39,449 bases of DNA from Acidobacteriota bacterium (lineage in GTDB: Bacteria; Acidobacteriota; Thermoanaerobaculia; Multivoradales; J023). The position numbers and the translations under genes are program-made. Below, one piece after another: positions 1-39,449 of the stretch. The DNA lies in assembly GCA_003697015.1 (NCBI GenBank), contig RFGL01000378.1, positions 1 through 39,449 on the forward strand, written 5' to 3'. Below the pieces are notes generated by a model, which did not search any database, was not told the origin of the DNA, and worked only from the letters and a program-made list of their open reading frames with translations. Every line of letters begins with the position of its first letter. Within the stretch, counting starts at the first letter, position 1.

Positions 1-1
1 G

Positions 2-1438
2 CTGCTCGCCCACTTCGCCCGCCGGCGCCTGGGACGGCGCGCTGCCGCGGCGCCGGCGAGCCGTCCCGGCCGGCCGTTGGGGGAGGCGGCGATGGTCGGC
101 GTGGCGGCGCTGGCGGCGGCCCATGCCCAACGGCGCCTGGCGGCGCCGGACGCCATGTCCGAGGCGGCGGCGATCCTGCTGCCGGCGCTGGTCTACGGCC
201 TCGCCTACGTCGCCCTGCGGCTGGCGCAGAGCGCGGTCGCCGGCGATCCGACGGCGCCGCGGCGGTGGGCGCCGGTGGCGCTCGACGTCGCCGGCTGGGC
301 CCTGGGCGCGCTCCTCGCCGGCGTCGCCGGCACGCTCGGCTGGGGACGGACCTGGCCGCTGCTGGCGGCCTTCGCCCTGCTCGCCGCCGAGGCGGCGCGG
401 GTGGCCATCCTCCGCGGTGCGTCGGACGAGCGGGCGTCGGATCTCGAACGCCTGCAGCACGCCCACCAGCGGATCCTGGCGGAGACCTCGGGCAAGGCCG
501 GCATCGCCGGCCAGATCTTGATCGAATGCGCCAACGTGGTGCCCTTTCACACCTTCCAGCTCGAGCTGGTCGACGGCGGCAAGCGGCGCAGCTTCACCGC
601 CGGGCCGCAGCGCATGCTGGTCGAAGGCACGCCGTCGCCGCCGCCGGTACCGCCGATGTTGCCCGGCATCCACAGGAGCGCCCGCTGGCGGGTGATCGAG
701 CACCGGCTGACGTCGAAGGATCCGGCGGTCGGGGTGCTCGGCGTCCTGCGTCTGTGGTGTGATCCACGGCGCCTGAAGGCGGACGACGAAGCGCTCCTCG
801 CCTCCCTCGTGCCGCACATGGCGAGCTCCCTCGACCGCGCCCGTCTCGACCGGGAAGCGCGCCTCGATCCGCTGACCGAGCTGCCGGTGCGGCGGGTTCT
901 CGACGGCCGCTTGCAGCTGGTCTTCCGCCAGGCGAGAGACGAGGGCAAACCGCTGGCGGTGATCCTCTGCGACATCGACCACTTCAAGCGCATCAACGAC
1001 ACCTGGGGGCACGACGCCGGCGACGAGGCCCTGCGGCGGGTGGCGCGGGTGCTCGACGGCACCCGGCGCGAGGGCGACCTGTGCTGTCGCTACGGCGGCG
1101 AGGAGTTCACCCTGCTCTTGGAGTCGACCGGCGGCGACGCCGCCCTGCACCTGGCCGAGCGCCTGCGCGCGGCGGTCGAGGCCCTCGACTTCGCCTACGG
1201 CGGCGAGCCCATCCCCCTCACCCTGTCGGCCGGGGTGGCCTCCCACCCGGAGCTCTTCGTCACCACCGCCAGCGAGCTCCTGCTGCTCGCCGACGAGGCG
1301 CTCTACGCCGCCAAGGAGGGCGGCCGCAACCGCGTCCTGCTGCACCTCGGCCGCGGCCGCTTCCGCGATCCATCGGGCCGCGCCTACCCGCGCCAGGCCA
1401 GCGCGCCGAGCCCTCAGCTGCCGCGGATCTTCGGCTAG
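2..1438 (+). CDS. Membrane-anchored diguanylate cyclase (GGDEF), 5' end outside window
   Basis: Predicted to make the second messenger cyclic di-GMP from two GTP at the inner membrane. Numbering from a TTG at 77, hydrophobic segments lie at about residues 30-53, 66-86 and 93-112. A middle stretch of about 120-255 has the size and place of a GAF-type sensor, which I infer only weakly. The GGDEF domain covers about 265-425, with the metal-binding DIDHFK at 299-304 and the active-site GGEEF at 340-344. REGD at 331-334 lies exactly five residues before GGEEF and matches the RxxD inhibitory I-site, so the enzyme looks active and product-inhibited. The frame is open to the left edge and the TTG has no ribosome binding site, so the true start is probably further left. 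No c-di-GMP effector gene lies beside it. Confidence 0.9.
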   Translation: MLAHFARRRLGRRAAAAPASRPGRPLGEAAMVGVAALAAAHAQRRLAAPDAMSEAAAILLPALVYGLAYVALRLAQSAVAGDPTAPRRWAPVALDVAGWALGALLAGVAGTLGWGRTWPLLAAFALLAAEAARVAILRGASDERASDLERLQHAHQRILAETSGKAGIAGQILIECANVVPFHTFQLELVDGGKRRSFTAGPQRMLVEGTPSPPPVPPMLPGIHRSARWRVIEHRLTSKDPAVGVLGVLRLWCDPRRLKADDEALLASLVPHMASSLDRARLDREARLDPLTELPVRRVLDGRLQLVFRQARDEGKPLAVILCDIDHFKRINDTWGHDAGDEALRRVARVLDGTRREGDLCCRYGGEEFTLLLESTGGDAALHLAERLRAAVEALDFAYGGEPIPLTLSAGVASHPELFVTTASELLLLADEALYAAKEGGRNRVLLHLGRGRFRDPSGRAYPRQASAPSPQLPRIFG

Positions 1439-1466
1439 CCGGCGGCGGTCCGACGGCCGCGGCGGA

Positions 1467-1475
1467 TGATACGAT
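1467..1475 (+). promoter_or_regulatory. Candidate extended -10 promoter for the hydrolase
   Basis: TGA followed by TACGAT (4 of 6 to TATAAT) lies in the 35-base gap after the cyclase stop codon. It overlaps the first possible ATG (1474) and lies 10 bases before the second (1486). If it is used, the message would start near 1482 and translation would begin at 1486. There is no clear -35. Confidence 0.3.
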
Positions 1476-2262
1476 GCTTCCTCCGATGACCGCCGCTGCC
1501 GACACCGACGCCATCGCCCCGCCGTCGCGCCTCTGGTTGCTGCTCGAGGGACGGGCCCTGGGGGAATTCCTCTCCGGCTGGGCGGCCCAGCCCCTTCTGC
1601 GCCGCTGCCCGCAAGGCGACGGCCATCCGGTGATGGTGCTGCCGGGCTTCGTCGCCAGCGACCTGTCGACCCGGCCGCTGCGCGGCTTTCTGCGCCGCCA
1701 GGGCTACGCCGCGCGGCGCTGGGGATTCGGCCGCAACCTCGGTCCCGACGGCGGGCTGGAAGACCGCATGGTGGAGCGCCTGCGCTACTTGCGGCGGGTC
1801 TACGATCGCAAGGTCAGCCTGATCGGCTGGAGCCTGGGCGGAGTCTACGCCCGCGAGCTGGCGCGGCGAGCGCCGGCCGACGTCCGCCGGGTGATCACCC
1901 TCGGCAGCCCCTTCCGCCACCCCAAGGCCAACCACAGCTGGCGGTTGTTCGAATGGCTGTCGGGGATGGCGGTCGACGAGCTCGAGCCCGAACGCCTGGC
2001 GCGCATGGCGGAGCCGCCGCCGGTGCCGTCGACGGCGATCTACAGCCGTACCGACGGCGTCACCAATTGGCGCTGCTGCGTCGAGCAGGAGGCGCCCCAG
2101 ACCGAGAACGTCGCGGTACCCGGCAGCCACTGCGGCCTGGGGGTGAACCCCCTCGCCCTCTACGTCATCGCCGACCGTCTGGCACAGCCCGAGGACGGTT
2201 GGCGACCCTTCGCCCCCCGCGGCCCCCTGCGCCTGCTCTACTGCCGGCCGGCGGGCGGCTGA
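1474..2262 (+). CDS. Alpha/beta hydrolase, lipase/esterase-like
   Basis: A 262-residue serine hydrolase of the alpha/beta fold. The nucleophile elbow is GWSLGG with Ser120. An Asp in SRTDG (Asp194) and a His in GSHCGLG (His219) complete a plausible catalytic triad. The oxyanion region is VMVLPGF near residue 55. It has no signal peptide, so it probably acts in the cytoplasm. The next gene, 26 bases on and on the same strand, is a WS/DGAT acyltransferase. The pair may make and hydrolyse neutral lipid or another acyl ester, which is inference from context. Two starts are possible, ATG 1474 and ATG 1486, and neither has a good ribosome binding site. A -10-like element just upstream favours 1486. 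The substrate cannot be read from the sequence. Confidence 0.85.
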   Translation: MLPPMTAAADTDAIAPPSRLWLLLEGRALGEFLSGWAAQPLLRRCPQGDGHPVMVLPGFVASDLSTRPLRGFLRRQGYAARRWGFGRNLGPDGGLEDRMVERLRYLRRVYDRKVSLIGWSLGGVYARELARRAPADVRRVITLGSPFRHPKANHSWRLFEWLSGMAVDELEPERLARMAEPPPVPSTAIYSRTDGVTNWRCCVEQEAPQTENVAVPGSHCGLGVNPLALYVIADRLAQPEDGWRPFAPRGPLRLLYCRPAGG

Positions 2263-2288
2263 TCCTCGCCGCCGGACGGGAGATCGCG

Positions 2289-3725
2289 GTGCAACAGCTG
2301 TCGGGCCTCGACGCCGCCTTCCTGGCGCTGGAGAGCGCCACCACCCCGATGCACATCGGCAGCGCGTCGATCCTCGACCCGTCGCTCGCCGGCGGCGGGC
2401 GCCTCGACCTGGCGCACCTGCGGCGCGTCCTCGCCGGCCGGCTGGGCGCCAGCCGCGTCTTCCGCCAGCGCCTGGTAGAGGTACCTCTCGGCCTCGGCAA
2501 GCCCTATTGGATCGAGGACCCGGACTTCGACCTCGATCGCCACCTGGAGCGCACCCGACTTCCCGAGCCGGGGGGCATGCGGCAGCTCGAAGCGCTGATG
2601 TCGTGGGAGCTCAGCCAGCCGTTGCCGCGCGACCGGCCGCTGTGGCAGATGATCCTGGTCGAGGGGCTGGAACGGGTTCCGGGGGTGCCTCCGGGGTCGA
2701 TGGCGGTGATCGGCAAGGTCCACCATGCCGCCATCGACGGGGTCTCCGGCGCCGAGATCATGGGCGCTCTCTTCGACCTCGGGCCGACGCCTCGTCCCCT
2801 GCCCGCCGACCCCTGGGAGCCAGAGCCGGAACCCGGCAAGCTGGCCCTCTTGCGCCGCGCCGGCCGCAACCTGCTGGCCCACCCGCGGCTGCTGCGCAGC
2901 ACCCTCGCCGAGACCGCCAAGGGGCTCGCCCGCGCCGGCGCCGCCTGGGCGCTGGAACGGATCGAGCCGCCGCCGCTGCCGTTCACCGCCCCGCGCACGC
3001 GGTGGAACGCGCCGCTGTCGAAGGATCGGAGCTGGGGCGGCGTCGCCGTCTCCCTGGCGCGCATCCGGGCGATCAAGGAGGCCGCGTCCTCAGGCGACGA
3101 CGCGGTGACGGTCAACGACGTGGTGCTGGCGATCTGCGCCGGCGCCCTCCGGCGCTTCCTCGCCGAGCGCGACGAGCTGCCGGACAAGCCGCTGATCGCC
3201 ATGGTGCCGGTGTCGGTGCGCAGCGCCGACGAACGCGGCGCCATGGGCAATCAGGTGTCGGCGATGCTGGTCGACCTGGCCACCGGCGAGAGCGACGCCG
3301 GCGCCCGCCTGAAGCGGATCCACCGCAACACCCACCGGGCCAAGACCCACCACCGGGCCCTCGGCGCCCGCACCCTGATGGACTACAGCCGCATCATCCC
3401 CTTCTCCGTCGCCGCCCTGGCGGCGCGGCTCTACGTCGGCACCGGCCTCGCCGCCCGCCACCGGCCCCTCTTCAACCTGGTGATCACCAACGTCCCCGGT
3501 CCCCGCCAGCCCCTCTACCTGGCCGGCGCCCGCCTCCTGCGCCACCTCGGCGCCGGCCCGATCTTCGACGGCATGGGCCTCATCCTGGCGGTGATGAGCT
3601 ACGCCGGCGAGCTCAGCATCGGCGTCACCTCCTGCCGCCGCATGCTGGAAGACGCCAGCGCCTTCACCCGGGCCCTCGAAGCCTCCCTCGACGAGCTCGA
3701 AGCAGCCGTGCTGGCACCTCCCTAA
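2289..3725 (+). CDS. WS/DGAT-type O-acyltransferase (wax ester synthase / diacylglycerol acyltransferase)
   Basis: Transfers an acyl group from acyl-CoA to a long-chain alcohol or diacylglycerol, giving storage wax ester or triacylglycerol. The 478-residue length is typical. The catalytic HHxxxDG motif is HHAAIDG at residues 145-151, preceded by VIGKV. The N-terminal LSGLDAAFLALE and TPMHIGS blocks and the C-terminal GNQVSAMLVDL and NVPGPRQPLYLAG blocks are hallmarks of the family, the last two belonging to the DUF1298 half. The start is a GTG with GGGAG about 9 bases upstream. The hydrolase just before it is probably in the same transcript. The family is common in Actinobacteria and marine Gammaproteobacteria and also occurs in Acidobacteriota. 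Whether waxes or triacylglycerols are made cannot be told. Confidence 0.93.
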   Translation: MQQLSGLDAAFLALESATTPMHIGSASILDPSLAGGGRLDLAHLRRVLAGRLGASRVFRQRLVEVPLGLGKPYWIEDPDFDLDRHLERTRLPEPGGMRQLEALMSWELSQPLPRDRPLWQMILVEGLERVPGVPPGSMAVIGKVHHAAIDGVSGAEIMGALFDLGPTPRPLPADPWEPEPEPGKLALLRRAGRNLLAHPRLLRSTLAETAKGLARAGAAWALERIEPPPLPFTAPRTRWNAPLSKDRSWGGVAVSLARIRAIKEAASSGDDAVTVNDVVLAICAGALRRFLAERDELPDKPLIAMVPVSVRSADERGAMGNQVSAMLVDLATGESDAGARLKRIHRNTHRAKTHHRALGARTLMDYSRIIPFSVAALAARLYVGTGLAARHRPLFNLVITNVPGPRQPLYLAGARLLRHLGAGPIFDGMGLILAVMSYAGELSIGVTSCRRMLEDASAFTRALEASLDELEAAVLAPP

Positions 3726-3805
3726 GAAGCCATGCCTGAAGCGGTGGTAGGCTGAGCCATCACCGTGAGCTTCGATCATCCGCCATCGAGGCCAGGAGCC
3801 GGCAC

Positions 3806-5014
3806 GTGAAACGAGTCTACGCACGGGTCAAACCGGAGTTGCTGGTCTGGGCTCGCGAAAGCGCCGGTCTTTCGCGCGATGAAGCCGCCAAGAAAGTCGC
3901 GGTCAAGCCCGCGCGTCTCGCCAGCTGGGAAGCGGGCGAGAGGCGCCCGACCATCCGCCAGCTGCGCAAGCTCGGCTCGGCCTATAAGAGGCCGATCGCG
4001 GTCTTCTATCTGCCCAAGCCCCCGAGAGACTTCCAGGCCATGCGCGACTTCCGGCGCCTGCCGAGCGACGAGCGGGGCTCCGAGTCGCCGGCCCTGCGCC
4101 TGGAGATCCGGCGGGCACGATACCGGCGGCAGGTGGCCCTTGAGCTACTCGCCCAGCTCGGGGAGATGCCACCGCCGTTCAGCCTCCGTGGGCGCCTCTC
4201 CGATCCGGCGGAAGCTTTGGCTCGCAGGGCCCGCGCTGCGCTCGGCATCACCCACCAGCAGCAGGTTGGATGGAGAACTCCCCACGAGGCACTCCATGCC
4301 TGGAGGTCCGCCATCGAGCAGCTTGGGGTACTGGTGTTCCAAGCCAGAGGCGTCGCCGTCGAGGAAATGCGGGGTTTCGCCCTCGCGGAGGGCCTCCTCC
4401 CCGCCATCGTGGTCAACATCAAGGATCATCCTCACGCCCGCATCTTCAGCATGGTCCACGAGCTGACGCACCTGATGCTCCGCCGAGCGGGCCTATGCGA
4501 CCTGAAGGAAGAGGGTCTAACCGGGGCCGAGAAGGGACCGGCGGATCAACGGATCGAGGCGTTCTGCAACCGCGTTGCCGGCGCGGTTCTCATGCCGCGG
4601 GAGGTGCTGCTGCGGGAAGAGCCTGTGCTTCGTGCTCCACCTGAGACCTGGGGCGACGACACGCTCGTCAAGCTGGCGCAGCGGTACCGCGTGAGCCCCG
4701 AGGCCATGCTGATCCGCCTGCTGGCGTTGGGCAAGACCACGGAGCGCTTCTATCGGGAGAGGCGCCGGCAACTCCGCCGTGCTTATGAACGGCGGCAGCA
4801 GGCCGAGACGAAGACCACGGGAGGACCGCCCCCCGATCGGGTGGCGGTGAGCACGGCGGGGCCGGCGTTCGTCCGCCTCGTGCTCGAAAGCTTCTACCGC
4901 GAGAAGATCACCTCGGCCGACGTCGCCGATTACCTCGAGGTGAGGCTGAAGTGGATGCCCAAGATCGAGAAAGCCGTCTTCGGCCGCCGACACGACGCAT
5001 GGGCGCTGGCATAA
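3806..5014 (+). CDS. Xre-family HTH plus ImmA/IrrE (COG2856) metallopeptidase, likely antitoxin
   Basis: A 402-residue protein. It has an N-terminal Xre helix-turn-helix (about 12-70, with LSRDEAAKKVAVKPARLASW) and then an ImmA/IrrE zinc peptidase domain. The zinc motif HELTH is at 218-222, and a downstream Glu251 in the IEAFCNRVAGAVLMP block is the likely third ligand. Proteins of this kind bind their own promoter and cleave or neutralise a partner. The stop codon TAA directly abuts the GTG start of a DUF4411 gene, an arrangement known from predicted type II toxin-antitoxin modules. The start is GTG with AGGAG eight bases upstream. Codon use is less extreme in GC than in the flanking housekeeping genes (for example AAG/AAA runs, CTT, TAT), which suggests horizontal acquisition. 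Its target may be the downstream protein. Confidence 0.88.
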   Translation: MKRVYARVKPELLVWARESAGLSRDEAAKKVAVKPARLASWEAGERRPTIRQLRKLGSAYKRPIAVFYLPKPPRDFQAMRDFRRLPSDERGSESPALRLEIRRARYRRQVALELLAQLGEMPPPFSLRGRLSDPAEALARRARAALGITHQQQVGWRTPHEALHAWRSAIEQLGVLVFQARGVAVEEMRGFALAEGLLPAIVVNIKDHPHARIFSMVHELTHLMLRRAGLCDLKEEGLTGAEKGPADQRIEAFCNRVAGAVLMPREVLLREEPVLRAPPETWGDDTLVKLAQRYRVSPEAMLIRLLALGKTTERFYRERRRQLRRAYERRQQAETKTTGGPPPDRVAVSTAGPAFVRLVLESFYREKITSADVADYLEVRLKWMPKIEKAVFGRRHDAWALA

Positions 5015-5491
5015 GTGAAATACAGCATCGATACCAGTGCGATTCTCGATGGCTGGCGCCGCTACTATCCACCGGACGTCTTTCCCGAACTCTGGGAGAA
5101 GCTGGAGCAACTGATCGCCAATGGAGACCTGCGGGCGACCGAGGAGGTCCTGGAGGAGCTGAAGAAGAAGGACGACGACGTGACCGCATGGGCGAAACGT
5201 CATCCAGAACTCTTCGTGCCCATCGACGATGCGATCCAGATAGCTCTCCAAGAGTTGCTTGAACGGTTCGAGCGACTCGTCAACACCCAGCGCAACCGCG
5301 ACAGGGCAGACCCCTGGGTGATCGCGCTTGCGCAGGTAGCTGGGTGCACCGTCGTCACCGGCGAGTTGCCGAGCGGCAGGCTGAACCGGCCCCGGATCCC
5401 GGACGTCTGCACGAAACTCGATGTCCCCTGGATGAATCTGCTCGCCCTTTTTCGACGAGAGGGCTGGGTGTTCGGCCGCCGGGCGCGCTGA
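5015..5491 (+). CDS. DUF4411 family PIN-like protein, likely toxin
   Basis: A 158-residue protein with the start of a PIN-like nuclease fold: YSIDTSAILDGWRRYYPP with Asp6, an acidic helix EEVLEELKKKDD (43-54), DRADPWVIALA with Asp99 in the middle, and VVTGE (113-117) near the third acidic position. This pattern matches DUF4411, whose members are usually encoded right behind an Xre-ImmA/IrrE gene, as here with zero spacing. By analogy with PIN toxins it would be a metal-dependent RNase that arrests growth when not neutralised. The RNase activity is inferred from the family; the gene pairing and the acidic residues are seen directly. The start is GTG. A hairpin lies 14 bases past the stop, shared with the convergent peptide gene. 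Confidence 0.8.
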   Translation: MKYSIDTSAILDGWRRYYPPDVFPELWEKLEQLIANGDLRATEEVLEELKKKDDDVTAWAKRHPELFVPIDDAIQIALQELLERFERLVNTQRNRDRADPWVIALAQVAGCTVVTGELPSGRLNRPRIPDVCTKLDVPWMNLLALFRREGWVFGRRAR

Positions 5492-5504
5492 TCAGGGGCT
5501 TGAG

Positions 5505-5519
5505 CGGGCCTCAGGCCCG
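5505..5519. terminator. Hairpin between convergent genes (weak terminator candidate)
   Basis: A perfect CGGGCC-TCA-GGCCCG stem-loop. The loop TCA is the stop codon of the - strand peptide gene, and the hairpin lies 14 bases past the stop of the + strand DUF4411 gene. No T-run follows on either strand, so intrinsic termination would be weak. It may instead protect mRNA 3' ends. Confidence 0.3.
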
Positions 5520-5723
5520 ATCGCGCGGTACGGGGCAGGGGTCGCTGGCGCAGTCGCAGGCGACGCTGGGACAGGTGATGCAGCAGGTCGGTGGATCGAT
5601 GCTCTGCGACAAGCACTGCGGCCACACCGTCTCCTTGCCGATCGCCTGCTGGCCGGTGCCGTGGACCAGGTTGTGGAGGGTTTCGCGGCTCAGCTGGAGC
5701 TTGCGGCGCTTCCTCTTCTTCAT
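5511..5723 (-). CDS. RiPP precursor-like peptide (class I lanthipeptide-type leader, Cys-rich core)
   Basis: A 70-residue peptide. The basic N-terminus is followed by KLQLSRETLHNL (residues 8-19), which matches the KLxLxxETLxxL leader motif of lanthipeptide-type precursors annotated in Bacteroidota and Acidobacteriota. The C-terminal part (34-64) carries seven cysteines (37, 47, 48, 51, 56, 58, 63) among Ser and Thr (39, 41, 46, 50, 53, 60), as expected of a core that could form thioether or disulfide rings. The start is fixed by a strong ribosome binding site, GGAGGAG, six bases before ATG 5723. An extended -10 (TGC TAGAAT) lies 68 bases upstream. No LanB/LanC, radical SAM enzyme, protease or exporter is encoded in the window, so any maturation enzyme must be elsewhere. 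The precursor role is an inference from motif and composition. Confidence 0.65.
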   Translation of the reverse strand: MKKRKRRKLQLSRETLHNLVHGTGQQAIGKETVWPQCLSQSIDPPTCCITCPSVACDCASDPCPVPRDRA

Positions 5724-5791
5724 CGCTCTCCTCCGCCAGGACGTCGGAACGTTCACTTGTCCGCGCAAACCGGTCACGCGCGTGAAGACTG

Positions 5792-5800
5792 ATTCTAGCA
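5792..5800 (-). promoter_or_regulatory. Extended -10 promoter for the RiPP-like peptide gene
   Basis: On the - strand TGC is followed by TAGAAT (5 of 6 to TATAAT). Transcription would start near 5785, giving a leader of about 60 bases. There is no recognisable -35. It lies between trkH and the peptide gene, so the peptide need not depend on trk transcription. Confidence 0.5.
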
Positions 5801-5873
5801 CGGCGTGGGCGACGCTCCCCGGGGCCGACTGGAGTCTGAAACCATGCTCGCGTCATAGTGAAACGCGGCAGCC

Positions 5874-7325
5874 CTACCGCCGCCAGAAGGCGAGGGTGAA
5901 GAGGGCGGCGATGGAGTAGACCTCGAGCCGGCCGAGCCACATCAGGAGCACCATGAGGAGCTTCTGCCAGCCGGCGAAGAGGGCGAAGCTCTGGGTGGGG
6001 CCGACGCCTTCGAGGCCGGGGCCGATGTTGCCGAGGGTGACGATGGCGGCGGTGGCGGAGGTCCTGAGGCCGAAGTCGCCGATGGTCAGGAGAAGGGTGG
6101 CGAGGCCCCAGGTCGAGAAGTAGAGGATGAAGATCCCCATGACGCTCCGCACCACCGACTCCGGCACCGCCTTGCCGCCGACGAAGATGGCGATCACCGC
6201 CGACGGGCTGAAGATCAGCCGCGCCTCGCGCAGCGCCGCCTTGAGGCCGATCACCATGCGGATGATCTTCAGCCCGCCGGCGGTCGAGCCGGCACAGCCG
6301 CCGATGAACATCAACGCCACCAGCAGACCGCGGGCGAGCGTCGGCCAGCGGTCGAAGTCGGCGGTGGCGAAGCCGGTGGTGGTGAGGATCGATACCACCT
6401 GGAAGACGGCATCGAGGAGCGCCCGGCCGGCGCCGTGGCCGTCGTAGGCGCCGTTCACCCACAAGTCGCCGGCGACCCACAGGCCGAAGATCAGGATCAA
6501 GGTGACGTAGATGCGCCACTCCGGATCCTGCCACAGGCGGCGGCCGCGGTGGCGCAGGAAGCGATAGTAGAGCGAGAAGTTGATGCCGGCGAGCACCATG
6601 AAGACGATGATCACCGCCTGCGCCAGCGGGCTGAAGGCGCCGGCGGAGGCGGCGCGGGGCGAGAAGCCACCGGTCGACAGGGTCGAGAAGGCGTGGGTGG
6701 TGGCGTCGTAGAGATCGAGGCCGCAGAGCAGCAGCAACGCCACCTGGGCGCCGGTCAGCAGCATGTAGGTGCGCCAGAGGACGGCGGCGGTGTCGCGTAC
6801 CCGCGGGTGCAGGGTCTCCTTGGTCGGCCCCGGCACCTCGAGCTTGTAGACGAATCGCGCACCGGCGCCGAGCTCGGGCAGGAGCGCGACGAAGAGGACG
6901 ATGATGCCCATGCCGCCGAGCCACTGGGTGAAGCTGCGCCAGAAGAGGATGCCGCGGCCGGCGGCCTCGATGTCGGTGAGGATCGAGGCGCCGGTGGTGG
7001 TGAAGCCCGAAGCCGACTCGAAGAGCGCGTCGATCGGGCTGCTGACGGTTCCGGTCAGGAGGTAGGGCAGGGCGCCGAAGAGCGATGCCAGAGCCCAGCC
7101 GCCGACCACGATCAGGATGCCCTCGCGGCGGTAGAGATGGCCGCCGCCGCGGCCGAGGAGGGCCAGCACCGCACCGCAGGCGCCCGTCGCCAGCGCCGTG
7201 CTGAGGAAGGCGCCGGCCGCATCCCACTCGCCGTAGATCGCCGCCACCACGGCGGGCAACGTCACCGCCACCGCCAGGATCAGCAGCAGGCGGCCGACGA
7301 AACGCAGCACCGGCCGGATGCTCAC
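5874..7325 (-). CDS. trkH: TrkH-type potassium uptake membrane subunit
   Basis: The channel-like subunit of a Trk/Ktr potassium importer in the inner membrane, 483 residues with about ten hydrophobic segments. The four pore loops carry the family's filter signatures: SGFTTTGAS, STLSTGGFS, LTTTGFATADF and TLGNIGPG, each with the conserved Gly. GGCAGSTAGGLKIIR is the other typical TrkH block. The start is GTG 7325, which overlaps the TGA stop of trkA as GTGA, so translation is coupled to trkA. This explains why the product of the same frame continues upstream without being real. The gene has the normal family length and no defects are visible. Confidence 0.95.
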   Translation of the reverse strand: MSIRPVLRFVGRLLLILAVAVTLPAVVAAIYGEWDAAGAFLSTALATGACGAVLALLGRGGGHLYRREGILIVVGGWALASLFGALPYLLTGTVSSPIDALFESASGFTTTGASILTDIEAAGRGILFWRSFTQWLGGMGIIVLFVALLPELGAGARFVYKLEVPGPTKETLHPRVRDTAAVLWRTYMLLTGAQVALLLLCGLDLYDATTHAFSTLSTGGFSPRAASAGAFSPLAQAVIIVFMVLAGINFSLYYRFLRHRGRRLWQDPEWRIYVTLILIFGLWVAGDLWVNGAYDGHGAGRALLDAVFQVVSILTTTGFATADFDRWPTLARGLLVALMFIGGCAGSTAGGLKIIRMVIGLKAALREARLIFSPSAVIAIFVGGKAVPESVVRSVMGIFILYFSTWGLATLLLTIGDFGLRTSATAAIVTLGNIGPGLEGVGPTQSFALFAGWQKLLMVLLMWLGRLEVYSIAALFTLAFWRR

Positions 7326-8704
7326 CGGGCCCCCGCCTCGCGCCCCGGAAAGAGCAGGTTGATGGTCGGCATCTCCGCCTTCTGGACGAAGAGGATCACC
7401 GTGTCCCCGGCCTCCAGCCGGTCCTTGCCGCGGGGCACGAAGACGCGCTCGCCGCGCACCACCGCGCCGACGATCACGCCGCGCGGCGGGTTGAATTCCG
7501 CCAGGGTGACGCCGGCCGCCGGACTGGCCTCGTGCAGCCGCCGTTCCAGCACCTCGGCCGCGCCGCGCTCCAGCGACACGAGGTTGGCGCTGTAGCCCTG
7601 GTCGACGTACTCCTTGATCCGCTGGTAGGCGATGGCCCGCGGCGAGACGATCTCCATCAGGCCGAGCTTGCGCCACAGGTACGAGGTCTCGCCCCGCTGC
7701 ACCAGGGCGACGACCTGCGGCACCCCGAGCTCGCGCGCCAGCAGGCTGGCCATCAGGTTGCGCTCGTCCTGGCCGGTGAGGGCGACGAAGACCTGGGCGC
7801 GGGGCACGTCTTCGGCCCGCAGCAGGGCGACGTCGGTGGCGTCGCCGTGCAGCACCTCGACGCCGGGCAGCTGGGCGGCCAGCTCCTGCGCCCGCCGCAG
7901 GTCGCGTTCGATCAACTTGACGCGCTCGACCCGGCCGTTGGCGCTCTGACCGAGGAGCGCCTGGGCGACGGTCTCGCCGGTGCGGCCGCCCCCGGCGATG
8001 ACCACCACCTTGCGATCCCGGGGTCGCGAGCTGAGCCGGCGCTCGACGTCGCCGATGACCTCGGTGGAGGCCAGGATCAGGGCGTCGTCGCCGGGCTGGG
8101 CGACGTCGTCGCCGCTGGGGACGGTCAGCTCGTCGCCGCGCTGAAACGCCACCACCAGACAGCCTTCGGGCAGCTCGATCTCGCGCAGCGGCCGTCGGGT
8201 CAAAGGCGACTGGTCGTCGAGGTGGATCTTGCGCAGCTGCACCTTGCCCTGGGCCAGATACTCCACCGCCACCGTGTTGTGGCCGAGGATGTGGTTCAGG
8301 ATGTGGGTGGTGGCGAGGAGCTGGGTGGAGAGCAGCAGGTCGGCGCCGAAGACCTCCTCATACAGTTGCCGGTGGGTGGTGATGTCCTCCGCCACGCCGA
8401 CCCGCACCACCGTCCGCTTGGCCCCCAGGCGGCGGGCGAGAACCGCCGCCGCCAGGTTGGCCTCGTCCGACGACGACACCGCCATGAAGAGGTCGCAGGT
8501 CGCCACCCGCGCCTCCTTGAGCACCGGTACGTGGGCGCCGTTGCCCCCCACCACCGCGACGTCGAGCTCCTCCTCGACCCGCGTTCGCTTGATCGGATCG
8601 ATCTCGATCACCACCACGCTGTGGCCGTGCTGGGAGAGGGTGCGGGCGAGGTGCAGCCCGACTTCGCCCACCCCCATCACCACATAACGCCGTTTGTCGT
8701 CCAT
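7322..8704 (-). CDS. trkA: TrkA potassium uptake regulator with two RCK repeats
   Basis: The cytoplasmic NAD(H)-binding gating subunit that sits under TrkH. Its 460 residues contain two RCK units. The first Rossmann motif is GVGEVGLHLA near residues 11-20 with an acidic strand end (VVVIEIDP). The second is AGGGRTGETVAQALL near 232-246 with VKLIERD. Each is followed by a TrkA_C-like domain (EIELPEGCLVVAFQRGDELTVPSG and VTLAEFNPPRGVIVGAVVRG regions are diagnostic). ATG 8704 is preceded by GGAGGA at five bases. It is the first gene of a two-gene operon, overlapping trkH by four bases. Confidence 0.95.
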   Translation of the reverse strand: MDDKRRYVVMGVGEVGLHLARTLSQHGHSVVVIEIDPIKRTRVEEELDVAVVGGNGAHVPVLKEARVATCDLFMAVSSSDEANLAAAVLARRLGAKRTVVRVGVAEDITTHRQLYEEVFGADLLLSTQLLATTHILNHILGHNTVAVEYLAQGKVQLRKIHLDDQSPLTRRPLREIELPEGCLVVAFQRGDELTVPSGDDVAQPGDDALILASTEVIGDVERRLSSRPRDRKVVVIAGGGRTGETVAQALLGQSANGRVERVKLIERDLRRAQELAAQLPGVEVLHGDATDVALLRAEDVPRAQVFVALTGQDERNLMASLLARELGVPQVVALVQRGETSYLWRKLGLMEIVSPRAIAYQRIKEYVDQGYSANLVSLERGAAEVLERRLHEASPAAGVTLAEFNPPRGVIVGAVVRGERVFVPRGKDRLEAGDTVILFVQKAEMPTINLLFPGREAGAR

Positions 8705-8743
8705 GCGCGTCCTCCGGCTCGCCGGCCACCGGCAAAGCGCCCG

Positions 8744-8749
8744 ATTCTA
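8744..8749 (-). promoter_or_regulatory. -10 element for trkA-trkH
   Basis: TAGAAT on the - strand, 39 bases before the trkA ATG. The same TAGAATC word occurs before the peptide gene and before the cyclic-nucleotide-binding gene. No convincing -35. Confidence 0.4.
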
Positions 8750-8801
8750 GCGTGAATCGCTGCCGGGGAGGCGCTCCGGGCCCGACCCCCGCCGCCCCGT
8801 A

Positions 8802-8831
8802 TTGCACCGACCTCGCCGGTAGAGGCATAAT
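8802..8831 (+). promoter_or_regulatory. Promoter for the TonB-dependent receptor
   Basis: TTGCAC (3 of 6 to TTGACA) and CATAAT (5 of 6 to TATAAT) are separated by 18 bases. They leave a leader of about 125 bases before ATG 8965. I looked in this leader for a cobalamin or other known riboswitch core and saw none. Confidence 0.4.
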
Positions 8832-8964
8832 CGCTTCGCTTGCGCGCGCGAAACGTCATCGCAACCCCCTAAGCCCGCGAGCCGGCGCCAGCGGCGCCGA
8901 CGGCCGGGCGGCATCGACGAGCGGTGCCGCGCCCGGGATGGACACAGGAGATCAGGAGGACGGC

Positions 8965-11355
8965 ATGCGAAGGAATCGACTGATCGCGATGGTGGCGCTC
9001 TGGCTGCTCGCGCTGGGGCCGGCCACGGCCCAGTCCGACGGGCGGATCGAAGGTCGCGTCACCAAGCAGGACGGCAAGGGCATCGGCGGCGTCACGGTTG
9101 TGGTCAGCGAGCTGGGCGCGGTCGAGATCACCGACAACGACGGCTCCTTCGTCTTCGAGGACGTACCCCCGGGCACCTACAACCTGAGCTACAGCCTGGG
9201 AGACAACGCCGACTCGCAGACCGTGACCGTCACCAGCGGCGCCACCGCCCAGGCCGACAAGGTGGTCGACTGGGACTACAGCTTCGCCGAGACGATCACC
9301 GTCTTCTCCGCTTCGCGGCGCCGGGAGCGCATCGTCGAGGCGCCGGCGGCGGTGACCCAGATCGACGAGGAGCAGATCGAGCGCGAAGGCTCCCACGGCC
9401 AGCTGCCGAAGCTGCTCGAGTTCAGCCCCGGCGTCGAAGCGACCCAGAGCGGCGTCTACGACTACAACTTCAATACCCGCGGCTTCAACAGCTCCCTCAA
9501 CCGCCGGGTGCAGGTGCTGGTCGACGGCCGCGATCCGTCGGTGCCCTTCCTCGCCTCGCAGGAATGGGTGACCGTCTCCCAGTACATGAACGACCTGTCC
9601 TCCGCCGAGCTGGTGCGCGGGCCGAGCTCGGCGCTCTACGGCGCCAACGCCTTCAACGGGGTGCTCAACCTGGTCACCAAGTCGCCGCGCGACAGCGCCG
9701 GCGGCGAGCTGCGGCTGACCGGCGGCGAGCTGTCGACGCAGAAGATCGAGTTCCGCTGGGCCGGTCCGGTCGGCGGCGAGTGGTACTTCAAGCTCAACGG
9801 CTCCTACCTGCAGGGCGACGACTTCTCGGTCGACCGCAACGTCACCACCGAATACGCCGGCCTGCCGCGCGAGGTGCGACCGCGGGTGGTGGACGAAAAC
9901 GAGGTCACCTTCGGCAACCTGCGCCTCGACAAGTACTTCGCCAACGGCGACTTCATCGCCATCGAAGGCGGCGTGGCGGACGCCCAGGCGCCGGCCATCC
10001 TGACCGGCATCGGCCGCTTCTCCCTGCCCTCGGTGGAGCGCTTCTGGAGCCGCTTCAACTACACCTCCGACCACTGGAACTTCCTCGCCTACTTCAACGA
10101 CCGCGACGGCGAGGAGCAGACCTCGCTGCAGTCGGGCGCCCAGACCTTCCTCTTCAGCCAGAACTACAAGTTCGAATTCCAGACCAACTGGGATTGGAAC
10201 GACGGCAAGGTCCGCCTGGTGGCCGGTGCCAGCCACAAGGAAGAGGAGATCGACACCGCCAACCCGCAGGGCATCCAGACCCTGATGTTCCAGCCGGTCG
10301 AGTCCGACGCCCAGGCCCTCTTCGCCCAGCTCGACTTCCAGATCGGCCCCAAGGTCAAGCTGGTGGTCGCCGGGCGCTACGACGAGTCGACCCTGCACGA
10401 CAACCAGTTCTCGCCCAAGGGCTCGCTGGTCTACAGCATCAACCCCAACAACACCCTGCGCTTCAGCTACAACGAGGCCTTCCAGGTCGCCAACTACTCC
10501 GAGTTCTTCCTCCAGGCGGACGCCGCGCCGCCGGTCAACCTGTCGCCCTTCGAGGCCTTCTGCGCCCCCTTCGGCGTCTCCTGCGGCTTCGGCATCAACC
10601 GGGTGCTGGCGGTGGGCAACGCGGCGCTCGACGTCGAGGAGGTCCAGAGCTTCGAGATCGGCTACACCGGCATCCTCGGCAAGAAGGCCTTCCTGACCAT
10701 CGACTACTACGACAGCTCGCTGGAGAACTTCATCACCGACCTCTTGCCCAACGTCGGCACCGCCCTCGGCCGCCTCAACCCGGCCTTCGGTCCCTACCAG
10801 CCGCCGGCGGCGTTGCCGGCGCCGGTCGCCCAGGCTCTCCTCGCCGCCCTCCAGGGTGCCCTGGGGCCGACCTTCTTCGCCCTGTCGAACAACTTCGACG
10901 GCCGCCCGGTTATCGTCGGCGCCAGCTACACCAACTTCGGCGCGGTCGACACCGACGGCATCGACTTCGGCCTCAACTACTACATCACCCCCGAATGGCG
11001 GCTGAACGTCAACTACTCGCTCTTCGACTTCAACGTCAAGCAGGACATCCCCGGCGATCCGCTACAAGCCAACGCGCCGGAGAACAGCGGCGGCATCGGC
11101 ATCGCCTACGTCGGCGACCGCTTCGACGCCTCCCTGAGCGGCCGCTTCGTCGACAGCTTCGAGTGGTTCGCCGGCCTCTTCCGCGGCACCGTGCCGTCGT
11201 ACGAGACCTTCGACCTGACCGCCAACTACCACGTCAACGACCACGTCACCGTCGGCATCAACGTCTCGAACCTCTTCGACGACGAGCACTACGAGGCCTT
11301 CGGCGGCGACCTGATCAGCCGCCGGGCCCTGGGCCACGTCGCTTTCCGCTGGTAG
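8965..11355 (+). CDS. TonB-dependent outer membrane receptor with carboxypeptidase-regulatory-like N-terminal domain
   Basis: A 796-residue outer membrane receptor driven by TonB. The signal peptide is about 1-22, with ATA before the predicted cut. Residues about 27-105 form a CarboxypepD_reg-like beta-sandwich (GRIEGRVTKQDGKGIGGVTV, then DNDGSFVFEDVPPGTYNL). The plug follows (about 115-240, with TRGF, LVDGRDPS, VRGPSSALYGANAFNGVLN). The rest is a beta-barrel of alternating aromatic strands, including INPNNTLRFSYNEAF, and ends in HVAFRW with a terminal aromatic residue. A loop holds two cysteines (FCAPFGVSCGF). ATG 8965 has AGGAGGA seven bases upstream, so in-frame codons before it are not used. 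No uptake partner genes are next to it, so the substrate is unknown; this domain layout occurs in SusC-like and siderophore-type receptors alike. Confidence 0.92.
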   Translation: MRRNRLIAMVALWLLALGPATAQSDGRIEGRVTKQDGKGIGGVTVVVSELGAVEITDNDGSFVFEDVPPGTYNLSYSLGDNADSQTVTVTSGATAQADKVVDWDYSFAETITVFSASRRRERIVEAPAAVTQIDEEQIEREGSHGQLPKLLEFSPGVEATQSGVYDYNFNTRGFNSSLNRRVQVLVDGRDPSVPFLASQEWVTVSQYMNDLSSAELVRGPSSALYGANAFNGVLNLVTKSPRDSAGGELRLTGGELSTQKIEFRWAGPVGGEWYFKLNGSYLQGDDFSVDRNVTTEYAGLPREVRPRVVDENEVTFGNLRLDKYFANGDFIAIEGGVADAQAPAILTGIGRFSLPSVERFWSRFNYTSDHWNFLAYFNDRDGEEQTSLQSGAQTFLFSQNYKFEFQTNWDWNDGKVRLVAGASHKEEEIDTANPQGIQTLMFQPVESDAQALFAQLDFQIGPKVKLVVAGRYDESTLHDNQFSPKGSLVYSINPNNTLRFSYNEAFQVANYSEFFLQADAAPPVNLSPFEAFCAPFGVSCGFGINRVLAVGNAALDVEEVQSFEIGYTGILGKKAFLTIDYYDSSLENFITDLLPNVGTALGRLNPAFGPYQPPAALPAPVAQALLAALQGALGPTFFALSNNFDGRPVIVGASYTNFGAVDTDGIDFGLNYYITPEWRLNVNYSLFDFNVKQDIPGDPLQANAPENSGGIGIAYVGDRFDASLSGRFVDSFEWFAGLFRGTVPSYETFDLTANYHVNDHVTVGINVSNLFDDEHYEAFGGDLISRRALGHVAFRW

Positions 11356-11381
11356 CACGGCCGGCGCCGTGACCGCCTCTC

Positions 11382-11409
11382 GCCCCTCCCCGCCGCGGGA
11401 GGGGCTTTT
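11382..11409 (+). terminator. Rho-independent terminator after the TonB-dependent receptor
   Basis: A perfect 9-base-pair stem, GCCCCTCCC with GGGAGGGGC, has a six-base loop CGCCGC and is directly followed by TTTT. It lies 27 bases after the stop codon. Confidence 0.88.
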
Positions 11410-11426
11410 GCGTGCGGCGGCGGCGA

Positions 11427-11456
11427 TTGACAGCGTCCGGCGGCTGGCTTTATGCT
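11427..11456 (+). promoter_or_regulatory. tRNA gene promoter
   Basis: A perfect TTGACA, an 18-base spacer and TATGCT. The predicted start lies about ten bases before the tRNA-Pro gene. This is the only perfect -35 box I found in the window, as expected for a strongly expressed stable RNA unit. Confidence 0.7.
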
Positions 11457-11474
11457 CCCCTTCCGCGTCTGCGG

Positions 11475-11551
<77 letters not shown>

Positions 11552-11608
11552 ACCGGCCATCCAGCGCCCGGCGCCGGCCGCGTCCGACCGGCCGCGACGC
11601 ACCACCGG

Positions 11609-11685
11609 CTGCCTGTAGCTCAGCTGGATAGAGCGGCGGCCTTCTAAGCCGCGGGTCGGGGGTTCGAGTCCCTCCAGGCAGGCCA
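11609..11685 (+). tRNA. tRNA-Arg (anticodon UCU)
   Basis: 77 bases with encoded CCA. The acceptor CTGCCTG pairs with CAGGCAG and the D arm is GCTCAGCTGGATAGAGC. The anticodon loop CTTCTAA gives TCT, and the T loop is TTCGAGT. It reads the AGA codon, which is rare in DNA this rich in GC. Confidence 0.96.
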
Positions 11686-11723
11686 TCCGACCGCGACGAC
11701 GCCGCGACGCGAGAACGCCACGT

Positions 11724-11800
11724 GCGCCCGTAGCTCAGCTGGATAGAGCGACGGCCTCCGGAGCCGTAGGTCAGGGGTTCGAATCCCTTCGGGCGCACCA
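11724..11800 (+). tRNA. tRNA-Arg (anticodon CCG)
   Basis: 77 bases with encoded CCA. The acceptor GCGCCCG pairs with CGGGCGC. The anticodon loop CTCCGGA gives CCG, and the T arm holds GGTTCGAATCC. It reads CGG, a frequent codon in this genome. It is the third gene of the tRNA cluster, 38 bases after the previous one, probably one transcript. Confidence 0.96.
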
Positions 11801-11844
11801 TCCTCCCCCAACGCCGCCGGCGGCGAGCGGCACGCCGCGCGCCG

Positions 11845-11853
11845 TGCTATACT
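11845..11853 (+). promoter_or_regulatory. Extended -10 promoter of the small secreted protein gene
   Basis: TGC followed by TATACT (5 of 6 to TATAAT), 43 bases before the ATG. No -35 is recognisable. This puts the next gene under its own promoter rather than the tRNA promoter. Confidence 0.55.
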
Positions 11854-11896
11854 GGCGATCTGCGACGTACGACCAACCCGTTTCCCGGGAGGCGTC

Positions 11897-12427
11897 ATGA
11901 ACCAGCGCACGATCCTCATCGCCCTCGTCCTCTCGCTGCTGCCGGCGGTCGCTTTCGGCGAGGTCTTCACCGTGGTGCTCAAGAGCGGTGCCACCTTCGA
12001 CACCCGCTACCGGCCGGTGGATGCGGAGTGGGATTCGTCGATCAGCATGATCCTGACCGACCAAGGCAACTGGATCGCCCTGCCCAAGTCCGACATCCTC
12101 GACGTCACCTCGTCGGTCGAGGAAAGCGGGTACGGCGTCCAGATCGATTCGACGACGATCCTCCTCGGCTGGACCTACAACGGCGACCTCGGGTTGGAGG
12201 AGAGCCAGGAAGAAGGCCAAGGTCAGTTCCCGCTGCCGGGCGGCCTGCCCTTCGGAGCGCGCGGCGTGGCGCCGGGACCGTACCCCATCGGCACCCCCGG
12301 CGCCGTGAGCAACACGCCGCAGCAGACCAACGCCTACACCATCCAACAATTCGTCAACGCCCCGATCGTCGGCTCGTCGGAGGCGGCCAATTCGGGGGGC
12401 ATTCCGCTCGAATACACCGTCTATTAG
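11897..12427 (+). CDS. Small secreted protein of unknown function
   Basis: A 176-residue protein that I do not recognise. It starts with a clear signal peptide (about 1-21, hydrophobic LIALVLSLLPAVAFG, then EVF). The first half has short beta-type stretches (FTVVLKSGATFDTRY, WIALPKSDILDVTSS) resembling a small all-beta domain in which a mutable positional value is tested against a default. The second half is low-complexity, rich in Gly, Pro, Gln and Asn, and likely disordered. There is no lipobox and no membrane anchor after the signal. ATG 11897 is preceded by GGGAGG at four bases. It probably acts in the periplasm. Codon use is like that of the neighbouring genes. Confidence 0.8.
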   Translation: MNQRTILIALVLSLLPAVAFGEVFTVVLKSGATFDTRYRPVDAEWDSSISMILTDQGNWIALPKSDILDVTSSVEESGYGVQIDSTTILLGWTYNGDLGLEESQEEGQGQFPLPGGLPFGARGVAPGPYPIGTPGAVSNTPQQTNAYTIQQFVNAPIVGSSEAANSGGIPLEYTVY

Positions 12428-12474
12428 TGGCTTCCCGCTCCGCCGCCGAGGCACTGAGGAGCCGGCCGGAGGCG

Positions 12475-12495
12475 GCTCACCGCCGGGAGGTGAGC
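12475..12495 (+). promoter_or_regulatory. Inverted repeat covering the ribosome binding site
   Basis: GCTCACC and GGTGAGC form a perfect 7-base-pair stem with a seven-base loop. The right arm and the loop end contain the Shine-Dalgarno sequence GGGAGGTG of the gene at 12498. If folded, the hairpin would hide the ribosome binding site. Confidence 0.4.
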
Positions 12496-12497
12496 GG

Positions 12498-12866
12498 ATG
12501 ATCAAGAAGCTCCTTGCGCCCGCACTGGCCGGCGGCTTGACCATGCCCGTGCTGATCGTCTGGCGCGGCTACCCCTGGCCCCTGGCCCTGGTCACCGCCC
12601 TGGCGGTCGGTGCGCTGGTCTTCGTCGGCCGGCGGTCCGCCGATCAGCTGCGGCGGACGATCGGCGCCCACCGCCAGCCCTGGCGAATCGAGCCGGCGGC
12701 GGATCCCTCAGCCCTGCCGGCGCAGAGCACGCCAGGGCCAGACCAGCAGCGCGGCGGCCAGCAGCAGGTGGGTGAGGCCGCCGGCGACGAGCCCGACGAG
12801 CAACAGGAAGAGCCAGCTGGAGAGGAGCCCACAGGCGAGGACCAGGCGCAGGCGAGGCGACCATGA
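12498..12866 (+). CDS. Small putative membrane protein
   Basis: A 122-residue frame. Residues 1-48 look real: a short basic N-terminus, then two hydrophobic segments (about 6-21 and 27-44) separated by RGYPWP. Residues 70-122 are an odd Glu/Gln/Gly/Pro-rich tail. That tail is exactly what appears when a Leu-rich membrane gene on the other strand is read backwards, and such a gene does lie opposite (12708-12869). A strong GGGAGGTG ribosome binding site supports the start. The stop overlaps the ATG of the HAD gene as ATGA, which supports translation through to the end. I do not recognise a family. The N-terminal half is more certain than the tail. Confidence 0.5.
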   Translation: MIKKLLAPALAGGLTMPVLIVWRGYPWPLALVTALAVGALVFVGRRSADQLRRTIGAHRQPWRIEPAADPSALPAQSTPGPDQQRGGQQQVGEAAGDEPDEQQEEPAGEEPTGEDQAQARRP

Positions 12867-12869
12867 CAT
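12708..12869 (-). CDS. DUF5670/lmo0937-like small membrane protein, antisense overlap
   Basis: A 53-residue frame starting at ATG 12869. Its SWLFLLLVGLVAGGLTHLLL stretch keeps the spacing of the lmo0937/DUF5670 family: a Trp, Gly seven residues on, the Gly-Gly pair after that, then xxHxLL and a Leu/Ala-rich second helix, ending in a basic tail (RALRRQG). There is no ribosome binding site. A TGC TACGCT element ends six bases before the ATG, which would suit a leaderless message. It lies wholly opposite the 3' half of the + strand gene at 12498 and runs into the start of the HAD gene. Family members are short inner-membrane proteins of unknown role. Either this gene or the tail of its + strand partner could be fortuitous. 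Confidence 0.45.
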   Translation of the reverse strand: MSWSPRLRLVLACGLLSSWLFLLLVGLVAGGLTHLLLAAALLVWPWRALRRQG

Positions 12870-13606
12870 GGCGGCAGCGTAGCAGAGTCGTGGGCCGTCG
12901 GCCGGCGCCGGGACGGCTGGCGGTGGTCACCTTCGACGCCACCGGCACCCTCTTCCACGCTCCGCGCCTGGGCGCGATCTACGCCGAGGTGCTGGTCCGC
13001 CACGGCCTGCTCGCCGACGAGCCGACGAGCCGTCGGACCCTGGACGCCCTGATCCCCGAAGTGTGGCGCGAGCTCGCCTGCTCGAGCGATCCGCGGCGCG
13101 ATCGCTTCGCCAGTCACCCCCGGGGTGCGCGCGGCTATTGGTACGACGTCCTGGTGCGGCTCTGCCAGCGCCTCGAGATCGGTCGCCCGAGCCCCTTCGC
13201 CGCCGCCGAGCTCTTCGACCGCTTCGCCCACGCCGGTGCCTGGGAGCTCTACGCCGACGTGGTGCCGGCCCTCGAGGGCTTGCGCCGCCGCGGCCTGCGT
13301 CTGGCGGTGATCAGCAATTGGGACGAGCGCCTGCCAGCCCTGCTGGCGCGGCTGGGGATCGGGCGCCTGCTCGAGGCGACGATCTACTCCGCTGCCGCCG
13401 GGGTGGAGAAGCCCCACCCGCTGATCTTCCAGCGTGCTCTGGCCGCGCTCCGGGTGGCGCCGGAGGAAGCGCTCCACGTCGGCGACCGGCAGCTCGAGGA
13501 CGTGGAGGGCGCCGAGGGCGCCGGCATGCACGCCTGGCGCATCGATCGCCGGCGTGCCGGCGCGCGGCTCGACGACTGGCTGGACGAGCCGGGGGCGGGG
13601 CCATGA
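12863..13606 (+). CDS. HAD-superfamily hydrolase, REG-2/HDHD3-like
   Basis: A 247-residue haloacid dehalogenase-like phosphatase with a helical cap of subfamily IA type. Motif I is TFDATGTLF with the nucleophile Asp25. The usual second Asp is Thr27, a DxT form known from the REG-2/HDHD3 group. Motif II is the Ser in VISNWD (Ser151), motif III the Lys in GVEKPHPLIF, and motif IV is GDRQLEDVEGA. Because the general acid position is changed, phosphatase activity is uncertain. ATG 12863 overlaps the previous stop (ATGA), and its own stop overlaps the next ATG in the same way, so three genes look translationally coupled. The domain begins only at about residue 19, so a GTG at 12890 is another possible start. 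Confidence 0.85.
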   Translation: MTWRQRSRVVGRRPAPGRLAVVTFDATGTLFHAPRLGAIYAEVLVRHGLLADEPTSRRTLDALIPEVWRELACSSDPRRDRFASHPRGARGYWYDVLVRLCQRLEIGRPSPFAAAELFDRFAHAGAWELYADVVPALEGLRRRGLRLAVISNWDERLPALLARLGIGRLLEATIYSAAAGVEKPHPLIFQRALAALRVAPEEALHVGDRQLEDVEGAEGAGMHAWRIDRRRAGARLDDWLDEPGAGP

Positions 13607-14040
13607 GCGCCGGCCGCTGGCTGCTGGCATTGCTCCTGGCGGTGGCGTGCAGCCGCGGTGCCGGGCCCGGCGACGAGCCGCCGCTGGAGACCGTCGACCT
13701 GCCGCCGGCGCCGGCCTTGAACCCCGAGGCCGATCCCCGTGCCCAACCGCGCGAGGAGAGGCTCGGCGGCCTGCTGCCCAACGACTTCCCCAGCGATCTG
13801 CCCCTCCACCTGCCGGCGACGGTGATCGATTTCCAGGATCTGGAAAAGGGTTGGGTGTCGGTCACCCTGGCGACCTCGGGCAAGCCCGCCGTGGTCCGCG
13901 AGGGCCTCGCCGCCGAGCTGCGGGCGCGCGGCTGGGCGGCGGGCGACGGCCGCTGGCGGAAGGGCAAGAGGGAGATCGCGCTCACGGTCGAGCCCACCCC
14001 CGGCGGCTGCCACTACCGGTACGTCTACCGCCGCTGGTGA
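13603..14040 (+). CDS. Putative lipoprotein of unknown function
   Basis: A 145-residue protein. The N-terminus is a lipoprotein-type signal, a hydrophobic run ending in LLLAVAC with Cys16 as the likely lipidated residue. The lipobox has Ala rather than Leu at -3, so it is not perfect. A Pro-rich linker follows. Then comes a compact domain (about 60-145) with LPLHLPATVIDFQDLEKG, a predicted helix VREGLAAELRARGW and a final strand pair ending YRYVYRRW. I do not recognise the family. It is coupled to the HAD gene by an ATGA overlap. Its last 16 bases overlap the 3' end of the convergent dapF. Confidence 0.7.
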   Translation: MSAGRWLLALLLAVACSRGAGPGDEPPLETVDLPPAPALNPEADPRAQPREERLGGLLPNDFPSDLPLHLPATVIDFQDLEKGWVSVTLATSGKPAVVREGLAAELRARGWAAGDGRWRKGKREIALTVEPTPGGCHYRYVYRRW

Positions 14041-14885
14041 GCGGGCCGCTCGGCCGCCGCCGCGCCGGCCGGCCCGACGCTGGCGCCGGACAGGAGCGTG
14101 CCGCGGGCCAGCAGGCGGGCGTCCCCCGCCAGGGTGGCGTCGACCAGGCCGATCCGGCCGCTCCCCGGCCGGCCGGTCACGGTCAGGACGAAGCCGCCGG
14201 CGGTGCGGGCCGCCAGCGGCCCGGTCATGCCGCGGCAGAGCAGGCCGGTGGCGGCGGCGGCCACCACCCCGGTGCCGCAGGCCAGGGTCTCCGCCTCCAC
14301 CCCCCGCTCGTAGGTGCGGATGGCCAGCCGATGCGGCGGCTCGAAGCGCACCAGGTCGACGTTGGCGCCCCCCGGGCCCAGCTCGGGATGGGCGCGCAGG
14401 ATCGGGCCGAGCCGGTCGAGAGGTGCGGCGCCGAGGTCGCCGTCCCACGGCACCACGAGATGCGGCACGCCGACGCGGAGATAAAAGCCCGACACCCGTC
14501 GCCCGGCGGCGTCCAGCCGCCGCGCCTGCGGCCGGCCGACGATCGGCGGCAGGGCGATCTCCACCCGCGTCTCATCGAGGCGCCGCGCGGCGAGGGTACC
14601 GGCATCGGTGACGAGATCGAGGCGCTCTTCTTGCCAGCCGAGGTGAAAGGCGAGCTGGGCGGCGCAGCGGCTGCCGTTCAGACACAGGGCACCGCGCCCG
14701 CCGTCGGCGTTCCAATGCCGCATCCGGGCGCCGCCGGCGGTAGGCGACAGGACGAAGACGCCGTCGGCGCCGACCGAGATGCCGCGCCGGCACCACGCCC
14801 TCACCGCCTCCGGCGACGGAATCGCCGGCGGCGCCACCAGGGCGATGAAATCGTTGCCGGCCCCCGACAGCAGGTAAAAATCCAT
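14025..14885 (-). CDS. dapF: Diaminopimelate epimerase, divergent
   Basis: Converts LL- to meso-diaminopimelate for lysine and peptidoglycan synthesis in the cytoplasm. The 286 residues hold both halves of the PLP-independent racemase fold. The N-terminal SGAGNDFI and GADGV are typical. The two catalytic cysteines are Cys68 in ALCLNG and Cys203 in ETLACGTG. The first active-site block is unusual: the family normally has CGNG after NxDGS, whereas here it reads NADGGRGALCLNGSRC. ERGVEAETLACGTG is otherwise standard. The start is ATG 14885 (MDFYLLSGAGNDF); further upstream codons fit no domain, and no strong ribosome binding site is seen at either. It converges with the lipoprotein gene, overlapping by 16 bases. 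The dap pathway neighbours are not in the window. Confidence 0.88.
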   Translation of the reverse strand: MDFYLLSGAGNDFIALVAPPAIPSPEAVRAWCRRGISVGADGVFVLSPTAGGARMRHWNADGGRGALCLNGSRCAAQLAFHLGWQEERLDLVTDAGTLAARRLDETRVEIALPPIVGRPQARRLDAAGRRVSGFYLRVGVPHLVVPWDGDLGAAPLDRLGPILRAHPELGPGGANVDLVRFEPPHRLAIRTYERGVEAETLACGTGVVAAAATGLLCRGMTGPLAARTAGGFVLTVTGRPGSGRIGLVDATLAGDARLLARGTLLSGASVGPAGAAAAERPAHQRR

Positions 14886-14966
14886 CGCTAGACACGCCCT
14901 GGAGGCGGCGCTTTCGCCGTCGCGGGGCATTGATCGAACCTGTGCATGTCAGCGATCCTGGCCTCT

Positions 14967-14997
14967 GCATTATTCACCATCCTCCTGCTGCGAGGCC
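14967..14997 (+). repeat. Dispersed hairpin repeat, copy 1
   Basis: Begins GCATTATTCACC, then CCTCCTGCTGCGAGGCC, with CCTC/GAGG able to pair. It matches the copy at 20684-20713 except for about three differences and one indel. It lies in noncoding DNA at the truncated 5' edge of the winged-helix remnant. Confidence 0.5.
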
Positions 14998-15001
14998 ATA
15001 G

Positions 15002-15304
15002 CTGACCGAAACTCGACCTACCGCGGCTGCCCCCGGCTCGCCCCGGGCCTGGCTGCCCTGCACCCGCCGCGCCCTGCTGTGGGGCGAGCGCCTGATCGGT
15101 TTCTGGGAGTACGATCTCGACCGCGAGGAGATCGTCACCGCCACCTTCGAACCCCTGCCGGCCGCGCTCCGCCCCGCGCTCGACGAGGAGCGCCGGCGTC
15201 TCGCCGCCTTCATCCGCGACCAGCTGGGCAACGCCCAGAGCTTCAGCCTCGACACCGACGACGCCGTGCGGCGGCGCGCCGCCGAGCTGCGGGCGATGGC
15301 CTGA
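15002..15304 (+). pseudogene. C-terminal remnant of a winged-helix DNA-binding (HTH_42/YcaQ-like) protein
   Basis: An open frame of 100 codons bounded upstream by TAG (14999-15001) and without any ATG, GTG or TTG near its 5' end; the first codon is CTG. The protein reads as real from about residue 15: WLPCTRRALLWGERLIGFWE, VTATFEPLPAALRPALDEE, RRRLAAFIRDQLG and FSLDTDD. This resembles the C-terminal end of winged-helix DNA-binding proteins of the HTH_42 group, which are normally about 350-400 residues, so roughly three quarters is missing. GCGAGG six bases before the CTG could serve as a ribosome binding site, so a short live gene is not excluded. It is the only + strand coding sequence between dapF and the right edge. 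The family assignment is from memory of the motif pattern. Confidence 0.5.
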
Positions 15305-15328
15305 GGGGCCGCCGGTGCCGCCGGCGGC

Positions 15329-16393
15329 TCAGCGCACGGTGGCCGACGCCGGGGGCGAGAGCTCGCTGGCGTTGCCCAGGCGGTCGACCGCCTGAATGCG
15401 GTAGTCGTAGGACAGGCCGCTGGCCAGGCCGCGGTCGAGGTACTCGGTGCCGGTGATCAGCTCCTCGCGCAGGCGGTGGAAGTCGCGCCCGGGCTCGCGC
15501 CGGTAGAGCACGTAGCCCGCCAGATCGTCGGCCGGGCTCGGATCCCAGCGCAGACGGACGGCGTTGCGTTCGCCGAGGGCGACGAAGCGCTCCGGCAAGG
15601 GCGGCGGGAAGCGGTCCTGGTAGTCGATCTCGCGTTCCCCCGCTTCGGCGCTCAGCACCGGCGGCCGGCGCTTCTTGGCGGTGCGCACGGTGTAGATGTA
15701 GCGCCGGCCATAGCGCGCGCTGCGGTCGACGAAGCGCCGCTCGTCGCCGCCGGCGCGGCCGATCGGATCGCCGTAGCCGCGGTCTCGGGCCTCGCGGCGG
15801 AAGACGTCGAACCCCTCCGCCTCGCCGTCGAAGCGCCAACTCAGCACGACGCCCTCGGCGCTGGCGCTGACCTCGAGGTCGCTCGGCGGCTCGGGGGGCG
15901 GCAGCGGCACCAGGGCGACGCGGTTCGACGTCGACGACGTCTCGCGTCCCTTGACCGTGCGCACGGCGTAGTAGAGCGCCTTGGGGGGAGACGGCAACGG
16001 CAGCTCCAGCGGCAGTTGGATCTGGATCCGGTCGCCGGTGACGGTGGCGCCGAGGTCGGCACCGCGCAGCACCAGGAGGGTCTGGGCCGAGGCCTCGAAC
16101 TCGCGCGGGTCGACCGGCGGCGGCTCGCCCTCCGCCGCCGGCTTGACGTACTCGAGCAGCTCCACCGCGTCGATGCCGCCGAGGGCCAGGCCGCTGGTGC
16201 TGGTCGCCGGGTAGCTCATCTCCAACAGGATCACCGTCCCCTGCTGGCGGATCCGGAGGTCGTTGGTCGGCTGCGGCACGATGCGCAGCGGGGGCAGGGG
16301 GTCGCCCTTCTTGCCGCAGGCCGCGGCGAGCAGGGAGGCGGCGAGGACGGCGATCAGCAGCGCCGCGCGGCGGGCCGGCGGATTACAGCACAT
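15329..16393 (-). CDS. Lipoprotein with two fibronectin type III-like domains
   Basis: A 354-residue envelope lipoprotein. The signal segment ends in SLLAAAC with Cys26 as the lipidation site, followed by GKKGDPLPP, a tail often seen in such lipoproteins. Residues about 35-160 form a first beta-rich region. Two FnIII-like repeats follow (about 170-255 and 262-350), with [19 protein letters not shown] and [20 protein letters not shown] as the typical B-C strands and [15 protein letters not shown] at the end. Its ATG lies inside hslU's last codons, an 11-base overlap, so it is the last gene of the trmFO-xerC-hslVU operon. It probably faces the periplasm or the cell surface; the ligand is unknown. 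Confidence 0.85.
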
Positions 16394-17780
16394 AGCGGCT
16401 CAGGTCCTCGTCCTTGACGATGTCGGCCAGGGCCTTGCGGACGTAGGGCGCGTCGATCTTGACCTGCACCCCCTGCATGTCGGGACCGCCGAAGGAGACC
16501 TCCTCGAGCAGCCGCTCCATCAGGGTCATCAGGCGGCGGGCGCCGATGTTCTCGGTCTGCGCGTTGACCTCGACCGCCAGCTCGGCCAGGGCTTCGATGG
16601 CGTCGGGGGTGAAGTCGAGGTCGACGTCCTCGGTCGCCATCAGCGCCCGGTACTGCTTGGTCAGGGAGGCCTCGGGCTCGGTCAGGATGCGCTTGAGCTC
16701 CTCCTTGCCGAGCGCGTCGAGCTCGACGCGGATGGGGAAGCGCCCCTGGAGCTCGGGGATCAGATCCGACGGCTTGGCGACGTGGAAGGCGCCGGCGGCG
16801 ATGAAGAGGATGTGGTCGGTCTTGACCATGCCGTACTTGGTGGTCACCGTCGTGCCCTCGACGATCGGCAGCAGGTCGCGCTGCACCCCTTCGCGCGAGA
16901 CGTCGGGGCCGCGGCTGCCCTCGCGCCCGGCCACCTTGTCGATCTCGTCGAGGAAGATGATGCCGCCCTGCTCCACCCGTTCCCGCGCCTCGCGCGCCAC
17001 CTGCCGCTGGTCGATCAGCTTCTCCGCCTCCTGCTGCTTGAGGATCTCGCGCGCCTCGGCGACGGTCATCTTCTGGATCTGGCGGCGGCCGCCGAAGAGC
17101 CCCGGCATGATGTCCTTGATGTTGAAGTTGACCTCTTCCACCGTGCCTTGCGGGGTGAACATCTCGAGACTGGGGAAGCGGGTTTCCTCGACTTCGACGT
17201 CGACGATCTTGTCCTCCAGCTTGCCCTCCCGCAGCATCTTGCGGAAGCGTTCGCGGGTGCGGTGCTCGCTGGCGTCGTCGCGCAGGCGGAACTCGTAGCC
17301 CGGAGTGGTCAGGTCGGGCTCCGGGATCAGCAGCTGCACCAAGCGCTCCTCGGCCTTCTCGTCGGCCGCCTCGCGCACCGCCCGCCGCCACTCCTCGCGG
17401 ATCATGCCGACGGCGATCTCCATCAGATCGCGGATCATCGATTCGACGTCGCGGCCGACGTAGCCCACCTCGGTGAACTTGCTCGCCTCGACCTTGATGA
17501 AGGGAGCCGAGGCGAGGCGGGCCAGGCGGCGGGCGATCTCGGTCTTGCCCACCCCGGTGGGGCCGATCATCAGAATGTTCTTGGGCACGATCTCGTCGGC
17601 CATCGGGCCTTCGATCTGTTGCCGCCGCCAGCGATTGCGCAGGGCGATGGCGACCGCGCGCTTGGCCTTCGCCTGGCCGACGACGTACTTGTCGAGCTCG
17701 GCGACGATCTGGCGCGGCACCAGCTCCTCGAGAGGTTGCTTGACCTCGGGATTGGGAGGGGGAAGAGTGGAGGTCGACAT
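16383..17780 (-). CDS. hslU: ATP-dependent protease ATPase subunit HslU
   Basis: The AAA+ unfoldase that feeds substrates to HslV in the cytoplasm. It has 465 residues. Walker A is GPTGVGKT at 73-80, and Walker B is IIFLDEIDK near 270. The I domain between them carries the expected charged, variable segment. The sensor regions ([12 protein letters not shown] and AENIGARR-like [19 protein letters not shown]) are intact. The C-terminus DLSRYVL matches the tail that docks into HslV pockets. It starts 7 bases after hslV. Confidence 0.97.
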
Positions 17781-17787
17781 CGCCGTC

Positions 17788-18327
17788 CTAGAGCTCCTCG
17801 ATGGTCAACCGGTCGTTAGTGTAAATGCAGATCTCGGCGGCGATGGCCATCGCCTCGCGCGCCACCTCGAGCGGCGCCAGATCGCTGTGTTTGCGCAGCG
17901 CCCGGGCGGCGGCGAGAGCATAGTTGCCGCCGGAGCCGATCGCCAGCAGCCCGTCGTCGTCGGGCTGCAGCAGGTCGCCGTTGCCCCCGATCAGGAAGCT
18001 CTGGCGCGTGCTGGCGACGATCATCATCGCCTGCAGCTGACGCAGCAGGCGGTCGGTGCGCCAGTCCTTGGCCAGCTCGATCACCGCCCGTTCGACGTTG
18101 CCCTGGTACTCCTCGAGCTTGGCCTCGAAGCGGGTCATCAGGGCCAGGCCGTCGGCGGCGCCGCCGGCGAAGCCGACCAGCACCGAGCCGTCGCGACCGA
18201 GGCGCTTGACCTTGCCGGCGGTGGTCTTGACCACCGTGTCGCCGATCGTCACCTGGCCGTCGCTGGCCATCACCACCCGCTCGCCTTCGCGCACCATCAG
18301 AACGGTCGTGCCGTGCATCTCGCCCAT
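17788..18327 (-). CDS. hslV: ATP-dependent protease proteolytic subunit HslV
   Basis: The threonine peptidase ring of HslUV, a proteasome-like cytoplasmic protease. It has 179 residues. The sequence begins MGEMHG followed by TTVLMV, so maturation after Gly6 would expose the catalytic Thr7. [18 protein letters not shown] and [14 protein letters not shown] are the family blocks; Lys39 or Lys41 in the TTAGKVKR stretch is the likely active-site Lys. No ribosome binding site precedes ATG 18327. A TGA TACAAT element ends ten bases upstream, so a near-leaderless message is possible. A second ATG at 18318 (MHGTT) would leave the same mature protein. Confidence 0.97.
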
Positions 18328-18337
18328 AAGGACGGGG

Positions 18338-18346
18338 ATTGTATCA
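18338..18346 (-). promoter_or_regulatory. Internal extended -10 promoter for hslVU
   Basis: TGA TACAAT on the - strand (TACAAT is 5 of 6 to TATAAT). The TGA is also the stop codon of xerC. Transcription would start about four bases before the hslV ATG. This would let the protease genes be expressed apart from trmFO and xerC. Confidence 0.45.
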
Positions 18347-19294
18347 GCGCTTGGCCCGCGGGTGGCTCCGGCGGTAGATCGCCAGCAGGCGCTCGACGTC
18401 GAGGTGGGTGTAGCGCTGGGTGGTGGAGAGGGAGCTGTGGCCGAGAAGCTCCTGGATGGCGCGCAGGTCGGCGCCGCCCTCGAGCAGGTGGGTGGCGAAG
18501 GTGTGGCGCAGGGCGTGGGGGTGCAGGCCGCCGAGACCGGCGGCGGCGGCGTAGCGGTCGAGCACCCGGCGCACCGATCGATCGCTCAGCCGGCCGCCGC
18601 GGTGGTTGAGGAAGATCGGCTCGTCGTCGTCGCCGGCCGGGGCGCGACGCCGGCGGGCACGGACGCCGTCCCACTGTTCGAGCCAGGTACGCAGGGCGTC
18701 CGCGGCCGGCCGGCCGAAGGGCACCATGCGCTCCTTGCTCCCCTTGCCCACCACCCGCAGCACCCGGGCGCCGAGGTCGACGTCCTGCCAGTCGAGGGCG
18801 ACCAGCTCGCTGACCCGCAGGCCGCTGGCGTAGGCCAGCTCGATCAGCGCTCGATCGCGGCACGACAGGGGCTCGTCCGCCGGGTCGACGTAGGGCGCGG
18901 TGTTCCCGTCGGCCGCCTCGATCAAGCTTTCGACCTCCCCCGGCCGCAGGTGGTGGGGGAGGGTCTTCTCGGTCTTCGGCGCCCGCACGCCGGCGGCGGG
19001 ATTGGCCGGCAGCACGCCGTCGCGGCAGGCCCAGCGGAAGAGGCTCTTGACCGCCGACAGGGCCCGCGCCCGGCTGCGGCGGCCCAGGCCGTCGCGGGCG
19101 AGGGAGGCGAGAAAAGCGCGGACGTCGGCCGCCGCGACCTCCGCCGGCGGCAGGGAGCGCGGATCGCGGCCGCGGTACTCGCCGAGGAAACGCAGGAAAC
19201 GCCCCAGGTCGCCGCCGTACGCCCGCACCGTATTGGCCGACAGGTTGCGCTCGAGCCGCAGGTGCTCGAGGAAGCGATCGACCAGGCTCTGCAT
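18344..19294 (-). CDS. xerC: Tyrosine recombinase XerC
   Basis: A site-specific recombinase that resolves chromosome dimers at dif. It has 316 residues: an N-terminal SAM-like core-binding domain (1-105) with TVRAYGGDLGRFLRFL, and a catalytic domain with the full set Arg160, Lys184, His260-xx-Arg263, His286 and Tyr295 (TQRYTHLD). It is vertically placed inside the trmFO-xerC-hslVU block, as in Firmicutes codV, so it is a housekeeping recombinase and not an integrase of a mobile element. The start ATG 19294 lies 11 bases after the trmFO stop. Confidence 0.94.
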   Translation of the reverse strand: MQSLVDRFLEHLRLERNLSANTVRAYGGDLGRFLRFLGEYRGRDPRSLPPAEVAAADVRAFLASLARDGLGRRSRARALSAVKSLFRWACRDGVLPANPAAGVRAPKTEKTLPHHLRPGEVESLIEAADGNTAPYVDPADEPLSCRDRALIELAYASGLRVSELVALDWQDVDLGARVLRVVGKGSKERMVPFGRPAADALRTWLEQWDGVRARRRRAPAGDDDEPIFLNHRGGRLSDRSVRRVLDRYAAAAGLGGLHPHALRHTFATHLLEGGADLRAIQELLGHSSLSTTQRYTHLDVERLLAIYRRSHPRAKR

Positions 19295-19305
19295 GGCGGG
19301 TAGGA

Positions 19306-20667
19306 CTAGGTGGCGGGCGCCGGGGCCAGCGCCGGGGCCGGGGCCCGTTCGTCCTGCAGGCCGTGGCGCGCCAGCCAGGCGGCGAGGTCGGCGGCGGCGC
19401 GCGCGGCGTAGGCCTGGCGGCGCTGGGCGCGCTTGATCCGTCCCGCGAGGGGCGCGAACAGGCCGTAGTTGACGTTGGCGGGCTGAAAGCGCGCCGGATC
19501 CGACTCGGTCAGGTGGCGTGCCATCGCCCCCAGGGCGGTGGTGGGAGGGAAGGGCTCGGGGGTCGTTCCCCGCCGCTCGAGGTGGAGGTAGACGGCGATC
19601 GCCAGGCCCGAGGCGGCGGATTCGAGATAGCCCTCGACGCCGGTGATCTGACCCGCCAGCCGCACCCGCGGCTCCGCCTTGACCCGGTAGTAGACGTCCA
19701 GATGGGTGGGGGCGTTGACGAAGGTGTTGCGATGGACCTGGCCCAGGCGTACGAAGCGCGCCCGCTCGAGGCCGGGGATCATGCGCAGCACCCGCTTCTG
19801 CTCCCCCCAGGTCATGCGCGACTGGAATCCGACCAGGTTGTAGTGACTGCGGGCCAGGTTCTCCTGCCGCAGCTGCACCACGGCGTAGGGCCGCCGGCCG
19901 TCCGGAGCGGTCAGGCCGACCGGCTTCATCGGCCCGTAGCGCAGGGTGTCGACGCCGCGCCGCGCCAGCTCCTCGATCGGCAGGCAGCCCTCGAAGAAGA
20001 GCTTCCGCTCGAAGCTGTGGAGGGGCACGGTGTCGGCCTCGAGAAGGGCCTGGTGAAAGGCCAGGTACTCGTCCCGCGTGAGCGGTGCGTTCAAGTAGTC
20101 GTCGCCGCCGCCCTTGCCCCAGCGCGAGCCGGCGAAGAGCTTGCTCAGGTCGAGGGACTCGGCTTCGACGATCGGCGCGATGGCGTCGTAGAAGTAGAGG
20201 TGCTCCGCCCCCAGGAGCTGCTGCAGGATGCTCGACATCGCCTCCGAGGTCAGCGGCCCGGTGGCGAGGATCACGTCCCCCGGCGGCAGCTCCGTCACCT
20301 CGTGGCGGCGGACCTCGATCGCCGGATGCCGCTCCAGGGCCTCGGTGATGCGCTCGGCGAAGCGGTCGCGGTCGACCGCCAGGGCCGCCCCAGCCGGCAC
20401 CGCCGCCGCCCGCGCCGCACCGATCACCAGCGAGCCGAAGGCCTCCATCTCGCGCTTCAGCAGACCGGCGGCGTGCAGCGGATCGTCGCTGCGCAGGGAG
20501 TTGCTGCACACCAGCTCGGCGAAACGCCCGGTCTGATGGGCCGGCGTCGAGCGCTGCGGCCGCATCTCGTGGAGCACCACCCGGTGGCCGCGCCGCGCCA
20601 ACTGGTAGGCGCACTCGCTCCCCGCCAGACCGCCGCCGACGACGTGGATGGGCTCGGCATCGCGCAT
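19306..20667 (-). CDS. trmFO: Methylenetetrahydrofolate-tRNA-(uracil-5-)-methyltransferase TrmFO
   Basis: Folate- and FAD-dependent enzyme that makes ribothymidine at position 54 of tRNA. It has 453 residues. The FAD motif VVGGGLAGSECA lies at 9-20. Cys54 (LVCSNSLRSDD) and Cys228 (FFEGCLPIEE) match the two catalytic cysteines known from Bacillus TrmFO. The blocks SKLFAGSRWGKGGGDDYLN, RYGPMKPVGL and ITGVEGYLESAASGL are diagnostic. The last 15 residues are an Ala/Pro-rich tail. GGGAG abuts ATG 20667 too closely for a normal ribosome binding site. A TAGACT -10-like element lies only six bases upstream. It is the first gene of the operon. Confidence 0.96.
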   Translation of the reverse strand: MRDAEPIHVVGGGLAGSECAYQLARRGHRVVLHEMRPQRSTPAHQTGRFAELVCSNSLRSDDPLHAAGLLKREMEAFGSLVIGAARAAAVPAGAALAVDRDRFAERITEALERHPAIEVRRHEVTELPPGDVILATGPLTSEAMSSILQQLLGAEHLYFYDAIAPIVEAESLDLSKLFAGSRWGKGGGDDYLNAPLTRDEYLAFHQALLEADTVPLHSFERKLFFEGCLPIEELARRGVDTLRYGPMKPVGLTAPDGRRPYAVVQLRQENLARSHYNLVGFQSRMTWGEQKRVLRMIPGLERARFVRLGQVHRNTFVNAPTHLDVYYRVKAEPRVRLAGQITGVEGYLESAASGLAIAVYLHLERRGTTPEPFPPTTALGAMARHLTESDPARFQPANVNYGLFAPLAGRIKRAQRRQAYAARAAADLAAWLARHGLQDERAPAPALAPAPAT

Positions 20668-20683
20668 CTCCCTAGTCTAGCGC

Positions 20684-20713
20684 GCATTCTTCACCGCCTC
20701 CTGCTGGGAGGCC
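20684..20713 (+). repeat. Dispersed hairpin repeat, copy 2
   Basis: Begins GCATTCTTCACC, then GCCTCCTGCTGGGAGGCC, where GCCTCC and GGAGGC form a perfect six-base-pair stem with loop TGCTG. It is a near copy of the element at 14967-14997, in the same orientation, in the 184-base gap upstream of trmFO. The rest of that gap holds a second perfect stem (CGGCCGCG/CGCGGCCG, 20778-20795) and no gene. Confidence 0.5.
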
Positions 20714-20777
20714 GTCGCGGCCCGGATCGGCGACCGTCTGCCCGCTCGCTCCCGCTCGCCGTGCCTCGTCGGGCTCG

Positions 20778-20795
20778 CGGCCGCGCCCGCGGCCG
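20778..20795. other. GC-rich perfect inverted repeat
   Basis: CGGCCGCG, loop CC, CGCGGCCG. It lies between the nucleotidyltransferase stop (20852) and the trmFO start. It may end the upstream transcript or be structural only; no T-run follows on the - strand. Confidence 0.3.
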
Positions 20796-20851
20796 AGACC
20801 GTGCATCGAGCAGGCTCGCGGAGAGGACGCGGCCGGCTCACCGGACGCGGC

Positions 20852-21883
20852 TCAGAGCGGGGTGTAGACCAGGCTGCCGATCACCGATTCGTGGTCGGCG
20901 GGGGAGTAGCCGGCGATGGTGGTGGTGACCAGGCGCCCTTCGACGCGGCTGGCGGGGGGCAGCTCGACGCCGGGGCCGAGGATGCAGCCGCTCACCCGGC
21001 TGTCGCGGCCGACGGTGGCGCCGTCCATCACCAGGGAGCGGCGGAGGCGGCAGCCGGCGGCGATCTCGGCCCCGGCCTCGACCACCGCGCGCTCGACCTG
21101 GGCGCTGGCGTCGACGCGGGCCAGGGGGGAGATCCAGGCGCCGCGCCACAGGCGGCGCGGCCAGGGGCCGCGGGCCCAGTCGAGGGCGGCGGCGAGATAC
21201 CGCGCCGGGGTGCCGAGATCGTGCCAGCGGCGGCCGCCGTAGACCGCCCGGACGAGCTCGCCGTCGCGCAGCAGCGGCTTGTAGAGGCGCTCGACCACGT
21301 CCGCCGGGCCGGGTTCGAGGCGCTCCAAGAGCTGGCGGGAGAGGACGTGGGCGCCGGCGAAGACGTGACGCCGGGCGACGTCGCCGAAGGCTTCGCCGCG
21401 CAGCTCGACCACCCGCCCCCCGCGCCCCACGCCGACGCCGCCGCCGAAGTCGGACAGGGCCGCGCGGCGGTGGAGCAGCAGGGTCGCCCGGGCGCCGGAG
21501 CGCTGGTGGGCCCGGATCAGACGCCGCCACGGCCAGCGGGCGAGGGCGTCGCCGTTGACCAGCAGCGCCAGGTCGGCGCCGGCGAGGAAATCGCGCACCG
21601 GATAGAGGGCGCCGAGCGTACCGAGGATGATCTCTTCCGGCGCGTAGCGCAGGGGCAGGCCGTAGCAGCTGGTGCCGAGCTGGCGCGGGATGGCCTGGGG
21701 CAGGTGGTGGAGATTGATCACCGCCGCTTCGCAGCCGGCCCGGCGCAACTGGCGCAGGGTGTGGGCGATCACCGGCTCGCCGCAGATCGGCAGCAGCGGC
21801 TTGGGCAGCACCAGGGAGAGGGGGCGCAGGCGGGTGCCGAAGCCCGCCGCCAGCACCAGGGCGCGGACGCGCGGCCTCGCCAC
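20852..21883 (-). CDS. Sugar-phosphate nucleotidyltransferase with left-handed beta-helix tail
   Basis: Predicted to make an NDP-sugar (GDP-mannose or a dTDP/UDP-sugar) from a sugar-1-phosphate and NTP. The 343 residues hold an N-terminal Rossmann-like nucleotidyltransferase domain (1-230) with LAAGFGTRLRP at 11-21, PKPLLPICG at 27-35 and a metal-binding Asp112 (LLVNGDAL). The C-terminal region (about 245-330) shows hexapeptide-like turns (WISPLARVDASAQVERAVV, GAEIAAGCRLRRSLV, GATVGRDSRVSGCIL) forming a beta-helix as in GMPP and GlmU. It starts 4 bases after the CYTH gene stop and is probably co-transcribed with it. Similar proteins sit beside phosphotransferases of cell wall recycling (MurU-like), but no such gene is here, so the sugar is unknown. 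Confidence 0.85.
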   Translation of the reverse strand: MARPRVRALVLAAGFGTRLRPLSLVLPKPLLPICGEPVIAHTLRQLRRAGCEAAVINLHHLPQAIPRQLGTSCYGLPLRYAPEEIILGTLGALYPVRDFLAGADLALLVNGDALARWPWRRLIRAHQRSGARATLLLHRRAALSDFGGGVGVGRGGRVVELRGEAFGDVARRHVFAGAHVLSRQLLERLEPGPADVVERLYKPLLRDGELVRAVYGGRRWHDLGTPARYLAAALDWARGPWPRRLWRGAWISPLARVDASAQVERAVVEAGAEIAAGCRLRRSLVMDGATVGRDSRVSGCILGPGVELPPASRVEGRLVTTTIAGYSPADHESVIGSLVYTPL

Positions 21884-21887
21884 CGGC

Positions 21888-22451
21888 TCACTCCGCAGGC
21901 GGGAAGATCATGTCCGCCGGCGCCTCCGGATGGTCCTTCTTGTACTCCTCGTAGAGCCGCAGGTAGCTGCGGCGCTCGGCGCGCGCCGGATCGAGACCGA
22001 AGCGACGGGCGAGGCGTTCGCAGCCCTCCCCCTCCAGCTCGACGAAATCGCCGATCGGCGTGTGGTCGAGAGCGACCTTGATCGACCCGAGGCGCCACTC
22101 CTCGCGGATCTTCTGGTAGCGGCGCACGGTCTCGAAGCCCAGGGCCTCGAGGATGGCGCGCATCTTCTTCGGATCCTCGACCCCGGTCTCGTGCTCGACC
22201 CGCACCTTGACCGTGCCGTCGAAGGTCGCCGGGCCCTTGAAGGTCAGATGGGTGCCGCGGCGGTCGACCCGCAGCCGCAGCACCTGGCCGGCGGCGGCGA
22301 CGGTGCCGTCACGATCGAAGACCCAATTGTCCTCCAGCGTGCCCGAACCCTGGCACTCGGCCTCCCAATCGATCAGTCGCTCGCGCAGCAGACTGTGCTC
22401 GACGCCGGCGAACTTCAGCTCCCGTTCCGCGCTCTCGTGCTCGTCGCTCAT
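21888..22451 (-). CDS. CYTH domain protein (triphosphate tunnel metalloenzyme family)
   Basis: A 187-residue single-domain CYTH protein. The signature ExExK is Glu9, Glu11, Lys13 (ERELKF). Alternating charged strands line the tunnel: VLRLRVDRRGTHLTFKGP, VKVRVEHETG, YQKIREEWRLGSIKVALDHTP and FVELEGE. Members hydrolyse inorganic triphosphate or thiamine triphosphate, or make cAMP (class IV cyclase); which one cannot be told. Note that a protein with two cyclic-nucleotide-binding domains is encoded at 35257. ATG 22451 is chosen because the domain starts nine residues later; ATG 22478 is also possible. Confidence 0.85.
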   Translation of the reverse strand: MSDEHESAERELKFAGVEHSLLRERLIDWEAECQGSGTLEDNWVFDRDGTVAAAGQVLRLRVDRRGTHLTFKGPATFDGTVKVRVEHETGVEDPKKMRAILEALGFETVRRYQKIREEWRLGSIKVALDHTPIGDFVELEGEGCERLARRFGLDPARAERRSYLRLYEEYKKDHPEAPADMIFPPAE

Positions 22452-22497
22452 GCCTCCCACCCCCTGGCGGCCGTCCACCCGTGATGCTCACCCCCGA

Positions 22498-23883
22498 TCA
22501 GGCGATGGCGCCCGCGCGATCGAGCAGGCGGACGATCGCCCGGATCCCGCCGTAGAAGTTGCTGACGTTGAACTTCTCGTTGGGGGAGTGGAGGCGGTCG
22601 TCCGCAAGGCCGAAGCCGAGCAGCAGGATCGGTACCCCGAGCACCTTCGAGAAGGTCGAGACGATCGGGATCGTGCCGCCTTCGCGCACCCTCACCGGCT
22701 TTTTCCACACGTCCGCCATCGCCGCCATGGCGGCTTCGACCAGCGGCCCTTCGGTCTCGATCAGCACCGGCTCGGCGCCGTGGTGGGAGATCACCTCGAG
22801 GGTCACCCCCTTGGGCTGGATCGAGCGCACGTAGTCCTCGAACAGACGCGCGATCTCGTGCGGATCCTGATCCGGCACCAGACGCATCGACACCTTGGCG
22901 CCGCACCAGCTGGGGATGATGGTCTTGGCGCCCTCCTTCATGTAGCCGCCGAAGATGCCGTTGACGTCGCAGGTCGGCCGCGCCCAGGCCCGCTCGAGGG
23001 TGGTGTACCCCTCTTCGCCGAAGAGCTCGGGAACGCCGATCGAGCGGCGGTAGGCCTCCTCGTCGAAGGGCAGGCGGGCGAACTCCTCGCGCTCCCAGTC
23101 GGCGAGGGGCCGCACCTTGTCGTAGAAGCCGGGGATCAGGACCTTGCCGGTCTCGGCGTCGCGCAACCGGGCGATGAGGTAGGCGAGGACGTTGCCCGGG
23201 TTGGCCACCGCGCCGCCGTAGCTGCCGGAGTGGAGGTCGCGGTCCGGGCCGGTCACCTTGAGCTCCACGTAGGTCATGCCCTTCAGGCCGTAGAGCAGGG
23301 AGGGCTGGCCGGGGGCGTACATCGCCGAATCGGAGATCACCACGCAGTCGCAGGCCAGTTTCCGGCCCGCGTCCTGGCGCACGAAGCTCTCCAGCGCCTC
23401 GCCGCCGGATTCCTCCTCTCCCTCGACGATGAACTTGACGTTGACCGGCAGCTTGCCGCGCTCGGCGAGCACCGCCGCCACCGCCTTCAGGTGGGCGTAG
23501 CTCTGGCCCTTGTCGTCGGTGGCGCCGCGCGCCACCAGCTCGTCCCCCTCGACCACCGGCTCGAAGGGGTCGTGACGCCACAGCTCGAGCGGGTCGGCGG
23601 GCTGGACGTCGTAATGGCCGTAGAACAGGATCGTCGGCTTGCCCGGCGCGCCCAGCCACTCGCCGTAGACCAGCGGATGGCCGTCGGTCTCGATCAGCTC
23701 CGCCTCCAACCCCGCCTGGAGCATCTTGTCGCGCAGGAAGGCGCCGCAGCGCAGCACCTCGTCGCGGTAGGCCGGATCGGTCGAGATGGAGGGGATGCGC
23801 AGGTAGTCCTTGAGCTCCTCGAGGTACCCCTCCTTCTCGCGCTCGACCCGGGCCAGCACATCCTGGCTATCCGTCAACGACAT
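22498..23883 (-). CDS. M20 family metallodipeptidase (CNDP/carnosinase-like)
   Basis: A cytoplasmic zinc dipeptidase of 461 residues, the usual length. The metal ligands are visible: His90 in FYGHYDVQP, bridging Asp123 in ARGATDDKG, the Glu pair 156-157 in VEGEEESG, Asp in VVISDS and His in DDRLHSPNE. The lid (dimerisation) domain lies at about 205-400, with LHSGSYGGAVANP. ATG 23883 is preceded by AGGAGAG at seven bases, so this gene starts its own translation unit. It probably hydrolyses dipeptides; an acetylated or other specific substrate cannot be excluded. Confidence 0.93.
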   Translation of the reverse strand: MSLTDSQDVLARVEREKEGYLEELKDYLRIPSISTDPAYRDEVLRCGAFLRDKMLQAGLEAELIETDGHPLVYGEWLGAPGKPTILFYGHYDVQPADPLELWRHDPFEPVVEGDELVARGATDDKGQSYAHLKAVAAVLAERGKLPVNVKFIVEGEEESGGEALESFVRQDAGRKLACDCVVISDSAMYAPGQPSLLYGLKGMTYVELKVTGPDRDLHSGSYGGAVANPGNVLAYLIARLRDAETGKVLIPGFYDKVRPLADWEREEFARLPFDEEAYRRSIGVPELFGEEGYTTLERAWARPTCDVNGIFGGYMKEGAKTIIPSWCGAKVSMRLVPDQDPHEIARLFEDYVRSIQPKGVTLEVISHHGAEPVLIETEGPLVEAAMAAMADVWKKPVRVREGGTIPIVSTFSKVLGVPILLLGFGLADDRLHSPNEKFNVSNFYGGIRAIVRLLDRAGAIA

Positions 23884-23979
23884 AGATTATCTCTCCTGGG
23901 TCTTAACAACCGGCGTGATCACCATAGAACGCCTTCGCGGCTCGGTGCGGCAGTGTAGCAGAAGAGGGGGAGAGGGGCG

Positions 23980-24708
23980 TCAAGAAGGGTCCCCGCCTGC
24001 CCCCTCCTCCGACCCGGCGCGGCGCACCAGGTGGTGGAGGTTGACGCCGTTGACCAGGGCGTGGGCGAGGATGGCGGGCAGGAGCGTGCCGCGCAGCTCG
24101 GTGAGGCCGGCGAAGACCAGGCCGGCGAGGAGGGCGAAGAGGGTCCAGAGGCGGAAGGAAGGGCCCGGCCCGGTGTGCATGAGAGCGAAGACCAGGGTGG
24201 CCCAGATCCAGCCGAAGCTGCCCTGAACCGCACCGCGGAAGAAAAGCTCCTCGGCGAATCCCGACAACAGGGCCATGGCCGCGGCTTCCGACGGCGTGAC
24301 GCCGCGCAGCAGGTCCTCGAGCTGGCGCTCGAGGTCGCGGGCACCGGGCAACAGCCGGCGGCCGCCGTGCCAGAGAAGGAGCAGGACGCCGCCGGCGCCG
24401 AGGCCCCAGGCGAGATCGCCGGCGATCCGGCCGCGGATGAGGAAGAGCTCGAGCGGGATGGTGCCGCGCGCCAGGCCGAGCCACAGCACGCCGCCGACGG
24501 CGAGCAGGAAGTAGAAGATCGCCGCGGTATTGAAGAACGCGCCGGGGGCGAGTTGCGGGCGGGCGGGCGGCGCCGGCGTCTCCACCGCGCCCTCCTCCGC
24601 CCGGTCCTCCGGCCCGCTCGGCCGGTCGGCGCCGCTGCCGGATCCGTCGCCGGCGGTGCGTTCGTCGCCGTCGTTGAGCTCCGGCGGCGCGGCGGGCGGA
24701 TCAGTCAT
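23980..24708 (-). CDS. CPBP family intramembrane metalloprotease
   Basis: A 242-residue membrane protein. The first 52 residues are a hydrophilic, Pro/Glu/Asp-rich, probably disordered cytoplasmic tail. About five or six hydrophobic segments follow. The protease motifs are EELFFR (Glu153, Glu154, Arg158), FALMH with His178 and LAHALVN near the end, as in the Abi/CAAX (CPBP) family. Known members process prenylated proteins, bacteriocin-related peptides or sigma-factor partners. Its ATG overlaps the transaldolase stop by eight bases. Given the RiPP-like peptide 18 kb away a link is conceivable, but the sequence does not show one. Confidence 0.88.
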
Positions 24709-25357
24709 CGAATCCCTTGCCGGTGGCCCGCCAGTCGTCGAGGAAGGCCTCGAGGCCGCGGTCGGTCAGCGGGTGGCGGTAGAGTTTCTCCAGCACCTTG
24801 AACGGGATCGTGGCGACGTGGGCGCCGAGCAGGGCCGACTGGGCGACGTGCAGCGGATGGCGGATCGAGGCGACCAGCACCTCGGTGTCGAAGGCGTAAT
24901 TGTCGTAGATCGTCACCACCTGCTCGATCAGCTCCATGCCGTCCCAACCGACGTCGTCGACGCGGCCGACGAAGGGGGAGATGTAGGCCGCCCCCGCCTT
25001 GGCTGCGAGCAGGGCCTGATTGGCCGAGAAGCAGAGGGTGACGTTGGTCGGGATGCCCTCCGCCTTCAGGGTGCGCACGGCGCGCAGGCCGGCCGGGCTC
25101 AAGGGCACCTTGACCACCACGTTGTCGGCCAGGGCGGCGAGCTTGCGGGCTTCGGCGAGCATGCCCTCGTAGTCGGTTGCCAGCACCTCGCCGCTCACCG
25201 GCCCGTCGACCAGCTCGGCGATCTCCTTGACCGTCGGCAGGTAGGGCTTGCCCTGCTTGGCGATCAGGCTGGGGTTGGTGGTGATGCCGTCGACCATGCC
25301 CCACTCGAGGCCGGTCTCGATCTCCCGGACGTCGGCCGTGTCGAGAAAGAATCGCAT
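24701..25357 (-). CDS. Transaldolase / fructose-6-phosphate aldolase family protein
   Basis: A small (218 residues) single-domain class I aldolase of the TalC/FSA type, cytoplasmic. The Schiff-base Lys is Lys83 in [46 protein letters not shown] and SPFVGRVDD are the standard blocks. In non-oxidative pentose phosphate metabolism it would act as the transaldolase; the short type is common in bacteria without the long TalB. GGGAG lies four bases before ATG 25357. It is first of a two-gene unit with the CPBP gene. Confidence 0.94.
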
Positions 25358-25436
25358 CGGTCTCCCTCTCCTTCCTGGTTTGGTTCGTTCCCGATCCCTC
25401 CGGTGAGTCTCGACGCTTGCAAGCCCCAGGCCAGAC

Positions 25437-25453
25437 GCCGCAACGACTGCGGC
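25437..25453 (-). terminator. Hairpin after gyrA (weak terminator candidate)
   Basis: A perfect stem GCCGCA/TGCGGC with a five-base loop, 14 bases past the gyrA stop. There is no T-run after it, so termination would probably need Rho or is only partial. Confidence 0.3.
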
Positions 25454-25466
25454 CGAGGCGGTGCGC

Positions 25467-28004
<2,538 letters not shown>

Positions 28005-28094
28005 CTACTCGTTCCTCTCGATCGCGCGCCGCGCAGCGGGCGGCTCGCCGGGCGGCCGGTCCCGGCGGGCGGCCGGCGCGGAGCGCGCGAACGC

Positions 28095-30737
<2,643 letters not shown>

Positions 30738-30770
30738 TCACACCCGCGAACGGGCGGATCGAACGGCCTC

Positions 30771-30800
30771 ATTGTACCAGCAAACCACCGCCGCTGGCAA
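30771..30800 (-). promoter_or_regulatory. gyrB promoter
   Basis: On the - strand TTGCCA (4 of 6) is followed 18 bases later by TACAAT (5 of 6), which also has an upstream TGG making it an extended -10. It leaves a leader of about 195 bases before the gyrB ATG. The rest of the 30570-30859 gap shows no gene. Confidence 0.6.
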
Positions 30801-30859
30801 ACCGGAGGCCTCGCGCTAGTGACTGAAAACAAACGAGATCGATTCTCCTTCCCCGACCC

Positions 30860-31927
30860 TTAGCGGGGCCGCACCCGACCGCCCTCGCAGGTCGAGCGCC
30901 GGTCGACGGCCAGCGGCTGCCAAACCGCCGGCCGGCTGGAGGTCGCGAGCAGCTGCTCGACGTCGTCGAAGGCCGGCCAGACCGCCGCCAGGCGGTCGGG
31001 GTCGAGCTCGCTGTCGACGTCGTCGAGGAGTACCAGAGGGGGGCGGCCGGCGGCGCTCTGCAGCCGGCTCTGGGCGGCGAGGAGCACCAGCCCCAGGGCC
31101 TTGCGCTCGCCGGCCGACGCCACCCGGCGCACGTCGCGGCCGCCCCACCGCACTTCCAGATCGTCGCGGTGGGGGCCGAGCAGGACCCGCTGCTGGCGGC
31201 GCTCGCGGTCGGCGATCGCCGCCAGCGCCTGCTCCACCGCCCCGGCGCCGCCGTCCACCGCCGGCGACGGGCGGTAGCGGAGGGTGATCGGCGGCACCGT
31301 CAGGCGGCAGCCTTCGAGCACCTCGGCGAGGGCCGACTGGAGCCGCTCGGCGTAGCGCCGGCGACGGGCGATGATCTCCGCCGCGGACGACGCCAGCAGC
31401 CGGTTCCACGCCGCCAGCTCGGCGGCGCCGGCGGTGCCCGCCAACAGCTGGCGCTTCCCGCGCAACGCCTGGCGGTAGCGCGCGCTCGAGACGATGGCGC
31501 CGGGTTCGAGGCCGAGCACCCCGCGATCGAGCAGCCGCCGGCGGGCGGCCGGGGCGCCGGCGAGCACCTCGGCATCGGCGGCCGTCCAGGCCAGCACCGG
31601 CAGCACCGCCAGGTGCTCCGCCAGGCTGCTGCGCTTGCCGTTGACCGACCGCCGGCTCCCGTCGTCGCGGCGCCAAGCGACCTCGAGTCCGACCCGCCAC
31701 TGCCCCTCGACCTCGCCGCGGACGACGAAGCCGTCCGCCCCGTGGCGGCAGCAGTCGGCGAGCTGGGGGGTGCGGAAGCTGCGGGTGGTGGCGAGGAGGT
31801 AGACCGCTTCCAGCAGGCTGGTCTTGCCGGCGCCGTTGGGGCCGAGGATCAGATGCCGGCCGCCGCCGGGGACGAAGCGCTGGGGCACCAGGTTTCGCAG
31901 GTCGCGGACCTCGATCTCCAGCAACAC
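30860..31927 (-). CDS. recF: DNA replication and repair protein RecF
   Basis: An SMC-like ATPase that loads RecA at gapped DNA, 355 residues. Walker A is GPNGAGKT at 29-36. The signature motif is ASAGERKALGLVLLAAQ, and Walker B is LVLLDDVDSELDPDR. The N-terminal MLLEIEVRDLRNL is typical of the family. It starts 15 bases after dnaN, as part of the dnaA-dnaN-recF order found near many bacterial origins. Confidence 0.95.
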   Translation of the reverse strand: MLLEIEVRDLRNLVPQRFVPGGGRHLILGPNGAGKTSLLEAVYLLATTRSFRTPQLADCCRHGADGFVVRGEVEGQWRVGLEVAWRRDDGSRRSVNGKRSSLAEHLAVLPVLAWTAADAEVLAGAPAARRRLLDRGVLGLEPGAIVSSARYRQALRGKRQLLAGTAGAAELAAWNRLLASSAAEIIARRRRYAERLQSALAEVLEGCRLTVPPITLRYRPSPAVDGGAGAVEQALAAIADRERRQQRVLLGPHRDDLEVRWGGRDVRRVASAGERKALGLVLLAAQSRLQSAAGRPPLVLLDDVDSELDPDRLAAVWPAFDDVEQLLATSSRPAVWQPLAVDRRSTCEGGRVRPR

Positions 31928-31942
31928 GTCAAGGCCGGGCGG

Positions 31943-33043
31943 CTAGATGCGGATCGGCATGATCACGCACAGATAGCGCCGGTCGTCGCCGTCCACCGGA
32001 TAGGCGACGCATTGCGAGTCCTCGTCCTTGAGCTCCAGCCGCACCGTATCGGTCTCGACGGCACCGAGGAAGTCCTTGAGGTAATCGGGGTTGAGGCCGA
32101 CCGACAGCTCCTCGCCCTGGTACTCGCAGGGCAGGTCCTCCCGCGCCTCGCCGAGGTCCGGGTTGGCGGCCGTGAGCTCCAGCTCGCCGTCGCGCAGGTT
32201 CAGGCGGATGGAGCGGGCGCGATCCCCGGTCAGCAGGCTGACGCGCTGGATGGCGGCGGCGAAGCTCTGCCGCGGCAGCACCACGTGTTTGTCGTTGTCG
32301 CGGGCGATCACCCGCTCGTAGTCCGGGAAGGTGCCTTCGAGCACCCGACAGATCAGCTGCCGGCGGCCGACGGTGAACGAGAGGTGGTGCTCGCCGCGGC
32401 GGAAGTGCAAGTCCGCTTCGTCCTCGAGGCGCAACAGCTCCTGCAGCGCCTTGCGCGGTACCAGGACGCTGTCGGCCGCCTCCAGCCCCTCGACCTCCGA
32501 CTCGACCAGGGCGAGGCGATGGCCGTCGGTCGCCACCAGGGTGAGGGCCCCCTCGCGTTGTTCGAGCAGCGCCCCGGCGAGCTGGAAGCGGGATTCTTCG
32601 CTCGATACGGCGAAGAAGACCTTGCCGACCATCTTCTTGAAGGTCGGGAACGCCACCTCGACGGCGCCGTCGGCTTCGAGGGAAGGCAGGGTCGGGAAGT
32701 CGTCCGCCGGCAGGCCGCGGATCTTGAAGCGCGACTTGCCGGCCGCGAGGCTGACGGTCTGTGTTTCCGAGTCCAGGCTGAGGGCGACGTCGTCGCCTTC
32801 GCAGGCGCGGACGATCTCGAGCAGCTTCTTGGCTTGAAGTGCGATCGCGCCTTCCTCCTCGACCTCGGCTTCGCACGACGAGGTGAGGGAGACCTCGAGA
32901 TCGGTGGCCGCGACTTCGAGGCGGTCGTCGATCGCCCGCAGCAAGAGATGGGAGAGGACGGGGATGGTCGAGCGCCGTTCGACGATGCCCTGCATCGGCA
33001 CCAGCTCCCGCAGCAGCTCGACGCGATTCAGTCGGATGTCCAT
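31943..33043 (-). CDS. dnaN: DNA polymerase III beta subunit (sliding clamp)
   Basis: The processivity clamp, 366 residues making three similar clamp domains. Recognisable parts are VERRSTIPVLSHLLL, KSRFKIRGLPADDFPTLP, ATDGHRLALVE, FPDYERVIA and the C-terminal VMPIRI-like IMPIRI. The frame stays open upstream, but ATG 33043 has AAGGAG nine bases before it and begins the family's usual MDIRLNRVELL. Part of the 352-base gap between its start and the dnaA stop is the DnaA-box cluster. Confidence 0.96.
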   Translation of the reverse strand: MDIRLNRVELLRELVPMQGIVERRSTIPVLSHLLLRAIDDRLEVAATDLEVSLTSSCEAEVEEEGAIALQAKKLLEIVRACEGDDVALSLDSETQTVSLAAGKSRFKIRGLPADDFPTLPSLEADGAVEVAFPTFKKMVGKVFFAVSSEESRFQLAGALLEQREGALTLVATDGHRLALVESEVEGLEAADSVLVPRKALQELLRLEDEADLHFRRGEHHLSFTVGRRQLICRVLEGTFPDYERVIARDNDKHVVLPRQSFAAAIQRVSLLTGDRARSIRLNLRDGELELTAANPDLGEAREDLPCEYQGEELSVGLNPDYLKDFLGAVETDTVRLELKDEDSQCVAYPVDGDDRRYLCVIMPIRI

Positions 33044-33141
33044 CGGATCGTACTCCTTCAGCTGAGCGAGGGCGAAACTATCACAGAGACGGAAGAGGAG
33101 GAGATTCCAGAGATCTGCTCGTCGGAGTCGTCGCCGTAGGG

Positions 33142-33374
33142 CCTGTGGACGGTGCGGAAAACCGCCCAGGCGCCGGCCCGGCGGCCTCCTGCGCCGGCCG
33201 CGGCTGTGGAGCGTCCTGTCGGCCGTCCTGTGGAAAGCCTGTGGACGGCTGCGGATGAACTGTGGAGAAATCGCCGCGGCGCGCCCCCGATCCTCTCCGG
33301 ACTGGGTTTTCCGCAGATCCTCCACAGGCTTGCGGGAGGATTTCCACAGGGTGGCGAACAGCGTTGTCCACAGG
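33142..33374. other. DnaA-box cluster in the dnaA-dnaN gap (candidate oriC part)
   Basis: At least eight DnaA-box-like 9-mers. On the - strand: 33142-33150, 33203-33211, 33227-33235, 33238-33246, 33259-33267. On the + strand: 33320-33328, 33342-33350, 33364-33372. They follow a local form TTCCACAGG / GTCCACAGG, and the best is TTGTCCACA at 33364 (one change from TTATCCACA). The five left boxes and three right boxes point toward each other. Two are 11 bases apart, one helical turn. Combined with the gene context this is strong evidence for an origin region. The coding frames open across it look like accidents. Confidence 0.8.
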
Positions 33375-33395
33375 CGTCAGGGACTCCGGCAGCAC

Positions 33396-34691
33396 CTACT
33401 CGAAGTGGTCGACGAAGCCCTGGATGGTGCGATCGAAGTCTTTGTCCTCGTGCCGCAGCTTCTCGATCTTGTCGACCGAGTAGATCACCGTCGAATGGTG
33501 CTTGTCGTTGAACTGGCGGCCGATGTCGGGGAAGGAGAGCTTGGTGAGCTTCTTACAGAGGTACATCGCCACCTGGCGCGGGAAGGCGATGTGCTTGGAG
33601 TTGGTGCGGCTCTTGATCTGGCTGACCTTGAGGCCGTAGTGCCGGGCGACGAACTTGATGATCTCCGGCGCCGTCACCCGGCTGCCGTCGGCCGGCAGGA
33701 TGTCGCGCAGGGTCTCCTTGGCCAGGGCCAGGGAGAGGGAACGCCCGGTGAGGGAGCCGAATGCGACCACCCGGTTGAGCAGCCCCTCGAGCTCGCGGAT
33801 GTTGGACTTCACCCGCTCGGCGATGAAGAGCGCGACGTCGTCGGGCAGCTCGATCCGGTCGAGCTCCGCCTTGCGCCGCAGGATGGCGATCTTGGTCTCC
33901 AGCTCCGGCGGTTGGATGTCGGCGATCAGCCCCCACTCGAAGCGGCTTCGCAGGCGCTCTTCGAGGGTCGGGATGTTGCGCGGCGAGGAGTCGGAGGTGA
34001 GGATGATCTGCTTCTGGCTGGTGTAGAGGGTGTTGAAGGTGTGGAAGAACTCCTCCTGGGTCCGCTCCTTGTTGGCGATGAATTGCACGTCGTCGATCAA
34101 CAGCACGTCGATCGTGCGGTAGCGATGACGGAAGGCCGGCATGCGGTCGAAGCGGATCGAGTTGATCAGCTCGTTGACGAATTGCTCCGCCGGGGTGTAG
34201 AGGATCCGCAAGCGGGGCTGGTTGAAGCTGATGTGATGGCCGATGGCCTGCATCAGGTGGGTCTTGCCGAGACCGACGCCGCCGTAGAGGAAGAGCGGGT
34301 TGTAGCTCGCCGAGGGGCCCTCCGCCACCGCCCGGGCGGCCGCATGGGCGAATTGGTTGGAGGTGCCGACGACGAAGGTGTCGAAGCTGAACCGCGGGTC
34401 GAAGGTCGACGACGGCATCTTGGCGTTGCGGCCGCGGCTCTGGCCGTTGCCCCCCTCGACGGTGAACAGGACCTCGAAGCCGCCGGCGTCGAGGGCTTCC
34501 AGGGCGCGGTCGAGGGCCGGCCGGTAGCTCTGCTCGAGGGTGTGGACGAAATTCTCGTCCGGCGCTGCCAGAACCAGCCGCCGGCCGTCCTCCGACGATA
34601 CCCGCAGGGGGGCGAACCAGGTCGCGAGCTCGTCGGGGTCGAGCTGGGTTTCGAGATGCTGCTTGATGAGAGGCCAGCGAGATTCACTCAT
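33396..34691 (-). CDS. dnaA: Chromosomal replication initiator DnaA
   Basis: The AAA+ origin-binding initiator, 431 residues. Domain I (1-75) has WFAPLRVSSEDG. Domain II is very short (about 79-97). Walker A is GGVGLGKTH at 137-145, Walker B is VLLIDDVQFI, and the box VII region LRSRFEWGLIADIQPPELETKIAIL is intact. The domain IV DNA-binding signature is PDIGRQFNDKHHSTVIYSVDK. I use ATG 34691 (MSESRWPLIK); a GTG at 34721 in frame lies inside a DnaA box and is rejected. Neither has a clear ribosome binding site. A promoter with the boxes downstream of it suggests autoregulation. Confidence 0.97.
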   Translation of the reverse strand: MSESRWPLIKQHLETQLDPDELATWFAPLRVSSEDGRRLVLAAPDENFVHTLEQSYRPALDRALEALDAGGFEVLFTVEGGNGQSRGRNAKMPSSTFDPRFSFDTFVVGTSNQFAHAAARAVAEGPSASYNPLFLYGGVGLGKTHLMQAIGHHISFNQPRLRILYTPAEQFVNELINSIRFDRMPAFRHRYRTIDVLLIDDVQFIANKERTQEEFFHTFNTLYTSQKQIILTSDSSPRNIPTLEERLRSRFEWGLIADIQPPELETKIAILRRKAELDRIELPDDVALFIAERVKSNIRELEGLLNRVVAFGSLTGRSLSLALAKETLRDILPADGSRVTAPEIIKFVARHYGLKVSQIKSRTNSKHIAFPRQVAMYLCKKLTKLSFPDIGRQFNDKHHSTVIYSVDKIEKLRHEDKDFDRTIQGFVDHFE

Positions 34692-34713
34692 CGGTCGATC
34701 CCAGGAGGGTTCT

Positions 34714-34745
34714 TTTTCCACAGCCTTTCCACAGCCTGTGGAAAA
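34714..34745. other. Second DnaA-box cluster upstream of dnaA
   Basis: Three boxes in 32 bases: TTTTCCACA at 34714-34722, CTTTCCACA at 34725-34733 and an inverted TGTGGAAAA at 34737-34745. They lie between the dnaA promoter and its start, so DnaA could block its own transcription. They may also be the second half of a bipartite origin. Confidence 0.75.
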
Positions 34746-35256
34746 TCAAATCAACACCGGTAGTGCTCTGGAACCGACGCGTCTGGAAGCAGAGCGGAGG
34801 TCGCACATCATAGCACAGAGCGACGCCGGGTTGGGCGTCGGATCGTGGCACCGGCCGAAAATTTTCTGGCATCGAATTTGCTAGTAGCAATGCCAACGTA
34901 CGTACCAATGGGGGACGGTTCAAGTACCTGAGTTTGCATCCTGCCATAACTGCCGAGATCTGAGGATCTCAAACCCGACTCATCCAATCCCCTCGAAACA
35001 GGGGTAAACCACCGATAACCACCAAACGACTGGACCTCCCCCGGTACAGATCCTTTCGTATCGATTCAACCTTCCGGTCCACATTTCGGCTGGCGACGGC
35101 AGCGCGGCGTCCTCGCCCGCGTATCGCCGGCGTTGCGCCTGGAAACCGCGGGTGCCAGCACGGGCCGAGAAAGCACCTGACAATTATCGTCACCCGGGCT
35201 GAAAAAAAATCGCCGATAGGCCTTCTCAGCAAGAATCGGGCCAAGCGCGCGAGCGC
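34746..35256. other. AT-richer gap upstream of dnaA with several inverted repeats, no gene
   Basis: About 510 bases, visibly richer in A and T than the rest of the window. It holds TTGCT-AGT-AGCAA (34878-34890), ACGTACGT (34896-34903), GAGATC-TGAG-GATCTC (34955-34970), CCCCT-CGAAAC-AGGGG and a tandem AACCACC. Eight As lie near 35205. Short frames here show no protein-like pattern. The likely uses are the dnaA promoter, DNA unwinding, and a REP-like insertion discussed in the findings. Confidence 0.5.
34807..34815 (-). promoter_or_regulatory. dnaA: Extended -10 promoter of dnaA
   Basis: On the - strand TGC followed by TATGAT (5 of 6 to TATAAT). The start would be near 34800, giving a leader of about 108 bases that contains three DnaA boxes. 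No clear -35. Confidence 0.6.
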
Positions 35257-36249
35257 TCAATCCGGAAGTTTCAACGACTCGCCGGAGCCGGCGTCGAAGA
35301 TGTACCAGCCGATCAGCTTGTCGTCGATCTCCCGCAGGCGTTTGGCGACCAGATCGCAGAGCAGGCGCAACAGGCTGATCGACGACACCTTCTGGATGTC
35401 GAGGATGGTCTCCAGCACCTCGCGCGAGATCGACAGCACCACCGCCCCGTCCTCGTGGGCCTTGGCGTCGGCCGAGCGCGGCTGCTGGTCGATCAGGGCC
35501 ATCTCGCCGAAGTAGTCGCCGCGTTCGAGGATCGCCAGGGCCTCTTCGCCGGCGCCGGCGATCTGCTTGCTGATCATCACCTTGCCTTCGAGCACGACGT
35601 ACATGCGGTCGCCTTCCTGGCCCTCGCGGAAGAGCACCTCGCCGCCGGCCAGCCGCTGCTCCTGGGAGAGGCTGGCGAGGAGATTGATCTCCAATCGGCT
35701 CAGCTTCTGCTCGCGGAAGAGGTTGCGCTTGGCGTCGACGCCGACGTGGATGTTGGCCTGGCGGGTGCTCTCCGGGCCTCTCGCCGGCGGCGTGCCGCCG
35801 CTCTTGGAGAAGAAGCGCGCCAGGGTCTCGTTGGTGCTGCGCAGCTTGCCCGACAGGCTCTTCCAGAAGGCCCAGTAGAGCGCCATGGTGAAGCGCTTGT
35901 CGCGCTCCAAGGCGGCGCGGATCGCCGGCACGCTCAGGGGGAAGAGGACGCTCGGGTCGACCACCACGCCGGCGCCGGAGCGCGGGTTGCCGTCGATGAA
36001 GCTGCTCTCGCCGAACATCTCGCCGTTCCTGAGGTCGGCGAGAGCGTACTCGCCGTAGGGCGTGCGGCGCTGGATGCGCACCAGGCCGGTATCGATCAGG
36101 TACGCGTCCCGGCTCTCCTCGCCTTCTTCGAAGATGGTGGCACCGGGCGGAAAACGCATCCGCGTCGTGCAGCTCGCCAGGGTTGCGATCTGCTCGTCGG
36201 TGAAGTGCGACAGCACCTCGAATTGGCGCAGGCGATCGGCGATCTCCAC
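35257..36249 (-). CDS. Protein with two cyclic nucleotide-binding domains, no output domain
   Basis: A 330-residue protein with two CNB (cNMP-binding) domains and no helix-turn-helix. The first (about 8-125) has its phosphate-binding cassette as FGESSFIDGNPRSGA. The second (about 190-305) has FGEMALIDQQPRSADA. Both keep the Gly, Glu and Arg needed to hold the cyclic phosphate. A Pro/Gly linker (145-165) joins them. Such tandem proteins may act by binding a partner or by dimerising, and no partner is obvious. The start is GTG 36249. A TAGAAT -10 lies only nine bases upstream (36259-36264), hence little or no leader. It is next to the dnaA upstream region. Confidence 0.88.
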   Translation of the reverse strand: MEIADRLRQFEVLSHFTDEQIATLASCTTRMRFPPGATIFEEGEESRDAYLIDTGLVRIQRRTPYGEYALADLRNGEMFGESSFIDGNPRSGAGVVVDPSVLFPLSVPAIRAALERDKRFTMALYWAFWKSLSGKLRSTNETLARFFSKSGGTPPARGPESTRQANIHVGVDAKRNLFREQKLSRLEINLLASLSQEQRLAGGEVLFREGQEGDRMYVVLEGKVMISKQIAGAGEEALAILERGDYFGEMALIDQQPRSADAKAHEDGAVVLSISREVLETILDIQKVSSISLLRLLCDLVAKRLREIDDKLIGWYIFDAGSGESLKLPD

Positions 36250-36258
36250 GGGATCTCG

Positions 36259-36264
36259 ATTCTA
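36259..36264 (-). promoter_or_regulatory. -10 element of the cyclic nucleotide-binding gene
   Basis: TAGAAT on the - strand, nine bases before the GTG start. The message would begin within a few bases of the start codon. The overlapping TATAGA is an alternative hexamer. Confidence 0.45.
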
Positions 36265-36278
36265 TACCGGGCGGCGCC

Positions 36279-36857
36279 CTAAAGCAGCTCGAGCTGGGCC
36301 GGGCGCAGGCGACTCCACGCGGCCTCCTCGACCGCCGCCAACCAGGCGTCGCGGTCGTCCCCCTCGAGGCTCAGGACGCTCAGCCCGCGGCGGGCGATCT
36401 CCTTCTCCAGCCGTTCCTCGACGGCGTTCTGGAATGCCGGGTCGGTGGAGCGCAGGCCGTCGGAGCGCGGTCCGTCGAGGATCGGCACGTGGACCAGCAG
36501 GTCGTAGGTCGCCATCCAGGCGTCGACCAGGGCCTCGAGGGCGGGTTGGCGGCCGGCGGCGAGCAGCAGGTAGACGTAATTGTCGAGCACGCTGCGATCG
36601 CAGATCACCATCTCGTGGCGGTCGGCGGCGAGCAGCTCGTCGGCGATCTGGGTGTGGAGGATCCACGACTGGGCGGCACAGGTGGTGCCGCGGTTGATCG
36701 GCAGCGGGCAGCGCCGGGCCACTTCGTCGACCACCTCGAGGGATACGTCGCGCGCCTTCAGCCGCGCCGCGAGGCCGTAGCACAGGGTCGTCTTGCCCAC
36801 CCCGTGACTGCCGATGAAGGCCAGCTTGAAGGCGCGCTCGTCGGTACGGCTCATCAT
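36279..36857 (-). CDS. P-loop kinase-like ATPase (NadR/AAA_28 type)
   Basis: A 192-residue P-loop protein. Walker A is GSHGVGKTT at 16-24. A Asp in VVDEVARRCPLPIN and CDRSVLDNYVY are typical of the NadR-like kinase and AAA_28 group, in which the protein phosphorylates a small nucleotide or nucleoside. The C-terminus ends in LRPAQLELL. It follows the aminotransferase by 12 bases on the same strand, so it may be in one transcript with recR and the aminotransferase. The substrate is unknown; nicotinamide riboside is one candidate from the family. Confidence 0.78.
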   Translation of the reverse strand: MMSRTDERAFKLAFIGSHGVGKTTLCYGLAARLKARDVSLEVVDEVARRCPLPINRGTTCAAQSWILHTQIADELLAADRHEMVICDRSVLDNYVYLLLAAGRQPALEALVDAWMATYDLLVHVPILDGPRSDGLRSTDPAFQNAVEERLEKEIARRGLSVLSLEGDDRDAWLAAVEEAAWSRLRPAQLELL

Positions 36858-36869
36858 GCTCCTCAGATC

Positions 36870-38177
36870 TTACGCCGACCGGTCGAGCTCGGCGCAGAGC
36901 TGCTCGAGCAGGTCGAGGGCCCAGTCGAGCTGGCGGTCGGTGATCACCAGCGGCGGCGCCAGCTGAGCGACCCGGCCGCTGGCGCCGCCGGCGAGCAGCC
37001 ACAACCCGCGCTGGCGGGCGGCGTGGCTCAGCCGGCCGGCGGCGGTCGCCGTGGTCAGCTCGATCCCCCATAGTAGACCGCGGCCGCGGCAGGCGCGAAC
37101 CGCCGCGAACCGCCGTGGCCAGGTCGCCAGCCGCCGTCCGAGGCGTTCCCCCCATCGCGCCGCGCGGCCGACGAGGTCCTCCTGCGCCAGCACCTCGAGC
37201 ACCGCCAGGCCGGCGGCACAGGCCAGGGGATGGGCGACGAAGGTGGCGGTGTGGCGCGCTTCCCCCGGCGCCGACCAGGCGTCCATCAACGACCGTTCGC
37301 CGAGCACGACGCCGATCGGCAGGCCTCCGGCCAGCGCCTTGCCGCAGCACAGGAGGTCGGGGCGTACCCCCTCGTGCTCGACCGCGAACAGGCGGCCGGT
37401 GCGCCCGAAGCCGGTGAAGATCTCGTCGGCGACGACGAGCACCCGCCGCTGCCGGCAGATCGCCGCCACCGCCGGCAGCCAGCCCTCGGGAGGCACCAGC
37501 ACCCCCTCGCGGCCGACGATCGGCTCCAGCAGCAGGCAACCGATCGCCGGCCGTTCGTCGAGCAGCTCGGCGATGGCCGCCGGCGGGCAGGCGAAGGGCA
37601 GGCGGTGGAGCCGGCGGTGGAGATAGGGGGCGAAGGGCTGGCGGAAGGCCGGCCGCGAGGAGGCGGCGAGGGCGCCGAGGGTGAGGCCGTGGTAGGACGG
37701 GTCGAAGACCACGATCTCCGGCCGGCCGCTGGCCAAGAGGGCGGTCTTGAGGGCGATCTCGACCGCGTCGGCGCCGCTCACCGCGAAGTAGACGACGGCA
37801 TCGTCGACGGGCGCTCGGGCGGCGAGCTCGGCGGCCAGCGCCACCCGCCCGGGATGGGCGGCGGCGTCGCCGAGGCCGTGCAGCAGGCGGCCGCTCTGGC
37901 GCCGCACCGCCGCCACCACCCGCGGATGGCGGTGGCCGACCGACGCCACGCCGAAGCCGGCGGTGAGGTCGACGTAGCGGTTGCCGTCGGCGTCGAGGAC
38001 GTTGGCGCCGCGCGCCTCCTGCCACAGCACGGCGGCGGGCTCGCCGGTCGCCGGCAGGGTGTTGATGCCGGGCGCCTCGTAGCGCCGCAGGTCCTGCGAC
38101 AGGGCGCGGCAGCGGGGGCCGGGGGGCGGGGTGAGAATCCGCGGCAGCAGGTCGCCGCGGTAGAGGCGGCTGCTCAC
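36870..38177 (-). CDS. Class III pyridoxal-phosphate aminotransferase
   Basis: A 435-residue PLP enzyme of aminotransferase class III (GABA/ornithine/acetylornithine type). The PLP Lys is Lys280 in [13 protein letters not shown], and the Asp that holds the ring nitrogen is Asp251 in [29 protein letters not shown] near 133-147 is the phosphate-binding block (usually SGTEAVE). [16 protein letters not shown] and [14 protein letters not shown] are also typical. The start is GTG 38177, overlapping the TGA of recR as GTGA, hence translational coupling. Frames running further upstream are antisense to recR and not used. The amino donor cannot be read from the sequence. Confidence 0.9.
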
Positions 38178-38758
38178 AGCGGCCGGCGGCCGGCGAGGGA
38201 ACGGCCGAGGGTGACTTCGTCGGTGAACTCGATGTCGCCGCCGACGGGCATGCCGAAGGCGAGGCGGGTGACGTCGACGCCGCGCGCCTTGAGCAAGCGG
38301 GCGAGGTAGAGGGCGGTGGCCTCGCCCTCGACGTTGGGGTTGGTCGCCAGGATGACCTCCTCGACGCCCTCGAGCCGTGCCAGCAGGTCGTCGATGGTCA
38401 GCCGTTCGGGCCCGATGCCGCGTTGCGGCGAGAGGGCGCCGAGCAGCACGTGGTAGAGGCCGTGGTACTCGCCGGTGCGCTCGATCGGGGCGATGTTGAA
38501 GGGTTCCTCGACGACGCAGATGCGCTGCCGGTCGCGGCTCTCGTCGGTGCAGATGGAGCAGGGTTCCTCGGCGGTGATGGCATGGCACCGGCTGCAGTGG
38601 AACAGCTTGTCCTTGACCTCGAGCAGGGCGCCGGCCAGGCGTTCGGCGTCCTCCCGCGGCGTCCGCAGCACGTGATGCGCCAGACGGGTGGCGGTCTTGG
38701 GGCCGATGCCGGGCAGACGCGAGAGCTCGCCGATCAGCCGGGCCAGCGGGTCGGGCAT
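38174..38758 (-). CDS. recR: Recombination protein RecR
   Basis: Part of RecFOR, which loads RecA on gapped DNA, 194 residues. A helix-hairpin-helix near 10-25 ([12 protein letters not shown]), a C4 zinc finger (Cys55, Cys58, Cys67, Cys70 in [16 protein letters not shown]) and TOPRIM ([14 protein letters not shown] and [16 protein letters not shown]) are all present. ATG 38758 begins the family's [19 protein letters not shown]. It starts 4 bases after ybaB, in the usual dnaX-ybaB-recR order. recF of the same pathway is also in the window. Confidence 0.96.
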
Positions 38759-38762
38759 CGGG

Positions 38763-39056
38763 CTAGAGGAAGTTGGGCAGGCTGGCGGCGAGAGAGCCGA
38801 CCCGATGGCGCAGCAGATCGTCGATCTTGCGGCTCGCCTCATTGACCGCCGCGACGATCAGATCCTCGAGCATTCCGACGTCTTCGGGGTCGATCGCCTC
38901 GGGATCGATCTTCACCGCCAGCAGATGCTTGTGGCCGTTCATCTTGACCGTCACCATGCCGCCGCCGACGGTGGCTTCGGTGAACGTCTCCCCCAGCTCG
39001 CGCTGGACCTTGGCCTGCATCTCCTCGGCCTGTTTGAGTAGCTTGCGCATGTTCAT
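38763..39056 (-). CDS. ybaB: YbaB/EbfC family nucleoid-associated protein
   Basis: A 97-residue DNA-binding protein that compacts the nucleoid, usually a homodimer. The N-terminal helix [20 protein letters not shown], the beta strands ([23 protein letters not shown]) and the C-terminal helix ([18 protein letters not shown]) are all standard. GGAGA lies nine bases before ATG 39056; a second ATG two codons on is also possible. Lies between dnaX and recR as in most bacteria. Confidence 0.94.
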
Positions 39057-39103
39057 GTCGTCGGTTCTCCGTCGGTTGTCGATCCTCCGCCGCGGCCGGG
39101 ATC

Positions 39104-39449
39104 TTAGCTCGGACGCTCGTCGCCCCCGCGCGGCTTGCGCTCCTCAACGGTGCCGCCGAGGACGTCGAGCACGGCCTGGACCGCAGGCGACTCGGCCGTC
39201 GCCGTCGCCGGCGCGGGCGAAGCCGCCTTGGCGGTCACCACCCGCCAGTCGGCGTCCGGACCGGCGCAGTCGCGTACAGCTTGGCTCAGAAGCTCGCGGT
39301 TGGCGGGCCGTTCGAGCACTTTGGCCAGGGGGTCGCCCGCTGGCACGGTGATCGTCAACCGGCCGTCGTCGAACCGTGCCATCCGTTCGAGCTGGCCGGC
39401 GAGGCCGGGGCGGGCCGCCCGCACCGCGGCGACGATGCGCGCCACCGGA
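39104..39449 (-). CDS. dnaX: DNA polymerase III gamma/tau subunit, C-terminal part
   Basis: Partial: the 3' end of dnaX, with the 5' part beyond the right edge; the frame is open to the last base. The visible 113 codons give ARIVAAVRAARPGLAGQLER, ARFDDGRLTITVPAGDP and ELLSQAVRDCAG. These belong to the domain that ends short tau-type DnaX proteins. An Ala/Pro-rich linker and a charged tail follow (EERKPRGGDERPS). The assignment rests on this domain and on the dnaX-ybaB-recR order; by itself the fragment would be hard to name. Confidence 0.85.
   Translation of the reverse strand, partial: PVARIVAAVRAARPGLAGQLERMARFDDGRLTITVPAGDPLAKVLERPANRELLSQAVRDCAGPDADWRVVTAKAASPAPATATAESPAVQAVLDVLGGTVEERKPRGGDERPS

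Follow-up and report, generated by a model that had tools for sequence, protein, structure and literature searches.

Introduction

Class I lanthipeptide precursors with an LxLxKx5L leader have been described in Bacteroidetes, often together with a GG cleavage site and a C39 protease (Walker et al. 2020, PMC7268733). Prochlorosin genes that are distant from LanM escaped the method used in that study (PMC7268733), while procA/syncA genes can occur scattered as single genes (PMC10783134). The survey of Walker et al. would miss orphan precursors because it looked around enzyme genes (PMC7268733). The same is true of lanthipeptide surveys in general: since they begin at an enzyme gene and search around it, precursors that stand alone are missed.

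The gene considered here stands alone in this manner. It is probably an orphan class I lanthipeptide precursor, and the comparisons presented below suggest that it would be modified in trans by a shared LanB/LanC set encoded elsewhere in the genome.

A lanA-like gene beside trkH

The window, which is the whole stretch of DNA analysed, is one entire contig of 39,449 bases from a metagenome-assembled genome (5.34 Mb, 500 contigs, 96% complete). An open reading frame of 70 codons was confirmed on the minus strand from 5723 to 5511. The initial annotation reported the peptide correctly, with its leader KLQLSRETLHNL and seven Cys, and named no strand; translation of 5511-5723 on the plus strand does not produce it. 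The encoded peptide of 70 residues is MKKRKRRKLQLSRETLHNLVHGTGQQAIGKETVWPQCLSQSIDPPTCCITCPSVACDCASDPCPVPRDRA. The features of the locus are as follows.

3806..5014 (+): HTH + M78 (ImmA/IrrE-like) partner of DUF4411
5015..5491 (+): DUF4411 (PIN-like) toxin gene, convergent to the precursor (Pfam 4e-42)
5511..5723 (-): orphan lanA-like gene encoding a precursor of 70 aa; start codon ATG at 5723, stop codon at 5513-5511
5514..5630 (-): core (putative), beginning near residue 32, with 7 Cys and 6-7 Ser/Thr; boundary inferred from alignment
5667..5723 (-): leader N-terminus MKKRKRRKLQLSRETLHNL, LxLx[K/R]x5L class, partial match to NF038153 (12.6 bits)
5727..5735 (-): GGAGGAGAG, region of the ribosome binding site, immediately 5' of the ATG
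5792..5800 (-): extended -10-like TGCTAGAAT, seen by eye, promoter unconfirmed
5874..7343 (-): trkH, upstream and on the same strand as the precursor, stop at 5874, 65-70% identity in six family genomes

The GC content at codon positions 1, 2 and 3 of the precursor gene is 0.56, 0.55 and 0.90, which is typical for a GC-rich coding gene. A good ribosome binding site, GGAGGAG, lies a few bases 5' of the ATG. The gene had also been credited with an extended -10 promoter of its own. While the TGCTAGAAT element is present, no sigma-70 promoter pair upstream of the gene passed a consensus scan, and a promoter at this position is thus unproven. Counted from its WPQC start, the core contains seven Cys and the six Ser/Thr reported previously, or seven Ser/Thr if ETV is included, which is sufficient for the formation of (methyl)lanthionine.

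Both of the flanks named in the initial annotation, trkH and the DUF4411 toxin gene, were confirmed. That no modification enzyme lies near the gene can be extended to the contig: no LanB, LanC or C39 match was obtained across its 39 kb, and no RiPP enzyme domain was found in 20 further long open reading frames, which are ordinary genes (gyrA, dnaA, dnaN, recR and others) or have no Pfam match. In six genomes of the family, the peptide, the DUF4411 gene and its HTH-M78 partner are all missing beside trkH. Since the site is empty in these relatives, the HTH-M78 and DUF4411 pair (window 3806-5491) and the peptide may have arrived as an insertion. A role for the peptide as an antitoxin, or as a third part of the DUF4411 module, was considered and set aside given its opposite strand, convergent orientation and lanthipeptide leader.

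Leader and cleavage site

The leader of the window peptide belongs to the LxLx[K/R]x5L class, to which residues 9-19 (L-Q-L-S-R-ETLHN-L) conform. Its score against the NCBIfam model NF038153 is 12.6 bits, which is under the cut-off of 22 bits, and the second half of the leader has diverged from the model. The expected cleavage site also differs. At residues 29-30, the window peptide has GK (AIGKE) where its siblings carry GG. Among the 73 members found with this leader, a GG or GA site is present in 65; seven others besides the window peptide lack it, including one (L064) that adjoins LanB and LanC. Since GK replaces the GG of the siblings, cleavage of the window peptide by a C39 peptidase is doubtful.

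A search for an orthologue of the window peptide in related genomes, made by scanning contigs with the peptide, by tblastn, and at the trkH site of six family genomes, identified none. Many tblastn matches with E above approximately 0.01 were rejected as chance frames in which the leader is missing. The only genome of the same genus examined (81% complete) contains neither LanB nor the window peptide. A comparison with the two f6 peptides that resemble it most gave dN/dS values of 0.94 and 0.64, but the underlying alignment was poor. A dN/dS near 1 had been proposed as grounds for refutation; the values for dispersed members of the class, given below, are well below 1, while for the frame of the window gene no orthologue was found for comparison. 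Similarly, homologs with a conserved leader exist in related genomes at the level of the class, but no orthologue was found for the window peptide itself.

The altered cleavage site, the divergent second half of the leader, the absence of an orthologue and the absence of both the gene and the toxin-antitoxin pair beside trkH in six relatives are what might be expected of a decaying precursor, that is, a lanA gene acquired horizontally or duplicated beside the DUF4411 pair that has lost its cleavage site and is not matured. This reading is unlikely. The frame is open, the ribosome binding site is good, GC at the third codon position is 0.90 and all seven Cys are retained. Moreover, the lack of GG or GA is shared with the seven members noted above, one of which sits beside LanB and LanC.

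LanB, LanC and sibling precursors in the same genome

A search of the 5.34 Mb genome with a DNA pattern for KLxLxxETL produced three matches and none in a reversed control. One match is the window gene, the other two lie at the end of contig C428, and all three begin short Cys-rich open reading frames. The C428 precursors (60 and 76 aa) have GG sites and reach 22.8 and 23.5 bits, above the cut-off of NF038153, which describes a class I lanthipeptide leader. They lie beside a gene for an ABC transporter that includes a C39 peptidase, and C428 encodes an HlyD-type protein as well. The single full-length LanB of the genome is encoded on contig C164 (5,975 bases; PF04738, E = 9e-176; PF14028, E = 3e-68), where it is flanked by two LanC genes. 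Both are short contigs of a metagenome-assembled genome for which mis-binning is possible, though their composition fits (tetranucleotide correlation with the window, r = 0.98 for C164 and 0.99 for C428). Because relatives keep a C39 transporter, LanB, LanC and precursors with the same leader grouped, a single cluster has probably been split between C164 and C428. Thus, of the RiPP enzymes for which the initial annotation recommended a genome search, LanB and LanC are present, and its suggestion of a distant LanB-type enzyme is supported at the sequence level by a full-length LanB and two LanC on C164 and siblings with the same leader on C428.

The first of the two LanC genes on C164 (L039, 45-1436, plus strand) contains one in-frame TGA at 1110-1112. 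It falls exactly where the CHG motif has the Cys that serves as a zinc ligand, and the remainder of the gene is intact. This is the sole stop-bearing sequence among LANC_like matches in 149 genomes. A tRNA-Sec is present in the genome, and the RNA downstream of the TGA folds no better than shuffled sequences. The TGA may represent a selenocysteine, an error or a pseudogene.

A second set of genes resembles those of class V lanthipeptides. It occupies contig C158 (L041, 1-3622, minus strand) and probably continues on C153 (L040, 1-854). The set comprises an LxmK-like kinase with an APH domain (NF038156, 88 bits, under its cut-off), a HopA1-domain protein (1.5e-35), a LanC split by the contig ends, and a putative precursor of 297 aa with ten tandem CxTxxTAxPTxC cores. 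With its ten cores, this class V-like precursor is possibly a more unusual find than the gene in the window. With such a set present, the window peptide could in principle be modified by its kinase, HopA1 protein and LanC, or by a radical SAM enzyme. Such a route is very improbable. The class V-like set has a ten-core precursor of its own, and the leader of the window peptide resembles those of LanB-linked precursors, not that of the C158 precursor. As for radical SAM enzymes, the sole match of any sibling to a family of that type was weak (TIGR04149, 0.06).

Dispersed precursors in related genomes

The association of the leader with LanB was examined in 99 genomes, in which a LanB genome was defined by a LanB match with E < 1e-100. 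Three or more leader matches were obtained in 7 of 13 LanB genomes and in none of 86 genomes without LanB (Fisher p = 1.2e-7). The highest counts were found in G011 (29), G032 (27), G019 (14) and G026 (9), with the others having at most five. In other families, a precursor with the same leader lies within about 5 kb of most LanB loci, which ties the leader to LanB.

These results bear on another reading of the window peptide. Seven Cys in a product with no enzyme genes nearby could describe a peptide that forms disulfides or binds metal, either in the cytoplasm or after secretion, without ever being a LanB substrate; the likeness of its leader would then be inherited only. Yet the leader is almost identical to those of LanB-adjacent precursors, multiple leader matches are confined to LanB genomes among the 99, and the N-terminus is strongly basic with no evident signal peptide. 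An unmodified peptide of this kind is improbable, and the preferred reading remains that of an orphan class I precursor.

By reading loci in four genomes, 70 short Cys-rich open reading frames with this leader were found. Thus, the peptides sharing a leader that the initial annotation suggested looking for occur in related genomes as well as on C428. Across 73 precursors, the L, L, E, T, L and L positions of the leader are nearly invariant, while the cores are variable with a median of five Cys. G011, which belongs to the same order within Thermoanaerobaculia, Acidobacteriota, and has long contigs, encodes 32 precursors, of which 30 have no match to the LanB, LanC or C39 proteins of the window genome within approximately 5 kb. 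Several contigs of G032 and G019 do not span the 5 kb taken as flank, making their orphan counts less firm than that of G011. A lone precursor had been called unexpected, but this comparison shows that standing alone is common in this order. Many precursors with one leader that are far from enzymes are found in these relatives; the window genome, by contrast, has one orphan precursor and two others only. In G032 (L110, contig C540, 1165-4912), three tandem LanC-like genes lie between two precursors.

Some dispersed precursors can be compared directly. L097 (G011), L101 (G026) and L110 have one core in common, of the TSCTYPCDCPTGCSDEQAC type, with pairwise dN/dS of 0.19-0.30. L097 and L101 are orphans with unlike flanks while L110 adjoins LanC genes; one core can occur with or without adjacent enzymes. 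A pair of orphans in G011 (L060, contig C69) is syntenic with an orphan in G032 (L056, contig C657), with flanks that are 72-80% identical. Leader and Cys pattern are kept in these orphans and dN/dS is 0.46-0.62. The low dN/dS and the retained leader and Cys pattern show that purifying selection acts on the dispersed genes. The L060/L056 subfamily, with the core P-x-C-T-x(3)-S-D-C-x-x-C-T-x(3)-D-x-C-P and some members without GG, is among the nearest in sequence to the window peptide.

Proposed maturation

For recognition, dehydration, cyclization, cleavage and export, we infer the following course from the gene, its leader, their co-occurrence with LanB and the enzymes present. Class I LanB enzymes use Glu-tRNA. 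The leader MKKRKRRKLQLSRETLHNL would be recognized by the single full-length LanB encoded on another contig, which would dehydrate Ser/Thr of the core in trans by leader-guided glutamylation and elimination. An adjacent LanC would then use a number of the seven Cys to close thioether rings. Removal of the leader and export of the product may be performed by the C39-type ABC transporter of C428, or by another protease and exporter. Cleavage is the weak point of this pathway, as the GG or GA sought by a C39 peptidase is replaced by GK. The window peptide would belong to a group of scattered precursors that act in trans with shared enzymes.

On balance, we lean towards a view in which Thermoanaerobaculia run a prochlorosin-like combinatorial library in which a few LanB/LanC sets modify dispersed, hypervariable precursors, as many as about 30 in one genome. 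The window peptide would then be a lone member of this system, and the set in its own genome a small one.

Comparison with known systems

The window precursor is most similar to the LxLxKx5L class I precursors (NF038153, lant_leader_L1a) in its leader motif, with R in place of K, and in the link to LanB and LanC. Its siblings further share the GG site and a C39 transporter. The window precursor differs in being far from LanB, in its score under the cut-off, in lacking GG, and in coming from Acidobacteriota. Pinensin and the Pedobacter lanthipeptides are class I products known from gene clusters. They come from Bacteroidota, the phylum in which the leader class was described (PMC7268733), and the literature examined describes no dispersed set for them. 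Dispersed class I precursors, including any from Acidobacteria, were likewise absent from the literature searched, which is weak evidence given its partial coverage.

The prochlorosins and synechococsins of Prochlorococcus and Synechococcus (ProcM/SyncM) provide a parallel in layout, with scattered precursors, a conserved leader, variable cores and few shared enzymes. The hallmark of a true prochlorosin, a class II LanM with a Nif11-type leader, does not apply here, where the enzymes are a class I LanB and LanC, the leader is of the L1a type, and L1a-type precursors adjoin LanB in several genomes. Enzyme promiscuity has been shown for ProcM/SyncM, whereas the LanB described here is presumed to share it. 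What appears to be new is a dispersed layout like that of the prochlorosins but with class I enzymes. If scattered precursors are indeed substrates of class I enzymes, estimates of what these soil Acidobacteriota produce chemically are several-fold too low, and a LanB that accepts a wide range of cores would be valuable for engineering. A promiscuous synthetase with dispersed substrates is described for the prochlorosins, which are class II; with a class I example, the purpose of such libraries could be asked in a second, unrelated lineage.

Follow-up and report, generated by a model that had tools for sequence, protein, structure and literature searches.

The dnaA locus studied here, from a bacterium of the Thermoanaerobaculia (Acidobacteriota), raises two questions: whether the DnaA boxes on both sides of the gene mark a split chromosomal origin, and how such an origin would open when most triplets at its unwinding site have cytosine where those of Bacillus subtilis have adenine. 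The window, by which we mean the whole stretch of DNA analysed (39,449 bases), is contig C57 of a 5.34-Mb assembly in 500 contigs. In B. subtilis, the unwinding site comprises tandem DnaA boxes, a short spacer and DnaA-trios of the form 3'-GAT-5' (PMC8287927, PMC10721633; these and the other articles are cited throughout from their accessible portions). The amino group of the central adenine contacts Asn187 of DnaA, and cytosine also bears an amine (PMC10721633). When cytosine replaced the central adenine of trio 1 the rate in vitro was similar, and in vivo cytosine in trios 1-3 was superior to guanine or thymine (PMC10721633). A survey published in 2021 defined the trios by a required central adenine and reported that 15% of 2070 origins were without any; its authors suspected deviant motifs lacking the central adenine (PMC8287927). 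In the literature found, the exchange of the central A for C appears as a laboratory substitution alone (PMC10721633, as far as its accessible text goes), and natural trio variation was absent from the literature matches listed. Furthermore, nothing was found that joined DnaA-trio with Acidobacteri*, or Thermoanaerobaculia with oriC, in a literature of which supplements and many subscription papers were out of reach.

DnaA boxes on both sides of dnaA

The genes of the locus lie on the minus strand in the order dnaA, dnaN, recF-like, gyrB-like and gyrA-like, and the gene preceding dnaA encodes cyclic-nucleotide-binding domains. The DnaA protein is 67-68% identical to DnaA from three named Thermoanaerobaculia/Acidobacteria MAGs. 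Its box-reading motif, from residue 397, is KHHSTV, as at 96 of 110 class loci, in place of the RDHTTV of B. subtilis DnaA. The features of the locus are as follows.

33396..34691, minus strand: dnaA, 431 aa, with domains Bac_DnaA, Bac_DnaA_C and DnaA_N
31943..33043, minus strand: dnaN (beta clamp), 366 aa, directly after dnaA
33044..33395, no strand: the dnaA-dnaN gap, 352 bases, 66% GC, equivalent of oriC2/incC, with 8 TCCACA boxes
33144, 33205, 33229, 33240 and 33261, minus strand: five gap boxes (TCCACA search)
33205..33266, minus strand: the four further gap boxes beyond the tandem pair described below (TCCACA search)
33321..33372 (33321, 33343, 33367), plus strand: three facing gap boxes (TCCACA search)
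34717 (plus), 34728 (plus) and 34737 (minus): upstream boxes, just before the dnaA start (TCCACA search)
34713..34745, both strands: the upstream cluster of three boxes, two of which form the inverted pair TTTTCCACAGGCTGTGGAAA; distance to the dnaA start codon 22-54 bases
34806..34817, minus strand: TGTGCTATGATG, an extended -10-like element, found repeatedly before dnaA in the order; putative promoter
about 34905-35050, minus-strand sense: structured element, GGGGGAGGTTC ... TACCCCTGT-n-AAGGGGAAT hairpin ... GAACCTCCCC

An earlier note on this DNA had counted eleven or more boxes flanking dnaA, with two facing groups of five and three near dnaN. Both statements hold, the second of them exactly: the TCCACA core occurs eight times in the gap (five minus-strand and three plus-strand copies) and three times before the dnaA start. 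In dinucleotide-preserving shuffles the gap has a mean of 0.14 boxes (maximum 2 in 500) and the 100 bases upstream of dnaA a mean of 0.10 (maximum 2 in 500), while the 20 occurrences of TCCACA/TGTGGA in the whole window compare with 9.0 (maximum 16 in 40); the box clusters are real and above chance. The facing order is shared, all minus boxes preceding all plus boxes in 50 of the 78 class gaps that have at least three boxes (TCCRCA, orientation relative to dnaA) with both orientations present, where 13.4 are expected.

The box itself had been described in that note as GC-adapted, a view that did not survive. Of the forms it gave, the TCCACAG common to all 11 boxes stands and the register in which they were written is off. 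G follows TCCACA at 11 of 11 origin boxes versus 2 of the 9 others in the window. In the customary 9-mer register there is nothing unusual about the upstream boxes (TTTTCCACA twice and CTTTCCACA once), and the gap boxes have drifted in their first three bases (CCG, CGC, CTT, CCG, TTC, TCC, ATT and TTG); six of the 11 are TTCCACAGG or GTCCACAGG, and TTATCCACA does not occur among them. The core is thus unadapted, drift is confined to the 5' part of the gap boxes, and a GC-adapted box is ruled out as the main story; the clearer change is in the trios, not in the boxes.

At 64 of 107 class loci the 100 bases before dnaA contain an inverted box pair, versus 0 of 2140 shuffles. The pair is nonetheless not general in the class, because it occurs at none of the 27 loci of families f13 (0/10), f14 (0/11) and f17 (0/6) and at 2 of 14 in f7. 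The -10-like element would place the upstream boxes in a transcribed leader, and at 40 class loci an element like TGNTATNAT, or the looser TGNTANNAT, lies within 220 bases, the window's cluster being downstream of such an element; a consensus promoter scan returned no promoter-like site. Autoregulation of dnaA is the simplest and most likely reading of these boxes, perhaps combined with looping towards the gap boxes, as happens in split origins elsewhere, and it is possible that the upstream cluster also forms part of the origin. A second unwinding module was sought here on both strands, and the best scores (16.1 and 15.7) fall in the shuffle range. The stretch at about 34840-35060 was considered as an unwinding element and rejected: it is AT-richer, but partly a separate structured element, and among 50 loci examined none has a run of three exact trios in the AT-rich stretch upstream of dnaA.

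That structured element is conserved 300-400 bases upstream of dnaA at 14 loci of families f1-f4 (the window, L085, L093, L098, L102, L103, L105, L107, L108, L178, L179, L181, L183 and L189). Its RNAalifold energy is -18.1, versus -0.04 (sd 0.18) for 50 column shuffles, and Rfam gave no convincing match for the region upstream of dnaA; it is possibly an unnamed RNA. Two further peculiarities concern the arrangement of the locus in relatives. In genus g4 of the window's family, no dnaN could be found immediately behind dnaA in either genome (L085 and L163 of G026, L187 of G025); at L163 it lies (6058-4970) about 2 kb before dnaA (8137-9417) in the opposite direction, and the origin region of this genus seems rearranged. 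One assembly of family f3 (G042) carries two different dnaA-dnaN loci on separate contigs (L176 and L177), perhaps through contamination or a second replicon.

A probable unwinding module at the dnaN end

A search for a DnaA-trio and an AT-rich unwinding element had been proposed, and candidates for both lie at the dnaN end of the gap.

33153..33161, minus strand: first tandem DnaA box (#6 position), TTTTCCGCA, a variant outside the TCCACA search
33144..33152, minus strand: second tandem DnaA box (#7 position), CCGTCCACA
33140..33143, minus strand: GGCC spacer from box to first trio, 4 bases, as in most scored Bacillus and clostridial loci
33119..33139, minus strand: putative DnaA-trio tract, in dnaA sense CTA CGG CGA CGA CTC CGA CGA, in the place of the relatives' (CTA)n
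33060..33119, no strand: AT-richer stretch behind the trios, 47% AT, a candidate unwinding region

Judged from its sequence, the segment at 33118-33161 on the minus strand is a basal unwinding system (BUS) of the Bacillus type, with two tandem boxes, GGCC and DnaA-trios. The span originally singled out began at 33142 and so cut off the trio tract, which is the part that tells most. Alignment of the dnaN end of the gap in many relatives gives TTTTCCRCA-NNN-TCCACA-GGCC-(CTA)n, often followed by CTATGNTATATT, in which (CTA)n corresponds to canonical 3'-GAT-5' trios. Bacillus and clostridial loci carry this arrangement of tandem boxes, spacer and trios too. The complementary strand of the window's tract reads 3'-GAT GCC GCT GCT GAG GCT GCT-5'; one of its seven trios, the first (CTA), is canonical, CGG is also without the third base, and there is one CTC. 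Further on, CTGTGATAGTTT (33075-33086) is a weak match to the TGNTATATT that comes after the trios in many relatives, and is perhaps the -10 element of dnaN.

The module was scanned for with a score that covers the boxes, the spacing and the outer bases of four triplets, and never the central base (threshold 19). From 209 loci that entered the scan 197 gaps were used, 12 loci having been dropped for want of a dnaN within range or of a usable gap (L007, L019, L025, L027, L071, L085, L104, L185, L187, L194, L249 and L255). The threshold is reached by 109 of the 197 gaps, versus 0.05% of 1970 mononucleotide shuffles and 1 of the 197 gaps when reverse-complemented; in the class it is reached by 47 of 105 gaps, and by none in f6, f15, f16 and f17. 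The window's module scores 23.0, a value that none of 3000 shuffles of its own gap attains (maximum 19.4), and elsewhere in the window the scan passes the threshold at 22704 on the plus strand (19.1) and at 34045 on the minus strand (21.0, inside dnaA). The regular expression (TA[AG]){3,} matched 14 of 50 loci, in every case within the gap on the dnaN side and on the opposite strand to dnaA, and is absent from the window; it is an inadequate detector because non-adenine centres are missed.

By the definition in PMC8287927, a BUS has its box or boxes within 16 bases of the trios, and the window has two tandem boxes and a 4-base spacer. The pattern (.A.){3,} of the same source is absent in the register set by the boxes, where the centres run A C C C A C C. 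The protein is of the expected kind, since in alignment to PDB 8btg the window's DnaA keeps all five trio-pocket residues (N173, I176, I179, R188 and E214, corresponding to B. subtilis N187, I190, I193, R202 and E228; residues per PMC10721633). We file the module as a variant that would work like a BUS, and not as a member by the central-adenine rule.

Likeness to the B. subtilis split origin had been noted beforehand, and it proves closer than the note supposed, the gap having tandem boxes, a GC spacer and trios like incC; the accompanying surprise at finding it in a Gram-negative type was misplaced, as Helicobacter pylori and other Epsilonproteobacteria have a split origin with oppositely directed box groups (PMC5043019). 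With the BUS of B. subtilis (incC, boxes #6/#7), the window shares the site between dnaA and dnaN, two co-oriented tandem boxes, the short GC spacer, triplets on the complementary strand, AT-richer DNA behind and five identical pocket residues, but it differs in its mostly cytosine centres, the 5' drift of its gap boxes and a first trio that alone is canonical. With bipartite origins generally (B. subtilis, H. pylori, other Epsilonproteobacteria), it shares box clusters that flank dnaA, opposed boxes in oriC2, and, as far as sequence can tell, an unwinding module in the dnaA-dnaN half. Unlike other oriC1-dnaA-oriC2 origins, it has upstream, just before dnaA, a compact cluster made up of an inverted pair and one further box. 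In B. subtilis and H. pylori both halves of the origin are stated to be needed in vivo (PMC6669920).

Central bases of the trios and the DnaA pocket

We consider it probable that this is a Thermoanaerobaculia chromosomal origin in which the central base of most trios is now cytosine and the trios are still functional. The central base was counted across loci as follows.

Trios 1-3, 103 Asn187 loci: A 233, C 61, G 6, T 9
Asn187 loci with gap GC of 0.5 or more, one per genus (30 loci, being 25 of the class and 5 from outside it, each of the latter treated as a genus by itself): A 42, C 38, G 5, T 5
Class loci alone, again one per genus and with gap GC of 0.5 or more (25 loci): A 35, C 30, G 5, T 5
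The preceding set less f13 and f14, one per genus and with the same gap GC limit (16 genera): A 31, C 9, G 4, T 4
Earlier register, less strict, with a threshold of 17 (44 loci from as many genera): A 63, C 49, G 14, T 6
Other classes, 61 loci scanned and 27 scored (6 of the 27 also in the 197-gap set; L255 dropped): A 69, C 6, G 5, T 1
Named-organism loci, 72 scanned and 56 scored (classes partly unverified): A 157, C 10, G 1

The main counts use the third version of the register, with f10/f11 read via a single-box anchor; L126/L127 and L283 are possibly out of register and were kept, L227 is mis-registered in this version, and L024 and L029 (2 of 109 loci) were dropped for having no DnaA frame of 350 residues. 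The sample does not extend to Actinomycetota or further GC-rich phyla. For the 30 Asn187 loci taken one per genus, the share of C among non-A centres that follows from gap composition is 0.32, and the binomial p is 4e-11, ignoring kinship; pooled p-values such as this overstate the case because the loci are related. Parsimony on the DnaA tree gives about 19 changes from A to C, 6.5 from A to G and 6 from A to T (A to C versus A to G, one-sided binomial p 0.001-0.002). Among trios of the form CNA (41 loci) there are 47 CTA, 33 CGA, 2 CCA and 1 CAA. A background bias of CGA over CCA was considered as the source of this and rejected, as the 205 versus 199 in the gaps, and the 1320 versus 679 on one strand of the window, are too small for 33 versus 2.

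The preference is strong in two families. In f13, all eight scored loci (10 scanned) have C in trios 1-3; L206, the ninth, scores 18.7 and likewise has C C C, and L227, the tenth (dnaA GC3 0.57), reads CGA CGA TAA CGA TGA in an earlier register, the later scan missing its tract. In one genus of f14, trio 2 is CGA, CGG or CTG at L205, L217 and L219 and trio 3 is CTA at all three, a variation at one place within a genus that helps to fix the register. Cytosine centres among the named organisms occur in Acidobacteria and Bacillota (L046, L057). f13 and f14 account for a large part of the excess of C: the class without both has C 9 against G 4 and T 4. Outside these families the preference is suggestive, and there C still exceeds G, weakly; loci from beyond the class give mixed support. 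We think that the window, and f13 more clearly, may offer natural examples of the deviant trios that the survey authors suspected.

An alternative that we regard as unlikely, but which is the strongest of the rivals, is that an ordinary origin has trios that decayed by drift under GC pressure, so that opening relies on the intact CTA, the boxes and AT-richer DNA, and the cytosines mean nothing. The lone canonical trio, the AT-richer stretch behind the tract, and the modest counts outside f13 and f14 are all as it would have them, as is L083, from the window's own genus, where the first four centres are A A C G and thus adenine in the first two. Yet the trio strand of the gaps contains 4122 G and 3170 C, and drift should therefore yield G at least as often as C, whereas in the class C is the commoner of the two, whether f13 and f14 are counted or left out (f10/f11 differ). 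Moreover, f13 keeps its cytosine-centred tracts, and so, in the earlier register, does L227 at its GC3 of 0.57.

It is very unlikely that we have read the wrong strand or register, although (CGA)n does contain adenine-centred GAC/TAC on the dnaA-sense strand, which DnaA might grip with opposite polarity, and the sense-strand A at position 3 is kept in both CTA and CGA. Part of that conservation, however, follows from the register score, which includes position 3. Two further points argue against such a reading: the boxes are oriented, and set 4 bases from the tract, as at the Bacillus loci, and PMC8287927 writes the B. subtilis trio beside the box as 3'-GAT-5'.

One clade departs from the class in both protein and trios. 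In f10/f11 (for example L122, L190 and L196), the positions aligned to window residues 173 and 169 are Thr187 at 13 of 16 loci and Asp183 at 14 of 16. Over five trios, the 13 Thr187 loci of this clade have centres A 44, G 17, T 3 and C 1, versus A 92, C 91, G 17 and T 10 at the 42 Asn187 class loci outside it (pooled Fisher p 8e-11, ignoring kinship). Clade and residue are inseparable here, because the three f10 loci with Asn187 behave like their clade (A 13, G 2, zero C). A wider rule, that the code asks for an amine in the central position, as dictated by the pocket of DnaA, with A or C in Asn187/Glu183 lineages and A or G in Thr187/Asp183 f10/f11, signal and pocket having changed together, is a tentative idea about which we have more doubt than confidence; it is weakened because one clade amounts to few independent events.

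Probable position of the origin and proposed meaning of the cytosine centres

The earlier note had staked the origin on where the GC skew has its minimum. This check was run on G081, a relative of the same order assembled in one contig (4.63 Mb), by 20 samples of 20 kb followed by close sampling around dnaA, and its outcome favours an origin at dnaA. The cumulative skew of the samples is at its minimum at the 2540-kb sample and up by 2770 kb. In 10-kb bins the sign is mixed at 2570-2650 kb, negative in all eight bins at 2650-2730 kb (the last -0.003) and positive in the next two (+0.055 and +0.086); dnaA lies at 2727.4-2728.7 kb, which puts the change of sign within about 10 kb of the gene. 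Within the 39-kb window the skew is noisy and without a clean change of sign at dnaA. Because the skew of this one relative switches sign near dnaA, and given the box clusters, oriC is very likely at dnaA. That the boxes solely regulate the dnaA-dnaN operon, the true origin lying elsewhere, is scarcely credible, for although three boxes stand just before dnaA and the window's own skew lacks a clear switch, G081 has such a switch at dnaA and a complete candidate unwinding module occupies the gap, placed as in relatives.

On the preferred reading of a working origin with cytosine-centred trios, the gap boxes between dnaA and dnaN would load DnaA, and the tandem boxes at 33144-33161 would pass it to the trio tract at 33119-33139. 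There DnaA would grip one strand, capturing two bases per triplet, and the duplex would open towards dnaN for helicase loading. Cytosine would replace adenine as the centre in most trios of this species; since it offers the pocket asparagine an amino group to contact, a GC-rich genome could raise the GC content of its opening site and keep recognition. Binding of DnaA, opening of the tract and the working of such trios are predictions that we infer from the locus and its relatives. The nearest precedent is the set of B. subtilis mutants of Pelliciari et al. 2023 with A-to-C changes in trios 1-3 (PMC10721633), which likewise combine cytosine triplets beside a box with an Asn187 DnaA; those trios were engineered, whereas the present ones are natural and common to the scored loci of f13.

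The origin as such is ordinary and the split arrangement already known; the natural cytosine-centred trios are the new part. If what we propose is true, origin finders should use M (A or C) and not A for the central base, and natural variation becomes a test of a rule derived from a single structure and mutants of B. subtilis, for which f13 versus f3, and f10 with its Thr187, offer natural pairs for strand-separation assays. If the cytosine-centred trios are real, they would explain, for GC-rich bacteria, part of the 15% of origins recorded as trio-less.
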